A stretch of DNA of 64,000 nucleotides, taken from the NCBI RefSeq assembly GCF_021631985.1, contig NZ_CP070225.1:2232001-2296000 (forward strand). The letters are read 5' to 3'. Positions 1 through 64,000 of this stretch are shown here, one piece after another. The stretch is from Sandaracinus amylolyticus (GTDB lineage: Bacteria; Myxococcota_A; Polyangia; Polyangiales; Sandaracinaceae). Each line of letters begins with the position of its first letter. The stretch's first letter is position 1. The position numbers and the translations under genes are program-made. Below the pieces are notes generated by a model, which saw nothing but the letters and a program-made list of their open reading frames with translations, did not search any database and was not told the DNA's origin.

Positions 1-84
1 GATCGAGACGAGCGCGCGCAGCGAGCGCTGATCGTGCTTGCGGGTTTTCCGTTTGCGGCTAACCTCCGCCCTCCGACTCACCGG

Positions 85-159
85 CGGGGCGTGGCGCAGC
101 CTGGTTAGCGCACCAGACTGGGGGTCTGGGGGTCGTGGGTTCGAATCCCGCCGCCCCGA
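85..159 (+). tRNA. tRNA-Pro (anticodon GGG)
   Basis: A full cloverleaf can be folded. The 7-bp acceptor stem pairs 85-91 with 152-158, and the discriminator is A159. The anticodon stem is 113-117 with 125-129, and its loop places GGG at 120-122, which reads proline CCC/CCU codons. The T arm is 135-151 with loop TTCGAAT. The 3' CCA is not encoded, so it must be added enzymatically. A hairpin follows 17 bases downstream. Confidence 0.97.
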
Positions 160-176
160 GTCGAAGTCGGAGTCAG

Positions 177-214
177 AGGCCGCGGAGCAGATGCTCTGCG
201 GCCTTCGTCTTTCC
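177..214 (+). terminator. Intrinsic terminator after tRNA-Pro
   Basis: A 13-bp stem pairs 177-189 with 192-204 with only a 2-base loop and one G-T wobble. It is followed by a pyrimidine-rich tail at 205-214. It lies directly behind the tRNA and ahead of the next gene, so it probably ends the tRNA transcript. Confidence 0.75.
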
Positions 215-304
215 GTCCCCCCGACTCGCTGGTGACGGATCCTCGAGGGGGACGTCCAAGTCCGAGGTGGGGCCGCGCGCATCGCGGCTCGAAGGAGCTT
301 GGAC

Positions 305-1111
305 TTGCTTCGACCTTGTTTGTTGCTCGTATCGCTGCTCGCGCTCGCGGGCTGCGACGGATCTTCCGCGACCACCACCGACGAGGACGCCTCGACACCG
401 CGCGCCGATGCCGGCAGCGACGCGGCGACACCCGGCACCGACTCCGGCGTTCCTCGCGATGCCGCGCCCGACGCACCCGCGTCGCAGCCCGCGATCGTCG
501 CGACCACCCTCGGCACGCTCGAGACCGACGCGATCACCGCGCTCCCTTACGGCACCCGCGGCGCCGCGCTGCTCGACGCGCTCACGCTCTCGACCGGCGC
601 GTCGGCATCCCTCGAGGACGCAGAGGGAGGTGCGCTCGATCCCACGTCGTTCCTCGACGACGACGCGCGTGTGATCGTCACCGCGGGCGACGACGAGCGC
701 GCGTACCCGATCGAGATGGAGACGCTCGAGAACACGACCGTGCTCGTCGTCCCCGGCGAGACCACGCCGCGCCGGCTCGACACGCGCTACTTCGTCAACG
801 GCGGCGCCGAGTGGATCGTCCTCGATCGCGACTCGGACACGCACTTCTGCATGCCGAGCGACATTGCCTCGGGCACCTACGGCCCGGCTGACGGCGAGGC
901 GACGTTCGTGTGTCTCGAGGTGATGGGCCTCGACGGGCTCGGCATGCTCGGGGCCGCGACGAACGACGACGACTTCACCGTGGAGCTCGAGGTGAGCGCG
1001 ACCGCGATCCGCGGCCACTTCCACGGCGAGCTCGCGGCGCGCGGGGAAGGCGAGCCGGTCGAGATCGTCGGCTGGATGGGCTCGGATCGCGTCGACAGCG
1101 GCGGCTGGTGA
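305..1111 (+). CDS. Asp/Ala-rich lipoprotein of unknown function
   Basis: The product is about 268 residues. It starts with a short signal peptide ending in the lipobox LALAGC, so it should be lipidated and exported. An Asp/Thr/Ala-rich linker of about 40 residues follows, a common tether in myxobacterial surface lipoproteins, then a globular domain with no motif I recognise. The start is a TTG at 305, because AAGGAG at 292-297 lies 7 bases upstream of it. The in-frame TTG at 299 would leave only one base of spacing. A strong terminator follows the stop, so the gene appears to be monocistronic. Confidence 0.75.
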   Translation: MLRPCLLLVSLLALAGCDGSSATTTDEDASTPRADAGSDAATPGTDSGVPRDAAPDAPASQPAIVATTLGTLETDAITALPYGTRGAALLDALTLSTGASASLEDAEGGALDPTSFLDDDARVIVTAGDDERAYPIEMETLENTTVLVVPGETTPRRLDTRYFVNGGAEWIVLDRDSDTHFCMPSDIASGTYGPADGEATFVCLEVMGLDGLGMLGAATNDDDFTVELEVSATAIRGHFHGELAARGEGEPVEIVGWMGSDRVDSGGW

Positions 1112-1116
1112 CGAGC

Positions 1117-1157
1117 GCGGCGCGCGGCGCTGGTGGCCGCGCGCCGCCTCGCTTTTT
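1117..1157 (+). terminator. Strong intrinsic terminator
   Basis: A 12-bp all-G/C stem pairs 1117-1128 with 1136-1147 around a 7-base loop and is followed by TTTTT at 1153-1157. It lies 5 bases after the lipoprotein stop, isolating that gene from surE. Confidence 0.85.
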
Positions 1158-1199
1158 CGGCGGCATCGCGGCGCGGGCTGACGCAGACTCGCCCCCGAG

Positions 1200-1988
1200 A
1201 TGAGCTCCGTGCGCCCGCTGATCCTGCAGTCGAACGACGACGGCGTGTACGCCCCCGGCCTGCGCCTCCTGCGCCAGGCGCTGCTCGAGATCGCCGACGT
1301 CATCACCGTCGCGCCGCTCTTCGAGCAGAGCGCGAACAGCCACTCGCTCACCCTCGCGCGCCCGCTGCGTCATCGCGAAGTCGACGGCCTGCACGCGATC
1401 GACGGCACGCCCGCGGACTGCATCTACGTCGCGCTCTTCGAGCAGCGATTCCTGCCGCGCTGGCCCGACCTCGTCGTGAGCGGGATCAACCACGGCTACA
1501 ACCTCGGCACCGACACGTTCTACTCGGGCACCGTCGCCGCGGCGCGCGAGGGTGCGCTGCGCGGTGTGCCCGCGATCGCGTTCTCGCAAGGGCAGGGCGG
1601 CTCGATGGAGACGTCGGCGAAGGCGGCGGCCGAGCTGGCGCGTCGCTTCCTCGCCTCGCCGCGCGATCCCAAGGGCCCGACGCCGCTGCTCAACGTGAAC
1701 TTCCCGGCGGGGCGCAACGAGCACGCGGGCGTGCGCGCGACGTGCCTCGGCCGGCGCCTCTACGACGACGTCGTCGTCATGCGCCACGATCCGCGCGGCC
1801 ACGAGTACTTCTGGATCGGCGGCCCCAACGCGCGCCACGAAGAGGTCGCGGGCTCGGACACCGAGGCCGTCGACGCCGGCTTCGTCTCGGTGACGCCGCT
1901 GCGCCTCGATGCGACGCTCCCCGATCACTTCGGCCTCGCCGCGTTCATCGCGGGCGAGGGCGAGCTCCCGCCCACGGAGGAACGCTGA
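1200..1988 (+). CDS. surE: 5'/3'-nucleotidase SurE
   Basis: SurE is a metal-dependent nucleoside monophosphate phosphatase associated with stationary-phase survival. The 262-residue product matches the family from end to end. It has the N-terminal metal motif SNDDG (residues 11-15), a Ser/Asn segment QSANSHSLT near residue 45, SGINHGYN near residue 97 and YSGTVAAAREG just after. The ATG at 1200 places the NDDG motif at the usual distance from the start. The stop TGA shares its last base with the ATG of apt, so the two are translationally coupled in a small nucleotide-metabolism operon. Confidence 0.95.
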   Translation: MSSVRPLILQSNDDGVYAPGLRLLRQALLEIADVITVAPLFEQSANSHSLTLARPLRHREVDGLHAIDGTPADCIYVALFEQRFLPRWPDLVVSGINHGYNLGTDTFYSGTVAAAREGALRGVPAIAFSQGQGGSMETSAKAAAELARRFLASPRDPKGPTPLLNVNFPAGRNEHAGVRATCLGRRLYDDVVVMRHDPRGHEYFWIGGPNARHEEVAGSDTEAVDAGFVSVTPLRLDATLPDHFGLAAFIAGEGELPPTEER

Positions 1989-2515
1989 TGGATCCCCGCG
2001 TCGACCTGATCCGCTCGCGCATCCGCGACGTCGCCGACTTCCCGAAGCCCGGGATCCTCTTCCGCGACATCACGCCGCTGCTCTCGGACGGCATCGCGTT
2101 CCGCACCGCGATCGATCTGCTCGCGGAGCAGGCGCGCCCACTCGCGCCCGAGGTGATCGTCGGCATCGAGTCGCGCGGCTTCCTCTTCGGCGCGCCGCTC
2201 GCGACCGCGCTCGGCATCGGCTTCGTCCCGGTGCGCAAGCCGGGCAAGCTCCCGCACGCGACGACGCGCGAGGAGTACGATCTCGAGTACGGCACCGACG
2301 CGGTCGAGATGCACACCGACGCGCTCTCGCACGGCACGCGCGTGCTCGTCGTCGACGACGTGATCGCGACCGGCGGCACCGCGCGCGCGACGTGCAAGCT
2401 CGTGAAGCGCCTCGGCGGCGAGCTCGTGGGCGCGGCGTTCCTGATCGAGCTCACGTTCCTCGACGGCGGCGCGAAGCTCGCGCCGATCCCGACGATCGCG
2501 CTCTTGCGCTACTAG
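1988..2515 (+). CDS. apt: Adenine phosphoribosyltransferase
   Basis: This enzyme salvages adenine to AMP using PRPP. The 175-residue length fits the family. Near the N terminus is the characteristic FPKPGILFRDITPLL. The PRPP-binding loop VDDVIATGGTARAT is near residues 120-133. The ATG overlaps the surE stop by one base, which supports co-transcription with the nucleotidase and suggests a purine turnover pair. The TAG stop lies inside the tetranucleotide CTAG at 2512-2515, which also supplies the stop codon of the opposing gene, so there is no room for a terminator between them. Confidence 0.96.
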   Translation: MDPRVDLIRSRIRDVADFPKPGILFRDITPLLSDGIAFRTAIDLLAEQARPLAPEVIVGIESRGFLFGAPLATALGIGFVPVRKPGKLPHATTREEYDLEYGTDAVEMHTDALSHGTRVLVVDDVIATGGTARATCKLVKRLGGELVGAAFLIELTFLDGGAKLAPIPTIALLRY

Positions 2516-3570
2516 TCGCCGAGCCCGCCGACGATCGGATCCACGCCCTCGACGCCGCTGCCGAGGTACATCGAGCCCGCGGTGAGATCGACGTGGTAGT
2601 GGTTGCGGTGCGCGTCGTTGTAGTTGGGCGTCAGCACGATCTGGAAGATGCGCTCCGACCACAGCGCGCACGCGATCTCCTTGAGCACGCGGTCGGGCTC
2701 GGACGACGACACCATCGGACAGGTGTCGGCGCGGCGCGTGATCACGAAGTCGTCCTCGGTGCTGTACGTCGCGTCGGAGTCGGCGAGGCCGAACGCGTGG
2801 AGATCGATCGCGCGCGCGTACGCGTGCTGGCTCGGCGTGCACGTGCCGCTGTCGGGATCGCCGCCGCCGATGCAGCGATAGTTGTAGATGCCGAGGTGGA
2901 TCACCTCGTCGATCCCGTAGGTCGAGATCAGCTCCGACAAGCGCACGAGGCGCGGCGCGAGCTCGCAGTCCATCGACATCGCGGTCGGCATCGACTGCGA
3001 CGCGGATCGATAACGGACGCCCGCGATCTCCGGCTGCACGCGCACCGGATCGGCGACGCCGCGCAGTGACGCGATGGGCTCCCACTCGAGCCCGAGCGCA
3101 TCGAGCATCGCGTGGCAGCTCTCGTCGGCGGGCGCGGCGATCTCGATCGTGATCTCGTCGCGCACCAGCTCCGCACCGCTCGCATCACGACCGCTCGCGG
3201 TGAGCAGCCGCGCGCCGTCGGCGGCGAACGACGCGAACGCGCTGAGCATCGGTGGGCGCAGGGTCGCGAGCTCGGTGCTCCCGTCGGCGATCAGCACTAC
3301 GTGATCGACGCCCTCGGCGCGCACCACGAGCTCGACGCGCGCGACCCACGACTCGTCCTCGATCGTGTCGCGCACGATGCGCGCGCCGTCCGCCGGCGAC
3401 TCGAACGCCACGAGCGGCGTGACCGGCGCGGCGTCGATCGCTGGGTCCGCGTCGAGCGGGATCGATGCGTCGGCGATGCCGCCGTCGCGCGACGGCTCGT
3501 CACCCGAGACCTCACCGCCGCACCCACTCAGCAGCGCACAGAGCGCCGCGACCCCCACCATCCCGCGCAT
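2512..3570 (-). CDS. Extensin-like C-terminal domain lipoprotein
   Basis: The 352-residue product starts at the ATG at 3570, preceded by a purine-rich GAGAGG. A signal peptide with lipobox LLSGC is followed by an Asp/Ser/Ala-rich linker of about 30 residues and a beta-rich middle segment. The C-terminal 190 residues resemble the extensin-like catalytic domain, which I recall as related to metallopeptidases of the LAS fold. Possible metal ligands sit in SQHAYARAIDLHAF and in HRNHYHVDLT near the end. A murein-active role is likely but inferred. A 42-bp repeat array lies in the divergent upstream region. Confidence 0.78.
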   Translation of the reverse strand: MRGMVGVAALCALLSGCGGEVSGDEPSRDGGIADASIPLDADPAIDAAPVTPLVAFESPADGARIVRDTIEDESWVARVELVVRAEGVDHVVLIADGSTELATLRPPMLSAFASFAADGARLLTASGRDASGAELVRDEITIEIAAPADESCHAMLDALGLEWEPIASLRGVADPVRVQPEIAGVRYRSASQSMPTAMSMDCELAPRLVRLSELISTYGIDEVIHLGIYNYRCIGGGDPDSGTCTPSQHAYARAIDLHAFGLADSDATYSTEDDFVITRRADTCPMVSSSEPDRVLKEIACALWSERIFQIVLTPNYNDAHRNHYHVDLTAGSMYLGSGVEGVDPIVGGLGD

Positions 3571-3637
3571 GGCCCGGACCTCTCGGCACGCCCCACTCGC
3601 CCACGAAATCGAGGCTCGAGCGTACCACGCGGTCCAG

Positions 3638-3930
3638 ACATCGATCGTCGGGTGTCCGCGACGGCCCGCGGCGATCTCGAGCCGGTCCTCGCCCGTCGGC
3701 GACGCCACCGGTCGATTCTGAAATCGATCGTCGGGTGTCCGCGACGCCACCGGTCGATCTCGAAATCGATCGTCGGGTGCCAGCGACGCCACCGATCGAT
3801 CTCGAAATCGATCGTCGGGTGTCAGCGACCCCGGAGGTCGATTTTGAAATCGATCGTTGGGTGTCAGCGACCCCGAAGTCGATTCTAAAATCGATCGTTG
3901 GGTGTCAGCGACCCCATTTGTCGAATTCGA
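3638..3930. repeat. 42-bp palindromic tandem array (array A)
   Basis: Five well-conserved copies of a 41-42-bp unit have their AAATCGATCG cores at about 3721, 3763, 3805, 3847 and 3888. A degenerate copy starts at 3638. Each unit has an imperfect palindrome with arms TCGAT and ATCGA around an AT-richer centre, followed by a GGGTGTCAGCGAC-type segment. Because 42 is divisible by three, several frames stay open through the array, but the implied peptides have no start signals. The array fills most of the 415-bp gap between two divergent genes, so a regulatory or structural role is more plausible than coding. Confidence 0.85.
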
Positions 3931-3985
3931 GCGGCCGCGTGTCCCGTCCACGCCTCGCGCGGCCTACGAAGCTCGGAGGACGACG

Positions 3986-4594
3986 ATGACCGAGCCCACG
4001 ACGCTCCGCGCCCGCTTCGCCGCTCGCGCCCACGACCTGCTGCGCATCTTCGCGCCGACCGCTGCCGTCACGCTTGCGGCAGGGCTCGCGTGCGCCGCGT
4101 GCTGCGCGTTGCCGCTCCTGTTCGCCGGTTCCGCCGCTGCCGGCGTGCTCGCGATCATCGAGCCGCACGTCGCGTGGGTCGGTCTGCTCGCCGTGGGCGT
4201 GGTGATCGCTGCGCGCGCTCGCGGTCGCGAGGACGCATCGTGCGCGACCTCGTGTCCGGTCGACCGCTCGTGTGGCTGCACGCTCTCGGACGGTGCGCTC
4301 GAGGCGCGGATGGACGAGCTGCGCGCGCTCTTCGACGACGAGCTGGTGCGGGTCGAGCGTCGCAGCGCGGGGGAGCTCGTGTGGCGCTTCCGTGGTGGCC
4401 ACGAGCGCGTCGCGGCGCTCGCGGCACGCGAGCGCGAGTGCTGTGCGTTCCTCGACATGCACGTCGCTGCGATCGACGGCGAGGTGCACTGGATCCTGCG
4501 TGGCTCCGCGCCCGCGCTCGACGTGTTCGAGTCGCTGCCGTCGGGTGATCGTGACGCGGCCGTGCGCGCGCTCCGGAGGGCGAGCGCCGGGTGA
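3986..4594 (+). CDS. Cys-rich membrane protein, MerC/MerT-like N terminus
   Basis: The product is 202 residues. GGAGGA sits 5 bases before the ATG. Two hydrophobic segments cover roughly residues 25-75. The first holds a vicinal Cys pair in CAACCALPLLF, reminiscent of metal-transport proteins such as MerC or MerT. A Cys cluster follows (DASCATSCPVDRSCGC), then a soluble domain ending near RERECCAFLD with another vicinal pair. I cannot assign a substrate; thiol or metal sensing or transport is an inference. It overlaps the ECF sigma gene by 4 bases (GTGA), so the pair is co-translated. Confidence 0.72.
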   Translation: MTEPTTLRARFAARAHDLLRIFAPTAAVTLAAGLACAACCALPLLFAGSAAAGVLAIIEPHVAWVGLLAVGVVIAARARGREDASCATSCPVDRSCGCTLSDGALEARMDELRALFDDELVRVERRSAGELVWRFRGGHERVAALAARERECCAFLDMHVAAIDGEVHWILRGSAPALDVFESLPSGDRDAAVRALRRASAG

Positions 4595-5104
4595 CACGCG
4601 AAGAGCGAGCGACGATCCACGCGCTGACCGTGCGCTTCGCGGACGGCGATCGGGCGGCATTCGATCCGCTCTTCGCCGCGCTGTGGCCGGTCGTGCGCGC
4701 CTACGTCGCGCGCTCGTTGCCCGCGGCCGACGCCGAGGACGTGGCCCAGGAGGCGATCGTGAAGGTGTTCGCGCGCATCGCCGACTTCGACGTCACGCGC
4801 GACGCGGCGGCGTGGGCCCTCACGATCGCGAGCTTCGAGGTGATGACGTCGCGACGGCGCGCGATGCGACGTCGCGAGACCGCGGCCGAGCTCGACGGGC
4901 TCGAGGCCTCGATGCGCTCGCCCGAGGATCTCACCGGTGCGCGCGAGATGCTCGCGCACCTCGAGGCGTTCCTCGGCGCGATGTCGGATCGCGATCGCGC
5001 GGCGATCCACGCCGAGCTCGAGGGCGAGCAGGCGGTCGGCGAGGGCGCGCGCAAGCGCCGGTGGCGCGCGTTCGATCGCCTGCGGCGGATGTGGAGGGCG
5101 AGCC

Positions 5105-5112
<8 letters not shown>
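4591..5112 (+). CDS. ECF-type RNA polymerase sigma factor
   Basis: The 173-residue protein has a region 2-like segment near residues 20-65 (AEDVAQEAIVKVFARI) and a degenerate region 4-like C terminus (LGAMSDRDRAAIHAELEGE). The helix-turn-helix part looks short and diverged, so it belongs to an atypical ECF group. The GTG start at 4591 overlaps the previous stop, and the stop lies inside the next gene. It would redirect RNA polymerase in response to a signal carried by the membrane neighbours. No promoter was recognised. Confidence 0.8.
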
Positions 5113-7167
<2,055 letters not shown>

Positions 7168-7177
7168 GCTCGTGAGG

Positions 7178-7198
7178 CGGGGGGCTGCGCGCCCCCCG
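7178..7198 (+). terminator. G/C hairpin after eno
   Basis: An 8-bp stem of almost pure G and C closes a 5-base loop (TGCGC) 10 bases after the eno stop. There is no T-run, so termination strength is uncertain. Its place between convergent genes favours a terminator role. Confidence 0.5.
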
Positions 7199-7301
7199 TC
7201 GCTCCGCGAGCGCGCGCGTGATCCGAAGCCGGCCGCGAGCACGAGCAAGGGGGCGTAGGGGCCCCCGCGCAGCGCCGCCGAAGGCGGCGGCCGGGGCTCG
7301 A

Positions 7302-7320
7302 AAGGGGGCGGAGCCCCCTT
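7302..7320 (-). terminator. Hairpin between eno and the opposing gene
   Basis: A perfect 8-bp stem AAGGGGGC/GCCCCCTT with a 3-base loop sits 6 bases beyond the stop of the minus-strand gene at 7327. A second short hairpin (GCCGCC/GGCGGC) is nearby. In both orientations it could end transcripts of the convergent pair. Confidence 0.5.
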
Positions 7321-7326
7321 GGGAAA

Positions 7327-8022
7327 TCAGCGCACCGACTGACGCGAGCGGATCAGATCGAGCACCGGGTCGATCCCCTCGCGCCGGTCGAGCGGGGTCG
7401 CGGGGATCGATCGCGCGATCATCGCCCTCAGCACCGCGCCGCCGTACGGCAGATCGGCGCCCCAGATCGCGCGCACGGTCGTCGCCGGCAGCTTCTCGAG
7501 GAAGAGCGCCAATCGCTCGGGCTCGATCGGCGCGAAGTCCGCGCTGTCGACGAGCACCATCTGCGGCGCGGCGACGCGGAGCTGCTCGTCCATGCGCTCG
7601 ATGCTGGGTGCCGGGACCGGGATGACGCGCGCCGCGCCGAGCGCGGCCTGCAGCTTCGACGCGAACGCGTGGCCCGCGGACACGACGATCACGATCACCG
7701 GGCGCGAGTCGACGAAGACCTCGCGCGTCACGTCGGCGCCGCGGGGCACCGCGCCCGGTCCGCTCGGAGTGACCGCGCCGATCATCGCGAGCACGTCGTC
7801 GATCACCGGATGCGCGTCCGCGCCCATGCGGCGCGCGAGCGCGCCGCGCAGCGGGCCTTGCACGAACTCGCTCGCCGCGGCCCCGCCTTGGGCGAGGTCT
7901 CCGCCGACCGCCTCGAGCGCTTCGAAGATCGCGCTGGAGACCATCGATGGCGCGACCAGGGCTTCGAGCGACTCGCGGATGATCCGGAGCTCGGGACGCT
8001 CGGGCTTCATCTGTCCGTTCAC
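7327..8022 (-). CDS. Protein with a receiver-like C-terminal domain, unknown function
   Basis: The product is about 231 residues from a GTG at 8022; an ATG at 8010 is an alternative. The first 100 residues are predicted helical and unrecognised. The C-terminal 120 residues read like a response-regulator receiver fold: a beta strand PVIVIVVSAG, an Asp at the phosphoacceptor place in PQMVLVDSADF, then alternating helices and strands. The paired N-terminal acidic residues and the conserved Lys of true receivers are not visible, so it may be a pseudo-receiver. The stop of this gene faces eno. Confidence 0.6.
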   Translation of the reverse strand: MNGQMKPERPELRIIRESLEALVAPSMVSSAIFEALEAVGGDLAQGGAAASEFVQGPLRGALARRMGADAHPVIDDVLAMIGAVTPSGPGAVPRGADVTREVFVDSRPVIVIVVSAGHAFASKLQAALGAARVIPVPAPSIERMDEQLRVAAPQMVLVDSADFAPIEPERLALFLEKLPATTVRAIWGADLPYGGAVLRAMIARSIPATPLDRREGIDPVLDLIRSRQSVR

Positions 8023-8047
8023 GGTATCACGCCGGGTCGGGGTTCGC

Positions 8048-9418
8048 TCAAGGATTCGCCGACACGCGATCGAGGAATCCCTCGTCGTACTGACACGCGC
8101 GGAAGCTCTCGTGGTTGAGCGCGCGACGCAGCAGCCTGAGGTTCGTCACCAGCGGCGCGATGCGCGTCTCCGCGATGACGCGATCGAGCACCAGCACCGC
8201 CTCGTGGCGCGTCGGCGCGTAGGTCGTGACCGTCGCCACGACCGGGTCGTGATCGTGCTGCACGCGCGAGCGCGGCTGGATGCCGGTCTCGATGCGCACC
8301 TTGCCTGCCGGCGCGGGCGGCCAGCGCACGTCGTCGGCGCGGCCGGGGAAGGGACGACCATCACGGGGATCGGTCGCGGCCTCGATGCGCGCCTGCACCG
8401 CGTGCCCGGTCGGCGCGACGCGCGGCACCTCGGGCGGCATCGGCTCGCCGCTCGCGAGGCGGACCTGCACCTCGACGAGATCGATGTTCGCGCACGCCTC
8501 GATCACTGCGTGCTCGGGCTGGAGCAGCGGGTGGAAGCCGAGGAAGTAGAAGCTGCCGCGCGCGTCGATGAGGAAGTGCGCGCTGCCCACGCCGCGGAAC
8601 CGGAGATAGAGCGCGAGATCGATCGCGGCCGCGCCGATCGCGCTGCGCACCGCCGCGCCCTGGCGCAGGGCGTCGATCGCGGGCGCGGGCGACTCGGCGA
8701 GCACGCGCCGGTGATCCTTGCGCACGCTGACCTCGCGATCGCCGATCACGACGCAGTTGCCCTGGCCGTCGCCGACGAGCTGCACCTCGACGTGGCGCGG
8801 TCGATCGACGTGGCGCTCGACGTAGCAGGCCGCGCCCTCCCACTCGATGCCGCCGATCGCGCGCTCGAGGTCGTCGGCCGACTCGAGCGTCGGCAGCACG
8901 GTGGGCTCGCCGAGGCCGAACGCGGGCTTGATCACGAGCGGATAGCCGATCGCCTCGACGTCCTCGCGCAGCTCGCTCGGCTCGCGGATCGGGCGCTCGC
9001 TGCCGGGCAGGATGCGCAGCCCCGCGTCGAACGCGGCGTGACGGATCGAGAAGCGATCGCGATAGAGCACGAGCTCCTCGGGGGAAGGCCCGACGAACGC
9101 GATGCCCGCGGCCTCGCACGCGCGCGCCAGCGTCGGATCGTCGTCGAGCAGGCCGTACCCGGGGTGCAGCGCGGAGCACCCGGTCGCGCGCGCCGCGCCG
9201 ATCAGCGCCGCGACGTTCGCGTACGAGTCGCGCACCGGCACCGCGCCGTTCGTGCGTGGCGGGCCGACGCGCACTGCTTCGTCGCACGCCTGCGCGTGGA
9301 CGCTGTCCTCTTCGCCGTCGGTGTGGACCGTGACCGTGTCCGCGCCGATGCGCCGGCAGGTCCGCGCGACGCGCGCTGCGACCTCGCCTCGGTTGGCCAC
9401 GAGGATCTTCTCGAACAT
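8048..9418 (-). CDS. Biotin carboxylase-like protein lacking catalytic residues (probable pseudoenzyme)
   Basis: The 456-residue product aligns end to end with AccC-type biotin carboxylase: [17 protein letters not shown] at the N terminus, [16 protein letters not shown] and QPEHAVIE. Compared with my recollection of E. coli AccC, key positions differ. K116 is R122 and C230 is V230. Q233 and K238 are both R. The glycine loop is replaced by [10 protein letters not shown]276 is H281, E288 is G294, N290 is H296 and R292 is L298. K164, H236 and the catalytic-loop E303 remain. ATP grasp and Mg binding should be impaired. No biotin carrier or carboxyltransferase gene is nearby. The divergent neighbour is ybeY. 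Confidence 0.85.
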
Positions 9419-9483
9419 GCGCGCGCAGCATACGAGCGCGTCGTCGCGTGCGCGAGCGCGCGCGAGGAGTACGGTGCGCCGCG

Positions 9484-9957
9484 ATGCCGGTGCTGATCTC
9501 GGTCGAAGGTCTGTCGCGTCCCGCGATGCGCGCGAACGACGTGCGCGCGCGCGCCGAGCGGATGCTCGCGGCGATGCGTCTCGCGGATCGCGAGCTCTCG
9601 ATCCTCTTGTGCGACGACGCGACGATCCACGTGCTCAATCGCGACTACCGGCACAAGGACAAGCCGACCGACGTGCTCGCGTTCGCGATGATGGAAGGCG
9701 CGCAGAGCGGGCACGCGCCCGGCGTGCTGGGCGACGTCGTGATCTCGCTCGACACCGCGGCGCGACAGGCGCGCGAGCACGCGCGACCTCTCGAGGCCGA
9801 GGTGACGATGCTGCTCGCGCACGGTCTTCTGCATCTCCTCGGGCTCGATCACCGCGATCGCACCGAGGAAAGGCGCATGACCGCGCGCACCGACCTGCTC
9901 CGAGCCGCCGCGAAGCCGCGCCGGAAGGGGTCTCGCGATCGCTCCGGATCGCCCTGA
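9484..9957 (+). CDS. ybeY: Endoribonuclease YbeY (16S rRNA maturation factor)
   Basis: YbeY is a single-strand endoribonuclease needed for 16S rRNA 3'-end maturation and late 70S quality control. The 157-residue product carries the zinc motif [11 protein letters not shown] (HGxxHLxGxDH) near residue 120 and the upstream core [17 protein letters not shown] near residue 57. The ATG at 9484 gives a normal family length. The C-terminal 20 residues are basic and Ser-rich, beyond the usual domain. It is transcribed away from the carboxylase-like gene across a 65-bp gap. Confidence 0.95.
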
Positions 9958-9964
9958 ATGGGGG

Positions 9965-9992
9965 CGAATTCGCTCTTGTGATCACGAATTCG
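9965..9992. promoter_or_regulatory. Twin CGAATTCG octamers upstream of the HU gene
   Basis: Two identical 8-bp palindromes CGAATTCG occupy 9965-9972 and 9985-9992, 20 bp start to start, or about two helical turns. They sit in an unusually AT-rich patch of the 316-bp gap before the HU-type gene. The rest of the gap holds a small hairpin (CCGCGC/GCGCGG at 10092-10105) and no ORF with a credible start. A protein-binding role is inferred from spacing and symmetry only. Confidence 0.4.
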
Positions 9993-10273
9993 GTGATTTT
10001 CGGGGGCTCGTCAGCAAATTGCGCTTGTCAGCCTCGAAAATCGGTGGCATCGAAGGGGCCGACGCGCGGAAGCCCAGGAAAAAGGGGGGTTCCGCGCAAG
10101 CGCGGGGAGGTCGATCCCTCGCGAGGTGCACACAATCACTCCGGCTTGATCGCCGTCGACGACGGCGCCCCTGATGTTTGCGGGGAGTTGGGGTGATGTG
10201 GGTGCGACCTCGACGGGGAAGGGGTCGGTCCGTCCCGCGATCGGGAAAACCGGTTCCACAGGAGGAAGAGACC

Positions 10274-10597
10274 ATGGCGAAGGCAGAGACCGCTGCGAAG
10301 AAGATGACGAAGGCTCAGGTCCTCGGTGAGATCGCGGAGAAGACCGGCCTGTCGCGCAAGCAGGTGGGCGAGGTGTTCGAGTCGCTCCGTGGCCTGATGA
10401 AGCGCGAGCTCGGCAAGCGTGGCCCCGAGCAGTTCGAGATCCCGGGCATCGTGCGCCTGAAGATCCGCAAGACCGAGGCGCGCAAGGGCGTGAAGTTCCG
10501 CAACCCGGCGACGGGTGAGACGGTCGTCCGTGACGTGCCGGCCTCGCGCAAGCTGAAGGCGCTTCCGGTGAAGGGCCTCAAGGACCTCGTCCTCTGA
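10274..10597 (+). CDS. HU/IHF-family DNA-binding protein
   Basis: The 107-residue protein has a Lys/Ala-rich N-terminal extension of about 12 residues, then an HU-like dimerisation part (TKAQVLGEIAEKTGLSRKQV) and a C-terminal arm region (FRNPATGETVVRDVPASRKL). The usual arm motif GRNPxTG is here KFRNPATGET. It should bind and bend DNA. GGAGGA ends 7 bases before the ATG at 10274. A strong terminator follows, so it is probably monocistronic and highly expressed, with a long leader. Confidence 0.88.
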   Translation: MAKAETAAKKMTKAQVLGEIAEKTGLSRKQVGEVFESLRGLMKRELGKRGPEQFEIPGIVRLKIRKTEARKGVKFRNPATGETVVRDVPASRKLKALPVKGLKDLVL

Positions 10598-10667
10598 TCG
10601 AGCAGTCCATCGTCACTCCATCACGCGAGTGACGTCGACGACGGCGATGAGCGTCGTCGGGCATGCG

Positions 10668-10708
10668 AGGGGAGCCGCGGATCGCGCGAGCTCCCCTTCT
10701 TGCTTTTT
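10668..10708 (+). terminator. Intrinsic terminator after the HU gene
   Basis: An 8-bp stem AGGGGAGC/GCTCCCCT at 10668-10675 and 10690-10697 is followed by a T-rich tail ending in TTTTT at 10704-10708. It is a textbook intrinsic terminator and may serve only the HU transcript. Confidence 0.88.
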
Positions 10709-10771
10709 CGGGTGTCCGCGCGCTTCGTGCGCTCCCGTCGGGACCCGCGGGACGAGCACTCCGACGACGAG

Positions 10772-12040
10772 TCAGAACGGGTTCGGCGGGGGTGCGCTGG
10801 GGGGCGGCGGTGCGGTCGGGGGCGGCGCGCCCGCGGGGCGCTCGAAGAGGCCGCGGACCAGGCCCGCGATGGTGCGGATCTCCGTGAACCGCACCTGCGT
10901 CTCGATGTGCAGCACGTCGTCCTCGACGCGGAAGTCGAGGCGATCGAGCGGGCCGTCGAGGCCGTAGAGCGAGACGATCACGTTCGACGCGGCGGCGCGT
11001 GCGCGCTCGGCGAGGCACGTGCTCGCGCCCTCGGCGTCGTCGTGGGTGGCGAACCGCGCTTCGCCGCGCAGGTGGGCTCCGTCGTCGCGCTCGGTCACGC
11101 CGACGCGCAGGCGCAGCGGGACCGGGCAGGGGCTGCGACGCACGAAGACCGCGACGTTCTCGACCTCGATCGAGAGGCCCTCGCCTTCGTCCATCGCGAG
11201 CAACGCGTCGGCGGGCTCGACGGTGGCGCGTCGCGCGCGTCGTGCGGCGGCGATCGCGAGCACGCGCGGGAGATCGTCGGGGCGCGCGATCACGAAGTGT
11301 CGCTCGCCCACCAGCGCGACGTCGCGCTCGATCCCGTCGGGGCTCGGCCATCGCGTGGAGGGCACGCCGGCCTCGTCGCGCCACTCGATCGGCACGCCGC
11401 GTCCCTGCGCGAATCGCTCGGCGAGCGCGCGGGGATCGGGCGCGCCCTCGCTGAGGCGTCCCGCGACGACGATGCTCGAGCGCTGGAGGTTCGGCGTCGC
11501 GATCAGCACGCGCGAGAGGTCGCGCACCGGATCGACGCCCGACTCGCCGAGCAGCGCGCGCCAGTCGGGCACCACGCGCAGGAGGCTCGCGATGTCCTCG
11601 CCGACCGGCGAGCCGCGCACACGATCCATGTCGATGCGCAGCGCGAGCTGCGCGCCGGCGGGGAGGAACGCGACCGGCGCGCCCTCGGAGAGGCCCGGCA
11701 TCGCGCCATCGACGCCGGCATCGCGACGACGACGGCGCGCGGCCGCGTCGGCGACCACGCCGGCATCGCGCGCCGCGGTCTCGCCTTCGCCGGTCGTGCT
11801 CCCGCTCGTCGTGGTGGCGGGCTCGGAGGCCGGCTCGGGCGCGGTCGCGGGCGGCGCGACCTCGACCTCGACCTCGGTCGCCTCGACGAGACCGAGCTCC
11901 ACCTCGATCGGTGCCTGGAATTCGAAGCCGGTGTCGGGCGGCGCGAGCGCGATGGTCGCGAGCACGAGCAGGCCCGCGTGCAGCGCGATCGACGCGATCC
12001 ATCCGACGGCCGCGCTGCGTCGCGCGAGCGGATCGTTCAT
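10772..12040 (-). CDS. Membrane-anchored protein of unknown function, paralogue of the 37.5-kb lipoprotein
   Basis: The product is 422 residues from the ATG at 12040, which has GGGAGG 4 bases upstream. One N-terminal membrane helix (residues 12-33) is followed by a Glu/Ala/Pro-rich linker to about residue 95, then a globular domain from FLPAGAQLALRIDMDRVR, and a Pro-rich tail ending APPPNPF. The stretch from FLPAG through SGVDPVRDLSRVLI matches the lipoprotein at 37511-38512 (FLPAGTKVIARLDMARVRRS, SGVDPVQDFDAIL). The two form a family I do not recognise. The domain is most likely periplasmic. Confidence 0.68.
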   Translation of the reverse strand: MNDPLARRSAAVGWIASIALHAGLLVLATIALAPPDTGFEFQAPIEVELGLVEATEVEVEVAPPATAPEPASEPATTTSGSTTGEGETAARDAGVVADAAARRRRRDAGVDGAMPGLSEGAPVAFLPAGAQLALRIDMDRVRGSPVGEDIASLLRVVPDWRALLGESGVDPVRDLSRVLIATPNLQRSSIVVAGRLSEGAPDPRALAERFAQGRGVPIEWRDEAGVPSTRWPSPDGIERDVALVGERHFVIARPDDLPRVLAIAAARRARRATVEPADALLAMDEGEGLSIEVENVAVFVRRSPCPVPLRLRVGVTERDDGAHLRGEARFATHDDAEGASTCLAERARAAASNVIVSLYGLDGPLDRLDFRVEDDVLHIETQVRFTEIRTIAGLVRGLFERPAGAPPPTAPPPPSAPPPNPF

Positions 12041-12196
12041 CGCGCCTCCCACGACGCCGGGTTGACCCCGGCCAGAGCACGTGAAAGAAGGGTGCGCTCC
12101 GTGGCGTGGCGACGCGCTCCGCGATCGAGCGTGGCGTCGTGCCGCACCAACGAGCGCGCTCCGATCATGGGAGCTGCGAGCTGTCTTTCGCGAACG

Positions 12197-13930
12197 ATGT
12201 CACGCCGAAACCACAGCCTGCTCGTCGCGCTCGCGACGGGTGCCTTCGTCGCGTCGGTCCTGATCGCGTGCGGCAGCTCGAGCGAGGAGGGCGCGGACGC
12301 GGGCACGACCGTGGGCGCGGCACCACGCGACACCGTCGACTCGGGCAGGCCCGACGCGGCCAGGCCTCCGAGCGGGCCGCCCAAGCGCATCTTCACCAAG
12401 CGATTCGTGGTCAACGTTCGTGCCCGGCCCGATCGAGAGTCGCCGCGCATCGGCTACCTGCGGGCGGGCGCCGTGCTCCAGGCGACGACGGCGGACCCCG
12501 TGTCGACCGAAGGGTGCCGCGAAGGGTGGTTCGAGCTTACGACGGGGGGCTTCGTCTGCAACGGGCGCGACGTGATCGCGTTCGAGGGACGCAGGCTCCC
12601 GGAGCGCAGGCCGGCGCAGCCCGACTGGGAGGAGCCGCTGCCGTATCGGTTCGCGCGCACGCGGCGCGACAACACGCCGATGTATCGGCGGCTTCCGAGC
12701 GATCTCGAGGCCGCGGTGTACGAGGGCTATCGCGTGCCGGGCATGCAGCTCGAGCACCTGCCCGACGGCGGCGTTCGTTTCACCGAGGAGGTCGCGGCCG
12801 CGCCGGTCGAGATGGGCTCGGAGGAGTCGGCGCCGAGCGCGAGTGAGGTGATCCCCGATCGCGCGGCGCAGCCCGCGGTGGCGCGCGAGCCCGTCGCGCA
12901 GGTCGCCGAGGCGAGCGCGGCGGCCGCGGCGACGGCGAGCGGTGAGCCGCCCGACGAAGAAGCGCGGATGGTCACCCTCGGCGATCTGCAGGGCGAGCGT
13001 GGTGGGCTGCTGCATCGAAGGCTGGTGAAGGGCTTCATCGTCTCGCTCGATCGCGACATGCGCATGGGCGCGCGGCGCTACTGGCGGACGCTGAGCAACG
13101 GGTTCGTGCCCTATCACTCGCAGGTCGAGGTGCGGGGCTCGACGTTCCAGGGCGTGCGGCTGGATCCGCCGGTCCAGGGCGCGGTCGCGACGCCCGAGCC
13201 AGCGCCCGAAGGCGCCGCGCCCGAGGTCACGACGACGACGCGGTGGGAGCTGCCGGTTGGGTTCGTGATGTCGAGCAAGGCCGTCTCGTACACGCGGGGA
13301 CGCGATGGTCGTCCGCGTCGCTCGCGCGCGCCCGGTTATCACTACGCGTTCCGCATCACGGGCCGCGAGACGCATCGTGATCGCGAGTACCTCGTGGGCC
13401 ACGACGAGCGGCTCTACGAGACGAGCGAGATCCGCATCGTCGAGGCGCACGATCCGCCGCCCGAGGTCGGGCCGGAGGATCACTGGATCGAGGTCGATCT
13501 CGGCAACCAGTCGCTCGTCGCGTACGAGGGGCGCACGCCGGTGTACGCGACGCTCGTGTCCACCGGGCGCGTGCGCGATCCCGAAGATCCGCTGCGCGAC
13601 ATGCGCACGCCGACCGGGCTCTTCCGCATCACGTCGAAGCACGTCACGCACACGATGGACGGAGACCACGCGGTCGACGGTCCTTACTCGATCGAAGACG
13701 TGCCCTACGTGATGTACTTCCAGCTCGCGTACGCGCTGCACTCGGCGTTCTGGCACGACGGGTTCGGTCGGCCGCGCAGCCACGGTTGCGTGAACCTCGC
13801 GCCGCTCGACGCGCGCTGGATCTTCCAGTGGGCGGGGCCCGGTCTGCCCGAGTCGTGGCACGGCTCGTATCCCACCGAGACGCAGCCGGGCACGTGGATC
13901 TGGATCCACGGCGAGACGCCCGAAGGCTGA
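12197..13930 (+). CDS. L,D-transpeptidase (YkuD) lipoprotein with SH3-like domain
   Basis: The 577-residue product starts with a signal peptide and lipobox VLIAC. An SH3-like segment follows (FVVNVRARPDRESPRIGYLR, near residue 75), then a long Ala/Glu-rich middle. The C-terminal YkuD domain (about residues 430-570) has the catalytic motif SHGCVNLAPLDARW and an upstream His in HSAFWHDGFG. These enzymes form 3-3 peptidoglycan crosslinks or attach proteins to the wall. The ATG at 12197 is chosen because it precedes the signal peptide; no clear ribosome site is visible. It is divergent from the 10772 gene. Confidence 0.88.
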   Translation: MSRRNHSLLVALATGAFVASVLIACGSSSEEGADAGTTVGAAPRDTVDSGRPDAARPPSGPPKRIFTKRFVVNVRARPDRESPRIGYLRAGAVLQATTADPVSTEGCREGWFELTTGGFVCNGRDVIAFEGRRLPERRPAQPDWEEPLPYRFARTRRDNTPMYRRLPSDLEAAVYEGYRVPGMQLEHLPDGGVRFTEEVAAAPVEMGSEESAPSASEVIPDRAAQPAVAREPVAQVAEASAAAAATASGEPPDEEARMVTLGDLQGERGGLLHRRLVKGFIVSLDRDMRMGARRYWRTLSNGFVPYHSQVEVRGSTFQGVRLDPPVQGAVATPEPAPEGAAPEVTTTTRWELPVGFVMSSKAVSYTRGRDGRPRRSRAPGYHYAFRITGRETHRDREYLVGHDERLYETSEIRIVEAHDPPPEVGPEDHWIEVDLGNQSLVAYEGRTPVYATLVSTGRVRDPEDPLRDMRTPTGLFRITSKHVTHTMDGDHAVDGPYSIEDVPYVMYFQLAYALHSAFWHDGFGRPRSHGCVNLAPLDARWIFQWAGPGLPESWHGSYPTETQPGTWIWIHGETPEG

Positions 13931-14141
13931 CGTCATCGAGGCGATGCGGCGCACGACCTCGCTCGTGCGCATCGTTCCGCGACATCGTTCCCTCGGCCGC
14001 CCGCGCGCACGCGCGATGACCCGATCCGGTCCGCCGCGTGCAGACGTGATCGCAGCGTCTACATCAGGCCGAGACGAACGAGGGACGGTCGGGGCTCGGC
14101 GCCACGTGTGGCGGCGCGCCTCGCGCCCATCAGGAGATCGG

Positions 14142-16133
14142 GTGGATCCGCAAGGGAATCGCCGGCTCGCGCTCACGGTCGCGTACGTCGTGTTGGTCAC
14201 GTTGCTGCTCTGGGTGATCCAGAGCTTCGCGTCGCGACCGCCGCCGCCCCGCAGCGTGCCCTACAGCGAGCTCGTCTCGCTGGTCGAGCAGGACCGCGTC
14301 GAGGAGGCGACGGTCCGCGCCGATCGCATCATCGCGAAGCTGCGCGGGCCGGTCGACGCACCGGCACCGGACGCGCCGAGCACCACGCGCACCGCACCGG
14401 GCGGCCCGCCGGGCGAGAACGTCGAGCGTGTCTACGCGACGCGCATCCCCGACATCGACGACGCGCCGCTCCTCGCGAACATGCGCGAGCACGGCGTGAC
14501 GTTCTCCGGCGAGATGCGCGAGGACGCGTGGTGGCAGCCGCTGCTCTTCGGATGGGTGCTGCCCTTCGCGGTGCTCTTCGGCATCTACATGCTCGTGATG
14601 CGCCGCGTGACGAAGAACGCGGGGCCGCTCTCGGTCGGCAAGGCGCAGGCGAAGATCTACGACCGCAACGCGCAGGAGCCGGTGAACTTCGAGGACGTCG
14701 CGGGCGTCGACGAGGCGAAGGCCGAGCTCGTCGAGATCGTCAGCTACCTCAAGCACCCCGAGCGCTATCGCGCGATCGGCGCGCGCTCGCCGAAGGGCGT
14801 GCTGCTCGTCGGTCCGCCGGGCACCGGCAAGACGCTGCTCGCGCGCGCGGTCGCGGGCGAGGCGCAGGTGCCCTTCTTCTCGATCTCGGGCTCCGAGTTC
14901 GTGCAGATGTTCGTCGGCGTCGGGGCGGCGCGCGTGCGCGATCTCTTCGAGCAGGCGAAGCAGCGCGCGCCCTGCATCGTGTTCATCGACGAGCTCGACG
15001 CGATCGGTCGATCGCGCTCGGGCGCGGGCTCGGGGCTCGCGGTGCACGAGGAGCGCGAGCAGACGCTCAACCAGCTGCTCGTCGAGATGGACGGCTTCGA
15101 GGCGGGGAAGGGCGTGGTGATCCTCGCCGCGACGAATCGCCCCGAGGTGCTCGACCCTGCGCTGCTGCGCGCCGGTCGTTTCGACCGGCAGGTCGCGGTC
15201 GATCGTCCCGACGTGCGCGGACGTGAGGCGATCCTGCGCGTCCACGTGCGCAAGATCCGCGTCTCGAAGGACGTCGACATCCGCGTGGTCGCGCAGCGCA
15301 CGCCCGGGATGGCGGGCGCCGATCTCGCGAACGTGGTGAACGAGTCCGCGCTCGCCGCGAGCCGTCGTGGCGCGGCGGAGGTGGAGACGCGCGACTTCGA
15401 GGAGGCCGTCGATCGCATCCAGCTCGGCCTCAAGAAGAAGGGCCGCGTGATGACCGAGCCCGAGCGCGAGCGCGTCGCGTACCACGAGGGCGGGCACGCG
15501 CTGGTCGCGCTCTCGGTGCAGCACGCCGATCCGGTGCACCGCGTGACGATCATCCCGCGCTCGATCGGTGCGCTCGGCGCGACGCTGCAGCTGCCCGCGG
15601 AGGAGCGCTACCTGATGACGCGCAACGAGCTGCGCGATCGCATCTGCGTGATGCTCGGCGGGCGCGCGGCGGAGCTCGTCGCGTTCGACGATCTCTCGAC
15701 CGGCGCGCAGAACGATCTCGAGCGCGCGACCGAGACCGCGCGGCACATGGTCTGCCGGTTCGGCATGAGCGACGCCCTCGGGCCCGTCACGTACGGCGAG
15801 CCGATGAGCGGGCGCTTCCTCGAGATCCCGGGGCTGCACTCGAGCCGCGCGTACAGCGAGGAGACCGCCCGCGCGATCGATGCCGAGGTGCGGCGCATCA
15901 TCGAGGACGAGGAGAAGCGCGCGCTCGCGATCCTCGAAGAGCGCCGTCGGGATCTCGAGGCGATCGCCGCGCGCTTGCTCGAGACCGAGACGATCGATCG
16001 CGACGAGCTCGAGCGCATCGCCGCGCCGCGCCTGCGCACCGGATCGCGACCGCCGCCGCCGAGCGTGCCCGAGGTGCTCGGCGATCCCGGGCACATGAAG
16101 CCGGTCGCGTCGAACGGCGACGGACGGCGGTGA
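14142..16133 (+). CDS. ftsH: ATP-dependent zinc metalloprotease FtsH
   Basis: FtsH is a membrane-bound AAA+ protease that degrades misfolded membrane proteins and regulators. The 663-residue product has an N-terminal helix (residues 10-27), a periplasmic stretch, a second helix near residue 140, Walker A GPPGTGKT, Walker [13 protein letters not shown], the second region of homology [20 protein letters not shown], and the zinc motif HEGGH near residue 450. The GTG at 14142 follows CAGGAG by 5 bases, which fixes the start. The 211-bp upstream gap shows no ORF or clear promoter. Confidence 0.97.
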
Positions 16134-16137
16134 CGGA

Positions 16138-16172
16138 ACGAACGAGGGCGCCCTGCGGCGCCCTCGTTTCGT
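16138..16172 (+). terminator. Terminator between ftsH and the TRAP genes
   Basis: A long stem pairs AACGAGGGCGCC with GGCGCCCTCGTT around a 4-base loop; outer A/T bases extend it. With A-rich and T-rich flanks on the two sides it can act for both convergent transcripts. Confidence 0.82.
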
Positions 16173-16193
16173 TGGAGCTCAAACGATCGTTCG

Positions 16194-17234
16194 TCACGGA
16201 CCGCGACCGCTGCGCAGCGCCTTGAGCAGGTTGCGCGCGCCCGCGCCCTCGGCGACGCGATCCTGCACCGGCCTGCCGATCGCCGCGAACGCCGCGCGCT
16301 CCTCGGGCGTCGGCCGGTGCACGTCGATGCCGTAGCGCTGCAGGTTCTGGATCAGGATCGGGTCCATCCGGCGCACCGCCGCGCGGCCATCGGTCGTCAG
16401 CGTCGTGGGCAGGTTGCCGAGCATCTGCTTGAGGTCGGCGGGCAGCCCGTTGAACCACGTCTGCGAGTACACGACGACGCCCGGCTGGTAGCTCTGCTCG
16501 CTCAGGTTGAGGTGGCGCGCGGCCTGGTACCACGACGTCGCGAACGCGAAGAGCGGCGTGTTGTCGAAGCCGTCGACGACGCCGGTCTGCAGCGACGTCA
16601 GCACGTTCGTCACGTCGATCGGGTTCGGTGTCGCGCCGAACGCCTCGTAGGTCGCGATGTGCACGCGCGACTCCTGCGAGCGCATGCGCAGGCCGCGGAG
16701 ATCCGCGGGCTGTCGGATCGGGCGCTCGCGCGTGAACCACGAGCGGAAGCCGTTCTCCGCCCACAGCGCGAACGTGAAGCCCTTCGCCGACACCAGCCGG
16801 CCGACCTGCTCGCGCACCGGCGCCGCGTCGAGCGCACGATCCGCCTGCTCGGCGGTGTCGAAGAGGTAGGGCGACTCGATCACGTTCAGCTCGGGCACGA
16901 CCGAGCCGAGCGCCGCGGTCGATCCGCCGAACGCCTCGAGCGAGCCCTGCGAGACGCGGCGCACCAGCGCCTTCTCGCCGCCGAGCGAGCCACCCATGAA
17001 GAGGCGCACCTTGATGCGCCCGCCGCTCTGCGACTCGATGTGGGTCTTCAGCGAGCGCAGCTGTTTCTCCCAGGGCGTGCCCTCGGGTGCGACGGTGCCG
17101 ATCCGCATCTGGATCGCCTCCGGCGCCGCAGCCTCCTGCGCGTGGGCCTCCTCGCGAGGCGCGAGGGTGACGAAGAACGCGCTGAGCACGAGGGAGAGCG
17201 TGGTCAGCGTGATCGCGAGCTTCTTGCGAGTCAT
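16194..17234 (-). CDS. dctP: TRAP transporter substrate-binding protein DctP
   Basis: The 346-residue exported protein begins with a signal peptide ending near AHAQE. The DctP fold follows, with RIGTVAPEGTPWEKQLRSL at about residue 43, the substrate-binding Arg in LRGLRMRSQESRVH, and VVDGFDNTPLFAF. The ligand is usually a carboxylate, but the specific substrate cannot be read. The ATG at 17234 precedes a canonical signal peptide. It lies 62 bp downstream of the TatT gene on the same strand. No DctQ/DctM permease gene is found anywhere in the window. Confidence 0.92.
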   Translation of the reverse strand: MTRKKLAITLTTLSLVLSAFFVTLAPREEAHAQEAAAPEAIQMRIGTVAPEGTPWEKQLRSLKTHIESQSGGRIKVRLFMGGSLGGEKALVRRVSQGSLEAFGGSTAALGSVVPELNVIESPYLFDTAEQADRALDAAPVREQVGRLVSAKGFTFALWAENGFRSWFTRERPIRQPADLRGLRMRSQESRVHIATYEAFGATPNPIDVTNVLTSLQTGVVDGFDNTPLFAFATSWYQAARHLNLSEQSYQPGVVVYSQTWFNGLPADLKQMLGNLPTTLTTDGRAAVRRMDPILIQNLQRYGIDVHRPTPEERAAFAAIGRPVQDRVAEGAGARNLLKALRSGRGP

Positions 17235-17296
17235 GGCGCGCACCTCTCGGTGATCTGGTGAACGACGCAGGCCCGTGGACCCGGATTCAGCGCGCC

Positions 17297-18232
17297 TCAC
17301 TCGAAGAGCGAGTCCGCGCGCGCCAGCGCTTCCTGAGCCTTGCGCTGCTCGGCGAGGTTCTCCGCGCGCGCCTCGGGGAGCATGTTCGGATCGCCGTCGA
17401 TCACGAAGCGCAGCTCGCGCTCGAAGAGCGCGCGGTCCTGCGCCTTCACCGCGTACTCGACCGCGTAGAGCACGTGGCTGCCGAAGTACCCGGGGAAGCG
17501 CGAGATCGAGTAGTCGAAGTGCTGCCGCGAGCGCTCGAGATCGCCGCCCGCGTAGGTCGGCGCGACCGCGAAGAACGCGCCGAAGTAGCGATCCGGGCCC
17601 GCGAAGAAGAACTCGCGATCGAGCTCGAGCACGCGGGTCATGATCGCGCGGATCTCGTCCTTGTAGGCGAGGAGCGTCGCGAAGCCGTCGCGGCGCGCCC
17701 ACTTGCCGAGCGCGGCGCTGCGCCAGTAGAGGGCGGGCACCGCCTGCGCGTCGAGGACCGCGAGCGCCTGATCGACGCGCTCACCGGCGCGCATGCGCTC
17801 GGCGAACGCGGGCGAGAGCGCCTGGAGCGAGCGCTCCGCCGAGGTGACCGACGCCTGGTACATCGCCGTCGCGTCGGGATCGAGCGTCTCGCCCTGATCG
17901 CGGAACGCGAGGTGGCCGTCCGCGAGGAAGTACTGCGCGCGCGCGAGGCGGTGCCAGAGCTGCCAGTCCGTGGGATCGAGCTCGAGCGCCTGCGTCCACG
18001 CGTCGATCGCCGCGCGTAGCTGCGCCTCCTCCTGGCGCTGCTCCCATGCCGCGTCGCCGGTCGCGACGAGCTGATCCTTCTGGGATTGCTGCTCGGCCGA
18101 GACCGGCTGCGCGCCTTCGGCGGTCGTCTCCTCCCACGCGGCGGTGCGTCCGCCGCCGCCGCACCCGACGCTCGCGATCCCCACGAGCGCCGCCACCACA
18201 CCGAGCGCGACACCGGACCTGTGCTGCACCAT
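17297..18232 (-). CDS. TRAP transporter TatT component family lipoprotein
   Basis: The 311-residue product starts at an ATG at 18232 with GGAGGGG a few bases upstream. A signal peptide with lipobox-like ASVGC is followed by helical repeats typical of TatT (T-component) proteins, which form ring-like TPR assemblies with DctP. Segments such as AAIDAWTQALELDPTDWQLW and FFFAGPDRYFGAFFA fit the family. It is first in a two-gene unit with dctP. The same strand upstream has no transporter genes because the next gene is divergent. Confidence 0.82.
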   Translation of the reverse strand: MVQHRSGVALGVVAALVGIASVGCGGGGRTAAWEETTAEGAQPVSAEQQSQKDQLVATGDAAWEQRQEEAQLRAAIDAWTQALELDPTDWQLWHRLARAQYFLADGHLAFRDQGETLDPDATAMYQASVTSAERSLQALSPAFAERMRAGERVDQALAVLDAQAVPALYWRSAALGKWARRDGFATLLAYKDEIRAIMTRVLELDREFFFAGPDRYFGAFFAVAPTYAGGDLERSRQHFDYSISRFPGYFGSHVLYAVEYAVKAQDRALFERELRFVIDGDPNMLPEARAENLAEQRKAQEALARADSLFE

Positions 18233-18343
18233 GAGCCCCCTCCGTTCCATCGGAGGTCCCGGATACCAAAGGAATTCTCGCGGTGTCAACGGCGCCTCCG
18301 TCCACCTTGTGGGCAGCGTGCGCATCCCATAAGGTCGGGGCGG

Positions 18344-18784
18344 ATGGCCCGCGTTCGCCTCGGCCCGGACACGATCCGCGCGATCCTCGAGGAGGGCGGT
18401 TGGCCGTGTCACCGCATCGCCGACGACACGTTTCGCAGCCTCTTCCAGGGAAAGAACGCGAGCTTCCCGTTCTTCGTGCGGATCGATCCCGCGGGCTTCG
18501 TGGTGTTCGCGATCGTGCCGTACCTGCGCTCGCCCTCGGACGCCGCGATGGCGGGCAAGCTCTATGCGCGCCTGCTCGAGCTGAACCAGAGCCTCTTGAT
18601 GGCGAAGTTCTCGATCGACGACGACCTCGACGTCGTGCTCTCGGTCGAGTACGCGGTGGCGGAGCTCGATCGCAGCGAGTTCGACGACGCGCTCGACGTG
18701 CTCTCGTATTATGCCGACCGGCACTACGACGAGCTGCGCAAGCTGTGCGCGAGCTCGGACGCGATGGGACGCAGCGGCGTCTGA
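18344..18784 (+). CDS. YbjN / type III chaperone-like domain protein
   Basis: The 146-residue protein begins at an ATG at 18344. Its pattern (GWPCHRIADDTFRSLFQG, FPFFVRIDPAGFVVFAIVPY, LYARLLELNQSLLMAKFSID) resembles the YbjN/CesT-like fold, a small alpha-beta sandwich seen in sensory and chaperone proteins. No signal peptide is visible, so it is cytosolic. A 33-bp gap separates it from the kinase-like gene downstream and suggests co-transcription. The exact role is unknown. Confidence 0.72.
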   Translation: MARVRLGPDTIRAILEEGGWPCHRIADDTFRSLFQGKNASFPFFVRIDPAGFVVFAIVPYLRSPSDAAMAGKLYARLLELNQSLLMAKFSIDDDLDVVLSVEYAVAELDRSEFDDALDVLSYYADRHYDELRKLCASSDAMGRSGV

Positions 18785-18817
18785 TCGCGGGCTCGCCTCA
18801 CGCAATCACGACCAGCG

Positions 18818-20266
18818 ATGAGCCTCGCGATCCGACTCGTCCGCGCCCTCTGGGTCTTCGGGCTGATCTTCCTGAGCTACATGAGCCAGCTCGCGCTCAC
18901 GTCGCTGCTCGGCGAGGACGTGCGCGACACGAACGGGCGCGAGACGCGGCGCGTGCCCGCGTGGCTGCACGAGCGGCGCAAGCGGCTCGACGCGAAGAAC
19001 GCGAAGCGCCTCTACGAGGGCATGGTCCGGCTGCGCGGCGTCTTCATCAAGCTCGGCCAGGTGCTCTCGATCACCGGCGGGTTCCTGCCGCGCGTGTACA
19101 CGAAGGAGCTCGAGCGGCTGCAGGACAAGGTCCCTCCCCGCGACTTCCAGGAGATCCGCAGCGCGTTCGTCGAGAGCCTCGGGCGCACGCCGGAGGAGTG
19201 CTTCGCGCGCATCGACGCGGCGCCGCTCGCGGCGGCGTCGCTCGGTCAGGTGCACGTCGCGTGGATGAAGCCGGGCGAGGGCGAGACCGAGGGCCGGAAG
19301 GTCGCGGTGAAGGTGCTCTATCCCGGCATCCGCGACGTGATCCGGATCGACATGAAGGTCATCTGGCTCGCGGTGCAGGTCTACAAGCAGTTCGTGCCGG
19401 TCGTGGGGCTCGACCGCGTGCACGCGTCGCTGCTCGATCTGCTCGCGCGCGAGACCGACTACCTGCACGAGGCGCGCGCGATGGAGCGCATGGCCGCGAA
19501 CTTCGCGCGCGAGAAGGACATCTTGTTCCCCGAGGTCGTGCACGAGCTGACGACGCGCGACGTGCTGACCATGAGCTTCATGGACGGGATCAAGATCAAC
19601 CAGGTCGACGCGCTGCGCGCCGAGGGGATCGATCCGAGCGCGGTCGCGACGCGCTTCGTCGAGGCGACGTACAAGATGATCTTCGTCGATCGCTTCTTCC
19701 ACGCGGACCCGCACCCCGGGAACTTCCTCGTGCAGAAGGGGCGCACGCCGCGCAGGCCGAAGATCGTGGTGCTCGACTTCGGCGCGGTGAGCGACGTGAA
19801 GGACGATCTCGTCGACGGGATGATCGACGTGATCGGCGGTCTGCTCGAGGGCGACGGGCCGAAGCTCCTGAAGGGCTTCTACCAGATGGGGTTCGCGAGC
19901 CGCGAGGCGAACCACGAGCTGCTCGCGAAGACGGTCTACACGTACTTCGAGAAGCTGCTGCGCGTGAAGCAGCGCACGCCGGGCGCGCTGATGCGCGCGA
20001 ACGTGAAGGAGCTCGAGACGCTCGTCGATCCCGAGGTCGCGCGCGAAGAGCTGCGCGAGCTGATGCGGAGCGTGGAGTACCCGGAGGGCTGGTTCTACGT
20101 GGAGCGCGCGGCGGTGCTGGCGTTCTGGCTCGTGGGGCAGCTCGATCCCGACGTGGACGCGATGCAGGTCGGCTATCCGTACGTGATGCCGCTCCTGGAG
20201 AAGCGTCGCCGCGAAGAGCAGGGTGGCGAGCGCGAGCCCTCGGAGCCTCCGCCGAGCGACGAATAG
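18818..20266 (+). CDS. AarF/UbiB (ABC1) family atypical kinase
   Basis: The 482-residue product shows the ABC1 hallmarks: GVFIKLGQVLSITGG (KxGQ motif), an Ala-rich loop LAAASLGQVHVAW, the Lys in VAVKVLYPG, HADPHPGNFLV and VLDFGAVSDV. Family members act in quinone biosynthesis or lipid homeostasis as ATP-dependent atypical kinases or ATPases. The N terminus has one hydrophobic stretch (residues 10-33), so membrane association is likely. The last 20 residues are Glu/Ser/Pro-rich. It follows the YbjN-like gene closely. Confidence 0.92.
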   Translation: MSLAIRLVRALWVFGLIFLSYMSQLALTSLLGEDVRDTNGRETRRVPAWLHERRKRLDAKNAKRLYEGMVRLRGVFIKLGQVLSITGGFLPRVYTKELERLQDKVPPRDFQEIRSAFVESLGRTPEECFARIDAAPLAAASLGQVHVAWMKPGEGETEGRKVAVKVLYPGIRDVIRIDMKVIWLAVQVYKQFVPVVGLDRVHASLLDLLARETDYLHEARAMERMAANFAREKDILFPEVVHELTTRDVLTMSFMDGIKINQVDALRAEGIDPSAVATRFVEATYKMIFVDRFFHADPHPGNFLVQKGRTPRRPKIVVLDFGAVSDVKDDLVDGMIDVIGGLLEGDGPKLLKGFYQMGFASREANHELLAKTVYTYFEKLLRVKQRTPGALMRANVKELETLVDPEVAREELRELMRSVEYPEGWFYVERAAVLAFWLVGQLDPDVDAMQVGYPYVMPLLEKRRREEQGGEREPSEPPPSDE

Positions 20267-20324
20267 CGGCGCGGGAACCTCCGGTCGCGCGCGCTGTCCG
20301 TCCGCCGACCACGAGGTGATCGAG

Positions 20325-21716
20325 ATGGGTGAGACCTCTCCGTCGCGGCTTCCCGGCGCGATGACGGCGGCGATGCGCGCGGTGCGCGCGAGCGTTCCAG
20401 GCGAGACGTGGGCACGCGTCGCGATCGTCCGCGATCGCACGATCGTGGAGCAGCGATGGGTCGCGCCCGGTGACGCGCTCACGTGGGGACGCACCGAGCG
20501 CGCGGACGTGGTGGTGGCGAGCGCGGCGCACGAGGTCGCGCCGCTGATCGCGTGGGACGAGGGTGCGCACGCGATCGTCGGCGATGCGCAGATCACGGGG
20601 CGGGTGTCGTGGCGGGGCGAGGTGATCGCGCTCGAGGGCGAGGCGCGGCGCGTCGTGATCGAGCACGGCGCGCGGGCGCGGCTGGTGCTCGGGGACTCGA
20701 TCGAGGTGCTGATCGAGATGGCGCCGCGGCCGCCCCAGCCGCGACGTGCGCCGCTGCCGCGATCGGTCGTCGGTGCGCTCGGGCTCGACGAGCGCTTCAC
20801 CGCGATCGCCGTGGCCTCGCTGGTGCTGCACGCGACGGTGGTGACGGTGCTCGCGGAGCGCGACTGGCCGGCGCCGAGCGGGCTCGACGCGGAGCGGATC
20901 GCGATGATCGTGTTCGACGAGCCCGAGCTTCCTCCGACGGTGATCGACGCGGTGGCCGATGCGCGCGACGTGACGCCCAGCGACGACGTGAGCGAGGGCG
21001 AGGCCGAGACCGCGAGCCCGTCGAGCCCCACGCCGCGCGCGCCGCGGCCGAGCGCGCCGTCGCGCGAGTCGCTCGAGGCGATGCGCGCGGAGATCGCGAC
21101 GCAGATCGATGCGACGCTCGGTGCGATCGGCGAGGGTGGCGCGATGCGCGATCTGCTGCGCGACGGCGCGCCGATCGCTTCGGAGTCCGAAGTGATGGGC
21201 CTGGTGCGCGGCGAGGAGCACGCGGGGCTCGCGCCGCGCGCCGGAGACGTGCCGGCGATGCGCGAGGGCGGCGGGATCGAGGCGCTCGCGCGTGGGTGCG
21301 AGGGGTGCGGCGACATCGCGGTGCATCGGGTCGGTCCGGTGCGCGAGGGCGATGGCGCGCCGATGGAAGAGCGGCGCGTGCAGGTCGTCGCCCAGCCGAT
21401 CGAGGACGACGGGCCGCGGCCGGGCTTCGATCCGCGCGAGCTCGCGCGCGCGATGCGCGGTCGGATGGGCGCCGTGCGCGCGTGTTACGAGCGCGCGCTG
21501 CGGGACGAGCCGACGCTCGCGGGGCGCATCGACGTCGACGTGCAGGTCGAGCGCGTGGGCACGCTGAGCGACGTGCACGTGCGGGAGGGATCGATCGGCG
21601 ACGACTCGTTCCACGGGTGCGTGGAGCGCGCGGTACGCGCGGTGCGGCTGCCGAGCGGGCCCGAGGACGGACCGGCGAGTGTGTCGTTCCCGTTCGTGTT
21701 CGCGCCGCAGGGATGA
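20325..21716 (+). CDS. AgmX/PglI C-terminal (TonB-like) domain protein
   Basis: The 463-residue product starts at the ATG at 20325 after GAGGTGAT. The N-terminal 130 residues form a beta-rich domain (GDALTWGRTERADVVVA) that recalls a diverged FHA-like fold. A single membrane helix lies near residues 155-175. A Ser/Pro/Glu linker follows, then the AgmX-type end domain with MGAVRACYERALRDEPTLAG and CVERAVRAVRLPSGP. In Myxococcus such proteins link to gliding and envelope machines. Its stop abuts the stop of the opposing STAS-like gene with no gap. Confidence 0.8.
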   Translation: MGETSPSRLPGAMTAAMRAVRASVPGETWARVAIVRDRTIVEQRWVAPGDALTWGRTERADVVVASAAHEVAPLIAWDEGAHAIVGDAQITGRVSWRGEVIALEGEARRVVIEHGARARLVLGDSIEVLIEMAPRPPQPRRAPLPRSVVGALGLDERFTAIAVASLVLHATVVTVLAERDWPAPSGLDAERIAMIVFDEPELPPTVIDAVADARDVTPSDDVSEGEAETASPSSPTPRAPRPSAPSRESLEAMRAEIATQIDATLGAIGEGGAMRDLLRDGAPIASESEVMGLVRGEEHAGLAPRAGDVPAMREGGGIEALARGCEGCGDIAVHRVGPVREGDGAPMEERRVQVVAQPIEDDGPRPGFDPRELARAMRGRMGAVRACYERALRDEPTLAGRIDVDVQVERVGTLSDVHVREGSIGDDSFHGCVERAVRAVRLPSGPEDGPASVSFPFVFAPQG

Positions 21717-22175
21717 TCAGCGAGCCGCGCCGCGGCGGGCGGGCGGCTCGCCGGCGAGCAGCGAGGGGGGCACGTCGACGCCGGCGGCGCGGAGGCGCTC
21801 GATCGCCCAGCGCTCTGCTTCGGCGACGCCGGCGAAGGTGCCCATCGGCGTGGGCGGGGTCCACAGCCAGAGCAGCGCGGTGAGCGCGGCGCGCAGCGGC
21901 GCGGAGTCGACGACGTTCGCGGAGCCGACCTGGAATTGCGACTGGCCTTCGCGCACACGGGGCAGGTTCATCACGTCGGCGAGGCGCTTGCGCACCACGG
22001 CGTCGGGCACGCGCGAGACCGGCCTGATGTCGCAGACGAGCACGAACTTCTGGCGCCGCGCGAAGAGGCGCTCGAGCCCGCTCTGGAGCGCCTCGGCAGC
22101 GCGCAGATCGAACGCGCTCGGGCAGCGCAGGGTGACGAGCGGGAACCTGTTCTCCTCGAAGTGGAGCTCGGACAT
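21717..22175 (-). CDS. STAS/SpoIIAA-like protein
   Basis: The 152-residue protein begins MSELHFEENRFPLVTLRC and has an alternating strand-helix pattern like SpoIIAA-type single-domain proteins (LERLFARRQKFVLVCDIRPV, then ADVMNLPRVREGQSQFQVGS). The phosphorylatable Ser of antagonists is not obvious. It is cytosolic and may anchor to a regulator or membrane. It is 33 bp downstream of the Sua5 gene on the same strand, so co-transcription is possible. The 3' end abuts the AgmX-like gene. Confidence 0.68.
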   Translation of the reverse strand: MSELHFEENRFPLVTLRCPSAFDLRAAEALQSGLERLFARRQKFVLVCDIRPVSRVPDAVVRKRLADVMNLPRVREGQSQFQVGSANVVDSAPLRAALTALLWLWTPPTPMGTFAGVAEAERWAIERLRAAGVDVPPSLLAGEPPARRGAAR

Positions 22176-22208
22176 GCCCGCGTAGGGTAACGCCGGACGC
22201 GAGCCGGG

Positions 22209-23183
22209 TCAGTCCTTCGGCGCGCCGGCCTTGCGCAGTCGATCGGCGATCGCGAGGCCGAGGCCGCGCTCGTCGTCGGGGAGCACCACGATCGCGCGCT
22301 CGAAGCCGCGCTCGTCGATCGCGCGGAGGCTCTGGTAGAGGGTGCGCGCGCGGTCGCGCGGATCGGCGGGCACGTCGATGCGCTCGACGGAGTCGGGCAG
22401 GTCGAGGGCGAGGGTGGGCGGCGCGAGGAGCGCGATGAGGGTCGAGGCTTCGCGCGCGAGCTCGTGGGCGCGTCGTGACGCGTCGCTCGGCGCGACGGCG
22501 ATCACCTTCGCGCGAGGCGCGTAGTGCGACGCGAGCATCCCGGGGGCGCGCGGTGCGTCCTCGCCCGCCATCGGCACGGGTGCGCCGAGGATCTCCTCGA
22601 GCGCTTCGCGCGAGATGCCGCCGGGACGGAGGATGCGAGGCACGCCGGTCGAGACGTCGACGATGGTGGACTCGATGCCGACCTCGCAGGGACCGCCGTC
22701 GAGCACGGCGTCGATGCGATCGCCGAGATCGCGCTGCACGTGCTCGGCGGTGGTCGGGCTGACCGAGCCGAAGCGGTTCGCGGAGGGCGCGGCGATGCCG
22801 GCGACGCGATCGAGCAGCGCGCGTGCGAGCGGGTGCGCGGGGACGCGGAGGCCGACGGTGGAGAGGCCACCGGTGACCGCGTCGAGGGCGCGGGGGCCGC
22901 GCTGCAGGATCAGCGTGAGCGGACCGGGCCAGAGCACGTCGGCGAGGCGTCGCGCGGCGGGCGGAACGTTCGCGGCCCAGCCCTCGTCGAGCGCGTCGGC
23001 GGAGCGCAGGTGGACGATCAGCGGATGCGAGGTGGGCCGCCCCTTCGCGGCGAAGATGCGCGCGACCGCATCGGGCTGCTCGGCATCGGCGCCGAGGCCG
23101 TAGACGGTCTCGGTGGGGATCGCGACGAGCTTGCCCTCGCGGAGCAGCGTCGCGGCGGTGTCGACGTCGACGGGGAGGGCCAC
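22209..23183 (-). CDS. tsaC: L-threonylcarbamoyladenylate synthase (Sua5/TsaC type)
   Basis: This enzyme makes threonylcarbamoyl-AMP for the t6A37 modification of ANN-decoding tRNAs. The 324-residue protein has the YrdC core (IPTETVYGLGADAEQPDAVA, KGRPTSHPLIVHL, SANRFGSVSPTTAEHV) and the C-terminal Sua5 domain (PGMLASHYAPRAKVI). The GTG at 23183 is taken as the start. The frame stays open to an ATG at 23324, but that adds only a Thr/Arg/Pro repeat encoded by the hexamer array, which is more likely non-coding. No clear ribosome site marks either start. Confidence 0.9.
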   Translation of the reverse strand: MALPVDVDTAATLLREGKLVAIPTETVYGLGADAEQPDAVARIFAAKGRPTSHPLIVHLRSADALDEGWAANVPPAARRLADVLWPGPLTLILQRGPRALDAVTGGLSTVGLRVPAHPLARALLDRVAGIAAPSANRFGSVSPTTAEHVQRDLGDRIDAVLDGGPCEVGIESTIVDVSTGVPRILRPGGISREALEEILGAPVPMAGEDAPRAPGMLASHYAPRAKVIAVAPSDASRRAHELAREASTLIALLAPPTLALDLPDSVERIDVPADPRDRARTLYQSLRAIDERGFERAIVVLPDDERGLGLAIADRLRKAGAPKD

Positions 23184-23229
23184 GGCACGGGGCTGGTGAC
23201 ACGGGGAGAGAGAGGGAGCCAGGGGCGGG

Positions 23230-23284
23230 GTCCGCGTCCGTGTCGGCGTCCGCGTCCGTGTCGGCGTCCGCGTCCGTGTCCCCG
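23230..23284. repeat. TCCGCG/TCCGTG/TCGGCG hexamer array
   Basis: About nine imperfect 6-bp units arrange into an 18-bp higher-order repeat present three times. The array lies just upstream of the chosen tsaC start. In the minus-strand frame it would encode a Thr-Arg-Pro repeat. Confidence 0.75.
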
Positions 23285-23379
23285 TTCCGGGCTGGTCGTT
23301 GGTCGGGTGGCATCGAATTGCCATGAGAAACCATCGGATCGGCGCCGTCGGTGGGCGTCGAGGGTCTGGACCACTCCGG

Positions 23380-23745
23380 AGCGCCTCGTCGCGGTGCTCG
23401 GGGCGACCAGACCACCGGCGATCGCCGCGCCGGGGTGGTGCGCGATGGTCTCAACCACGAGCGACCACCTCGTCGGGGTGGTCGGCGAGGGGTCCAACCA
23501 CCGGCGACCACCTCGCCTCGGCGGTCTCGGGCCACCAGACCACGGACGACCGCCTCGCCGCGGTGGTCGTCGACGGTCTGGACCTCCGGCGACCGCCTCG
23601 TCGCGGTGGTCGCGAGTGGTTCGGAGGCTCGCGACCGCCTCGTCGCGGTGGTCGCGAATGGTTCGGAGTGCGCGACCGGCCTCGCCGTGGTGGCGGCCGA
23701 TGGTCTGGACCTCCGGCGACCGCCTCGTCGCGGTGGTGCTCGCCC
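23380..23745. repeat. 42-43-bp palindromic tandem array (array B)
   Basis: Nine copies are spaced 41-43 bp, with CCTCG-type cores at about 23384, 23425, 23468, 23511, 23553, 23596, 23638, 23680 and 23723. Each unit has an inverted repeat of arms CGACCGCC (or CGACCACC) and GGTGGTCG separated by about 7 bases. The 18-20-bp spacers come from a few related variants such as GGTCTGGACCTCCGG and GGTTCGGAG. The array takes up most of the 646-bp gap between tsaC and tamB. The rest of the gap is the hexamer array and featureless sequence. Confidence 0.88.
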
Positions 23746-23829
23746 TGCGTCGCCGTCCCGCGCAGAACCGCGGTACCGGGCGTACCGGGCGTGGGGTGGT
23801 GGGTCCGGCCTCACACCGGAGCCTTCTCG

Positions 23830-26800
23830 CTACGGCTCCCACACCAGATCGAGCCCCCACGACGTCGGCGGCACGTACGTCCCGCTCCCGACGAGGTCGA
23901 ACGGGAACTGCAGCTCGATGTTCACGCCGCCGCCGACGCCGCCGGTGCCGCCGCCCGCCTGGTTGCCCGCGCTCGTCGTGACGAAGCCCTCGACGTACGC
24001 GCCGAGCACCACGTCGCGGATCGCGTCGGGGATGATCGCGTCCGCGTTGAAGCCCGCGCGGATGCGCGTGTCGCCGAGGTTCGCGCCGGTCTCGATCGCG
24101 ATGAGCGGGAACGCGTCGCCGAACTGCTCGCGCAGGCCGAGCGTGAGGATGCCCGCCGCGATCCCCGTCACGACGCGCGCCGCCTGCTCGGTCGCCGCCT
24201 GCGTCTGCGCGCCGCTGTCCTCGCCGAGCGTGCGGCGACCGCTCACCAGCAGCGCGATGATCTCGCCCTGATCGCTGGTCTCGGTCGACGAGAAGTCGAT
24301 GCTCAGGTTGCTCAGCGTGCCGCCCGCGGTGACCGTGATCGTCGCGCCGCCGCCGCCCGGGAGCTCGTAGACCGCGACGAGATCGACCTGCGGATCGAGC
24401 TCCTCGGTGCCGCCGAACACCAGCGATCCGCCCTGCACCTCGAAGCGCTTGCCGAACACCTCGAAGTAGCCGCGCTCGAGGTTCGCGATGCCGCCGACGT
24501 AGAGGTTCGGATCGAGATAGCGCACGTCGAGCTGCGCGCTGACCTGCACCGCGAAGTCGTTGCGCCGCACCCAGAACGGATCGCTCGCGTCGACGTAGAG
24601 GTGCACCGGATAGCCCGGTCCCTCGTCCATCCCGAGCTCGCGCGCCTGGGTGCCGATCACGAGGATGTCGGGGTGCTCCTCGAGCGATTGCACGCTGCCC
24701 GCCATCTGCTCCGGCAGTCGGATCGTCAGGCCCTCGGTCGTCACCGTGCCCTCGAGCCCGTCGCTCTCGATCGTCACGCGCGTGTCGCCGCGTCCGGAGA
24801 TCGTCGCGAGCACCGCGCCCTCGCGGCGCACCGGGAACTGATCGGGCTGCACGTCGAGGTACGCGTAGGTCGGGATCAATCCTCGCAGCCCGATCTCGCC
24901 CGAGACCTCGACGGTGCCCTCTCCATCGCGCGCGAAGAGCGCCTCGCCCGCGGGGATCGTCACGCGATCACCCGCGAACCGCAGCGCGCCGTGCACGTCG
25001 ACGAGGTGCTGTCCGAGCGGCACCACGCGCACGCGTCCTTCGCGCAGCGAGACGCCGCCCGCGACCTCCAGCGTCTCCCACGGGCCGCTCGCGATCAGCC
25101 GTCCGTCGGCGATCACGTCCGACTCCGCGATCTGCGGGATCAGCGCGAGCACCGGCTCGAGGTGCGCGTCCGCCATGAGCATCGTGAGATCGAGATCGCG
25201 ATCGAGCAGGACCTCGGGGATGAAGCTGCCGATCGAGAAGCGCAGCGGCACCGAGCCGCGCAGCACGACCTCGGTGTCCTCGGGCAGCTCGGTCGAGCTG
25301 CACTCGGCGAACGGCGTCGTGAGCTGACCCTGCGCCGCGATGATCGCGCAGGCCTCGGCGCGCTCCTCCTCCGAGGTGCCCCCGACCCGCGCTGCCGCGA
25401 GCACGTGGTACGGCATCGTGCCCTGGCCGCCGTCGTCGCCGTGCGCGACGCGCAGCTGGGTGATCTCGAGGCGCGCATCGAGCTGCGGCGAGTCGCCGAG
25501 CACGTCCTGCACGATCACTTCGGCCGTCGCGACGCCCGACGCGCGACCGCAGGTCCACGGCACGTGCTCGAGCGGCATGTCGAGGAGCTGCACGAGCAGA
25601 TCGGGATGGGGCAACGTGAAGGCCCCGTTCGCGAGCCAGTCGTCGAGCGGCGTCTCCGCCTCGGCGCGCCCGAACGCGATCATCCGGCCCTGGCTGAACC
25701 CGCTGAGATCGACGCGCGTCGTGCCCTCGTGCAGCGTGCCCTGGAGCTGCACGATCGGTCGCAGATCGCGCGCGCACGGATCTTCGAGCGGCGCCTCGAC
25801 CCACTCCATCGTGCCGGTGATCTCGGCGCGCGCGGGCTGTCCGTCTCCGCCCGCCGCCGAGAGCGCGAGCGCGCCCACGACACCCTCGGGCACGCGGCGC
25901 TGCAGCGGGCGCGGCCAGCTCGAGAGCAGACGCGGTGCGATGCGCGCGGCGAAGCTCCAGGGCTGCTGGCTCAGCGTGCGCAGGAACGCCGGCAGATCCG
26001 CGGGCGGATCGTCCATCGAGATCGGGATCTGGGCCTCGGCCATCGCGAGCTCGCCGGTCGTGTCCGCGAGCCACACGCGCTGCACCGTGAGCTGATCGCC
26101 GACCAGCGCGAGGTGGATCTTGGCGCGCAGCTCCGACCAACCGGGCAGCGCGAAGCGATCGAGGATGATCACGCCGGGATCGATGCGCGGCTCGGCGACG
26201 GTGCCTCCGATGCGCACGTCGCCACCGATGCGGCCGGTGATGCCGAGCGCCTGCAGCTGCTCGCCGAGGAAGGGCGTGAGGAACGCGAGGTTGAGGTGAC
26301 CGGCGTAGACGTTCAGCCCGAACTCCGCCTCGCGCGCGAAGCGATCGGGATCGGTGAGCGCGGCGAAGGGCACCGCGATCGGGCCCTCGACGCCCAGCGT
26401 GCCGCGGGTGCCGAAGTCGCCCTGCACGTTCGTCGTGAGCACGCCGTCCGAGTACCCGAGGTCGTACGCGATGTCCGCGTTGCGCACGCGATCCCAGCTC
26501 AGGTCCTCGACGCGCCCGCGCAGCGTCACGTCGGGATCGCGCAGCGGGCCCTCGAGCTCGAGGTGGCCGCTCGCGGTGCCGCGCAGCGACTCGAGCCCGC
26601 CGCCCACCAGCGCGCCGACGCGCTCGAGATCGAGCCCTGCGACGTCGACGCTCGCGGTGCTCGGCCCGCCTCCGGTCGCGATGCGCGCTTCGCCCGCGAG
26701 GCGCTGCCCGCTGCCCTCGATCTCCGCGCCTTGGATCGACACCGCGCCGGGATCGATGCGCACCGTGCCGATCGCGCCGCGCATCGGGCCGAGGCCCACG

Positions 26801-28581
26801 TCGAGCGCGGCGTCGGGCACGTGGATCTCCCAGCGATCGCCGTGGCGATGAACGCGCGCGTCGACGTCGAGCGCGCGCACGTCGCGCCCGCGCGAGCTCC
26901 ACTGCAGCACGTACTCGCTCGGGCCTCCGTCGATCCGCGCGTCGACGGTGCCGAGGTCGCGCCCCGCGATCGCCACGCCCTGACCGTCGACGTCGAAGTG
27001 CGCGATCGGTCGCGCGAGCTCGCCGCGGGCGCGGCCTCGCACCACGAGGCTGCCCGCGCGCACCGTGCGATAGCGGAAGCCGCGCAGGCGCAGCTGCGTC
27101 GTGAGCGCGAGATCGGTGCCGCCCGGGCCCGACTCGACGTCGAGCGTGCCCTCGGCCGCGCCGTGCAGCCCGGGCACGAAGTCGGCGACGTTGGGATCGC
27201 CGCCGAGATCCTCGACGTCGATCCTCGCGTGCACGTCGAGGCTCCCGTCGAAGCCCACGCGTCCGCGCCCCTCGATCACGCCGCCGAGGTGCGGCGCCTC
27301 GACGCGATCGATCACGACCGCGTCGGCCTCGATCGCGCCCTCGCTCTCGAACGCGGGCACGAAGATCCCGGCGACCTCGAGCGGGCGCGCGGTGACGCGG
27401 AAGCGCGCCCGCTGCGGCGCCTCGGGATCGCGCGCGACGTCGAGGCGCATCGTGCCGCCGATCGCGATCGGCGGCGCCGCCGGCACGAGCTCCTGGAGAT
27501 CGAAGTCGTACGTCTCGAGATCGACCTCGAAGTCCTGCTCGGTCGCGATGCGCCCGTGCACCGTGAGCGGCCCGGCGTCGTGGGTGATCCACGCATCGAA
27601 GCGCAGATCCTCGACCGGGCCCTGCATGCGCGCGTCGCCGCGCATCCTGCCCGCGAGCTGCTCGGTGCCGGGGATGCCCATCTCGTGCAGCGTCTCGAGG
27701 CCGAGCTGATCGACGTGGACCTCGAGGTCCATGTGCATCGGCGCGTCCTGGGGGCCGGGGAGCGTGGGATCGGGCGCGTCGGGGCGCGTGAGCGAGAGCC
27801 GCGCGCGTGCGGTGTCCTCGCCGCGGCGCGCGCGCATGTACGCGCGCATGCCGACGCGCCAGTCGGTGTCGAGATCGAGCGTCGCGTGCTCGACCTGGGT
27901 CACGCCGCCGTAGGGGCCGGTCATGCGGCCCTCGAGGTGGTGCACGTTCACCACGACCGTGCGCGCGATCTCGAGTCGGCCGCGCGCCTCCGCGCCCTCG
28001 ACGTGCAGGTTCTCGTAGTTGGGGAGATCGCCGCGGATGTCGGCGTCGACCACGTGCAGGCCGTCGAGGACGATCGGGATCGCCGACGCGGGGCCGCCGC
28101 GATCGGGCCCGGGGCTCGCCGGCTCGAAGGCCTCGAGCAGCGACACGGTCTCGCCCTCGGCGCCCGAGACGTAGAGCTCGATCTCGACGTGGTCGGCGCG
28201 CGCGGCGAGGAAGTGGATGCGTCCGCCGAACAGGATCTCTCGGTAATTCGGCCAGATCTGCAGGCGATCGACGCGGATCACCGCGCGGCCCTGGGGGTCG
28301 CGCAGCACCACGTCGCGCGCGATGATGCGATCGGTGTCGAGCTGCTCGATGCGGCCGACCTCGAGGTCGCCGCGCAGCGCGCCGCTCGCGAGCCGCTCGA
28401 TGAGCTCGCGCGCGACGAGGCGCATGCGACCGGTGAGCGAGTGCAGCGCGGCGCTCACGATCAGGCAGAGCACGAGCACGAGCGTCCAGCCGAGCCCGCG
28501 CAGGAGGACCAGCGGCGCGCGGCGCAGCGCCCGCACGAAGAGCGAGCGCTGGGGAGGCGCGTTGCTGCTCGCCTCCGTCAT
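23830..28581 (-). CDS. tamB: TamB-like translocation/assembly module protein
   Basis: The 1583-residue product has an N-terminal membrane helix (residues 26-48), a very long repetitive beta region with recurring Asp/Gly/Val patterns, and a C-terminal DUF490/TamB domain (about residues 1250-1583). That domain has GGSLVFGGTEELDPQVDL, IDFSSTETSDQGEIIALLVSG and a terminal aromatic end LDLVWEP. TamB-type proteins bridge inner and outer membranes and are implicated in lipid transport and autotransporter assembly. The start codon lies one base after the stop of the BamA-like gene, a classic TamA-TamB arrangement. Confidence 0.93.
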   Translation of the reverse strand: MTEASSNAPPQRSLFVRALRRAPLVLLRGLGWTLVLVLCLIVSAALHSLTGRMRLVARELIERLASGALRGDLEVGRIEQLDTDRIIARDVVLRDPQGRAVIRVDRLQIWPNYREILFGGRIHFLAARADHVEIELYVSGAEGETVSLLEAFEPASPGPDRGGPASAIPIVLDGLHVVDADIRGDLPNYENLHVEGAEARGRLEIARTVVVNVHHLEGRMTGPYGGVTQVEHATLDLDTDWRVGMRAYMRARRGEDTARARLSLTRPDAPDPTLPGPQDAPMHMDLEVHVDQLGLETLHEMGIPGTEQLAGRMRGDARMQGPVEDLRFDAWITHDAGPLTVHGRIATEQDFEVDLETYDFDLQELVPAAPPIAIGGTMRLDVARDPEAPQRARFRVTARPLEVAGIFVPAFESEGAIEADAVVIDRVEAPHLGGVIEGRGRVGFDGSLDVHARIDVEDLGGDPNVADFVPGLHGAAEGTLDVESGPGGTDLALTTQLRLRGFRYRTVRAGSLVVRGRARGELARPIAHFDVDGQGVAIAGRDLGTVDARIDGGPSEYVLQWSSRGRDVRALDVDARVHRHGDRWEIHVPDAALDVGLGPMRGAIGTVRIDPGAVSIQGAEIEGSGQRLAGEARIATGGGPSTASVDVAGLDLERVGALVGGGLESLRGTASGHLELEGPLRDPDVTLRGRVEDLSWDRVRNADIAYDLGYSDGVLTTNVQGDFGTRGTLGVEGPIAVPFAALTDPDRFAREAEFGLNVYAGHLNLAFLTPFLGEQLQALGITGRIGGDVRIGGTVAEPRIDPGVIILDRFALPGWSELRAKIHLALVGDQLTVQRVWLADTTGELAMAEAQIPISMDDPPADLPAFLRTLSQQPWSFAARIAPRLLSSWPRPLQRRVPEGVVGALALSAAGGDGQPARAEITGTMEWVEAPLEDPCARDLRPIVQLQGTLHEGTTRVDLSGFSQGRMIAFGRAEAETPLDDWLANGAFTLPHPDLLVQLLDMPLEHVPWTCGRASGVATAEVIVQDVLGDSPQLDARLEITQLRVAHGDDGGQGTMPYHVLAAARVGGTSEEERAEACAIIAAQGQLTTPFAECSSTELPEDTEVVLRGSVPLRFSIGSFIPEVLLDRDLDLTMLMADAHLEPVLALIPQIAESDVIADGRLIASGPWETLEVAGGVSLREGRVRVVPLGQHLVDVHGALRFAGDRVTIPAGEALFARDGEGTVEVSGEIGLRGLIPTYAYLDVQPDQFPVRREGAVLATISGRGDTRVTIESDGLEGTVTTEGLTIRLPEQMAGSVQSLEEHPDILVIGTQARELGMDEGPGYPVHLYVDASDPFWVRRNDFAVQVSAQLDVRYLDPNLYVGGIANLERGYFEVFGKRFEVQGGSLVFGGTEELDPQVDLVAVYELPGGGGATITVTAGGTLSNLSIDFSSTETSDQGEIIALLVSGRRTLGEDSGAQTQAATEQAARVVTGIAAGILTLGLREQFGDAFPLIAIETGANLGDTRIRAGFNADAIIPDAIRDVVLGAYVEGFVTTSAGNQAGGGTGGVGGGVNIELQFPFDLVGSGTYVPPTSWGLDLVWEP

Positions 28582-28582
28582 C

Positions 28583-31500
28583 TCAGAACGCCTCGCCGAT
28601 CGTGAGGTGGATCGCGCCCGGGAAGCTCACGTCGAAGATGTCGATGTCGGGGATCGGCGTGCAGCCGTCGTTCTGATCGTCGCTCTGACAGAAGCGGCGC
28701 GGGTCGGTGCCGCCGACGTACTGCAGCGCGTCGGGACGGAACGCGATGTCGAACCGGATCGGGCCGACGATGGTGCGGTATCGGAGCCCGAGCCCGAAGG
28801 CGAGGTTCAGCGCCTGGAAGTCGAACGCGTCGCGCGAGACGTTGCCGACGTCGCTGAAGAGCACGAGACCGATCTCGGTGGTCAGCGGGAAGCGCAGCTC
28901 GAGCGAGCCCTCCCAGCGGTACGTGCCGCCCGAGATGATGATCGGACGATCCTGGGGCCCGCCCGGGACGTACACGCCGCGCACCTTGATCTCGCGACGC
29001 CGCACGTCGCCGAGGAGACCCGGCGGGAAGCCGCGGTTCGAGATCGAGCCGCCGCCCTGGAGCTGCTGCGAGAGCGGGCCGAGCTCGTCGAGGTCGTAGA
29101 TCGTGTCGACGTCGCCGAAGCCGTAGGTGTCCCCGATGAACATCGCGCCGACCGCGAAGCGCGCGGCGAGCACGATGCCGAGACCGAGCGGGACGTAGCC
29201 GCGGCCCTCCGCGGTGATTCGCAGGTAGTCCCACGACGAGACGCCGGCGACGCCCGCCTCCTGGAAGCCGACGGAGAAGAACGCGCCGAGCGTCGGATTG
29301 CGCGGGTCGTCGCGCAGATCGAGGGTCGCGATCTGTTCGAGGAAGAGCACGCGCGTGGTCTCGCGTTGCGACGCCTCCTGCAGATTCTGACCTTCGTCGG
29401 GCACGAAGAGATTCCCGCGGATCGCGCTCGAGACGTAGAGGCGCCCGTCGAAGAACGTGCGCTCGAGGCCGATGCGCCCGTCGAGCTCGTGTCGGAAGAA
29501 GCCCCACAGCGGGATCGGGCCGTAGTCGTGGGTGAGGCCCGCGAAGAGCGAGGTGCGCGCCTCGATGAACGCGGGCCAGCGCACGGTGACGCCGATGCGA
29601 TTGCCGAGCGTGGGCCCTTCGCCGGCGTCGCTGGTGAAGCCCGGGAACTGCGCGGGGAAGATGAGCCGCGGTCGCTCCTCGAGGCGCACCCGCAGCATGT
29701 TGCCCAGCAGGTTGCGCCACTCCGCGACGAGCAGGAGATGGATGTCCCACTGCTGCAGCGCGATCTGGTTGACGGTGGTGACGCCGCCCTGGGTCTGGGT
29801 CCCGAAGCTGAGCGTGTCGCCGGCCTGGATGCCCACGCCGAGACCGAAGCGCTCGAGGCGACCGGCGGAGACGCGGATCTCGAGATCGACCGCGCGCGCA
29901 CCCTCGGGCACCGAGGTCGGCGCGTCGGTGCAGTAAGGCGTCGAGGGCGGCGACACCGGCGTGTCGGGCGACGCGTTGAGCCCGGTGTCGGTGTCCTCGA
30001 CGGCCGAGGTGATCACGTCGGCCTCGGCCTCGGTCTCCGTCTCGGCCTGGGTCTGGGCCTCGGCGGCGGTCTCGGGCGCGGTCTCGGTCTCGGGCGCGGT
30101 CTCGGTCTCGGGCTGGGGCTCGATCTCGGGCGCAGCCTCGGGCTCGGGCGCGGGCTCGGCCTCGGGGGCCGGCGTCGCTTCGCTCGGTTGATCGTCGCGC
30201 GGCCTCGCTTCTTCCTCGGCGGCGCGCTCGGCCTCCTCGCGCTCCTCCTCCATCGCCTCGAGCGTCGTGTGGCGGATCTCGACCGAGCCCATCGTGCCGA
30301 GCGCGAAGATCGCGCGCTGCGCTTCCTCGATCTCGCTCAGTCGGAACTCGTCTCCCGGCGAGAGATACGTCGCCGCGAGGATCGGCCCGGGCGGCAGCTC
30401 GCCGTAGCCGGTCACGCAGATGCGCCCGAGCACGCCGCGCGGTCCGGTCTCGATGCGGAAGAGCAGGTACGCCTCGTGGCGCGTCGCGTTGAGCTTCACC
30501 TCGCCCTCGACGCGCGCGTCGGGGTATCCGCTGTCCGCGAGCACGCGCACCATCGCGCGCTTCGTGCGCTCGTAGAGCGCCTCGTCGAAGGGCATGTCGC
30601 GGCGCAGCTCGAGGGCCGCGCGAAGACGCAGGCGCAGCGACTCCTCGATCTCGCGCTCGCCGCGCAGCGTCACGCGCGCGACGCGGACCGGCTCGCCCTC
30701 GTCGACGGTGAACGAGACGCGCACCTCGCAGCCCCGCGTCTCGTCGGCGACGCACGACGAGGGCTCGCGTCCCGCGATCGCGCCGCCCTCGCCGAGCGCC
30801 TCGACCGGCTCGACGCGGCTCGCGACGACCCGGCCCTCGTAGTAGCCGCGCGCGCGGAGCCAGCGCTGCACGCGGAGCATGTCGCGCTCGAACACGCTGG
30901 CGTCGAAGAGCGGCCAGTCGGTCCACGGCCACGAGAAGAGCTCGATGCGGAGGCGCGATCCGTCGAAGGGCGGCTCGCCGCACTGCAGCGACGTCGAGGC
31001 GCCGAGATCGAACGCGAACGTGCCGCGCTCGCGCGTCCCGAGGCACGCGCGGAGCGCGGCTTCGTCGAGATCCTCGAGCCCCTCGACGTGCACGTCGGAG
31101 ACGCCGTAGCGACCGTTGGGGATCACGCCGACCGTCACCTCGAACGAGAGCGACACGCCGAGCGTGAGGATCAGATCGACGTCGGACTGCGCGCCTTCGC
31201 CGAAGAGCCCGAGGACGGCGCGCGCGTAGAGACCCGCGGAGACGGGCCGCATCAGCGAGAGCTCGTAGCCGAGCGCGAGATCGATCGCGAGCTCGGGCCC
31301 GTGCCACGCCATCGCGCCGACGTGCGCCGAGATCCACAGGCTGCCCGCGGCGCTGCCACCCGGTTGATCGAGATAGCCGCTCCGGTCGTCGAGCAGGCGC
31401 AGGCGCCCGCCGAGCCCACCGTGCACGAACGTCGCGCTGGGGATGTCCTGCGTGGTGCCGTCGGCGAGCATGCGGGGCGGTCCGAGCGACCACATGTGCC

Positions 31501-31741
31501 CGGCGCCGATGATCAGCTCGAGCGCGAACGGCGCCGCGAGCTGCCAGTCGACGCCGCCCCACACGAAGAGACCGGCGCCGCGCAGGCCGGCGTCGTCGGG
31601 CGCGAGCAAGCCGACTGCGGGTGTCGCGAACGCGGGATCGAGGTGGAGGTTCCACTCCGACGAGTCGGCGCGCGCGTCTGGCACCGCGATGAAGAGCGTC
31701 AGCACGAAGCCGAGCGCGAGTCGCTGCAGGGCGGCGCGCAT
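28583..31741 (-). CDS. BamA/TamA-type outer-membrane assembly protein with extra domains
   Basis: The 1052-residue product has a signal peptide (residues 1-25) and an unrecognised beta-rich segment (26-205). POTRA-like repeats follow (about 210-490). A roughly 115-residue Glu/Pro/Thr-rich low-complexity insert (about 495-610) lies inside the last POTRA domain. A 16-strand Omp85 barrel (about 630-1052) has HELDGRIGLERTFFDGRLY, QQLQGGGSISNRGFPPGLLG and PIRFDIAFRPDAL. The start is the ATG at 31741. It follows the HEAT-protein stop by 2 bases and precedes tamB by 1 base. The insert is encoded by hexamer-like DNA at 30017-30170. Confidence 0.9.
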   Translation of the reverse strand: MRAALQRLALGFVLTLFIAVPDARADSSEWNLHLDPAFATPAVGLLAPDDAGLRGAGLFVWGGVDWQLAAPFALELIIGAGHMWSLGPPRMLADGTTQDIPSATFVHGGLGGRLRLLDDRSGYLDQPGGSAAGSLWISAHVGAMAWHGPELAIDLALGYELSLMRPVSAGLYARAVLGLFGEGAQSDVDLILTLGVSLSFEVTVGVIPNGRYGVSDVHVEGLEDLDEAALRACLGTRERGTFAFDLGASTSLQCGEPPFDGSRLRIELFSWPWTDWPLFDASVFERDMLRVQRWLRARGYYEGRVVASRVEPVEALGEGGAIAGREPSSCVADETRGCEVRVSFTVDEGEPVRVARVTLRGEREIEESLRLRLRAALELRRDMPFDEALYERTKRAMVRVLADSGYPDARVEGEVKLNATRHEAYLLFRIETGPRGVLGRICVTGYGELPPGPILAATYLSPGDEFRLSEIEEAQRAIFALGTMGSVEIRHTTLEAMEEEREEAERAAEEEARPRDDQPSEATPAPEAEPAPEPEAAPEIEPQPETETAPETETAPETAAEAQTQAETETEAEADVITSAVEDTDTGLNASPDTPVSPPSTPYCTDAPTSVPEGARAVDLEIRVSAGRLERFGLGVGIQAGDTLSFGTQTQGGVTTVNQIALQQWDIHLLLVAEWRNLLGNMLRVRLEERPRLIFPAQFPGFTSDAGEGPTLGNRIGVTVRWPAFIEARTSLFAGLTHDYGPIPLWGFFRHELDGRIGLERTFFDGRLYVSSAIRGNLFVPDEGQNLQEASQRETTRVLFLEQIATLDLRDDPRNPTLGAFFSVGFQEAGVAGVSSWDYLRITAEGRGYVPLGLGIVLAARFAVGAMFIGDTYGFGDVDTIYDLDELGPLSQQLQGGGSISNRGFPPGLLGDVRRREIKVRGVYVPGGPQDRPIIISGGTYRWEGSLELRFPLTTEIGLVLFSDVGNVSRDAFDFQALNLAFGLGLRYRTIVGPIRFDIAFRPDALQYVGGTDPRRFCQSDDQNDGCTPIPDIDIFDVSFPGAIHLTIGEAF

Positions 31742-31743
31742 CG

Positions 31744-34338
31744 TCAGGGCTCGAGCGGCAGGCTGGCGGGCCGGTCGAGGGCGAGCGCGCCGCGCGGCAC
31801 GCCGTCGAGCTGGATGCGCCCGAGGTCGTCGGTGCGCGTGACCATCACGCTGCCGTCGGGGAGACGCAGCGCGAGCGTCGCGCGGCGCAGCACGTCGCGA
31901 CCGTCGGCGCTCCACGCGATCACGTCCGCGCGATCGACGGGCGCGGGCAGCGAGGGCGCGCGGCAGGCGTCGCGCGCGGCGCTCGGGATCGGATCGCGCG
32001 CACATCGAGCGAGCGCATCGCGTGCCCGAGCTGCGTCGATGGAGCCGTGCTCCGCCGCGGCGTGGGCCCAGCGCGCCGCCGCTGCGCGCACCACCGCGGC
32101 GTGGCCGGGCGCGAGCCACGCGAGCGGATCGGCGCCGTCCGGGCACGCGCCGGCGCCCAGCGCGGCGCGCGCGATCGCGGCGTTCGCGCGGATCCAGGGG
32201 TCGCGCGAGCGCGCGAGCGAGCACGGCAGCTCCGCGTGCTCGGCGGTGAGCAGACCCCGGCGTGCGAAGCGCGCGAGCGCGAACGACGCCGCCGCCGAGC
32301 GCGGCCACGGCATCGAGGACGCCTCGCCGGCGAGCCACGCGAGGCTCGCGGCATCGCCGTGCTCGCCGAGGCGCGAGAGGGCGACCAGGCCCGCCGCGTC
32401 GTCGCGACGCGCGGCCTCGATCACGGCGCGCCGTGCATCGGGCGCGTCGATCGACGCGAGCGCCGCGACGATCGGCGCGCGCCGGCCCGGCGCCGCGGTC
32501 TCGAGGATCGCGACGAGCGCGGGCTCGAGCGCGACGTCGGGCGGCATCGCGGCGAGGGCCGCCGACGCGAGCTCGGGATCGGGCGATCGCGCGAGCTCGA
32601 GGAGCGACGCGCGCACGTGCTCCGACGATGCCTCGCCGAGCGCGCCGTTCGCGCGCAGCCTTCGCGCGCCGGCGCCCACCGCGACCAAGAGCGCCTGGCG
32701 ATCGACCGGCGTCGCCTCGGCCGCGCGCGTCGCGAGCGTGCCGATCACGTCGTCGTTCGCCGACGCGCCGATCGCCCGCGCCGCGGCGTGGCGCACGCGC
32801 GCGTCCGGCGCATCGAGGAGCGGGATCAACGACGACGCGCCCTCGGGCGCGCCGACCTCTCCGATCGCCTCGACCGCGGCGAGACGCACCGCGTCGTCGT
32901 CCTCGAGCGCGCGGTGGAGCGCTGGCAGCGCGCGCGGTGCGCCGATCGCGCCGAGCAGACGCGCGATCGACGCGCGCTCGGCCGCGGGGGCGGGACGCTC
33001 GAACGCCTCGAGCAGCGGATCCGCGGCGCGCCCGTCGGGCCCGCGCAGCGCGGTCCATCGCGCGAGCGCGTCGATCGCGGCGCTGCGCAGCTCGGCCGCA
33101 GGGGCGCGCAGGCGCTCGAGGATCGGCAGCAGCGCGTCGTCGCTGCCGGTCGCGCCGAGCGCTGCGAGCACCCGCGCGGCGTCGCCGCGACCGTCCTCCA
33201 GCGCGCGCACCAGGGCCGGCGCAGCGGGCGCGAGCGACACGTCGGGCGCGAGCTCGATCATCGTGCGCGCGAGCGCGTCGACGCTCGATCGTGCCTCGGC
33301 CGCGTCGAGCGCGTCGGCGAGCGCGGGCACCACCAGCTCGTCGCCGCGCGCCGCGCGCTGGCGCAGCGCCTCCGCGGCGATCGGTGCGAGGGCAGGGCGC
33401 GCCAGCGCTTCGATCAGCGTCGCCCGTGCGCGCTCGCTCGGGAGCCGACCGAGCGCCGCGGTCGAGGCCCGCGCGATGCGCTCCTCGGGCGCGCTCACCC
33501 TCAGCGCGAGCGCGTGCGCCGCGTCCTCGTCGCCGATGCGCGCGAGCGCGGCGATCGCCGCGAGCTGCACGTCGGCGCTGGTGTCGTCGAGCGCTTGCAC
33601 CAGCGGCGCGATGCCGCGGGGATCGCCGAGATCGCCGAGCGCTGCGGCCACGGCGGCGCGCACCTCGGGCGCGTCGTCGCGGGCGCGCGCGACCAGCGGG
33701 ACGATCGCGCGACCATCGCGCAGCGCGACGAGCGCTCGGACCGCGGCGATGCGCACGTCGGGATCGCCATCGTCGAGGCGCGCGACCAGCGGGACGATCG
33801 CTTCGTCTCCGCCGATCGCCGCGAGCGCGTCGACCGCGGCGCGACGCACGTCGGCGCGCGCATCGCCGAGCGCGCGCACCAGCGCGGGCAGGGCGCTCGG
33901 ATCGCCGATCGCGCCGAGCGCCTCGGCCGACGCCGCGCGCAGATCGGCGTCGGGATCGGCGAGCCACTCGGTCAGCCGCGGCACCGCCGCGAGGACGCGC
34001 GCCTCGCCGACCGCGTGCACCGTCTCGATGCGCACCTCGCGCTCGGGAGCGTCGAGCGTGGCGAGCAGCGCGTCGTGCGCCTCGTCGCCGGGGAGCCGCG
34101 CCAGCGCGCGCACCGCTTCGATGCGCTCGGCCGGCTCGGCCGACGTGAGCGCACGCCGCAGCCGAGCAGCGCGCCCCTCCCACTCGAAGCCGAGGTGGAG
34201 CAGCGCCGCGAGCGCGAGCAAGAGAGCGAAGCGGCGGCGTCCGAGCACCGTGCGACGGTTGTAGCGCGCGAGCCGCCTCGCGCGCGAGGGAGCCCGCACG
34301 CGCGCGCCTCTCGCCCGTCCGAACGCCGCCCGCGACAC
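31744..34338 (-). CDS. HEAT-repeat protein with N-terminal membrane anchor
   Basis: The product is up to 864 residues from a GTG at 34338; a start nearer the membrane helix is possible. A basic N terminus is followed by a hydrophobic segment (FALLLALAALLHLGF, near residue 37) and roughly 20 HEAT/PBS-lyase-type repeats of about 31 residues, with units such as DADLRAASAEALGAIGDPSA and DADVRRAAVDALAAIGGDEA-like variants. It ends in a small beta domain with a TDDLGRIQLDGVP motif. HEAT arrays are protein-binding scaffolds. It is first in the operon with the Omp85 and TamB genes, so a role in that transport path is inferred. Confidence 0.85.
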   Translation of the reverse strand: MSRAAFGRARGARVRAPSRARRLARYNRRTVLGRRRFALLLALAALLHLGFEWEGRAARLRRALTSAEPAERIEAVRALARLPGDEAHDALLATLDAPEREVRIETVHAVGEARVLAAVPRLTEWLADPDADLRAASAEALGAIGDPSALPALVRALGDARADVRRAAVDALAAIGGDEAIVPLVARLDDGDPDVRIAAVRALVALRDGRAIVPLVARARDDAPEVRAAVAAALGDLGDPRGIAPLVQALDDTSADVQLAAIAALARIGDEDAAHALALRVSAPEERIARASTAALGRLPSERARATLIEALARPALAPIAAEALRQRAARGDELVVPALADALDAAEARSSVDALARTMIELAPDVSLAPAAPALVRALEDGRGDAARVLAALGATGSDDALLPILERLRAPAAELRSAAIDALARWTALRGPDGRAADPLLEAFERPAPAAERASIARLLGAIGAPRALPALHRALEDDDAVRLAAVEAIGEVGAPEGASSLIPLLDAPDARVRHAAARAIGASANDDVIGTLATRAAEATPVDRQALLVAVGAGARRLRANGALGEASSEHVRASLLELARSPDPELASAALAAMPPDVALEPALVAILETAAPGRRAPIVAALASIDAPDARRAVIEAARRDDAAGLVALSRLGEHGDAASLAWLAGEASSMPWPRSAAASFALARFARRGLLTAEHAELPCSLARSRDPWIRANAAIARAALGAGACPDGADPLAWLAPGHAAVVRAAAARWAHAAAEHGSIDAARARDALARCARDPIPSAARDACRAPSLPAPVDRADVIAWSADGRDVLRRATLALRLPDGSVMVTRTDDLGRIQLDGVPRGALALDRPASLPLEP

Positions 34339-34397
34339 CCGCCCTCACATGGGCACGCGGTCGTGGGTGGCGAGGGCGACTGCTAGGCTCGCGGGCC

Positions 34398-35342
34398 ATG
34401 CACCCCGCGTTCACTCGCTTCCCCGCGATCGACGTCCCCTCGAACGGCCTCCGCTTCCGCGTGCACACCGCGGGCGAAGGCGATCGCGTCGCGCTGCTGC
34501 TCCACGGCTTCCCGGAGAGCTGGTTCTCGTGGCGCGATCAGATCCCGCACCTCGCGCGGCTCGGGTATCGCGTGTGGGCGCCGGATCTGCGCGGCTACGG
34601 CGGCACCGACAAGCCGCAGGACGTCGCCGCGTATCGCATGGAGGCGCTGCTCGACGACGTGGCGGGCCTGGTCGACGCGGCGAAGCCGCGCGAGCTGCTC
34701 CTCGTCGCGCACGACTGGGGCGGCATGGTCGCGTGGGAGTTCGTGCGCCGCCGCGTGCGCCCGGTGGATCGCTTCGTCGCGATGAACATCCCGCACCCCG
34801 TGCTCATGCGCCGGGCGCTGCGCAACAACCCGCGCCAGCTCGCGCGCAGCTGGTACATGTTCCTGTTCCAGCTGCCCTACGTGGCCGAGTGGTACCTCGC
34901 GCGCAGCGACTACCGCGCGATCAAGGGCGCGTTCGTCTCGATGGCGATCGATCGCAAGCGCTTCCCCGAGGAGGTGCTCGACGTCTATCGCGACAGCGCC
35001 GCGCAGCCGGGCGCGCTGCGCGCGATGCTCAACTGGTACCGCGCCGCGCTCCGTCATCCTTCGCCGGCGAAGGGCGCGCAGCGGGTGATCGACACCCCGA
35101 CGCTGCTCCTCTGGGGCGAGGAGGACGCCGCGCTCGGCAAGGAGCTCACGTTCGGCACGGAGGATCTCGTGTCGGATCTGACGGTCCGCTACATCCACGA
35201 GGTCTCGCACTGGGTGCAGCAGGAAGCGCCGGAGACGGTGAACGCGATGCTCGAGGCGTGGCTCACGGGACGGGTGGTGCCGCAGGCTTGGGAGATCGGC
35301 GGGCAGGGCACGTCGCGGGTCGAGGCGGTCGCGGAGGAGTGA
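34398..35342 (+). CDS. Alpha/beta hydrolase, epoxide hydrolase-like
   Basis: The 314-residue product carries HGFPESWFSWRDQ (oxyanion motif HGxP), the nucleophile elbow VAHDWGGM with Asp (the epoxide hydrolase or dehalogenase choice), an acid near WGEEDAAL and the catalytic His in SHWVQQEAPETVN. A cap domain covers about residues 130-230. Asp nucleophile and HGFPESW together favour epoxide hydrolase over esterase. No signal peptide is visible. It is divergent from the HEAT gene and convergent with the S9 peptidase gene. Confidence 0.88.
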   Translation: MHPAFTRFPAIDVPSNGLRFRVHTAGEGDRVALLLHGFPESWFSWRDQIPHLARLGYRVWAPDLRGYGGTDKPQDVAAYRMEALLDDVAGLVDAAKPRELLLVAHDWGGMVAWEFVRRRVRPVDRFVAMNIPHPVLMRRALRNNPRQLARSWYMFLFQLPYVAEWYLARSDYRAIKGAFVSMAIDRKRFPEEVLDVYRDSAAQPGALRAMLNWYRAALRHPSPAKGAQRVIDTPTLLLWGEEDAALGKELTFGTEDLVSDLTVRYIHEVSHWVQQEAPETVNAMLEAWLTGRVVPQAWEIGGQGTSRVEAVAEE

Positions 35343-35344
35343 GC

Positions 35345-35378
35345 GAACGACCGAGCACGTGCGCGTGCTCGGCCGTTC
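35345..35378 (+). terminator. Bidirectional hairpin between hydrolase and peptidase genes
   Basis: A 15-bp imperfect stem pairs GAACGACCGAGCACG with CGTGCTCGGCCGTTC around a 4-base loop (TGCG). It begins 3 bases after the hydrolase stop and ends 9 bases before the opposing stop. Its core resembles the outer tips of the inverted repeats at 57760 and 58292. There is no long T-run. Confidence 0.65.
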
Positions 35379-35387
35379 CACCGCTGC

Positions 35388-37415
35388 TCAGTGCGCTGCG
35401 AGATGCTGCTCGAGGAACATCACCGCGAGCTCCGTGAACACGTCGCGGTTCTCCTTCCTCAAGAACCCGTGCCCCTCGTTGCGCGCGAGCATGTACCAGA
35501 CGTCGTGCCCGCTCGCGCGCACCGCGCGCACGATCTGCTCGGCCTCGCTCGCCGGCACCCGCGGATCGTTCGCGCCGTGCGCGACGAAGAGCGCGCTCTG
35601 GATGCGCTCGACCCGCGAGATCGGCGAGATCTGCGCGAGGAACGTGCGCATCTCCGCGTTCGACTCGTCGCCGTACTCCACGCGGCGCAGATCGCGCCGG
35701 TAGGCCGCGGTGTTCTCGAGGAACGTGACGAAGTTCGCGATGCCGACGATGTCCACGCCCGCGCGCAGTCGATCGCCGAAGTGCACCAGCGACGCGAGCA
35801 CCATGTACCCGCCGTAGCTTCCGCCGTAGACCGCGGCGCGCGACGCGTCGAGCTCCGGCTGCTGCGCGATCCAGTCGAGCAGCGAGCCGATGTCGCGCAC
35901 CGAGTCCTCGCGGTGGAGGCCGTCGTCGAGCGCGAGGTAGCCCTTGCCGTAGCCGTCGCTCCCACGGACGTTCGGCACCAGCACCGCGATGCCCGCCTCG
36001 CTCGCGAGGAACTGCACGATCGGGATGAACCACGGGCGCGACTGCGCCTCGGGCCCGCCGTGGATGTAGACGACGACCGGGGCGCGCGTGCCCTCGGCCA
36101 CGCCGCGCGCGCGGTAGTAGAACGCGGGGATCTCGCGGCCGTCGAAGCTCGTGTAGTGGATCAGCGAGGGCTCGACGAACGCGCTCGCGTCGAGCCCGCC
36201 GATCTCGCTCTCGGTCCAGCGCTCGAGGCGACGGCGCCGAAGATCGAGCACGTACGCGTCGACCGGCGTGGTCGCGGTGCCCATCGACACCGCGACCATC
36301 GGGGCGTTGCGGGCGGCGACCAGCGACGCGACGACGCCGCGCGGCGTGCCCTCGATCGCCGTGATGCGGCGCGTGCGGGCGTCCATCGTGCGCAGCACCG
36401 AGATGCCGTCCTCGTTCGTCGAGAACACGAGCGTGCGCCCGTCCGCCGAGAGCACGACGTCCTCGACGTTCCACGGGATCGCGCGCGACAGCGGGCGCCA
36501 CTCGCTCGCCGGGCTCGCGAGGTCCACCTCGTAGAGCTCGACGAACTCGCTGCCGCGATCGGACGCGATGTACGCGCGCTGACCGCTCGCATCGAACACC
36601 GCGGCGCGATCGGCCGCGGTCACGCCCTCGGGCGAGATGCGCCGCACCTCGCGCGTCGCCACGTCGAGCAGGTGGATGCGCGAGTCGGTGATCGACACGT
36701 ACTCGAGCAGCAGGATGCGCGCTCCGTCGCGCGACCAGTCGAGCAGGTGCCAGTCGCCGGTGCGCTCCACGAGGAGCTCACCCGGCGTCCGCCCGTCGCC
36801 GACCCACACGTCGATGTCGCGCTCGTTGCGCGCGTTGCTCGTGTACGCGAGGCGCGCGCCGTCGTGCGAGAAGAGGAACCCGGGGTGGCGGTGCGTCCCG
36901 TCGGTGAGCAGCGTCGAGCGCCCGGTGCGGCGATCGAGGCGATAGAGCTGGTAGTTCTCGGAGCCCCCGACGTCGGCCTGGTAGAGCACGGCGTTCTCGT
37001 CGTTCGGATAGAACGCCGCGGCGCGCACCGGCTCTTCGCCGAACGTGAGCTGGTGTCGATCGCCGAGCGGCGCGCGCACCTGGTGCACCTGCGCGGTGTC
37101 GGCGAAGCGCGTCGTGACCAGCAGCGACGAGCCGTCGGCGGCGATCGACTCGGCGGTCGCGGCGCGGGTCTCGAGGTACTGCTGCAGGCGCGCGTGCAGC
37201 GCGGGCGGGATCTCGGGCGTGCCGTCGAGCACGACCATCGCGCTCGTGTCGGCGCTCGGCGCGGGCTCGCCGCCGGCGGAGGGCTCGGCCTGGGGCGCAG
37301 GCTCTTCGGCGGCGGTCGTCGCGGTGGTGTGCGTCGAGGGTGGGCACGTCGCGCCGCATCCCGCGATCGTCGTCGCGAGGAGCAGCGCGGTGAGGCGGTG
37401 TCGTGTGCTCGTCAT
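35388..37415 (-). CDS. S9-family prolyl oligopeptidase lipoprotein
   Basis: The 675-residue product has a lipobox (TTIAGC), a Glu/Pro/Ala linker, a seven-bladed propeller-like N-terminal region (repeats with DLDWSRDGARILL-type and LYRLDRRTGRSTLL-type strands) and a C-terminal alpha/beta hydrolase domain. The Ser is in GGSYGGYMVLASL, the Asp in HGANDPRVPASE and the His in RNEGHGF. It should cleave short peptides outside the cytoplasmic membrane. The start is an ATG at 37415; an alternative is 37430. A 21-bp hairpin repeat array lies between this gene and the one upstream. Confidence 0.92.
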   Translation of the reverse strand: MTSTRHRLTALLLATTIAGCGATCPPSTHTTATTAAEEPAPQAEPSAGGEPAPSADTSAMVVLDGTPEIPPALHARLQQYLETRAATAESIAADGSSLLVTTRFADTAQVHQVRAPLGDRHQLTFGEEPVRAAAFYPNDENAVLYQADVGGSENYQLYRLDRRTGRSTLLTDGTHRHPGFLFSHDGARLAYTSNARNERDIDVWVGDGRTPGELLVERTGDWHLLDWSRDGARILLLEYVSITDSRIHLLDVATREVRRISPEGVTAADRAAVFDASGQRAYIASDRGSEFVELYEVDLASPASEWRPLSRAIPWNVEDVVLSADGRTLVFSTNEDGISVLRTMDARTRRITAIEGTPRGVVASLVAARNAPMVAVSMGTATTPVDAYVLDLRRRRLERWTESEIGGLDASAFVEPSLIHYTSFDGREIPAFYYRARGVAEGTRAPVVVYIHGGPEAQSRPWFIPIVQFLASEAGIAVLVPNVRGSDGYGKGYLALDDGLHREDSVRDIGSLLDWIAQQPELDASRAAVYGGSYGGYMVLASLVHFGDRLRAGVDIVGIANFVTFLENTAAYRRDLRRVEYGDESNAEMRTFLAQISPISRVERIQSALFVAHGANDPRVPASEAEQIVRAVRASGHDVWYMLARNEGHGFLRKENRDVFTELAVMFLEQHLAAH

Positions 37416-37452
37416 GTCGCGCGCGACCATAGCGCGCGCGTCACGAGTCCGG

Positions 37453-37507
37453 GGACCTGGACTCGGAAGTCCAGGACCTGGACTCGGAAGTCCAGGACCT
37501 GGACTCG
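37453..37507. repeat. 21-bp hairpin tandem repeat
   Basis: Two full copies and one partial copy of a 21-bp unit beginning GGACCTGGACTCGG lie in tandem. Each full unit contains the small inverted repeat TGGACT/AGTCCA. The array sits between the stop of the 37511 lipoprotein gene and the S9 peptidase start on the same strand, and could modulate read-through or RNA stability. Confidence 0.8.
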
Positions 37508-37510
37508 CGC

Positions 37511-38512
37511 TCAGGGCGCGACCTGCGCCACCTGCGAGAGCGCCATGAGGCCGAGCATGCGGCGCAGCTCTTCGGTCGTGAGGTGCGTGCCGAGCGCGAG
37601 CTGCGTGCCCTGCACCGCGACGGTCGCCTCCTCGAGCGGCCGGTGCATCCCGATCGCGCGCACCATCATCTGCGACGCGTAGTACGCGCGCTGCTGATCG
37701 AGCCACGTCTGGGCTGCGCTCGCCTCGGCCTCGCTCGCGAACTGCGCATCGATCGCGATCACCGCGCGTCCGTCGGGGCCCTCGTCGACGAGCACGTTCG
37801 TGCGCTGGGGCGGCGTCGGATATCCCTCGCGCGCAGGGAGCGGCACGCCGACGAGCATCGTCGCGATCTCGCCCTCGCGCATCGACGTGAGCTGCGGCTC
37901 GAGCGCCTCTTCGCTGCCCTCGGGCCGACGCAGCGCGTGATCGCGCGCCACCGATGCGATGCGCTCGAGATCGTCGTCGGGCGCGAGCACGAGCTCGTGG
38001 GGCGCGGTGATCACGAGCGAGTAGGGCACCGTCGTGCGCTCCATCGGCCACGCGATCGCGGCGAAGCCACCCACGTCGCGCCACGCCGGCTGCGAGCCGC
38101 GATCGACGGCCATCGCGAGCAGCCGCTGCCGCACGTCCGCCTCGGTGTGCGGGTGCCGCAGCACGACCACGCGGCGATCGCTGTACACGGCATCGCCGCC
38201 GACCAGGATCGCGTCGAAGTCCTGCACCGGGTCGACGCCCGAGCTGCCGGCGAGGCGCTGCCACGTCGTCGTCGATCGGATCGCCGACGCGATGTCGAGC
38301 GCGAGCGGCGAGCGCCGCACGCGCGCCATGTCGAGCCGCGCGATGACCTTGGTGCCCGCGGGCAGGAAGCTCGGCGGCGGCCCGCTGGGCCCCCGCGCGA
38401 CCTCGGTCTCGCTCCCGCTCGTCGCTTCGTTCGCGGGCTCTTCGGCGGTGCTGCCGCAGCCGGCGAGGATCGCGAAGAGCACCAACGAAGCACGCAGAGT
38501 GGCTCGCGTCAT
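37511..38512 (-). CDS. Lipoprotein of unknown function, paralogue of the 10.8-kb protein
   Basis: The 333-residue product starts at an ATG at 38512 with signal peptide and lipobox ILAGC. A short Ser/Glu linker precedes the shared domain beginning FLPAGTKVIARLDMARVRRS and continuing through SGVDPVQDFDAILV. This matches residues after about 100 of the 10772-12040 product. That protein is instead anchored by a membrane helix, so the same domain is presented in two ways. No catalytic residues were recognised. Confidence 0.72.
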   Translation of the reverse strand: MTRATLRASLVLFAILAGCGSTAEEPANEATSGSETEVARGPSGPPPSFLPAGTKVIARLDMARVRRSPLALDIASAIRSTTTWQRLAGSSGVDPVQDFDAILVGGDAVYSDRRVVVLRHPHTEADVRQRLLAMAVDRGSQPAWRDVGGFAAIAWPMERTTVPYSLVITAPHELVLAPDDDLERIASVARDHALRRPEGSEEALEPQLTSMREGEIATMLVGVPLPAREGYPTPPQRTNVLVDEGPDGRAVIAIDAQFASEAEASAAQTWLDQQRAYYASQMMVRAIGMHRPLEEATVAVQGTQLALGTHLTTEELRRMLGLMALSQVAQVAP

Positions 38513-38627
38513 AGGCGCGCAGGCTAGCAGCCCACGTCGAGGCGAGCCGAGCGCACCTGCTCGTGTGAGCAGTTTCGACGGGGTCCGGACCGAGACCGAG
38601 GCCGAGGCCGACCTCCGGATCCGTCGT

Positions 38628-38978
38628 CTACCCGCCGCAGCGCTGACGCATCCGCCAGAGCATCGCGAGCACGCGGTCGAGATCGCGATCGATCTCCTCG
38701 CACACGCCCGCGTCGAGGTGCCGGTACAGGCACGCGAATCTCAGCGCGCGTCGCAGCTCGCTCGCGCTGCCGGCTGCGGTCTCGATGCGCAGTCGTCGAT
38801 TGCCGCGCGCGTTGTGTCGCTGCTCGCCGAGATTGAGCAGCAGACTTCCCGCCGCGCGCTCGACCTGATCGGCCAGCCATCGACTGCGCAGCTTCAGCCG
38901 CTCTGCATTCTCGCCCAGTCGAGCGACCGCGCGTTCGGCCACCACCTCGACGTCCAGCACACCTTCGTTCCCGCTCAT
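38628..38978 (-). CDS. Four-helix-bundle (S23/IVP family) protein
   Basis: The 116-residue protein is helical, with the family core AGSLLLNLGEQRHNARGNRR followed by a GSASELRRALRFA segment, matching four-helix-bundle proteins encoded in 23S rRNA intervening sequences and scattered in genomes. A strong AGGAGG lies 6 bases before the ATG at 38978. Immediately upstream is a long G/C hairpin (38999-39045). On both sides are GAGGCCGAG-type hexamer tracts in opposite orientation, but these are not clear terminal repeats. It is the second such gene in the window. Confidence 0.78.
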   Translation of the reverse strand: MSGNEGVLDVEVVAERAVARLGENAERLKLRSRWLADQVERAAGSLLLNLGEQRHNARGNRRLRIETAAGSASELRRALRFACLYRHLDAGVCEEIDRDLDRVLAMLWRMRQRCGG

Positions 38979-38998
38979 TCTCGCCCTCCTCGCTGGCG

Positions 38999-39045
38999 CT
39001 CTCCGGAGCACGCACCGCGAGGGCGAAGCCCGGTGCTCCGGAGAG
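38999..39045. repeat. Inverted repeat upstream of the four-helix-bundle gene
   Basis: Perfect 13-bp arms CTCTCCGGAGCAC and GTGCTCCGGAGAG flank a 21-base loop. An outer pair TCCTCGC/GCGAGGA extends the symmetry. On RNA it would form a hairpin in the leader of the four-helix-bundle gene, or it could be a terminator for the upstream side. Confidence 0.75.
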
Positions 39046-39185
39046 AGACGGCGAGGAGGAAAGGGTCCCAGTCGTGCGCTCTCTCCGAAGAACGCACGTT
39101 CCGCCGACGAAGCGCGCACCGCTCGTGACGCCCGTCGTTCGGCGGCGCGAGCGATGCGCGCCGGCGGCGCACTCGAGCGCTCGAA

Positions 39186-39239
39186 GGCCTCGGACTCGGA
39201 CTCGGCCTCGGACTCGGACTCGGACTCGGACTCGGCCTC
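39186..39239. repeat. GGCCTC/GGACTC hexamer array
   Basis: Nine consecutive hexamers run 39186-39239, a mix of GGCCTC and GGACTC. The array begins 2 bases beyond the stop of the transglutaminase gene (minus strand) and carries no ORF of its own. Confidence 0.85.
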
Positions 39240-39241
39240 GC

Positions 39242-40183
39242 CTATCCCGCCCGCCGCGGCGCAACTTCCTCCGCGCCGCGTCCCGGCAGCCGCCGCGCGC
39301 CCGACTCGTCGACGTCGCGCACGGCGCGCACCTGCACGTCGACCTCCATCCCGATCGCATCTCCCGGGAACCCGATCCAGGTCCCCGTGATCGGCGCGAG
39401 CGACGCCGGATCGCGCGCGACCGCGACCCGCACGAGGTGCGCGTTGCCCACGCGGCCGTGCGTCGGATCGAGCTCGATCCATCCCGCGCCCGGCAGGTAG
39501 ACCTGCACCCACGCGTGCGTCGCGCCGCCGCGCGGCGCGGGCTCCACGTCGCGGCTCGGATCGTAGAGGTACCCGCTCACGAAGCGCGCCGCGAGGCCCA
39601 GGCTGCGGCACGCCTCGATCACCAGCAGCGCGAAGTCGCGGCACGCGCCCACGCCTCGCGCGAGCGTCTCGAGCGGCATCTGCGTGCCCTCTTCGTCGCG
39701 CGGCTCCCAGCGCAGCTCGTCGTGGACCGCGCGCACCATGCCCTCGAGCAGCTCGAGCGCCGGTGTGTCGCCGCTCGTACGCACGAAGCGGCGCGCCCAC
39801 GCGTCCACGCAGCCCTGCGGATCGGGCGAGTGCCGCGTCATCGCGCGCTGGAGGTCCGGCGCTTCGATCGCCGAGTAGCTCACGGGGAGCTTCACCGATG
39901 CGCACGCGAGCTGCGCTGGCGACTCCTCGCCCGCGTGCTCGACCTCGAGCGTGCTCTCGATGACGAGCGTGCGCGCGCGCTGCGCGAACGTGGCGTGCGC
40001 GACGATGTTGCCGAGCGCGTCCTCGCCCCACCGCAGCGACGCGCCGGGGATCGCCTGGATGCTCGCGCGCAGCACGCGGAGATCGGGCCCCTCCTTGGGT
40101 CGCAGCAGCAGTCGGTGGGGCCCGAACGAGACCGCGCGCGCATAGCGGTACACCGTCCGGTGCTCGATCCTGAACCGCCTCAT
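39242..40183 (-). CDS. Transglutaminase-like cysteine protease-fold protein
   Basis: The 313-residue product has the N-terminal beta domain typical of bacterial transglutaminase-like proteins (RIEHRTVYRYARAVSFGPHR) and the core triad Cys in GVGACRDFALLVIEA, His in GGATHAWVQVYLPG and Asp in IELDPTHGRVGN. The start is the ATG at 40183. The function is probably peptide or amide cleavage or crosslinking; the substrate is unknown. No signal peptide is visible, so it is cytosolic unless secreted by another route. A hexamer array follows its stop. Confidence 0.88.
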   Translation of the reverse strand: MRRFRIEHRTVYRYARAVSFGPHRLLLRPKEGPDLRVLRASIQAIPGASLRWGEDALGNIVAHATFAQRARTLVIESTLEVEHAGEESPAQLACASVKLPVSYSAIEAPDLQRAMTRHSPDPQGCVDAWARRFVRTSGDTPALELLEGMVRAVHDELRWEPRDEEGTQMPLETLARGVGACRDFALLVIEACRSLGLAARFVSGYLYDPSRDVEPAPRGGATHAWVQVYLPGAGWIELDPTHGRVGNAHLVRVAVARDPASLAPITGTWIGFPGDAIGMEVDVQVRAVRDVDESGARRLPGRGAEEVAPRRAG

Positions 40184-40322
40184 CCGCCTCGTTCTCCGAG
40201 ACACGCGTCGTTCGCAGGTCGCGTGCCGCGCGCCTCGTGCGCCGTCGTGCCCCGTGAACGTGGAGAAGGTGGCATCCACCGTGCACCCACACGCGCGGCT
40301 CGAGGCAGCCGAGGAGCCCGTG

Positions 40323-40493
40323 ATGAAGGCCTGGATCGCCGTGTTCGTCGCCGCCGCGTTGATCGCCGCGTTCCTCGGGTTCGCGGGGATCGTCGAGGGC
40401 ATCGGCGCGCTCGCGGGGGCCCTCGTCGCCGGCTTCGTGGTGTTGACGATCATCGCGCTGCTCTCGCCGCCGCGGCCACGTCGAGAAGCGTGA
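40323..40493 (+). CDS. Small membrane protein, UPF0391/DUF1328-like
   Basis: The 56-residue product starts at an ATG at 40323 after a GAGGAG 7 bases upstream. Two hydrophobic helices (residues 2-19 and 28-46) are linked by a Gly-rich loop (FAGIVEGIGALAG), like UPF0391/DUF1328 proteins that are often induced under stress. The tail is basic. An upstream in-frame ATG at 40254 has no ribosome site and adds a non-hydrophobic tail. Confidence 0.7.
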   Translation: MKAWIAVFVAAALIAAFLGFAGIVEGIGALAGALVAGFVVLTIIALLSPPRPRREA

Positions 40494-40644
40494 CGGGGCG
40501 ATGTGCCTCGTCGCGGTGATGCGCGCGTGGCGGCGAGGAACATCGCCACGCGTGAACCGTGGCGACGCGACGACTCGGGCGAGACGACGAGACACGGACG
40601 GGAACCGAACGAATGAACGAACGACCGGCGAAGGAGGCACTGCT

Positions 40645-40974
40645 GTGAGGATCGACCTCGCTGACGACCCTGGAACCGACACCGTACGCCACGAGACTCC
40701 GGACCCCGCCGTCCTGCGTGCACTCGCGGCCGCGCTGCGATCGCTCAGCAAGGGCGGTCGTGAGAGCGTCTACGAGGTGGACGTGATCATGCGCTGCTCG
40801 CCGGTTCCGCCCTGGCGCATGCACGCAGCCTTCTGGTGGTGCGTCGATCGCGGATGGCTCACGCCCGCATCGCGCGAGCCCGACGCGTTCGTGGTCGCCC
40901 CCGGCGCGTGGAGCGCGCTCGAGAGCGGAGCGTTCCAGCGCGAGCCGTCGCCGATGTTCGTCGCGCAGGCGTGA
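40645..40974 (+). CDS. Small hypothetical protein
   Basis: The 109-residue product starts at a GTG at 40645, preceded by AAGGAGG with 7-base spacing. The first 25 residues are acidic, then comes a helix-rich part with AVLRALAAALRSLSKGGRES and a Trp-rich C-terminal region (PPWRMHAAFWWCVDRGWL). No family recognised. A terminator hairpin follows. Between 40494 and 40644 I see only the leader. Confidence 0.65.
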   Translation: MRIDLADDPGTDTVRHETPDPAVLRALAAALRSLSKGGRESVYEVDVIMRCSPVPPWRMHAAFWWCVDRGWLTPASREPDAFVVAPGAWSALESGAFQREPSPMFVAQA

Positions 40975-40990
40975 CGCGGCGCCGAATTGC

Positions 40991-41024
40991 GAAGAGGCCG
41001 GACGCGAACGCGCCCGGCCTCTTC
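40991..41024 (+). terminator. Terminator hairpin
   Basis: A perfect 11-bp stem pairs GAAGAGGCCGG with CCGGCCTCTTC around a 12-base loop, with mostly pyrimidine sequence after it. It lies between convergent genes (40974 stop and 41052 stop) and may serve both. Confidence 0.8.
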
Positions 41025-41051
41025 TGCATCTGCGTGTCGCGCGGCCCCTCC

Positions 41052-41510
41052 TCAGGGCAACATCCGCTTCAGCCGACTGATCACCGCATGCGTCCGCAGC
41101 TGCTCGGGCAGCAGATACTGCTCGACCAGGATCTTCCCCTCGCGCGAGAGCCCACCGAGATCGCGCTGGTAGTCGTTGCGCCCGTGGTCCTCGCCCTGCT
41201 CGAGCACCGCGATCGCCGCCTTCGGCCCGAACGCCTTCGCGCCGCCCTCGATCATCTTCACGAACGCGCCCCACGGGCCCGAGCTCTCCGCGGCGACGCC
41301 GCCGCGTCGCTGGATCTCCTCGCGCAGGCGCATCACGCGGTGCTCGTGCGAGCGCATGCAGTCGCGTAGCTCCGCCGCCTCGGGAAGGCTGCCCAGGCGA
41401 TCGATCACCTGCCGGTACGTCTCGACCGCGCTGATCTCACCGCGCAGGAACGAGTTCAGCTGATCGACCTCGCTCGTCGTCGTCGTGCGGGTCACCTGCA
41501 CGTTCTGCAT
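41052..41510 (-). CDS. DUF2383 (ferritin-like helical) protein
   Basis: The 152-residue protein is all-helical. Its first half (DQLNSFLRGEISAVETYRQVIDRL and a following HEHRVMRLREEIQRRGG segment) matches DUF2383/PA2169-type four-helix proteins. The pattern with E and H residues resembles ferritin-like folds, but no full di-iron set is certain. Such genes often sit beside stress genes. The start is the ATG at 41510. Confidence 0.78.
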   Translation of the reverse strand: MQNVQVTRTTTTSEVDQLNSFLRGEISAVETYRQVIDRLGSLPEAAELRDCMRSHEHRVMRLREEIQRRGGVAAESSGPWGAFVKMIEGGAKAFGPKAAIAVLEQGEDHGRNDYQRDLGGLSREGKILVEQYLLPEQLRTHAVISRLKRMLP

Positions 41511-41574
41511 CGCGTCCTCCTTCGCTTCTGACGTGTTTCGGCACGTCGCTGCGGTGCATCGCTCGTGCCCGCGA

Positions 41575-43749
41575 TCACGCGCTCGAGCGCGGGCGACAGA
41601 AGAGCTTCACCGAGCGGCCGACGAGCTTCGTCACCTCGCCCGGCGCGCGCCGCTCCTGCGCGCCGTCGTTCGTCGTGTCGAGCAGCAGCTCCCACGCGCG
41701 CTCGGTGCCGACGTCGGCGAGGTGGAAGTCGAGGTCCGCGGCGCTGCCGTTGAGCAGCAGCAGCAGATCGTCGTCGAGCTGCGGATCGCCGTTCTCGTCG
41801 ACCGCACCGACGCCTTCGCCCGCGAGGAACACCGCGAGGCTCGACGTGACCGGGTTCGCCCAGTCCTCGTCGCTCATCTGCGCGCCGTCGTGCCGGAAGA
41901 ACATGATGTCGTGCACGTCGGTGCCGCGGATGCGACGGCCTCGGAAGAAGTCCTCGCGACGCAGGTTCGGGTGCTCGCGCCGGATGCGCAGCACGCGCTG
42001 CGTGAACGCGAGCAGCGCGCGCCCCTCGTCGTCGAGGCTCCAGTCGATCCAGCTGATCTCGTTGTCCTGGCAGTACGCGTTGTTGTTGCCGCGCTGGGTG
42101 CGCGCGAGCTCGTCGCCCGCGACGAGCATCGGCGTGCCGCACGAGAACGCGAGCGTCGAGAGCAGGTTGCGCATCTGGCGCGCGCGCAGCGTCTTCACGT
42201 TCGCGTCGTCGGTGTCGCCCTCGACGCCGCAGTTCCACGAGCGCTCGTCGTCGTTGCCGTCGCGGTTGTCCTCGCCGTTCGCCTCGTTGTGCTTGTGGTT
42301 GTACGAGACGAGGTCGCGCAGCGTGAACCCGTCGTGCGCGGTCACGAAGTTGATCGACTGGTAGGGCGCGCGGCCGTTGCGCTGATAGAGGTCGCTCGAG
42401 CCCGTGAGCCGATATCCGAGCTCCGCCGCGATGCCGCCGTCGCCGCGCCAGAACGCGCGGATCGTGTCGCGGTACTTCCCGTTCCACTCGGCCCAGCGCA
42501 CCGGGAAGTGGCCCACCTGGTACCCGCCGGCGCCGACGTCCCAGGGCTCCGCGATGAGCTTCACCTGCGAGAGCACCGGGTCCTGGTGGATGATCGTGAA
42601 GAAGCTCGAGAGCTGATCGACCTCGTGCAGACCTCGCGCGAGCGCGCTCGCGAGATCGAAGCGGAAGCCGTCGACGTGCATCTCCTCCACCCAGTAGCGC
42701 AGCGAGTCCATCACGAGCTGCAGGGTCTGGGGATGACGCATGTTGAGCGTGTTCCCGGTGCCCGTGTAGTCGAAGTAGAAGCGCGGATCGTCGGGCACGA
42801 GCCGGTAGTACGTCGGGTTGTCGATGCCCTTGAACGACATCGTCGGCCCGAGGTGATTGCCCTCCGCGGTGTGGTTGTAGACGACGTCGAGGATCACCTC
42901 GATGCCGGCGCGGTGGAGCTGCTTCACCATCTCCTTGAACTGCCGCACCTCGGTCGCGAGGCCGTCGCCGGAGCGATAGCGGACGTCGGGCGCGAAGAAG
43001 TTGAGCGTGTTGTAGCCCCAGTAGTTGCGCAGCCCGCGATCGAGCAGGAACCCGTTGTCGGTGAACGCGTGCACCGGCATGAGCTCGACCGCGGTCACGC
43101 CGAGCTTCTGGTAGTGCTCGATCATCGCGGGGTGCGCGACGCCGAGGTACGTGCCGCGGACCGGCTCGGGGATCTCGGGATGGCGGAACGTGAGCCCCTT
43201 CACGTGCGCCTCGTAGATGACGGTCTGCGCGAACGCGGTGCGCAGCGGCGCGTCGCCTTCCCAGTCGTAGTGCGAGTCGCACACCACGCCGAGCGGCGCG
43301 CCGTTCGCCTCGCTCTGCGAGGGCACGAGATCGCGATCCTTGTGCAGCAGCTCGAACGCGAAGAGGCCCGCATCGCGCCGCTCGAGGCCGTCGATCGCGC
43401 GCGCGTAGGGATCGAGCACGCGCACCTTCGGGTTGAAGCGCAGCCCGCGCTTCGGATCGTAGGGGCCGTGCACGCGGAAGCCGTAGCGCTGGCAGGGATT
43501 CACGCCTTCGACGTACGCGTGCCAGACGAACGCGGTCTGGTAGCGCAGCGGCACGCGCGTCTCGCGTCCTTCGGGATCGACGAGGCAGAGCTCGACCGCC
43601 TCCGCGTTCTCCGAGTAGAGCGCGAAGTTGGTGCCTCGACCGTCGAACGTGGCGCCCAGCGGGTAGGGCGATCCGGGTCGCACGCGGCGCTGGGCGCCGG
43701 CCTGCGGAGGGGGCGAATAGACGACGTCTCCGGGGTCCTTCGCGATCAC
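41575..43749 (-). CDS. glgX: Glycogen debranching enzyme GlgX (GH13)
   Basis: GlgX hydrolyses alpha-1,6 branch points of limit dextrins. The protein is about 724 residues from the GTG at 43749, which has GGAG 8 bases upstream. The frame stays open to ATG 43833 and GTG 43845, which lack ribosome sites. Motifs: [20 protein letters not shown] at the CBM48 start, [11 protein letters not shown], the nucleophile Asp in [29 protein letters not shown] and [17 protein letters not shown]. The sense is glycogen or trehalose metabolism, in line with treY 5 kb away. No other glycogen genes adjoin. Confidence 0.93.
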
Positions 43750-43899
43750 GTGGTGAGCTCCATCCTGGGCCCCGCACGAAAGGGGGCCGAGGGCGGATTG
43801 CAGCGCTCGTGCCTCGCGAGAAACGAGCCACATGCGTGCTTTCACGCGTCACCGAGTGGGGCGCAGCGTCTCGATCGGAGGCGCAGTGCCTCGTACGCG

Positions 43900-44337
43900 T
43901 CATTCGCGCGGCGGCAGCGGCTCGACCGGGAGATCGGCGTCGTTCAAGAGCATCGACCCGACGTGTCGAGCGAGGACGCCGATCACGATATCGACCACCG
44001 CCTCGTTCACGTCCCACCGTAGGTCGCTCTCGGGGAGACGGCGCAGCTCGCTCCAGATCTCGCCGCCGAGCTCCCGGACACTCCTCGAGCGCGATGCCGC
44101 GCGAAGCGCTCGAAGCTCCGCGAGCAAACGCGGCAGGTCCTGACGCGCGTGGGCGATGAAGTCGTAGTCGGCCTCCGAAGCGCCCGACATCTCGATGTCC
44201 TCGCCCGCCGTGCGAACGATGCTCGAGCCCCCAAAGTGATCGCGTCCTTCGACGAACGCAGTCCACGGTCCGCCGGTCGCCGCTTCACAGCGGCGCTCGA
44301 TCTCGTCGAGCTCGGCGTCGGTCAGTGTCTCGCTCAT
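43900..44337 (-). CDS. Hypothetical protein, phage Ead/Ea22-like pattern
   Basis: The 145-residue product starts MSETLTDAELDEIERRCEAA, then GGPWTAFVEGRDHFGGSS and ADYDFIAHARQDLPRLLAEL. The spacing of these segments is typical of small proteins in phages and mobile islands with a TPGPW-like core. No function is known. The C-terminal half is acidic and unrecognised. A 150-bp gap to glgX holds no ORF of note. A neighbouring ligase gene lies 40 bp upstream on the same strand. Confidence 0.62.
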   Translation of the reverse strand: MSETLTDAELDEIERRCEAATGGPWTAFVEGRDHFGGSSIVRTAGEDIEMSGASEADYDFIAHARQDLPRLLAELRALRAASRSRSVRELGGEIWSELRRLPESDLRWDVNEAVVDIVIGVLARHVGSMLLNDADLPVEPLPPRE

Positions 44338-44377
44338 CGCGCATGAGTAGCGGACCGACGTGCGCCGGTCCCGTGGA

Positions 44378-45382
44378 TCAGCGACGACGCGCGCGGCCGG
44401 TCGTCGTGGTCGCGCGCTCTCTCCTCACGTCGCTCGCGCGCTTGTCCTCGCGCATCCCGAGGAACGCGGGGTGGCGCAGCTTTCCGTCGCGGGTCCACTC
44501 GGTGTAGCGGACCTCGGCGACGAGCTCGGGGCGGATCCACGTCGCGCCCTTCTCGCGCGGCGGATCGATCACCGGCGGTTCCTCCACGCGGAGCGGCACC
44601 ATGCGCTCGTAGAGATCCTCGAGCGTGTGGGTGTCGAACCCGGTCCCGACCTTGCCCGCGTAGCGCAGCGATCCATCGCGCTCGGGATCGACGGTGCCGA
44701 GCAGGAGCGATCCGAATCGCTGCCGCGCGCCCTTCGGCGGCGTGAAGCCGACGATCACGAGCTCCTCGCGCTGCTGGACCTTCACCTTCTGCCAGTCGAG
44801 CGATCGTCCCGCGAGGTACGGGCGATCGACGCGCTTCGCGATCAACCCCTCGAGCCCGAGCTTCGCCGCGGCGTCGAGGAACGACGCGCCGTCGCCGCGC
44901 ACGTGCTCGGCGCGCCGCACCATTCCTCGCGAGGTCTCGGGCAAGAGCCGCGCGAGCCGCTCCTTGCGCTCGATCAGCGGCAGCCGCCGCAGATCCTCGT
45001 CGCCCTCGAAGAGCAGATCGAACACGAAGTACACCAGCCCGTGCCGCCCGCCCTGCTGCAGCGCTTCGAAGTGCGTGCGCCCCGCCTCGTCGATCGCGCA
45101 GAGCTCGCCGTCGAGGATCGCGCGCTCGATCGGCAAGCGCGCGAGCGCCGCGCACACCGGCGCGAAGCGCTCGTTGAACGAGAGCCCGTTGCGCGAGACG
45201 AGCCGCACGTCGCCGTGATCGAGATAGGCGAGGGCGCGATAGCCGTCGAACTTGATCTCGTGCAGCCACGCGTCGCCCTCGGGCGGCTCGTCGACCAGCG
45301 TCGCGAGCTGCGCCTCGACCTCGGGCAGCGCACCGCGCTTGCTCGTCCGTCGCGGGGTCGTGCTCGAGAGCGCGCGCGGCAT
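44378..45382 (-). CDS. ligD: ATP-dependent DNA ligase, LigD ligase-domain type
   Basis: The 334-residue protein carries motif I with the adenylated Lys (HEIKFDGYR, K44), motif III VYFVFDLLF, motif IV LEGLIAKR and motif V DWQKVKV, followed by an OB-like domain with GFTPPKGARQRFGSLLLG. It lacks the LigD polymerase and 3'-phosphoesterase domains that most LigD proteins carry, so it is a stand-alone ligase. Ku begins 18 bp upstream on the same strand, so this is an NHEJ pair. Ku recruits the ligase to double-strand breaks. Confidence 0.92.
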   Translation of the reverse strand: MPRALSSTTPRRTSKRGALPEVEAQLATLVDEPPEGDAWLHEIKFDGYRALAYLDHGDVRLVSRNGLSFNERFAPVCAALARLPIERAILDGELCAIDEAGRTHFEALQQGGRHGLVYFVFDLLFEGDEDLRRLPLIERKERLARLLPETSRGMVRRAEHVRGDGASFLDAAAKLGLEGLIAKRVDRPYLAGRSLDWQKVKVQQREELVIVGFTPPKGARQRFGSLLLGTVDPERDGSLRYAGKVGTGFDTHTLEDLYERMVPLRVEEPPVIDPPREKGATWIRPELVAEVRYTEWTRDGKLRHPAFLGMREDKRASDVRRERATTTTGRARRR

Positions 45383-45399
45383 CGTTCTCCGCTACGGCC

Positions 45400-46356
45400 T
45401 CACGCCGCGCGTCCCTTCTTCTTGCCGGGCTTCTCGTCGCCGGTGCTCTCGAGGCTCTTGCGCAGCAGCGCGACGAGATCCGAGGCCTTCGCCGGCGCCT
45501 CGCGCTCGGTGGGATGGCGCACCTCGGTGACCTTCCCGCTGCGCGCCTTCTCCTCGATCATCTGCAGCACCGCTTCGCGGTAGTCGTCCTGGTAGCGCCC
45601 GGGGTCCCAGTCGCTGCTCATGCGCGTGACGAGCTCCTCGGCCATCTCGAGCTCGCGATCACCGACCTTCAGCGACGACAGATCCTCCTCGGGCAGGTCG
45701 AGCCCCTTCGGCGATCGCAGCTCGTGCGACCAGCGCAGGATCTCGAGCACGAGCGCGCGCTTGTGCGCGTAGACCATCGCGAGGTGCTGCCGCGTGCGGA
45801 TCACCACCTTGGCGATCGCGACCCGGTTCGTGCGCACCAGCGCTTCGCGGAAGAGCGCGTACGCGCGCTCGGCGCGCTTGAGCGGCGCGAGGTAGTACGG
45901 CTTGTCGAACCAGACCGGCTGGATCGCCTCGCGATCGACGAAGTCGACGATGTCGATCGTCTGCGTCGCCTCGACGTCTGCGGCCTGCAGGTCCTCGTCG
46001 GTGATGACGACGAACTCGCCCTTCTCGACCTCGTAGCCGCGGACGATGTGCTCCCACTCGACCTCTTCGCCGGTCGCCTTGTTCACGCGCTTGTAGCCGA
46101 TCGGATCGAGCGTGCGGTCGTCGAGCTGGTGGAAGCGCAGCTCCTGCGTCGCGCTCGCGGTGTGGAGGCTCACCGGGATCTGGAGCAGGCCGAACCCGAT
46201 CGAGCCGGTCCACAGCGCGCGCGGCACGCCCTTGGCGCCGCCCTCCGCGTGCTCCGCGTCGTCGTGCTTCTTCGCGGTCGCGGTGCGCGCCGCCTGCTTC
46301 GAGCTCGTGCGCTTGGTCTTCGTGGTGGTGCTGCTGCGGGTTCGTCGGGTCGCCAT
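45400..46356 (-). CDS. ku: Ku double-strand-break end-binding protein
   Basis: The 318-residue protein has a basic, Lys/Thr-rich N-terminal tail of about 40 residues, then the Ku core: LWTGSIGFGLLQIPVSLHTA, FHQLDDRTLDPIGYKRVNKA, DKPYYLAPLKRAERAYALF and an AIAKVVIRTRQHLAMV segment. A C-terminal Lys-rich tail ends PGKKKGRAA. Ku forms a homodimer ring on DNA ends for NHEJ. It is first of the Ku-LigD unit. The N-terminal tail is unusual and might bind DNA. Confidence 0.96.
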   Translation of the reverse strand: MATRRTRSSTTTKTKRTSSKQAARTATAKKHDDAEHAEGGAKGVPRALWTGSIGFGLLQIPVSLHTASATQELRFHQLDDRTLDPIGYKRVNKATGEEVEWEHIVRGYEVEKGEFVVITDEDLQAADVEATQTIDIVDFVDREAIQPVWFDKPYYLAPLKRAERAYALFREALVRTNRVAIAKVVIRTRQHLAMVYAHKRALVLEILRWSHELRSPKGLDLPEEDLSSLKVGDRELEMAEELVTRMSSDWDPGRYQDDYREAVLQMIEEKARSGKVTEVRHPTEREAPAKASDLVALLRKSLESTGDEKPGKKKGRAA

Positions 46357-46406
46357 GTGCTGACTCCGGGAAGCGGATTCGAAGGACGACGAAGCAAACT
46401 CCGCGA

Positions 46407-46622
46407 TCAGATGCCGCGCGGGGGCGGCTCGATCGTGGGCAGGCGGGGATCGCAGAGCGGATCGTCGAGGCGCGGCTGACTCGGCGAGGGGACGGGCGGA
46501 CCGGGATCACCGGGGTTCGGCGCGTCGGGATCGTTCTCCGGCGTGTGCGCGGGATCGACGGGCGCGGGCGGAGGAGGCTGGACGTCCGCGGCGCTCGCGT
46601 GCGGAGCTCTCGTGGTCTGCAT
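46407..46622 (-). CDS. Short Pro-rich hypothetical protein
   Basis: The product is about 71 residues from the ATG at 46622; a TTG at 46640 is an alternative. Nearly half is Pro, Asp and Ala, with PPPPAPVDPAHTPENDP and PSQPRLDDPLCDPRLP stretches. No signal peptide or domain is visible. It sits between ku and the topoisomerase gene on the same strand. It could be spurious, but codon bias matches the neighbours. Confidence 0.4.
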   Translation of the reverse strand: MQTTRAPHASAADVQPPPPAPVDPAHTPENDPDAPNPGDPGPPVPSPSQPRLDDPLCDPRLPTIEPPPRGI

Positions 46623-46640
46623 GACCTCGCGGATTCGCAA

Positions 46641-47903
46641 TCACCGATCCACGGAGTGTGCGCGAGTGGATCGGGGGCCAGCGCCACGTGCGAGGCGACG
46701 TGCCTCGCGATCGCTCGGGCGCGGCGCGCGCGTCCGCGGTGATCGCGGCGCCGGCGCGCGTGCCGCGCTGCGGAGCTCGCGCGCCTGCTTCTTCGGTCGC
46801 GCGCGCACCGTGCCGTCGACGTGCAGCCGCCTTCGCAGGAACGTCAGCACCGCTGCCTCCTCGGGCCGCAGGCCGTGCCCCGGCGGATCCTTGGCGCGCG
46901 CGAGCGAGCGCTCGATCGACGCGAGCAGCGCGCCGTCCACGTGCGCCTCGAGGACGAGCGGGTGCACGTAGCATTTGCGGCAGACCGAAGGCGTGTTGCC
47001 GAGCACCTCGGCGACCGCCTTGATCGCGGCGACGACCTGCTTGTCGACGGAGCGCGGCGGCGCGTCTCCGCTGCAGATCCGCCGCAGCGCGAGGCCGGCG
47101 AGCACGGTCGCGGACCACGTGCGGAAGTCCTTCGCGGTGAAGTCGTCGCCCGCTGCTTCGCGCAGGTACGCGTTCACGTCGTGCGAGTGGATCGCGTGGA
47201 GCGAGCCGTCCTCCGCGCGGTACTTCAGGAGCACCTGTCCGGGCAGCTCGACGCACGTGCGCACGACGCGCGCGACGCGCGGATCGCGCACCGAGACGAA
47301 GCGCTCCTTGCCGCTCTTTCCCCGGAAATGAAAGGCGATCTCGTCGCCACGCAGCCTCACGTGACGGCGGGTCAGCGTGGTCAGGCCGTAGGAGTGGTTC
47401 TCGCGCGTGTACTCCTCGTTGCCCACGCGGATGGCGGTGGTGTCGAGCAGGCGCACCGCGGTCGCGAGCACGCGCTCGCGCGAGAGCTCGCGCCTGCCGA
47501 GGTCCGTCGTGACGCGCGCGCGGATCGCCGGGAGCGCGCGCGCGAAGTCGAGGATCTTCTCGAATTTCGTGGCGTCTCGCACGTCGCGCCAGCGCTCGTG
47601 ATAGCGGTACTGCTTGCGCGTGCGCGCGTCGCGTCCGGTCGCCTGGATGTGCCCTCGCGGGTCGCGACAGATCCACACGTCGGTCCACGCAGGCGGGATG
47701 CGCAGCGCGTCGATGCGCGCGAGCGTCGCCTCGTCCTCCACCTCGTTCTCGTCCGGATCCACGTAGCGGAAGCGGCGCGGCGAGCGCGTCGGCACACGAC
47801 GAATCCCGGGCTGCTCGTCGCTCACGTGGTGCAGGCCCGCGGAGCGCGCGGACTCCACCGCGTCCGCGAGCAGCTGCGCGGCCTCGGAAGCGTGGGCGCC
47901 CAT
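46641..47903 (-). CDS. DNA topoisomerase IB
   Basis: The 420-residue product matches bacterial/poxvirus TopIB: PPAWTDVWICRDPRGHIQAT at the N-terminal clamp, RVGNEEYTRENHSYGL with an active-site Arg, AFHFRGKSGKERFV and the catalytic Tyr in TPSVCRKCYVHPLVLEAH. It relaxes supercoils by nicking one strand and linking to the 3' phosphate. The C-terminal 50 residues are Arg/Ala/Pro-rich and disordered. The start is the ATG at 47903. It lies 18 bp after the small Pro-rich ORF and divergent from the H1-like gene. Confidence 0.92.
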   Translation of the reverse strand: MGAHASEAAQLLADAVESARSAGLHHVSDEQPGIRRVPTRSPRRFRYVDPDENEVEDEATLARIDALRIPPAWTDVWICRDPRGHIQATGRDARTRKQYRYHERWRDVRDATKFEKILDFARALPAIRARVTTDLGRRELSRERVLATAVRLLDTTAIRVGNEEYTRENHSYGLTTLTRRHVRLRGDEIAFHFRGKSGKERFVSVRDPRVARVVRTCVELPGQVLLKYRAEDGSLHAIHSHDVNAYLREAAGDDFTAKDFRTWSATVLAGLALRRICSGDAPPRSVDKQVVAAIKAVAEVLGNTPSVCRKCYVHPLVLEAHVDGALLASIERSLARAKDPPGHGLRPEEAAVLTFLRRRLHVDGTVRARPKKQARELRSAARAPAPRSPRTRAPRPSDREARRLARGAGPRSTRAHSVDR

Positions 47904-48076
47904 GCCGTAGGGCGCATCGCAGCGGACGTGCCACGGCGAAGGCGGTGCGTCGTGCCTCGCACCGGAGGACCTCGACGCGCGTCGCCCCTCTCGCGGTACG
48001 GAACCTGCTCGAACGCGCCCCCGCAGCGCGGCCGTCGCAGTGGCGGCGCGCGCCCGAACGAACGAAGGAGCGAGAG

Positions 48077-48451
48077 ATGGCCGGAGCGAAGAAGACCTCC
48101 CAGCAACGCAGCTCGTCGGCGGCGCGCAGCACGGGGCGTCGCGCCGCGCGCGTGACGAGCGCCACGAAGAAGACCGCGAAGCGGGGCACGACCAAGCGCG
48201 CGTCGACGAGCGTGGCGAAGCGCGCGGGCGCGACCAAGCGCACGACCACCGGCGCGGCGAAGCGCGCGACGACGAGCACGCGCAAGCGCGCGACCACCAA
48301 GCGCGCGGCGACCGCGAGCACGCGCGCCAAGGCGAAGAGCGTGCGCGGCGCCGTGAAGAGCGCGGTGCGCAAGGTCTCGGCCGCCGCGGGACGCGCGAGC
48401 TCGCGCGCCAAGCGCGCGTCGCGCAGCATCGCGAAGAGCGCCCGGATGTAG
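48077..48451 (+). CDS. Histone H1-like Lys/Ala/Arg-rich DNA-binding protein
   Basis: The 124-residue product is nearly all Ala, Lys, Arg, Thr and Ser, with repeated AKRATT/TKRAT-type pentads, like eukaryotic H1 C-terminal tails and bacterial Hc1/AlgP-type proteins. It has no ordered domain. AAGGAG lies 6 bases before the ATG at 48077. It should bind DNA non-specifically, compact it, or protect it under stress. The position beside topoisomerase IB and Ku fits chromatin protection. A perfect palindrome follows the stop. Confidence 0.85.
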   Translation: MAGAKKTSQQRSSSAARSTGRRAARVTSATKKTAKRGTTKRASTSVAKRAGATKRTTTGAAKRATTSTRKRATTKRAATASTRAKAKSVRGAVKSAVRKVSAAAGRASSRAKRASRSIAKSARM

Positions 48452-48462
48452 CCGCGTCGGGC

Positions 48463-48492
48463 ACGCCGTCGTGGCCGCGGCCACGACGGCGT
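48463..48492. terminator. 30-bp perfect palindrome between convergent genes
   Basis: The 30 bases read the same on both strands: a 14-bp stem (ACGCCGTCGTGGCC and its complement) closes on a GC centre. It lies 11 bases past the H1-like stop and 11 bases from the GlsB-like stop. A hairpin here would stop both transcripts, and it may also act as a site for a dimeric protein. Confidence 0.75.
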
Positions 48493-48503
48493 TCGCACGG
48501 CGC

Positions 48504-48770
48504 TCAGGTCGCGAGGCGGCGCGAGCCCATGCCGACGATCGCGAGCACGATCAGCGCGCCCACGACGCTGCCGATGAAGCTCGCGGGGTGAAGCGCGAGC
48601 ACGCTCTGCCCGACCAGCAGGTTGCCGATCAGGCCTCCGATGAACGCGCCCACGACCCCGAGCAGCGTCGTCGGCACGAGGCCCATCGACTGCCGCCCCG
48701 GCATGATCGCGCGCGCCATCAAGCCGACGAGCAACCCGAACGCGATCCACGTGAGGACGAGGACGATCAT
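48504..48770 (-). CDS. GlsB/YeaQ/YmgE stress membrane protein
   Basis: The 88-residue protein has three hydrophobic helices with Gly-rich turns (IAFGLLVGLMARAIMPGRQ, TTLLGVVGAFIGGLIGNLL). This is typical of the GlsB/YeaQ/YmgE (transglycosylase-associated) family, often induced under envelope or general stress. The ATG at 48770 has a normal start context. It lies 154 bp upstream of treY's stop on the same strand. Function in the membrane is not firmly known. Confidence 0.9.
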   Translation of the reverse strand: MIVLVLTWIAFGLLVGLMARAIMPGRQSMGLVPTTLLGVVGAFIGGLIGNLLVGQSVLALHPASFIGSVVGALIVLAIVGMGSRRLAT

Positions 48771-48923
48771 GGTGTGGTGACCCCTTCCGGTCGCGGCCGT
48801 GATCGCGCTCGATCACGCGGAGGACCCCGAGCCCTCAGCGAGCAACCGAAGGGCCATCACGACGGGGCCCGGAACGCGCCCACCCGGCCGCGGCGCGACG
48901 CCGCGCGTGTGGCGCGCGATGCA

Positions 48924-51704
48924 TCAGCCCGCGGCGCGCTCGAGCACTGCGCAGGGCAGCACCGCGAGCACCTCCGCGAGACGCAGCCCGTCTCGCGCGT
49001 CGTGCGTGCGTCCGGTGAGCACGTCGACGAAGCGCATCCCGTCTCCGAGCGCGTCGCCGCGAACCCGGCGCTCGCCCCACACCTCGCCGATCGGCATGCG
49101 CTCGCCCGCGAGCGCGAACGGGAGGCGCGTCGTGATCGCGACGTGCGCGTGCGCGTCGAGCATCCGCGCGAACGCGACGGTGTGCTCGTCTGCCGCGAGC
49201 GGGACGTACGCGCCGCGCAGATACAGCTCGGGCGCGCGACGCCGTGCATCGAGCGCGCGGTGCGTGACCAAGAGCTTCACGCGACCGTCGCTCGGTGTGG
49301 CGATCAGCGCGCGCGCGAGCGCCTCGGGATCGCGCGTCCCGCGTAGCTGCTCGAGCGTCGCCTGCAGCGCGTCGAAGGCCACGGGACGCCGGTTGTCGGG
49401 GTCCACCAGCGAGAGATTCCACGACTCGGAGCCCTGATAGAGATCGGGCACGCCGGGGCTCGCCGTGCGCAGCACCACCTGCGCGAGCGAGTTCGAGATC
49501 GCGGCGCTCCGGATCGTCGCGAGCAGCGCGTCCACGTCCGCGACGAACGACGCGTCGTCGAGCAGTCGCTCCACGAAGCGCTTGGTCGCGCCTTCGTACT
49601 CGGCGTCGGGACGGATCCACGACGTGAGCTCCTTCGCCTCGCGCAGCGCCTTCTCGACGAACCCGAGCATCCGCTCGCGCAGCGCCGCGCGCTCGTCGCC
49701 GCGCTCGGGCCACGCGCCCACCAGCGCCTGGTACACGAGGAGCTCGTCGCGCGGCACCGGCGCGAGGCTCCCGTCCTCGAGCTGCGTGCGCGCGTCGGCG
49801 TGCGCGCGCGACCACCGCACGACCGCGTGACGCCACATGTCGGGGCGCTCCGCGAGCACCGCGAGCCGCGCGCGTGCGTCCTCGCCGCGCTTGGTGTCGT
49901 GCGTCGACGTCGTGGTCATCGACGCCGGCCATCGCTCGAGCCGCTCGAGGTTCGCGCGGTGCAGATCCTCGACCGACACCGCGGGCGCGCCCGGCTCCGA
50001 GCCCACCTCGTTCGCGGCGAGGAAGGGCACGAACCGATAGAACGCGGTGTCCTCGATCGCCTTCGCGGTCGCGGGGCCGGTGAGCTGCTGGAAGCGCATC
50101 ACGAGGTGCGCGCGCGTGCCGCCCGGCTCGAGCGACGTGTCCAGCAGCAGCTGCTCGAGGAAGTCGAACGCGTCCGCCACGCGCTCCGGGCTGCGCTTGC
50201 GCGCGCGCCGCAGCGCTCTCTTGATCAGCGCGTCGTCGTCGCGCTCGCGCGATCCGTCGGGCCGCACGTACGAGCGATAGGTGGGAAACGCCGCGATCGT
50301 CTCCTCGAGCGCGACGGTCAGCGCGCTCGGCGTCAGATCGCACCACTGTCGATCGGCGGCTGCGAGGCGCTCGAGATCGTCGGCGAGCGCGCGCACCTCG
50401 CTCGCGAAGGTCGTGCGCAGCACCATGCGCTTCGACACGTACGAGTGCTCTTCGAACGAGAGCCCGTCGCCGGTGAAGCGTCGATGGAACGCGAGGTTGC
50501 GCGCGGCGCCGCGGGGATCGACGAGCACGCCGGTGAAGATCCGCGCCGTCTCGTATCCCGTCGTGCCGTCGATCGCCCAGCCCGACGGCAGCTTCTCGTG
50601 CTGCGCGAGGATCTTCTCGGCGACCACCCAGATCGCGCGCCCCTGCACCCCTCGCGCGCGCGCCGCGCCCTCCTGCAGCGCGACGAAGTACCCCGCGGGA
50701 TCCGCGAGCCCGTCGGTGTGATCGAGCCGCACTCCATCGACGAGCCCGCGGCCGATCCACGAGAGCAGCGTGCGGTGCGCGGCCTCGAACACGTCGGGCA
50801 GCTCCATGCGGATCGCCGCGAGGTGATCGACGTCGAAGAAGCGGCGGTAGTTGATCGACTCGAGCGCGAGGCGCCACGCGCTGGGCCGGTACACCTGCTT
50901 CTCGACCATCGCGTGCAGCGCGTCGAAGCTCGAGGGATCGCCGGGCGACCCGTTGTACGCCGCGACCGCCGCGTCGATCGCGCCCGCGATCTGCGCGTCG
51001 TCCTCGATCGCCTCGGCGAGCGCGCGATCGAGCTCCCGTGCTCGCCGCGCCGCCTCGGGATCCGCAGCGCGCGGGCCCGGCAGATCGGAGAGCGCGCGCG
51101 CGATCTTCGCGAGCCGTGCGCGCGACGGATCGATCTCGGGCAGGCGCTCGACCGCGCTCGACACCAGCGGCGCGAGCGTGGAGGGCGCGAGCGGCAGCGC
51201 GCGCTCCCAGTAGTCGAGCCGCACGTGCCCGCCGTGCCGCGCGAGACGCAGCTCGCCCCTCTCGAGCACGCGCCCGTACATGTCCCCGAGGATCGGCAGC
51301 AGGATGCGCCCCTCGAGCCCGATCCGCGGCGGTGACCACTCGACGTCGAAGAACGACGCGGCGCTCGATCCGCGCCCGTACGTCAGCAGGTCCTGCCACT
51401 GCGCGTTGCGATCGCTCGCGACGCTGACGTGGTTGGGCACGAAGTCGACGATCACGCCCATCCCGCGCGCGTGCGCGTCGCGTGCGAGCGCCTCGAGATC
51501 GCGCTCGCTGCCCAGCACCGGATCGATGCGCTCGTGCGAGACGACGTCGTACCCGTGTGTGCTCTCGGGCTCGGCCTCGAGGATCGGCGAGAGGTACACG
51601 TCGGTCACGCCGAGCGCCTCGAGGTAGTCGAGCAGCGCGCGCGCCGCGCGCAGATCGACGCCTTGCCTCAGCTGGATGCGATAGGTGGAGAGCGGGACGC
51701 GCAT
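48924..51704 (-). CDS. treY: Maltooligosyltrehalose synthase TreY (GH13)
   Basis: TreY rearranges the reducing end of maltooligosaccharides to a trehalosyl end; TreZ would release trehalose. The 926-residue product shows RVPLSTYRIQL at the start, TDVYLSPILEAEPESTHGYD, MGVIVDFVPNHVSV, the catalytic Asp in DGVRLDHTDGLADPAGYF, the Glu-containing AIWVVAEKILAQHEKLPSGW and TGYETARIFTG. The ATG at 51704 fits these motifs best; a frame extension to 51746 has no ribosome site. TreZ is not present in the window. Glycogen debranching by glgX could supply its substrate. Confidence 0.95.
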   Translation of the reverse strand: MRVPLSTYRIQLRQGVDLRAARALLDYLEALGVTDVYLSPILEAEPESTHGYDVVSHERIDPVLGSERDLEALARDAHARGMGVIVDFVPNHVSVASDRNAQWQDLLTYGRGSSAASFFDVEWSPPRIGLEGRILLPILGDMYGRVLERGELRLARHGGHVRLDYWERALPLAPSTLAPLVSSAVERLPEIDPSRARLAKIARALSDLPGPRAADPEAARRARELDRALAEAIEDDAQIAGAIDAAVAAYNGSPGDPSSFDALHAMVEKQVYRPSAWRLALESINYRRFFDVDHLAAIRMELPDVFEAAHRTLLSWIGRGLVDGVRLDHTDGLADPAGYFVALQEGAARARGVQGRAIWVVAEKILAQHEKLPSGWAIDGTTGYETARIFTGVLVDPRGAARNLAFHRRFTGDGLSFEEHSYVSKRMVLRTTFASEVRALADDLERLAAADRQWCDLTPSALTVALEETIAAFPTYRSYVRPDGSRERDDDALIKRALRRARKRSPERVADAFDFLEQLLLDTSLEPGGTRAHLVMRFQQLTGPATAKAIEDTAFYRFVPFLAANEVGSEPGAPAVSVEDLHRANLERLERWPASMTTTSTHDTKRGEDARARLAVLAERPDMWRHAVVRWSRAHADARTQLEDGSLAPVPRDELLVYQALVGAWPERGDERAALRERMLGFVEKALREAKELTSWIRPDAEYEGATKRFVERLLDDASFVADVDALLATIRSAAISNSLAQVVLRTASPGVPDLYQGSESWNLSLVDPDNRRPVAFDALQATLEQLRGTRDPEALARALIATPSDGRVKLLVTHRALDARRRAPELYLRGAYVPLAADEHTVAFARMLDAHAHVAITTRLPFALAGERMPIGEVWGERRVRGDALGDGMRFVDVLTGRTHDARDGLRLAEVLAVLPCAVLERAAG

Positions 51705-51789
51705 GAGCGGTGCCCACCACCTGGGCACCAGCCCGCGCGATCCCATGCCCCCGCGACTGCGATACGCTCTCGTGTCGGGGGAGGTGGCG

Positions 51790-52122
51790 ATGCAGGAACG
51801 ACGCGAGCACGAGCGTCACGCGGTCTGGTTCCCGATCTCGGTGAGCAGCGCCGGGGGAGAGGGCATCGCGATCAGCTACGACGTGAGCTCGGGAGGCCTC
51901 TTGATGGCGTGCCCCGGGCGCATCGAGCCCGGCGCGGAGGTCACCGTCACGTTCCGCCTGCGCGAGGGCACGCCCGAGCAGACCGCGCGCGGTCGCGTGC
52001 TGCGGGTCGAGGAGAACCAGCCCGACGGCCCGTGGCGCTGGCGCATCGCGGTCGAGTTCGAGCACGAGGTGCCCGAGATCGAAGGGCTCCTCGCGCAATC
52101 GCCCGCGGTCGCGACCGCCTGA
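51790..52122 (+). CDS. PilZ domain protein (c-di-GMP effector)
   Basis: The 110-residue single-domain protein has the RxxxR motif in QERREHERHAVWF at its N terminus and the second motif DVSSGGLLMACPG. Both c-di-GMP-binding elements are intact, so nucleotide binding is likely. PilZ proteins control motility, exopolysaccharide or gene expression. GGGAGG precedes the ATG at 51790. A frame extension upstream is present but has no ribosome site. It is divergent from treY. Confidence 0.9.
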   Translation: MQERREHERHAVWFPISVSSAGGEGIAISYDVSSGGLLMACPGRIEPGAEVTVTFRLREGTPEQTARGRVLRVEENQPDGPWRWRIAVEFEHEVPEIEGLLAQSPAVATA

Positions 52123-52165
52123 TCTCGCCAAACCTCGATCGCGGCCGCAGGCTCTGGTCCGCCCG

Positions 52166-52636
52166 ATGTCCTCGGATCGCTCGCGCTTCCACCTGCCCAC
52201 CTTCGGCGCCGTGCACGTCCCCATGCGCGCGCCGACCGTCGACGAAGCGCGTGCCTCGCTCGGTGGTCGCGCGTCGACCTCGTCCGAAGCGGGCGCGCTG
52301 GTGCAGGTGATCGAGGCGTCGTCGCGCGTCGCGGGCGTGATCGTGTTCGCGTCCGCCGACGAGCGCGACGTGTGGATCGGGGAAGGGCGCCTGCGCCGGG
52401 TCGCGGCCGCGAGCTGCGTGCACGCCGAAGGACCGATCGATCCCGCGCTCGCGCCGGTCGCCGTCGATGCCGCGCGCTTCGCGGCGCTGAGCGAAGGCAC
52501 GCGGGTGCGCTACCGCGATCGCATCGGCGTCGCGCACGAGGGCACGCTCGTCGAGAAGTGCCGCTACGGCGCGCTCGTGGAGTCGAGCGCCGGTCGCGTG
52601 CTCGCCGTGAGCTTCCGTCGGATCGAGCGCGCCTAG
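52166..52636 (+). CDS. Hypothetical protein with a small beta-barrel C terminus
   Basis: The 156-residue product starts at an ATG at 52166. The first 100 residues are helical and Ala-rich with a VIVFASADERDVWIGEG strand, and the C-terminal 45 residues (GTRVRYRDRIGVAHEGTLVE followed by KCRYGALVESSAG) look like an SH3-like barrel. No family recognised. It lies 43 bp after the PilZ gene. Its TAG stop shares the CTAG at 52633-52636 with the stop of the opposing CDF gene. Confidence 0.68.
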   Translation: MSSDRSRFHLPTFGAVHVPMRAPTVDEARASLGGRASTSSEAGALVQVIEASSRVAGVIVFASADERDVWIGEGRLRRVAAASCVHAEGPIDPALAPVAVDAARFAALSEGTRVRYRDRIGVAHEGTLVEKCRYGALVESSAGRVLAVSFRRIERA

Positions 52637-53628
52637 GGCCTCGACGCGCGCCGGGTCAGCGCGCTCACCGGCACCAGCTCGCTCTCGCGTGACGGCGCCT
52701 CGGGCTGCACCGTCACGTGCTGGATCCCGTGCACCTCGTGGATGCGCGACGACACCTCGGCCGCGACCTCCACGCCGTGCGCGCCCGGCATCAGCACCAC
52801 GTGCACCGTGACCGCGTCGAACCCCTCTTCGATGCGCCACGCATGCAGATCGTGCACGTCGGCGACGCCGCGCGTCTCGCGGATCGTCCGCTCGAGCTCG
52901 TGCACGTCGAGCCCGGCGGGCGCGGCCTCCATGAGCACGCGCGTCGCGGCCCGCACCAGCCGCCACGACGCGAGCGCGATCAGCACCGAGATCAGGAGCG
53001 AGCTCGCCGCGTCGGCCCACGTCCATCCGAGCCACGCCACCGCGGCGCCCGCGGCCATCGCCGCGACCGAGCCCGCAGCGTCCGCGAGCACGTGCGCGAG
53101 CGCCGCGCGCACGTTCACGTTCGTGCGCCCGCGCGAGAGCACCCACGCGGACGCGAGGTTCACCGCGAGGCCCACCGTCGCGACGCCGAGCATCCACCCG
53201 CCCGCGACCTCCTGCGGCTCCGCGAGCCGCCGCAGCGCCTCGACGACCACCAGCACCGCGCTCGCAGCGAGCGCCGCGGCGTTCGCGAGCGCCGCGAGCG
53301 TCTCGGCGCGACGGAACCCGAACGTCCGCTCGCGCGTGCGCGGCCGCTCCGCCATGCGCTGCGCCGCGAGCGCCAGCGCGAGCGCGCCTGCGTCCGAGAG
53401 CATGTGCCCGGCGTCCGAGAGCAGCGCGAGGCTGTTCGAGATCACACCCCCGACCGCCTCGACGATCATGAACGAGGCGGTCAGCGCGAACGCGATCCCC
53501 AGCGCGCGCGCCGGCGTCGATCGCATCTCCGCCGCGTGATCGTGATCGTGGCCCTGCGCGTGATCGTGCGAGTGCCCGTGATCGTGCGCGTGGTCGTGAC
53601 CGTGGTGGTGATCGTGGTGGGCGCCCAC
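52633..53628 (-). CDS. Cation diffusion facilitator (CzcD-type metal exporter)
   Basis: The 331-residue protein has a His/Asp-rich N-terminal tail of about 34 residues (HDHGHSHDHA), six membrane helices and paired metal motifs HMLSDAGALALAL (helix II) and HVLADAAGSVAAM (helix V). The C-terminal domain (VHDLHAWRIEEGFDAVTVHV) fits the ferredoxin-like cytoplasmic dimerisation domain of CDF exporters. It should export Zn, Co or Cd by proton antiport. It is divergent from dnaG, with a 117-bp gap. Confidence 0.94.
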   Translation of the reverse strand: MGAHHDHHHGHDHAHDHGHSHDHAQGHDHDHAAEMRSTPARALGIAFALTASFMIVEAVGGVISNSLALLSDAGHMLSDAGALALALAAQRMAERPRTRERTFGFRRAETLAALANAAALAASAVLVVVEALRRLAEPQEVAGGWMLGVATVGLAVNLASAWVLSRGRTNVNVRAALAHVLADAAGSVAAMAAGAAVAWLGWTWADAASSLLISVLIALASWRLVRAATRVLMEAAPAGLDVHELERTIRETRGVADVHDLHAWRIEEGFDAVTVHVVLMPGAHGVEVAAEVSSRIHEVHGIQHVTVQPEAPSRESELVPVSALTRRASRP

Positions 53629-53745
53629 TCGACCGATCCTATTGCCCCGCGCGCCTTCCGGCGCACGCGCACGGGCGCTCGCTCACGCGCGCCCACCTCG
53701 TCCCCATTGCTGATCGCGCCCCCATCCACCAGAGTCCCCGGTCGC

Positions 53746-55596
53746 GTGATCGCAGACGACAAGATCGCGGAGATCCGCGAGCGGACCGACGTCGTCGCGC
53801 TGATCGGCGAGTACGTGGCGCTCAAGCGCGCCGGCGCTCAGTTCAAGGGCCTCTGCCCCTTCCACTCCGAGAAGACGCCCTCGTTCCACGTCCATCCCGA
53901 GCGCCAGTTCTTCCACTGCTTCGGGTGCCAGGCGTCGGGCGACGCGTTCGCGTTCGTGATGAAGCTCGAGGGGCGCAGCTTCATCGAGGCCGCGCGGATG
54001 CTCGCCGAGCGCGCGGGGATCGAGATCGCGCCCGAGGACGCGCGTGAAGAGGCCGCGCATCGCCAGGCCCGCCAGGAGCGCGATCGCCTCCTCGCGTGCA
54101 CCGAGGCCGCGGCGGGCTTCTTCGTGAAGATGATCGACGAGCACCCGCTCGGCGGCATGGCGCGCGACGCGATCCTCAAGCGCAGTGTGACGCTCGAGAC
54201 CGCGCGCACCTATCGTCTCGGCTACGCGCCGCACGGCTGGGATCACCTCGCGCGGTTCCTCGCGGATCGCGGCTTCTCCGCGCGCGACGCGGAGAACGCG
54301 GGGCTCATCGTCCCGCGCCGCACCGGCGACGGGTACTACGACCGGTTCCGCCATCGCCTGATGTTCCCCATCGCCGACGTGCACGGCCGCATCGTCGCGT
54401 TCTCGGGCCGCATCCTCGATCCCCCGCCCAACGATCCCCCGCGCGAAGGCCAGGACCCGCCCGCGAAGTACGTGAACTCGCCCGAGGGGCCGCTCTACAA
54501 GAAGGGCGAGCTCCTCTTCGGCCTCCACGAAGCGCGCGTCGAGCTGCGCCGCGAGTCCCACGCGATCCTCTGCGAGGGCAACTTCGACGTGCTCGCCGTG
54601 CACCAGGCGGGTCACAAGCACGTCGTCGCGCCGCTCGGCACCGCGTTCACCGCGATGCAGGCGAAGCTCCTTCGTCGCTACGTCGCGAAGGTCACGCTGC
54701 TCTTCGACGGCGATCGCGCGGGGCGCAAGGCCGTCGCCGCGGCGCACCCGCTGCTCTCGGGCGAGGCGCTCGTCACGAAGGTCGCGTCGCTCCCGCCGGG
54801 CGAGGATCCCGACAGCTTCGTGCGGGCGAAGGGCCCCGAGGCATTGCGCGACCTGATCGCGGCCGGCCTGCCGATCGTCGAGCACCTGATCGAGTCGTCC
54901 GCCGCCGATGCGGGCGTGGATCCCGCGGCGCGCGCCGCCGCGATCGAGTCGCTCGGCCCGGTGCTGATGGCGATCCGCAACCCGGTCGAGGCGCGCCTGT
55001 GGGTGGAGCGCATCGCCCAGGCGTTCGAGATCCACGACCTCGAAGCAGTTCGGCGACAACTCCGCAAGGGAATTCGTCTGCCGACGCGAAAGCCGACCCA
55101 AGGGTCACCCCCCGACGCCGCTCCGAAGCCCCCGTCTCCTCCTCCCGAGTACCCGGAGATAGAGAAAGATGTCGTCGGCGCGATGCTCGATCACCCTGGC
55201 CTCCTGGGATCCAGTGAGGCCGCAATGCTCGACGCCCTTTTGACGTCCGAAGATCTTCGGGCCATTCTTCGCCACGCGGCGCATCTGGTGAGCTCGCGTG
55301 GGGTGGTGGACGCTCCGGCGCTGCTCGCCTCGATGGGGGAGAGTCCGGCCCGCACTTGGCTCGAGGAGCGTTTGTCGGTCCAGACCTTCGATGCAGCAGG
55401 CGCCGAGTCGTTCCTCCGGACGGCATTGCCGCATTTGCGGAAGCGCCGCATCGAGCGGGAGCTGCGAGCGCTCGCGCCACTCATCAAGCAGGCGCTGGTT
55501 CGTGGAGACGTGGAGCGTGCGACCGAGCTGATGCGGCGTCGCGACGAGCTCTATCGCATGGCCGCGCAGCCGCAGCCGAGCGCCGAGAAGAGTTAG
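53746..55596 (+). CDS. dnaG: DNA primase DnaG
   Basis: The 616-residue primase has the N-terminal zinc-binding CHC2 domain (GLCPFHSEKTPSFHVHPERQ and HCFGCQASGD), the catalytic TOPRIM core (LCEGNFDVLAVHQAGHKH, LLFDGDRAGRKAV) and a C-terminal helicase-binding region. DnaG synthesises the RNA primers for Okazaki fragments. The GTG at 53746 is chosen because IADDKIAEIRERTDVVALI is the family start. The last 170 codons look less GC-rich than the rest. It precedes rpoD by 105 bp, as in the macromolecular synthesis operon. Confidence 0.97.
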   Translation: MIADDKIAEIRERTDVVALIGEYVALKRAGAQFKGLCPFHSEKTPSFHVHPERQFFHCFGCQASGDAFAFVMKLEGRSFIEAARMLAERAGIEIAPEDAREEAAHRQARQERDRLLACTEAAAGFFVKMIDEHPLGGMARDAILKRSVTLETARTYRLGYAPHGWDHLARFLADRGFSARDAENAGLIVPRRTGDGYYDRFRHRLMFPIADVHGRIVAFSGRILDPPPNDPPREGQDPPAKYVNSPEGPLYKKGELLFGLHEARVELRRESHAILCEGNFDVLAVHQAGHKHVVAPLGTAFTAMQAKLLRRYVAKVTLLFDGDRAGRKAVAAAHPLLSGEALVTKVASLPPGEDPDSFVRAKGPEALRDLIAAGLPIVEHLIESSAADAGVDPAARAAAIESLGPVLMAIRNPVEARLWVERIAQAFEIHDLEAVRRQLRKGIRLPTRKPTQGSPPDAAPKPPSPPPEYPEIEKDVVGAMLDHPGLLGSSEAAMLDALLTSEDLRAILRHAAHLVSSRGVVDAPALLASMGESPARTWLEERLSVQTFDAAGAESFLRTALPHLRKRRIERELRALAPLIKQALVRGDVERATELMRRRDELYRMAAQPQPSAEKS

Positions 55597-55701
55597 TACG
55601 AGGGGCCGTGCTCACCGTGGGGGAGAGAGCGCGGCGACGAGGGACGGGGACGCGAGGACGATCGACCAGGGACCCGTGAGCGCGGGCACCACGAGGTGAA
55701 G

Positions 55702-57702
<2,001 letters not shown>

Positions 57703-57709
57703 GCGAGAA

Positions 57710-57742
57710 GAAGCCCCGGGGTCGAGAGACCGCCGGGGCTTC
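57710..57742 (+). terminator. Intrinsic terminator after rpoD
   Basis: A perfect 10-bp stem GAAGCCCCGG/CCGGGGCTTC (57710-57719 and 57733-57742) with a 13-base loop begins 7 bases past the rpoD stop. The following GAGCTTCT is only moderately T-rich. Confidence 0.8.
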
Positions 57743-57759
57743 GAGCTTCTGGGGGACTG

Positions 57760-57816
57760 CCGAGCACGCGCAGGTGGCACGTGGACGAGCACGCGGGACG
57801 AGCACGTGCACGAGCA
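57760..57816 (+). repeat. Left terminal inverted repeat of the IVS-like element
   Basis: 57 bases beginning CCGAGCACGCGCAGGTGG and ending CACGAGCA. Its reverse complement matches the right arm at 56 of 57 positions. Internal ACGAGCACG words recur three times, so a folded transcript would form a very long stem. Confidence 0.9.
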
Positions 57817-57830
57817 GGCGGGCGCGGCGC

Positions 57831-58190
57831 TCAGGAAGCCGGGGTGCTGAAACGCGCGGCGCCCAGCTTGGTCAGCATTGCGACGACGCGCTCGATGAGT
57901 TGCTTGGCCTGGTCCGTGTCGACGCGCGCTTCGGGGATTCGCGCAATCACGTCGAGGAGCGCGCCGCACTCCATTGCTGAGCCACGAGCGATGCTCAGGT
58001 GGCGTCGCCGGTCGTCGCGCGTCGACCGGCCCATCGCTTCGGCGACGTTGAGCGGGATCGACGTCGCAGCGCGACGGAGTTGATCTCCGATCGGGCCGTA
58101 GCCACGGGGCACTCGGTCCGCGAGCACGAGCGCGAGCGAGAGGAAATCGAGTGACGTGCGGTACACATCGAGCCGTTCGTAGTCGAGCAT
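57831..58190 (-). CDS. Four-helix-bundle protein (S23/IVP family) inside the element
   Basis: The 119-residue protein starts MLDYERLDVYRTSLDFLSLA at an ATG at 58190 and has the core RRAATSIPLNVAEAMGRSTR followed by RRHLSIARGSAMECGALLDV. This matches the four-helix-bundle proteins encoded by 23S rRNA intervening sequences and by avd-like accessory genes of diversity-generating retroelements. These form pentameric bundles that may bind RNA or DNA. The biochemical role is not settled. It fills most of the 419 bp between the repeats and is on the strand opposite rpoD. No ribosome site is strong. Confidence 0.88.
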   Translation of the reverse strand: MLDYERLDVYRTSLDFLSLALVLADRVPRGYGPIGDQLRRAATSIPLNVAEAMGRSTRDDRRRHLSIARGSAMECGALLDVIARIPEARVDTDQAKQLIERVVAMLTKLGAARFSTPAS

Positions 58191-58235
58191 GCGGCCACCA
58201 TCGTCCGTGCCGCGGCGCCGGTGCCTGGGAACGCG

Positions 58236-58292
58236 TGCTCGTGCACGTGCTCGTCCCGCGTGCTCGTCCACGTGCCACCTGCACGTGCTCGG
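58236..58292 (-). repeat. Right terminal inverted repeat of the IVS-like element
   Basis: 57 bases beginning TGCTCGTGCACGTGCTCG and ending CACGTGCTCGG. It is the reverse complement of the left arm except for one base. It ends 39 bases before the tRNA gene at 58332. Confidence 0.9.
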
Positions 58293-58331
58293 TTGTTCGG
58301 TCGCTCATCCCTGGCTAGAACCGAAGCCGAC

Positions 58332-58405
58332 GGGCCCATAGCTCAATCGGTCAGAGCTCCCCGCTCATAACGGGGCGTGTCCTGGTTCGAGTCCAGGTGG
58401 GCCTA
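58332..58405 (+). tRNA. tRNA with CAT anticodon (Met elongator or Ile2)
   Basis: The acceptor stem pairs GGGCCCA with TGGGCCT (first pair G-U), discriminator A58405. The anticodon stem CCCCG/CGGGG closes a CTCATAA loop, anticodon CAT. It is not an initiator: the end pair and the anticodon stem differ. Sequence alone cannot tell elongator Met from lysidine-modified Ile2. CCA is not encoded. The last three bases overlap the stop codon of the opposing small gene. Confidence 0.93.
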
Positions 58406-58657
58406 TTCATAAGGGCGTTCGAAGATCAGCACGTGCGCGCTCGACGCATCGAAGCCGACGAAGCGCCAGCCGTTCTGCCCTGCTTCGTTCGCCCAGCGCC
58501 CCTCGTCCCAGCCGTGCCGGACCGTCATGTAGCGCCAACGCGTTCCGGGCGCGGATTGCGCCTCGGCGCGTGGCAGCACCAGCACCGCGGCCGCGAAGCC
58601 GAGCGCGAAGGTCAGACCGAGCGCGAGGCCGAGCCAGAAGCCATGTCTTGCCGTCAT
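58403..58657 (-). CDS. Small signal-anchored hypothetical protein
   Basis: The 84-residue product starts at an ATG at 58657. A hydrophobic N terminus (GFWLGLALGLTFALGFAAAV) is followed by a soluble part with a Trp-rich pattern (RWRYMTVRHGWDEGRWAN and GWRFVGFDASSAHVLIFERP). This recalls small proteins whose DUF-type ends read WRFVGF...HVLIFERP, often exported. The stop TAG overlaps the 3' end of the tRNA at 58403-58405, so the two end together. Function unknown. Confidence 0.6.
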   Translation of the reverse strand: MTARHGFWLGLALGLTFALGFAAAVLVLPRAEAQSAPGTRWRYMTVRHGWDEGRWANEAGQNGWRFVGFDASSAHVLIFERPYE

Positions 58658-58826
58658 CCGCGCGAGTATGACCCGCGCTCGTGCGCGGATCGCGCGCTCG
58701 CACGAACCCGCGCGAGAGCGAGGCGGAATGCGTGTCGTGCCGTCACGACAGCCAGGTCCAGCGGCGCCCGACTTGCTTCCAGCCGCGAAGAGGGGTACAC
58801 GCCCCGCCCACGAGGAGCGGACGACT

Positions 58827-59540
58827 TTGCGGGAACAGTTGAGGGCGCTGGTCAAGCTCGCGGAGATCGATTCCCAGGCCCGTGGAATCGATGATCGACT
58901 CAAGGGCATCCCGGCCGAGCTCGACGAGCGCCGCGCCGCGGTTCGCGCCCTCGAAGCACTGGTCGAGCGACAGCGCTCGACGATCACCGAAGCCGAACGC
59001 CTGCTCGCGCAGCAGGACAACGACATCGCCTCGCGCAACGACGCGCTCTCGAAGGCGAAGGGGAAGAGCGCGAAGGCGCGCACGATGCGCGAGGCCGAGG
59101 CCGCAGAGCGCGAGCTCGACTCGATCCGCAAGTCGATCAAGGACGGCGAGACCGAGAAGGAGCGCCTCCGCGAGAAGGTCGCGCAGACCACCGCAGCGCT
59201 CGCCGATCCGACGAAGACGCTCGACGAGCAGAAGGCCGAGCTCGCCGCATCCGAAGCCGCCGCCGAGACGAAGCTCGGCGACCTGCGCACGGAGCGCGAG
59301 CGCGTCGTCGCAGGTCGCGACGAGTACGCGAAGAAGATCGACAAGCAGTACATCCGCCTCTACGACCGCCTGCGCACCAAGCTCACGCCTGCGGTCTGCG
59401 AGGTCGTCGGCGAGACGTGCATCGGGTGCCGCATGCAGATGCCGCCGCAGCGCTTCATCCAGCTGCAGCGCGGCACCGAGATCATGCAGTGCCAGATGTG
59501 CCAGCGGATCGTGTTCCACAAGGACGTGCTGGGCGACTGA
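58827..59540 (+). CDS. Zinc-ribbon coiled-coil protein (DUF164/CdsZ type)
   Basis: The 237-residue product starts at a TTG at 58827 because GAGGAG lies 9 bases upstream; a frame extension to 58668 has no ribosome site. The first 180 residues form a long coiled coil with heptads (LDERRAAVRALEALVERQRS). The C-terminal zinc ribbon has CIGCRMQMPP and CQMCQRIVFHK with two CxxC pairs. Such proteins are conserved in many bacteria. The exact role is uncertain; nucleic-acid or flagellar partners have been proposed. A terminator follows. Confidence 0.88.
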   Translation: MREQLRALVKLAEIDSQARGIDDRLKGIPAELDERRAAVRALEALVERQRSTITEAERLLAQQDNDIASRNDALSKAKGKSAKARTMREAEAAERELDSIRKSIKDGETEKERLREKVAQTTAALADPTKTLDEQKAELAASEAAAETKLGDLRTERERVVAGRDEYAKKIDKQYIRLYDRLRTKLTPAVCEVVGETCIGCRMQMPPQRFIQLQRGTEIMQCQMCQRIVFHKDVLGD

Positions 59541-59564
59541 GCACGTCGCGATGCGACGCACGAG

Positions 59565-59600
59565 ACGCCCGTGACCGCGAGGTCGCGGGCGTTTTGCGTT
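59565..59600 (+). terminator. Intrinsic terminator between convergent genes
   Basis: A 7-bp stem ACGCCCG/CGGGCGT with an inner GACC/GGTC pair is followed by TTTTGCGTTT. It lies 24 bases past the zinc-ribbon gene stop and 1 base before the stop of the opposing membrane-protein gene. Confidence 0.85.
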
Positions 59601-59601
59601 T

Positions 59602-60027
59602 CTACGCGCGCTCGCGCGCGGCGACGACGAGCAGCGCGAGCCCGGCGAGCGCGATCACCACGCGCGCGGCGACGAACACCTGCTCGCCGAAGAGCGCGCT
59701 CTCGCGCGTCATCAGGTAGTCGGTGAGCAGCCCGTCGGTGAGCACCACGAGCGACCACGTGATCGACGCGACCCCGGTGACGATCGCGAACGTGCGTGCG
59801 CGCGGTCTCGCGCTCCACGCGCCCGCGATGCCGACGATCGCGAGCAGGACCGCGGTGGGGATGAACATCAGGCCCCACGAGTGGTGCGTGATGCCGGTGT
59901 GCAGGAGGCGCTCGTCGCCGCCGGTCGTCGCGACGACGACGTGATGGAACGGCTGCGTGAGCGCCCACGCCGCGACGAGCGACGCGAGCGCGACGACGAG
60001 CGAGAGCGCGCGACGGACGCCGGTCAC
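59602..60027 (-). CDS. Four-helix membrane protein of unknown function
   Basis: The 141-residue product has four hydrophobic helices (SLVVALASLVAAWALTQPF, LMFIPTAVLLAIVGIAGAW, a third near TFAIVTGVASITWSLVV and a C-terminal one). The start is a GTG at 60027 that overlaps the ilvE stop by 4 bases (GTGA), so the two are translationally coupled. I do not recognise a family. It could be a small metabolite exporter or a passenger of the operon. Confidence 0.72.
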   Translation of the reverse strand: MTGVRRALSLVVALASLVAAWALTQPFHHVVVATTGGDERLLHTGITHHSWGLMFIPTAVLLAIVGIAGAWSARPRARTFAIVTGVASITWSLVVLTDGLLTDYLMTRESALFGEQVFVAARVVIALAGLALLVVAARERA

Positions 60028-60944
60028 ACGTACGTGAGCCACTCGGCGACCGGCGGACGAACGCCGCGCACGACCTCGAAGTAGCGGTCCTGCACCTTCT
60101 TCGTCAGCGGGCCGCGCGCGCCCGCGCCGATCTGCCGATCGTCGATCTCGCGCACCGGCGTCACCTCGGCGGCGGTGCCGCACATGAAGACCTCGTCGGC
60201 GATCCAGAGCTCGTCGCGCGTGATGTCGCGCTCCTGCACCTCGACGCCGAGATCCTTGCGCAGGATCGTGAGCAGCGTGTCCCGCGTGATCCCGCCGAGG
60301 ATCGAGCCGCCGTAGGGCGCGGTCGCGACGACGCCGTCGCGCACGAGCCACACGTTCTCGCCGGTCGCCTCGGACACGCGGCCCTGCGCGTCGAGCATGA
60401 TCGCTTCCTGGTAGCCCGCGGCGATCGCCTCGCGCTTCGCGAGCACGCTGTTCACGTAGTGGCCCGAGACCTTGCCCTTCGACATCAGCATGTTGATGCC
60501 GGGGCGCGTGAACGAGCTGACCTTCGCGCGGATGCCCTTCGCAAGGCCTTCTTCGCCGAGGTACGCGCCCCACTTCCACACCGCGATCGACACGCGCGTC
60601 GGGTTGATCGCGCCGAGGCCCATCGCGCCGTCGCCGAGGAACACGAGCGGGCGCAGGTAGCAGCTGCTGAGGCCGTTCGCGCGGACCGTCTCGATGCACG
60701 CATCGACGATCTGGTCCTGCGTGTACGGCATCGGGATCGTGCAGATCTTCGCGGAGTCGAAGAGGCGGCGGACGTGCTCGCGCAGCCGGAAGATCGCGGT
60801 GCGCCCGTCGTGCGTCTCGTAGGCGCGGATGCCCTCGAACGTACCGAGGCCGTAGTGGAGGGTGTGCGTGAGGACGTGGACCTGGGCGGCGTCCCAGTCG
60901 ACCAATCGTCCGTCCATCCAGATCTTCGCCACCCGATCGACCAT
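60024..60944 (-). CDS. ilvE: Branched-chain amino acid aminotransferase
   Basis: IlvE transaminates Leu, Ile and Val with 2-oxoglutarate using pyridoxal phosphate. The 306-residue protein has MDGRLVDWDAAQVHVLTHTL near the start, YGLGTFEGIRAYE, the PLP Lys region SKGKVSGHYVNSVLAKREA and the Glu-containing GRVSEATGENVWLV. AGGAGG lies 7 bases before the ATG at 60944, which fixes the start. The upstream 97-bp gap shows no leader peptide or attenuator. Confidence 0.96.
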   Translation of the reverse strand: MVDRVAKIWMDGRLVDWDAAQVHVLTHTLHYGLGTFEGIRAYETHDGRTAIFRLREHVRRLFDSAKICTIPMPYTQDQIVDACIETVRANGLSSCYLRPLVFLGDGAMGLGAINPTRVSIAVWKWGAYLGEEGLAKGIRAKVSSFTRPGINMLMSKGKVSGHYVNSVLAKREAIAAGYQEAIMLDAQGRVSEATGENVWLVRDGVVATAPYGGSILGGITRDTLLTILRKDLGVEVQERDITRDELWIADEVFMCGTAAEVTPVREIDDRQIGAGARGPLTKKVQDRYFEVVRGVRPPVAEWLTYV

Positions 60945-61041
60945 CGCACGCCTCCTCGGAGACGCGCGTTCTAGCAATCGACCGTGGGTGCTCCAAGGGC
61001 CTTTTCGCGCGGAACGACGGGCCCTCGCGCGACGCGTCGCG

Positions 61042-64000
61042 TCACTCGTCGAGCTGCGCGAGCCACGCGTGCTCGGGGAGCGCGTCGAACGCCGCGCGCC
61101 AGCGCGGATCGTCGATGCGCGCGCTGCGCGTGGCGAGGCGCGCGCGTGCGTCGGCGATCGTGAGGCGCGCGGCCTCGCGATCCCCACGAGCGATCAGCGC
61201 CTCGATGCGCGCACGGGCGATCACGCCGTGCGCGAGCTCGGGCGCGCCGGTGAGCGCGAGCGCGCACCACGCGTCCTCGGCGAGCGTGCACGCGGCGTCG
61301 ACGTCGCCGCACGCGAGCGCCGCGCTCGAGGCGGTGGCCGCGGCATAGGCACGGGTCGTCGGCGGGATCGGCGCGGCGAGCGCTTCGGTCGCGAGCCGTC
61401 GCGCGCGCGGGGCGTCGCCCTCGGCGAGGGCGACCGTCGCGAGCAGGTTGCGCGCGAAGCCCTGGTTCACGCCGTCGCCTGCTGCGTCGGCGCGCGCGAT
61501 GCAGCCCTCGAGCTCGGTGCGCGCCTCGGCGAGACGGCCACGTCGCGCGAGCGCGAGCCCGAGCACGCCGCGCGCGTACGCGACGAGGAAGCCCGCGCCG
61601 TGGGTTTCGCCGGTGTCGACGGCGATCCGCGCCGCGTCGAGCGCTTCCTCGACGAGGCCGAGGCCGAGGCTCGAGTACGCGACGTCGATGCGCGCCAGAC
61701 CGAGCGCGCCTGCGTCGCCCGCGCGCTCCGCGTGTCGTGCAGCGCGCTCGGCGTGGCGGCGTGCTGCCGCAGGGTCTCCTTCGCCGAAACGTGCGCGGTA
61801 GACGCGGACGAGCTCGATCCATGCGAGCGAGCCGGGGTCGCGCTCCTGGCCGTCCTGCCGCGCGAGGCGCGCGAGGATGGGATCCGCGATGGCGATCTGG
61901 CCCGCGCGATAGAGCACGATCGCGGCGATCGCGTGGGCGCGTACCTGCACCGAGCGCGCGTCCTCGGGGAGCTCCGCGGTGATGATCTGCCCGATGATCT
62001 CCGCGGCTCGCGCGAGCGGGAGCGCGCTGCCGGCGAAGAGCAGCGCGGACGCGGCGCGGCTCCAGAGCGGGCTGCCAGGTGGTGCGCTCGACATCACGGC
62101 GCGCGCGGCGTCGTGCAGCTCCGCGAAGCGGGCGCTCCAGGCGAGGGCCTCGACCTCGATCATCGCGATCGATCCCGCACGCTCGGGGTGCGATGCCGCG
62201 CCGAGGGCGAGCGCGCGTCGCGCGTGATCCACGGCGCCCTCGAAGTCGCCGCCCTCCAGGGCCTGCTCGCCCGCCCGCTCGAGCCACACGATCGCGAGCG
62301 TGGGCTCGCTGCCTCGCTGCAGGTGCTCGGCGAGGAGCGTCGCGTCGCGCGTGTTGCTGCGCTCGAGCCATGCGGCGGCGAGCCGATGACCGAGCCGCCG
62401 ATCGTCGTCGGTGAGCATGTCGTACGCGGCTTCGCGCACGAGCTCGTGGTGGAACGAGACCTCGCGATCGCGCGCGAAGCCGGTGCCTCGCACCTCGACG
62501 ATCTCGTGATCGACGAGCTCGCGCAGCGCCTCGTCGATCGGCTCCGCGCCTCCGACCAGCGCGATGACGCCCGCGAGCGGCGCGTCCTTGCCGAACACGC
62601 TCGCCGCGCGCGCGACCCGACGTGCGGGCCCCGAGAGCGACTCGAGGCGCGCCTGCAGCATCGCGAGCACCGAGTCGGGCAGCGCGTCCTCGCCGGGCTC
62701 GAGCGCGACGCGGCGCAGGATCTCCTCGAGGAAGAGCGCGTTCCCCGCGCAGCGCTCGACGATGCGCGCGATCAGCGCGGCGGGCGCGTCGTCGCCGAGC
62801 ACGCTGCGCGCGAGGCGCTCGCAGGTGCGACGGCCGAGCTCGCCGAGGCGCAGCTGCGACGCGCCGCGCTCCGCCCAGAGCGAGGGAAACGGATCGTGCA
62901 CCTCGGGGCGGGCGAGGCCGAGCACGAGCAGCGGGCGATCCGCGAGCGCGCGCAGCGTGCCGTCGAGGGCGCGGATCGACGGCAGATCGGCCCAGTGCAG
63001 ATCCTCGAGCACGAGCATCAGCGGGCCGCGCTCGCAGCGCGCGGCGAGCAGATCCTGGAACGCGCGGCGGAGCTGATCGCCCATGCGCATCGGATCCATT
63101 CGCGCCGGGGCGAGCTGGACGTCGGCGGCGTCGGTGATGCGCGCGCCCACGAGCTCGGCGAGGAACGTCGCGGTGCGTGCGCGATCGTCCTCCTCGGGGA
63201 TCTCGCGCGCCGCCCACGCGACGATCGCCTCGCGCTGCACGCTCGCGTCCGACCCAGGGTCGAGGTCGAGCGCGCGCCGCGCGATGCGCGCGGCGAGCTG
63301 CCACGGCGATCGCCGTCCGACGCTGTCGGCGCGCGCCCCGACGACCACGACGTCGCCGCGCGCGTCGACGCGGGCCACGAGCTCCGTCGCGAGCCGCGAC
63401 TTTCCGGCGCCCGGCGGCCCGGTGACGAGCACTGCTCGCGCGACGCGCGCTTCGACGCACTCGTCGAGGGTCGCGTCGATCATCGCGATCTCGCGCTCGC
63501 GACCGGCGAACGGGAGGTGCATCCCGACGGCGCGCCCTTCGCCCGCGACGTCGCGCATCGCGCGCAGCTCGAAGCCGCCGCCCTCGCGCACCACGATCTC
63601 GAAGCGCGCGTCGAGCAGCCCGGCGGTCGCATCGTCGATCGTGATCGTCGCGCCCGTGCTCTCGCGAAGCAGCGCCTCGGCGCGCTCGCGCGCTTCGCCG
63701 AGCAGCGTCGAGGCTGCGAAGAGCCCGCGTCCGGTCGCGATCGCGATCGATGCGTCGGGGAGCACGCCGCGCGAGAGGAGCGCGCATCGTGCCGCGCGCG
63801 CCGCGAGATCGGTCGCGGTCGTGGTGCCTCGCAGCGCGACGAGCACGCTGCGATCGGGCAGCACCTCGGGCTCGACGCCGAGCGGACGCAGCGCCGCGAT
63901 CAGCGCGCGGCGCGGGGTCGGGTGCGCGGGATCGATCGACGCGAGCACGACCGCGACGAGGCGCTGCTCGTCCTCGCCCAGCACCGCGGTGGTGAGCGGT
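61042..64000 (-). CDS. Large AAA/NB-ARC-type ATPase with TPR-like repeats (partial at window edge)
   Basis: The frame is open to the window edge, so the N terminus is missing. The visible 986 residues hold a first domain that resembles a degenerate nucleotide cyclase (GEDEQRLVAVVLASIDPAHP), then a P-loop ATPase (LVTGPPGAGKSRLATELVAR near residue 185; VLEDLHWADLPSIRAL as Walker B) and about 400 residues of TPR-like helices. In myxobacteria such proteins often have a Ser/Thr kinase domain in front. That is plausible here but lies outside the window. A signalling or regulatory role is inferred. Confidence 0.82.
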   Translation of the reverse strand, partial: PLTTAVLGEDEQRLVAVVLASIDPAHPTPRRALIAALRPLGVEPEVLPDRSVLVALRGTTTATDLAARAARCALLSRGVLPDASIAIATGRGLFAASTLLGEARERAEALLRESTGATITIDDATAGLLDARFEIVVREGGGFELRAMRDVAGEGRAVGMHLPFAGREREIAMIDATLDECVEARVARAVLVTGPPGAGKSRLATELVARVDARGDVVVVGARADSVGRRSPWQLAARIARRALDLDPGSDASVQREAIVAWAAREIPEEDDRARTATFLAELVGARITDAADVQLAPARMDPMRMGDQLRRAFQDLLAARCERGPLMLVLEDLHWADLPSIRALDGTLRALADRPLLVLGLARPEVHDPFPSLWAERGASQLRLGELGRRTCERLARSVLGDDAPAALIARIVERCAGNALFLEEILRRVALEPGEDALPDSVLAMLQARLESLSGPARRVARAASVFGKDAPLAGVIALVGGAEPIDEALRELVDHEIVEVRGTGFARDREVSFHHELVREAAYDMLTDDDRRLGHRLAAAWLERSNTRDATLLAEHLQRGSEPTLAIVWLERAGEQALEGGDFEGAVDHARRALALGAASHPERAGSIAMIEVEALAWSARFAELHDAARAVMSSAPPGSPLWSRAASALLFAGSALPLARAAEIIGQIITAELPEDARSVQVRAHAIAAIVLYRAGQIAIADPILARLARQDGQERDPGSLAWIELVRVYRARFGEGDPAAARRHAERAARHAERAGDAGALGLARIDVAYSSLGLGLVEEALDAARIAVDTGETHGAGFLVAYARGVLGLALARRGRLAEARTELEGCIARADAAGDGVNQGFARNLLATVALAEGDAPRARRLATEALAAPIPPTTRAYAAATASSAALACGDVDAACTLAEDAWCALALTGAPELAHGVIARARIEALIARGDREAARLTIADARARLATRSARIDDPRWRAAFDALPEHAWLAQLDE

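Follow-up and report, generated by a model that had tools for sequence, protein, structure and literature searches.

A probable pseudoenzyme of the biotin carboxylase family at a conserved enolase-ybeY locus of myxobacteria

The window, a 64-kb stretch of a genome of 10.96 Mb in two contigs, carries on its minus strand (8048-9418) one open frame for a biotin carboxylase (BC) homologue of 456 aa, which we consider, with a probability of roughly 0.93, to be a true pseudoenzyme of the BC family. As judged from sequence comparison, the protein would have preserved the complete BC fold, but would have lost productive binding of Mg-ATP as well as the carboxylation of biotin. At one chromosomal place, related bacteria carry orthologues that are intact, half-dead or fully dead, and this natural series allows one to ask whether a second function came before or after the loss of catalysis. 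The initial annotation had proposed an enzyme retired from catalysis and retained for a different function, a proposal that is supported by the residue loss in all nine homologues of the family of the window genome, by intact syntenic orthologues, by open frames and by low dN/dS. For the specific use, we infer a regulatory or binding role.

Catalytic residues and predicted fold

Homology to AccC along the whole length, as initially described, is reflected in the three Pfam domains Biotin_carb_N, CPSase_L_D2 and Biotin_carb_C, which cover the entire product, and the closest sequence relatives in the PDB are BC subunits of acyl-CoA carboxylases and AccC. With 320.2 bits the protein scores below the cut-off of the accC equivalog (TIGR00514, 626.5), and the best 80 of 588 relatives in public genomes show 30-37% identity and look like ordinary BCs judging by their names and the low identity; this set may omit closer records and carries no information on distribution. 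When the window protein was aligned with AccC of E. coli K-12, with its orthologues and with the five BC paralogues encoded in the own genome, just 4 of the 12 catalytic or ligand residues were found to be retained. K116, Q233, R235 and K238 of the E. coli enzyme correspond to R122, R233, D235 and R238, and E276, E288, N290 and R292 to H281, G294, H296 and L298, so that E276H, E288G, N290H and R292L (E. coli numbering) mark a stretch of lost metal and catalytic sites (residues 281-298, 8525-8578, minus strand). The glycine loop SGGGGGRGM of AccC is likewise lost, leaving a degenerate ATP glycine-rich loop at residues 164-175 (8894-8929, minus strand) in both the residue alignment and the model. 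The alignment with E. coli AccC thus bears out the earlier claim that E276, E288, N290, R292, K116, K238, Q233 and the glycine loop are gone. Retained are K159 (window K164), H209, H236, E296 (E302) and R338 (R344); among the scaffold residues previously listed as kept, K164, H236 and the R338 equivalent (R344) stand, whereas the glutamate given as E303 is in fact E302, position 303 being a histidine.

A full-length BC fold, comprising the N, ATP-grasp and C domains, is predicted to be intact. An AF2 model computed from the window protein together with 25 BCs of public-genome loci has reached a mean pLDDT of 90.1 and a pTM of 0.90, and, in the modelling check that had been suggested, it superposes on E. 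coli BC (2v58_A) with a Z of 51 over 439 residues at 2.0 Å (VIA-align), with 33% identity over these aligned positions; Z values against the E. coli and H. influenzae BCs amount to 50-51. Residues 169-174, in the former glycine loop, form the only stretch below a pLDDT of 50. A shift in register, named at the outset as a possible refutation, and misalignment in general have been excluded, as the motifs to the left and right of every changed site are in register in separate alignments and as the model superposes on E. coli BC.

The same state has been observed throughout the family of the window genome, here f1 (f1 to f12 being anonymous family labels), in which a BC homologue is present in nine of ten genomes, the tenth being 75% complete. 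K116, Q233, K238, E276, E288, N290 and R292 are kept in 33/33 intact orthologues and 12/12 canonical BCs, and in none of the nine f1 members (0/8 readable at K116). Over all 12 residues, E. coli AccC, the intact orthologues and the paralogues of the own genome retain 11-12, the f1 members 2-4 and the members of a further family, f4, 0-1. The orthologue check proposed initially has found the lost positions absent in all nine f1 homologues. Some replacements are uniform, namely Q233R, K238R and E288G (each 9/9), K116R (8/8 readable) and E276H (8/9, with one Arg), and E171 (window numbering) occurs in 9/9, while the positions of N290 (T, H or R) and R292 (G, L, S or V) vary. According to this census the active site is gone in all of f1; some of the replacements have become fixed, while others are free to vary.

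Two alternatives bear on this pattern. The uniformity of Arg122, Arg233, Arg238, His281 and Gly294, and of Glu171, may be taken to mean that the pocket has been rebuilt, these fixed residues binding a different, probably anionic ligand in a metabolite sensor or in new chemistry. We regard such a rebuilt pocket as unlikely, since the same positions are occupied by different and variable residues in f4, where one genus does not even possess the lid of the ATP site, since the N290 and R292 positions vary within f1 itself, and since the glycine loop has the lowest prediction confidence in the model. That a residual or unusual carboxylase activity persists would be compatible with the K159, H209, E296 and R338 equivalents, which most f1 members keep, and with one orthologue outside f1 (G029) that keeps 9/12 residues. 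It is nonetheless highly improbable, given that both metal-ligand glutamates, N290, R292, K238, K116 and the glycine loop have been lost together in f1 and that f4 copies retain at most one of the 12 residues.

Orthologues at the enolase locus and the number of losses

The gene lies between a convergent enolase gene (5887-7167, plus strand) and the divergent ybeY (9448-9957, plus strand; rRNA maturation RNase), both in conserved synteny, and the locus further includes an HU-type DNA-binding protein (Bac_DNA_binding; 10178-10597, plus strand). Elsewhere in the window, three long minus-strand ORFs, putative genes (18809-21316, 55615-58308 and 60974-63787; 836, 898 and 938 aa), have given no Pfam match at E 0.001. 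An order-wide search has returned matches at E 1e-82 or better in 98/144 genomes, a cut-off which, as the gene tree reveals, mixes orthologues with canonical BCs; in that tree the orthologues form an order-wide clade separate from the canonical enzymes. Within the reach of the contigs, f1, f9 and f10 share the gene order enolase, BC, ybeY, HU gene. At the enolase-ybeY locus of the sister families, six of eight orthologues read 12/12 residues (f9 5/7, f10 1/1), the exceptions being two f9 copies, G039 with 3/12 and G029 with 9/12.

The strongest degeneration at this locus has been found in f4, whose copies were located by reading the surroundings of enolase in 20 additional selected genomes and by tracing a motif: none of the 26 sequences read retains more than one of the 12 residues. 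The lid of the ATP site (E. coli 133-200), which in the active enzymes shuts over ATP, is deleted in 15 copies of the f4 genus g9 and in G035, with 1-2 of 68 positions aligned. The deletions in g9 (L209-L211, L232-L240 and L242-L244) and in G035, a member of another genus (L230), possibly represent two separate events. Family f6 contains one genome with a dead copy, in the form of two contig fragments that have one residue left each. For the copies of f2 (G010) and f11 (G019), homology rests on position and weak profile matches (19 and 30 bits, and 10 and 11 bits, respectively), with no BC model matched in Pfam or NCBIfam, and both have been left out of the residue census. The clade members read in f5, f7 and f12 are intact and located elsewhere, and no BC is found near enolase in G004.

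In some f4 genomes (L217, L218, L220 and L212) the pseudo-BC directly follows enolase on the same strand, which indicates that the linkage to enolase has been kept despite the changed arrangement. Two f4 pseudo-BCs bear long Arg/Gly-rich C-terminal tails (L218:3564-4889 and L231:473-1795, in the downstream parts of the same ORFs) and that of L217 a basic Ser/Arg tail, all of which resemble RNA-binding tails. An RNA-binding role, as suggested by the ybeY and enolase link and by these basic tails of L217, L218 and L231, has been set aside, most copies having no tail.

Whether catalysis has been lost once or repeatedly has been approached through the neighbouring genes. A tree of 34 genomes, computed from 1170 columns (partly missing) of the products of enolase, ybeY, the HU gene and the gene that corresponds to 10772-12052 of the window, places the dead G039 as sister to the intact G042 of the same genus with a support of 99.3/100, and the f11 genome with its dead copy among the f9 and f10 genomes (94.2/99); this tree represents one locus, G019 and G029 having entered without enolase, and several of its deep splits are weak (e.g., 9.8/36 and 12.7/30). 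Because a dead copy stands beside an intact one within a single genus, catalysis has been lost more than once. The full gene tree implies fewer losses, as it groups G029 and G039 with f1 (97/94; the pair itself 82/38). After removal of f1 and G029, however, G039 joins the intact G042 (83/86), whereas G029 without f1 and G039 finds no firm position (44/61), and upon addition of f4 the long-branched rows become arranged according to branch length. In view of this sorting the flanking genes have been relied on instead, and long-branch attraction is likely to cause the grouping of f1, G029 and G039. Two independent losses, in f1 and in G039, are well supported, and more than two are likely.

Selection, the C-terminal segment and the neighbouring gene C8

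Values of dN/dS have been obtained by the Nei-Gojobori method with Jukes-Cantor correction, which ignores the strong GC bias, and only close pairs are relied on. For G000/G008 of the own genus (456 codons) a dN/dS of 0.099 has been determined, with 0.160 for enolase and 0.196 for ybeY of the same pair; G006/G007 of another f1 genus have given 0.055 from few changes. Lid-less f4 copies range from 0.053 to 0.103 in the 12 pairs of lowest dS, and two other f4 pairs reach 0.245 and 0.289; deeper pairs within f1 lie at 0.25-0.54, partly from saturated dS. Open frames have been found in all 17 f4 sequences checked. These values indicate that purifying selection persists on the dead BC. A pseudogene has been ruled out by dN/dS and the open frames. 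The reading that the gene is decaying and about to disappear could point to the fast evolution in some lineages, the deleted lid of one genus, the near-unrecognisable f2 and f11 copies and the absence near enolase in G004; we assign it hardly any probability in view of the 17/17 open f4 frames and the 0.05-0.10 in close pairs, the f1 values being comparable to those of enolase and ybeY.

Constraint has moved to another part of the protein. Among six regions compared in chosen subsets of 4-8 rows per group, E. coli 391-440 shows the lowest identity of all between canonical BCs and the intact f9/f10 orthologues (0.32), and the highest between f1 and these intact orthologues (0.57) as well as between f4 and them (0.54, other regions 0.27-0.38). 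The conserved segment of dead and intact orthologues corresponds to residues 400-449 of the window protein (8072-8221, minus strand) and contains FRACQYD. The related pattern FRAGQYD occurs in 26/289 genomes of the class and in 0/134 outside the order; it undercounts, as it misses the window protein itself. The dimer face has been preserved in part, R16 and R19 being kept in 20/20 dead sequences and R366 in 20/22, and R16 and R366 belong to the BC dimer interface together with R19. In PMC5059739, R19 and E23 are located at this interface, and E23R and R19E are described as known interface mutants. The E23 position reads Arg in 19/20 dead and 11/12 intact rows of the clade, so dimerisation may differ from that of E. 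coli BC. Taken together, the observations fit C-terminal and dimer faces that would still bind something.

On this basis, a binding or scaffold function through the C-terminal segment and the dimer face, in f1 perhaps exerted with the neighbour C8, appears the most probable role of the window protein, somewhat better than an even proposition. The ancestral BC at the locus may already have had a second, non-catalytic role, exerted through the alpha/beta segment at its C-terminus and through its dimer face, which would have made catalysis dispensable and allowed its repeated loss, the binding role being retained.

C8, an unannotated gene (7327-8022, minus strand; 231 aa, GTG start), lies on the same strand 25 bp downstream of the pseudo-BC, so the initial description of the latter as a single gene does not hold. 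C8 matches nothing in Pfam or NCBIfam, and Pfam is silent for all nine f1 members; nor has a Response_reg or receiver profile matched any of the nine f1 C8 proteins or seven homologues. Its predicted secondary structure alternates strands and helices, and Asp159, which follows a predicted beta-strand, is invariant in 23/23 aligned rows (21 distinct). In these features C8 resembles response-regulator receiver domains, from which it differs in matching neither a Pfam nor a receiver profile, and it belongs to an uncharacterised family with receiver-like features. The single-sequence model (pLDDT 41) is too low in confidence for a fold search, a profile search of solved structures has yielded weak matches (best E 0.13), and no relatives have been found in viral contigs. 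C8 itself shows a dN/dS of 0.105 (G000/G008).

A C8 homologue adjoins the BC in all nine f1 genomes that have one, in eight on the same strand, and opposite orientations have been observed in G002 and G014. In two genomes of one genus (L178:1044-1709 and L179:953-1615) C8 occupies the same place in opposite orientation, a local inversion or an assembly error. Dead copies in the f4 genus g20, in f11 and in f6 are also adjoined by C8, which has not been found beside the f9 and f10 copies, the other f4 copies read, the dead G039 or the partly dead G029. C8 homologues occur in 53/183 genomes of the order, usually away from BC, with six matches of the family in the window genome. In Sandaracinaceae-like genomes the pseudo-BC and C8 would probably be made together and form a scaffold or regulatory module of two proteins. 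The adjacency may also be mere linkage, considering the absence of C8 beside most dead f4 copies, G039 and G029 and its opposite strand in G002 and G014. More tentatively still, the order-wide family might have acquired its non-catalytic C-terminal function first, followed by independent losses that include the whole ATP lid and, in at least one family, by a stable receiver-like two-protein module. If true, the pseudo-BC with its receiver-like partner would constitute a new regulatory device made from a core metabolic enzyme.

Genuine carboxylases and related pseudoenzymes

The own genome encodes four BC paralogues with 12/12 residues and one with 11. Its accC scores 640 against the cut-off of 626.5 and adjoins an accB-like gene that carries a biotinylation motif, and with this genuine accB-accC pair elsewhere, fatty-acid synthesis need not depend on the window protein. 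The motif [EV][ASGT]MK[MLVT] has been found in none of the ORFs of the 64-kb window, in agreement with the initial statement that no carrier is nearby, and in 20 neighbourhoods of BC copies it has given a single match, in L042, which has been judged spurious; the motif is narrow, and an atypical carrier could escape the scan. These results concern the possibility that the dead BC regulates the real ACCase through mixed dimers with AccC or capture of AccB, with an effect like that of plant BADC. The intact accB-accC pair, the BC fold with R16, R19 and R366, and the precedent from plants, where a non-catalytic protein related to an ACCase subunit takes part in assembly (PMC11926652), would be in line with it. 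We nevertheless consider ACCase regulation improbable, as E23 is replaced by Arg or Lys in the clade rows examined, also in intact ones, unlike in most canonical AccC, as the 20 loci read contain no credible biotinylation motif close to the gene, and as one genus has lost the lid.

The automatic label 'acetyl-CoA carboxylase biotin carboxylase subunit' would mislead at this locus. Repeated catalytic loss together with preservation by selection suggests a second, non-enzymatic job in a group of soil myxobacteria. Pseudoenzymes as such are known, but no report of one derived from biotin carboxylase has been found in the literature searched, most subscription journals lying outside its coverage. 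With AccC (E. coli; TIGR00514) the window protein shares the full-length fold, the three Pfam domains and 33% identity, and it differs in keeping 4/12 residues and reaching 320 bits against 626.5. The BADC proteins of the heteromeric ACCase of plants are, according to PMC11926652, non-catalytic subunit relatives acting in assembly, and are similar in being carboxylase-subunit derivatives that persist for binding or assembly. They are, in contrast, relatives of the carrier BCCP and not of BC, and act within ACCase, a setting that is no more than a possibility for the window protein. Tubulin ligases possess an ATP-grasp-like fold. Among them, TTLL12 has been described (PMC3520985) as a relative of tubulin tyrosine ligase with a pseudoenzyme-like character, and resembles the window protein in having a ligase-like domain without the expected activity, but is eukaryotic, belongs to another subfamily and combines this domain with a SET-like one.

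What the first reader, a model, noticed from the sequence alone, without database searches (positions are those of the whole stretch)
57760..58292. Free-standing IVS-like element: 57-bp terminal inverted repeats with one mismatch around a lone four-helix-bundle gene
Bases 57760-57816 and 58236-58292 are inverted copies with 56 of 57 matches, and the 419 bp between them hold only a S23/IVP family gene. The layout mirrors 23S rRNA intervening sequences, yet this copy lies outside rRNA, between the rpoD terminator and a tRNA gene. Near-identity of the arms suggests recent insertion or selection on the stem. A stem-loop RNA element carried with its own helical protein would be a mobile unit with no recombinase.
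Basis: partly seen in the sequence, partly recalled or inferred. Interest (0 to 1): 0.88.

Follow-up and report, generated by a model that had tools for sequence, protein, structure and literature searches.

The report
Mobile hairpin carrying a lone S23 gene
The window holds one copy of what looks like an undescribed class of small bacterial mobile DNA: a single gene for a ring-forming helical protein (S23) framed by mirror-image arms built from 6-letter repeats, found in at least nine phyla, which appears to spread through genomes although it encodes no recognisable DNA-moving enzyme.

Summary
The locus is one case of a general architecture. In 76 testable S23 loci from a cross-phylum scan, 59 have an inverted repeat across the gene, against 2/380 shuffles, 46/903 cross-locus pairings and 1/354 control windows. 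The arms repeat every 6 nt with a shared 5'-arm motif near (TCGTRN)n. In this genome all 79 matches of (GCGTGN)4 and 29 of 31 of (CCGAGN)4 lie beside S23 genes. Three related genomes carry dispersed copies of [array-S23-array] with homology ending at the array edges; one 1159-bp unit is replaced by 13 bp in a congener. The rpoD-tRNA site is empty in a congener. Between two occupied sister species the arms differ (45/71) while each stays about 97% self-complementary, so mirrored arms do not mean recent insertion. S23-less hairpins with the same arms occupy about 16 other loci, some present or absent between species. No reverse transcriptase lies nearby and no rRNA was found at 54 loci. How the element moves, and whether S23 binds the arms, is inferred.

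The parts
57760..57820 (.). left arm of the hairpin, degenerate 6-nt-periodic inverted repeat (CGWGSA-like units with 7-nt interruptions)
   Evidence: in-register complementarity 97%, one-hexamer shift 56%
57821..58231 (.). loop between the arms (411 nt)
57831..58190 (-). S23 / 23S_rRNA_IVP four-helix-bundle gene, likely 119 aa from the ATG at 58190 (longest ORF to GTG at 58271)
   Evidence: Pfam PF05635 6e-17, TIGR02436, AF2 model pLDDT 86 matching 2GSC, 2RLD and DGR Avd
58232..58292 (.). right arm of the hairpin, inverted copy of the left arm (59/61)
57710..57742 (+). hairpin just downstream of rpoD; the element starts 17 nt after it (context, not part of the element)
   Evidence: sequence read directly; conserved in sister species
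55696..57702 (+). rpoD (flank)
   Evidence: end of gene 96% identical in sister species
58332..58405 (+). tRNA-CAT (flank)

Best explanation
This is one copy of a class of small mobile hairpin elements. The element consists of a single S23 gene in the loop and two mirror-image arms of degenerate 6-nt repeats, and the arms are the ends of the element. Shown by comparison: the unit is dispersed, its homology ends at the arrays, it is present or absent between close species, and the two arms of a locus stay complementary while their sequence changes. Inferred: the S23 protein, a basic bundle of the same fold as DGR Avd, binds the hexamer repeats as a single strand or stem and chaperones them; the folded strand is then copied into intergenic sites by host replication or repair functions, or by an enzyme acting in trans. 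Arm identity would be renewed by hairpin-templated copying of one arm onto the other. S23-less hairpins with the same arms would be the non-autonomous form. 23S rRNA intervening sequences may be members of this class that landed in rRNA, where RNase III excision makes them tolerable (not tested here).
For: IR across S23 in 59/76 cross-phylum loci against 2/380 shuffles, 46/903 cross-locus pairings and 1/354 control windows. 6-nt periodicity 0.69, best lag 6 in 55/58 loci; shared 5'-arm motif C.91 G.67 T.62 R N T.58, 3.23 bits against null maximum 2.0; in-register complementarity 0.92 against 0.72 when slid one hexamer, so interruptions are mirrored. Own genome: 79/79 (GCGTGN)4 and 29/31 (CCGAGN)4 matches at S23 loci, mostly forward on the left and reverse on the right. 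6-nt arrays beside most S23 genes against 4/351 control windows. Dispersed units ending at array edges in G012, G007, G053; clean 1159-bp versus 13-bp alternative alleles, G012 and G020. rpoD-tRNA site occupied in two species, empty in a congener and family members. Arms 59/61 and 58/60 within loci, 45/71 between species. S23-less hairpins present or absent between G000 and G001. No RT near S23 loci; three S23-rich genomes have none. No Pfam family above cut-off in other ORFs of three units. Avd-like fold, pI 9.5.
Against: No target-site duplication and no defined target sequence. Gain versus loss is not strictly polarised, though G020 lacks S23 altogether while its congener G012 has 16 copies. 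Mismatches in the arms do not favour G.U over A.C on the gene-sense strand (82 against 112, loci 17 against 35), so a sense-RNA stem is not supported. Not every S23 gene has arms (4 of 13 own loci have no strong IR; two gammaproteobacterial loci none), and convergent S23 pairs in G012 have arrays in direct, not inverted, orientation. No binding or movement has been measured.
Confidence: 0.6

Rival explanations
1. Static RNA module: the transcript folds with the S23 message in the loop, the stem is cut by RNase III or bound by S23, and this controls S23 or neighbouring gene expression. Dispersal is incidental.
For: Very stable fold; IVS precedent with RNase III excision in Coxiella (PMC4990558); the Avd fold is part of an RNA-containing RT complex (8UB7 hit); arm complementarity maintained between species.
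Against: A.C mismatches outnumber G.U on the gene-sense strand; discrete presence/absence alleles and dispersed units are not explained by regulation alone.
Confidence: 0.2
2. Spread by homologous recombination: 6-nt arrays arise by slippage across the genome and S23 genes move between them by gene conversion or unequal crossing-over; S23 merely benefits from arrays.
For: Solo arrays of the same sequence are common in the family of G012, including G020 without S23; arrays on the two sides of convergent S23 pairs are in direct orientation.
Against: At the G012/G020 site arrays and S23 came or went together, with no array in the empty allele; in the window genome two array families are almost confined to S23 loci; arms are mirrored in register.
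Confidence: 0.15
3. Non-autonomous element moved by an unlinked transposase (for example an HUH/Y1 or REP-type enzyme) acting on the hairpin arms, S23 being an accessory or passenger.
For: Layout resembles REPIN/RAYT: one gene copy flanked by arms plus many short paired-arm hairpins in the genome; the units examined carry no other recognised gene.
Against: Arm sequences differ from locus to locus even within one genome, unlike the fixed ends a transposase reads; HUH genes were not surveyed here.
Confidence: 0.15

Closest known systems
23S rRNA intervening sequences (IVS) with S23p ORF, e.g. Coxiella burnetii (PMC4990558)
   Same: Stem-loop of about 0.4-0.5 kb with an S23 gene in the loop; called a selfish element, with past proposals of mobility
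   Different: IVS lies in 23S rRNA helix 45; these lie outside rRNA, have 6-nt-periodic arms and are multi-copy in several of the genomes
REPIN / RAYT systems (PMC3116915)
   Same: Single gene flanked by inverted arms plus dispersed paired-arm hairpins
   Different: RAYT is a transposase; S23 is a four-helix bundle with no recognised catalytic family; arms are hexamer arrays and vary by locus
Avd of diversity-generating retroelements (4DWL, 8UB7; PMC10053308)
   Same: Same fold and homologous family (Foldseek TM by target 0.70-0.80)
   Different: No RT within 100 kb of S23 loci in the window genome; some S23-rich genomes have no RT at all
Free-standing S23 proteins XCC0516 (2GSC) and BT_0352 (2RLD)
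   Same: Same protein family and fold; 2GSC is a homopentamer of four-helix bundles according to PMC4990558
   Different: Function unknown; their genomic flanks were not examined here
MITEs
   Same: Short elements with inverted ends and S23-less derivatives
   Different: No fixed terminal sequence and no target-site duplication seen

Membership tests
PF05635 / S23 protein family | profile match above cut-off and four-helix-bundle fold | tested here: met
   62 bits against cut-off 33.8; AF2 model to 2GSC TM by target 0.85
23S rRNA IVS | inserted within a 23S rRNA gene | tested here: not met
   window locus between rpoD and tRNA; no rRNA in 54 S23 loci scanned
23S rRNA IVS | stem-loop with S23 ORF in the loop | tested here: met
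23S rRNA IVS | excision from RNA by RNase III | not testable with these tools
   needs RNA
DGR (Avd) | adjacent reverse transcriptase | tested here: not met
   RVT_1 places not within 100 kb of S23 loci in G000; G035, G040, G047 none
REPIN/RAYT | RAYT transposase gene between the palindromes | tested here: not met
   only S23 recognised in the loop and in dispersed units
REPIN/RAYT | dispersed paired inverted arms in the same genome | tested here: met
IS / MITE | target-site duplication at the junctions | tested here: inconclusive
   none seen at G012/G020 or two G000/G001 junctions, but the sites have diverged

The most novel reading that the evidence does not exclude
A new category of mobile DNA: hairpin elements of at least nine phyla whose only product is a non-catalytic, ring-forming S23 bundle that reads a 6-nt periodic code in self-renewing mirror arms, moving with host enzymes alone; 23S rRNA intervening sequences would be special cases of it.
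Probability: 0.35. Interest if true: 0.95.

Novelty: new variant of a known kind. Interest (0 to 1): 0.82.

Why it matters
S23/IVP proteins have had solved structures since 2006 and no function. Tying free-standing S23 genes in many phyla to mirror-image hexamer arrays gives a concrete, testable substrate for the protein, a possible origin for rRNA intervening sequences, a possible non-reverse-transcriptase context for the Avd fold, and a candidate mobile element without a recombinase.

Tried and rejected
DGR accessory role: rejected, no RT near S23 loci. Recent insertion judged from arm identity: rejected by the sister-species comparison. Sense-RNA stem under wobble-tolerant selection: the G.U versus A.C test went the other way. 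Insertion in 23S rRNA: none seen. Chance or low-complexity background: excluded by shuffles, cross-locus pairing, control windows and genome-wide patterns. Phage origin: no match in phages, 2 plasmids only. A first profile of 12 diverse S23 proteins was too variable to scan with; 7 closer ones were used, which biases the 80 loci to that subfamily. A first junction alignment used wrong locus orientation and was redone. One of the 80 IR hits (L250) is an N-run artefact and was removed in the later test. Paper searches found no report of hexamer arms around S23 genes; this covers open-licence papers only.

Full report
Check. The inverted repeat is as described: 56/57 over 57760-57816 / 58236-58292 and 59/61 over the extended arms. 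The loop carries one recognised gene, PF05635/TIGR02436. The longest ORF begins at a GTG inside the right arm, but conserved residues start at MLDYERLDVY, so the likely gene is 57831-58190 on the minus strand, 119 aa, pI 9.5, within the loop. AlphaFold2 with 7 homologues gives pLDDT 86, and Foldseek returns XCC0516 (2GSC), BT_0352 (2RLD) and DGR Avd (8UB7, 4DWL).

The arms are a dispersed family. In the 10.96-Mb genome about 16 further loci carry the arm, as single arms or as inverted pairs with loops of 22 to about 470 nt, none with an S23 gene. Several are orthologous in the sister species G001, but two are present or absent cleanly: a 136-bp hairpin at G001:6591k stands where G000 has 17 bp and is 92% identical over 118 bp to a G000 hairpin at 988k; an 88-bp arm segment at G001:215k stands where G000 has 1 bp.

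The architecture is general. The genome has 13 PF05635 places. Nine have a spanning inverted repeat with score >=30, against 2 of 468 control windows. Most have arrays with a 6-nt period within 1.3 kb, against 4 of 351 control windows. The array sequence differs by locus (GCGTGN, GCGTCN, CCGAGN, GAGGGC and others). All 79 genome-wide matches of (GCGTGN)4 fall at three S23 loci, forward on the left and mostly reverse on the right; 29 of 31 matches of (CCGAGN)4 fall at four S23 loci.

It crosses phyla. A scan of 84,980 species gave 80 S23 loci. In 76 with usable flanks, 59 have a spanning inverted repeat of score >=16, against 2/380 dinucleotide shuffles and 46/903 pairings of arms from different loci, and 1/354 windows elsewhere on the same contigs. 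Members include Desulfobacterota, Acidobacteriota, Bdellovibrionota/Oligoflexia, Planctomycetota, Verrucomicrobiota, Kiritimatiellota, Lentisphaerota, Chloroflexota and Myxococcota, phylum names being read from record titles. A named example is Sorangium cellulosum So ceGT47 (L212), arms of 129 nt with 126 matches. Arms have identity 0.69 at lag 6 and about 0.2-0.3 at other lags except 12. Aligning phases across 58 loci gives a 5'-arm motif C-G-T-R-N-T, that is (TCGTRN)n, 3.23 bits against a null maximum of 2.0. The window's units, such as CGTGGA and CGAGCA, fit it loosely. Complementarity is 0.92 in register and 0.72 when slid one hexamer, so irregularities are mirrored in both arms; the register was chosen as the best diagonal, which inflates this contrast somewhat.

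Mobility. In three multi-copy genomes the repeated unit is array + S23 (or a convergent S23 pair) + array, and homology stops at the array edges. One G012 unit of 1159 bp is replaced by 13 bp in the congener G020, right after a stop codon; G020 has no S23 at all, G012 has 16. At the window site, the element is present in G000 and G001, while the congener G002 and more distant relatives G003, G005, G007, G014 have a short spacer. No target duplication was seen. Other ORFs in three units gave no Pfam family above cut-off.

Arm evolution. Between G000 and G001 the window arms align at 45/71, yet each pairs with its own partner at 59/61 and 58/60. This needs either selection on the stem or copying of one arm from the other. 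The G.U versus A.C count on the gene-sense strand gives no support for an RNA stem tolerant of wobble; it leaves a DNA-level or antisense basis open.

What it is not. No rRNA lies at 54 S23 loci scanned, so IVS membership fails on its defining feature although the layout is IVS-like. RT genes are far from S23 loci in the window genome and missing from three S23-rich genomes, so it is not a DGR. There is no RAYT-like gene.

Limits. The 80 loci are the best matches to one S23 subfamily. Binding of S23 to the arms and the route of movement are untested. The literature search covers open-licence papers only.

Noticed in passing
window 38649-38960 (-) and about 39189-39235: A second, divergent S23 gene in the same window (29.3 bits, below Pfam cut-off) with a CCGAGN array on one side and a weak 22-nt inverted repeat.
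   Followed up: partly
L300 (Picosynechococcus sp. PCC 7003 plasmid, NZ_CP016476.1): An S23 four-helix-bundle gene lies inside a type III-B CRISPR (Cmr) operon between cas10 and a cmr3-type gene, with at most a weak inverted repeat: a possible domesticated member.
   Followed up: partly
L133-L138, L151, L152 (G012, G040, G047): S23 genes in convergent pairs about 20 nt apart between 6-nt arrays, mostly in direct orientation; many solo arrays of the same sequence elsewhere in these genomes, also in G020 without S23.
   Followed up: partly
L058 1480-1660, L063 2100-2270: Loops of two S23-less hairpins hold short tandem repeats of about 20-22 bp (e.g. CCCCGATCGAGCCATCGCATGG).
   Followed up: no
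G001 (L296 and others): Sister species has 8 near-equal-scoring intact RVT_1 genes that the window genome lacks.
   Followed up: no
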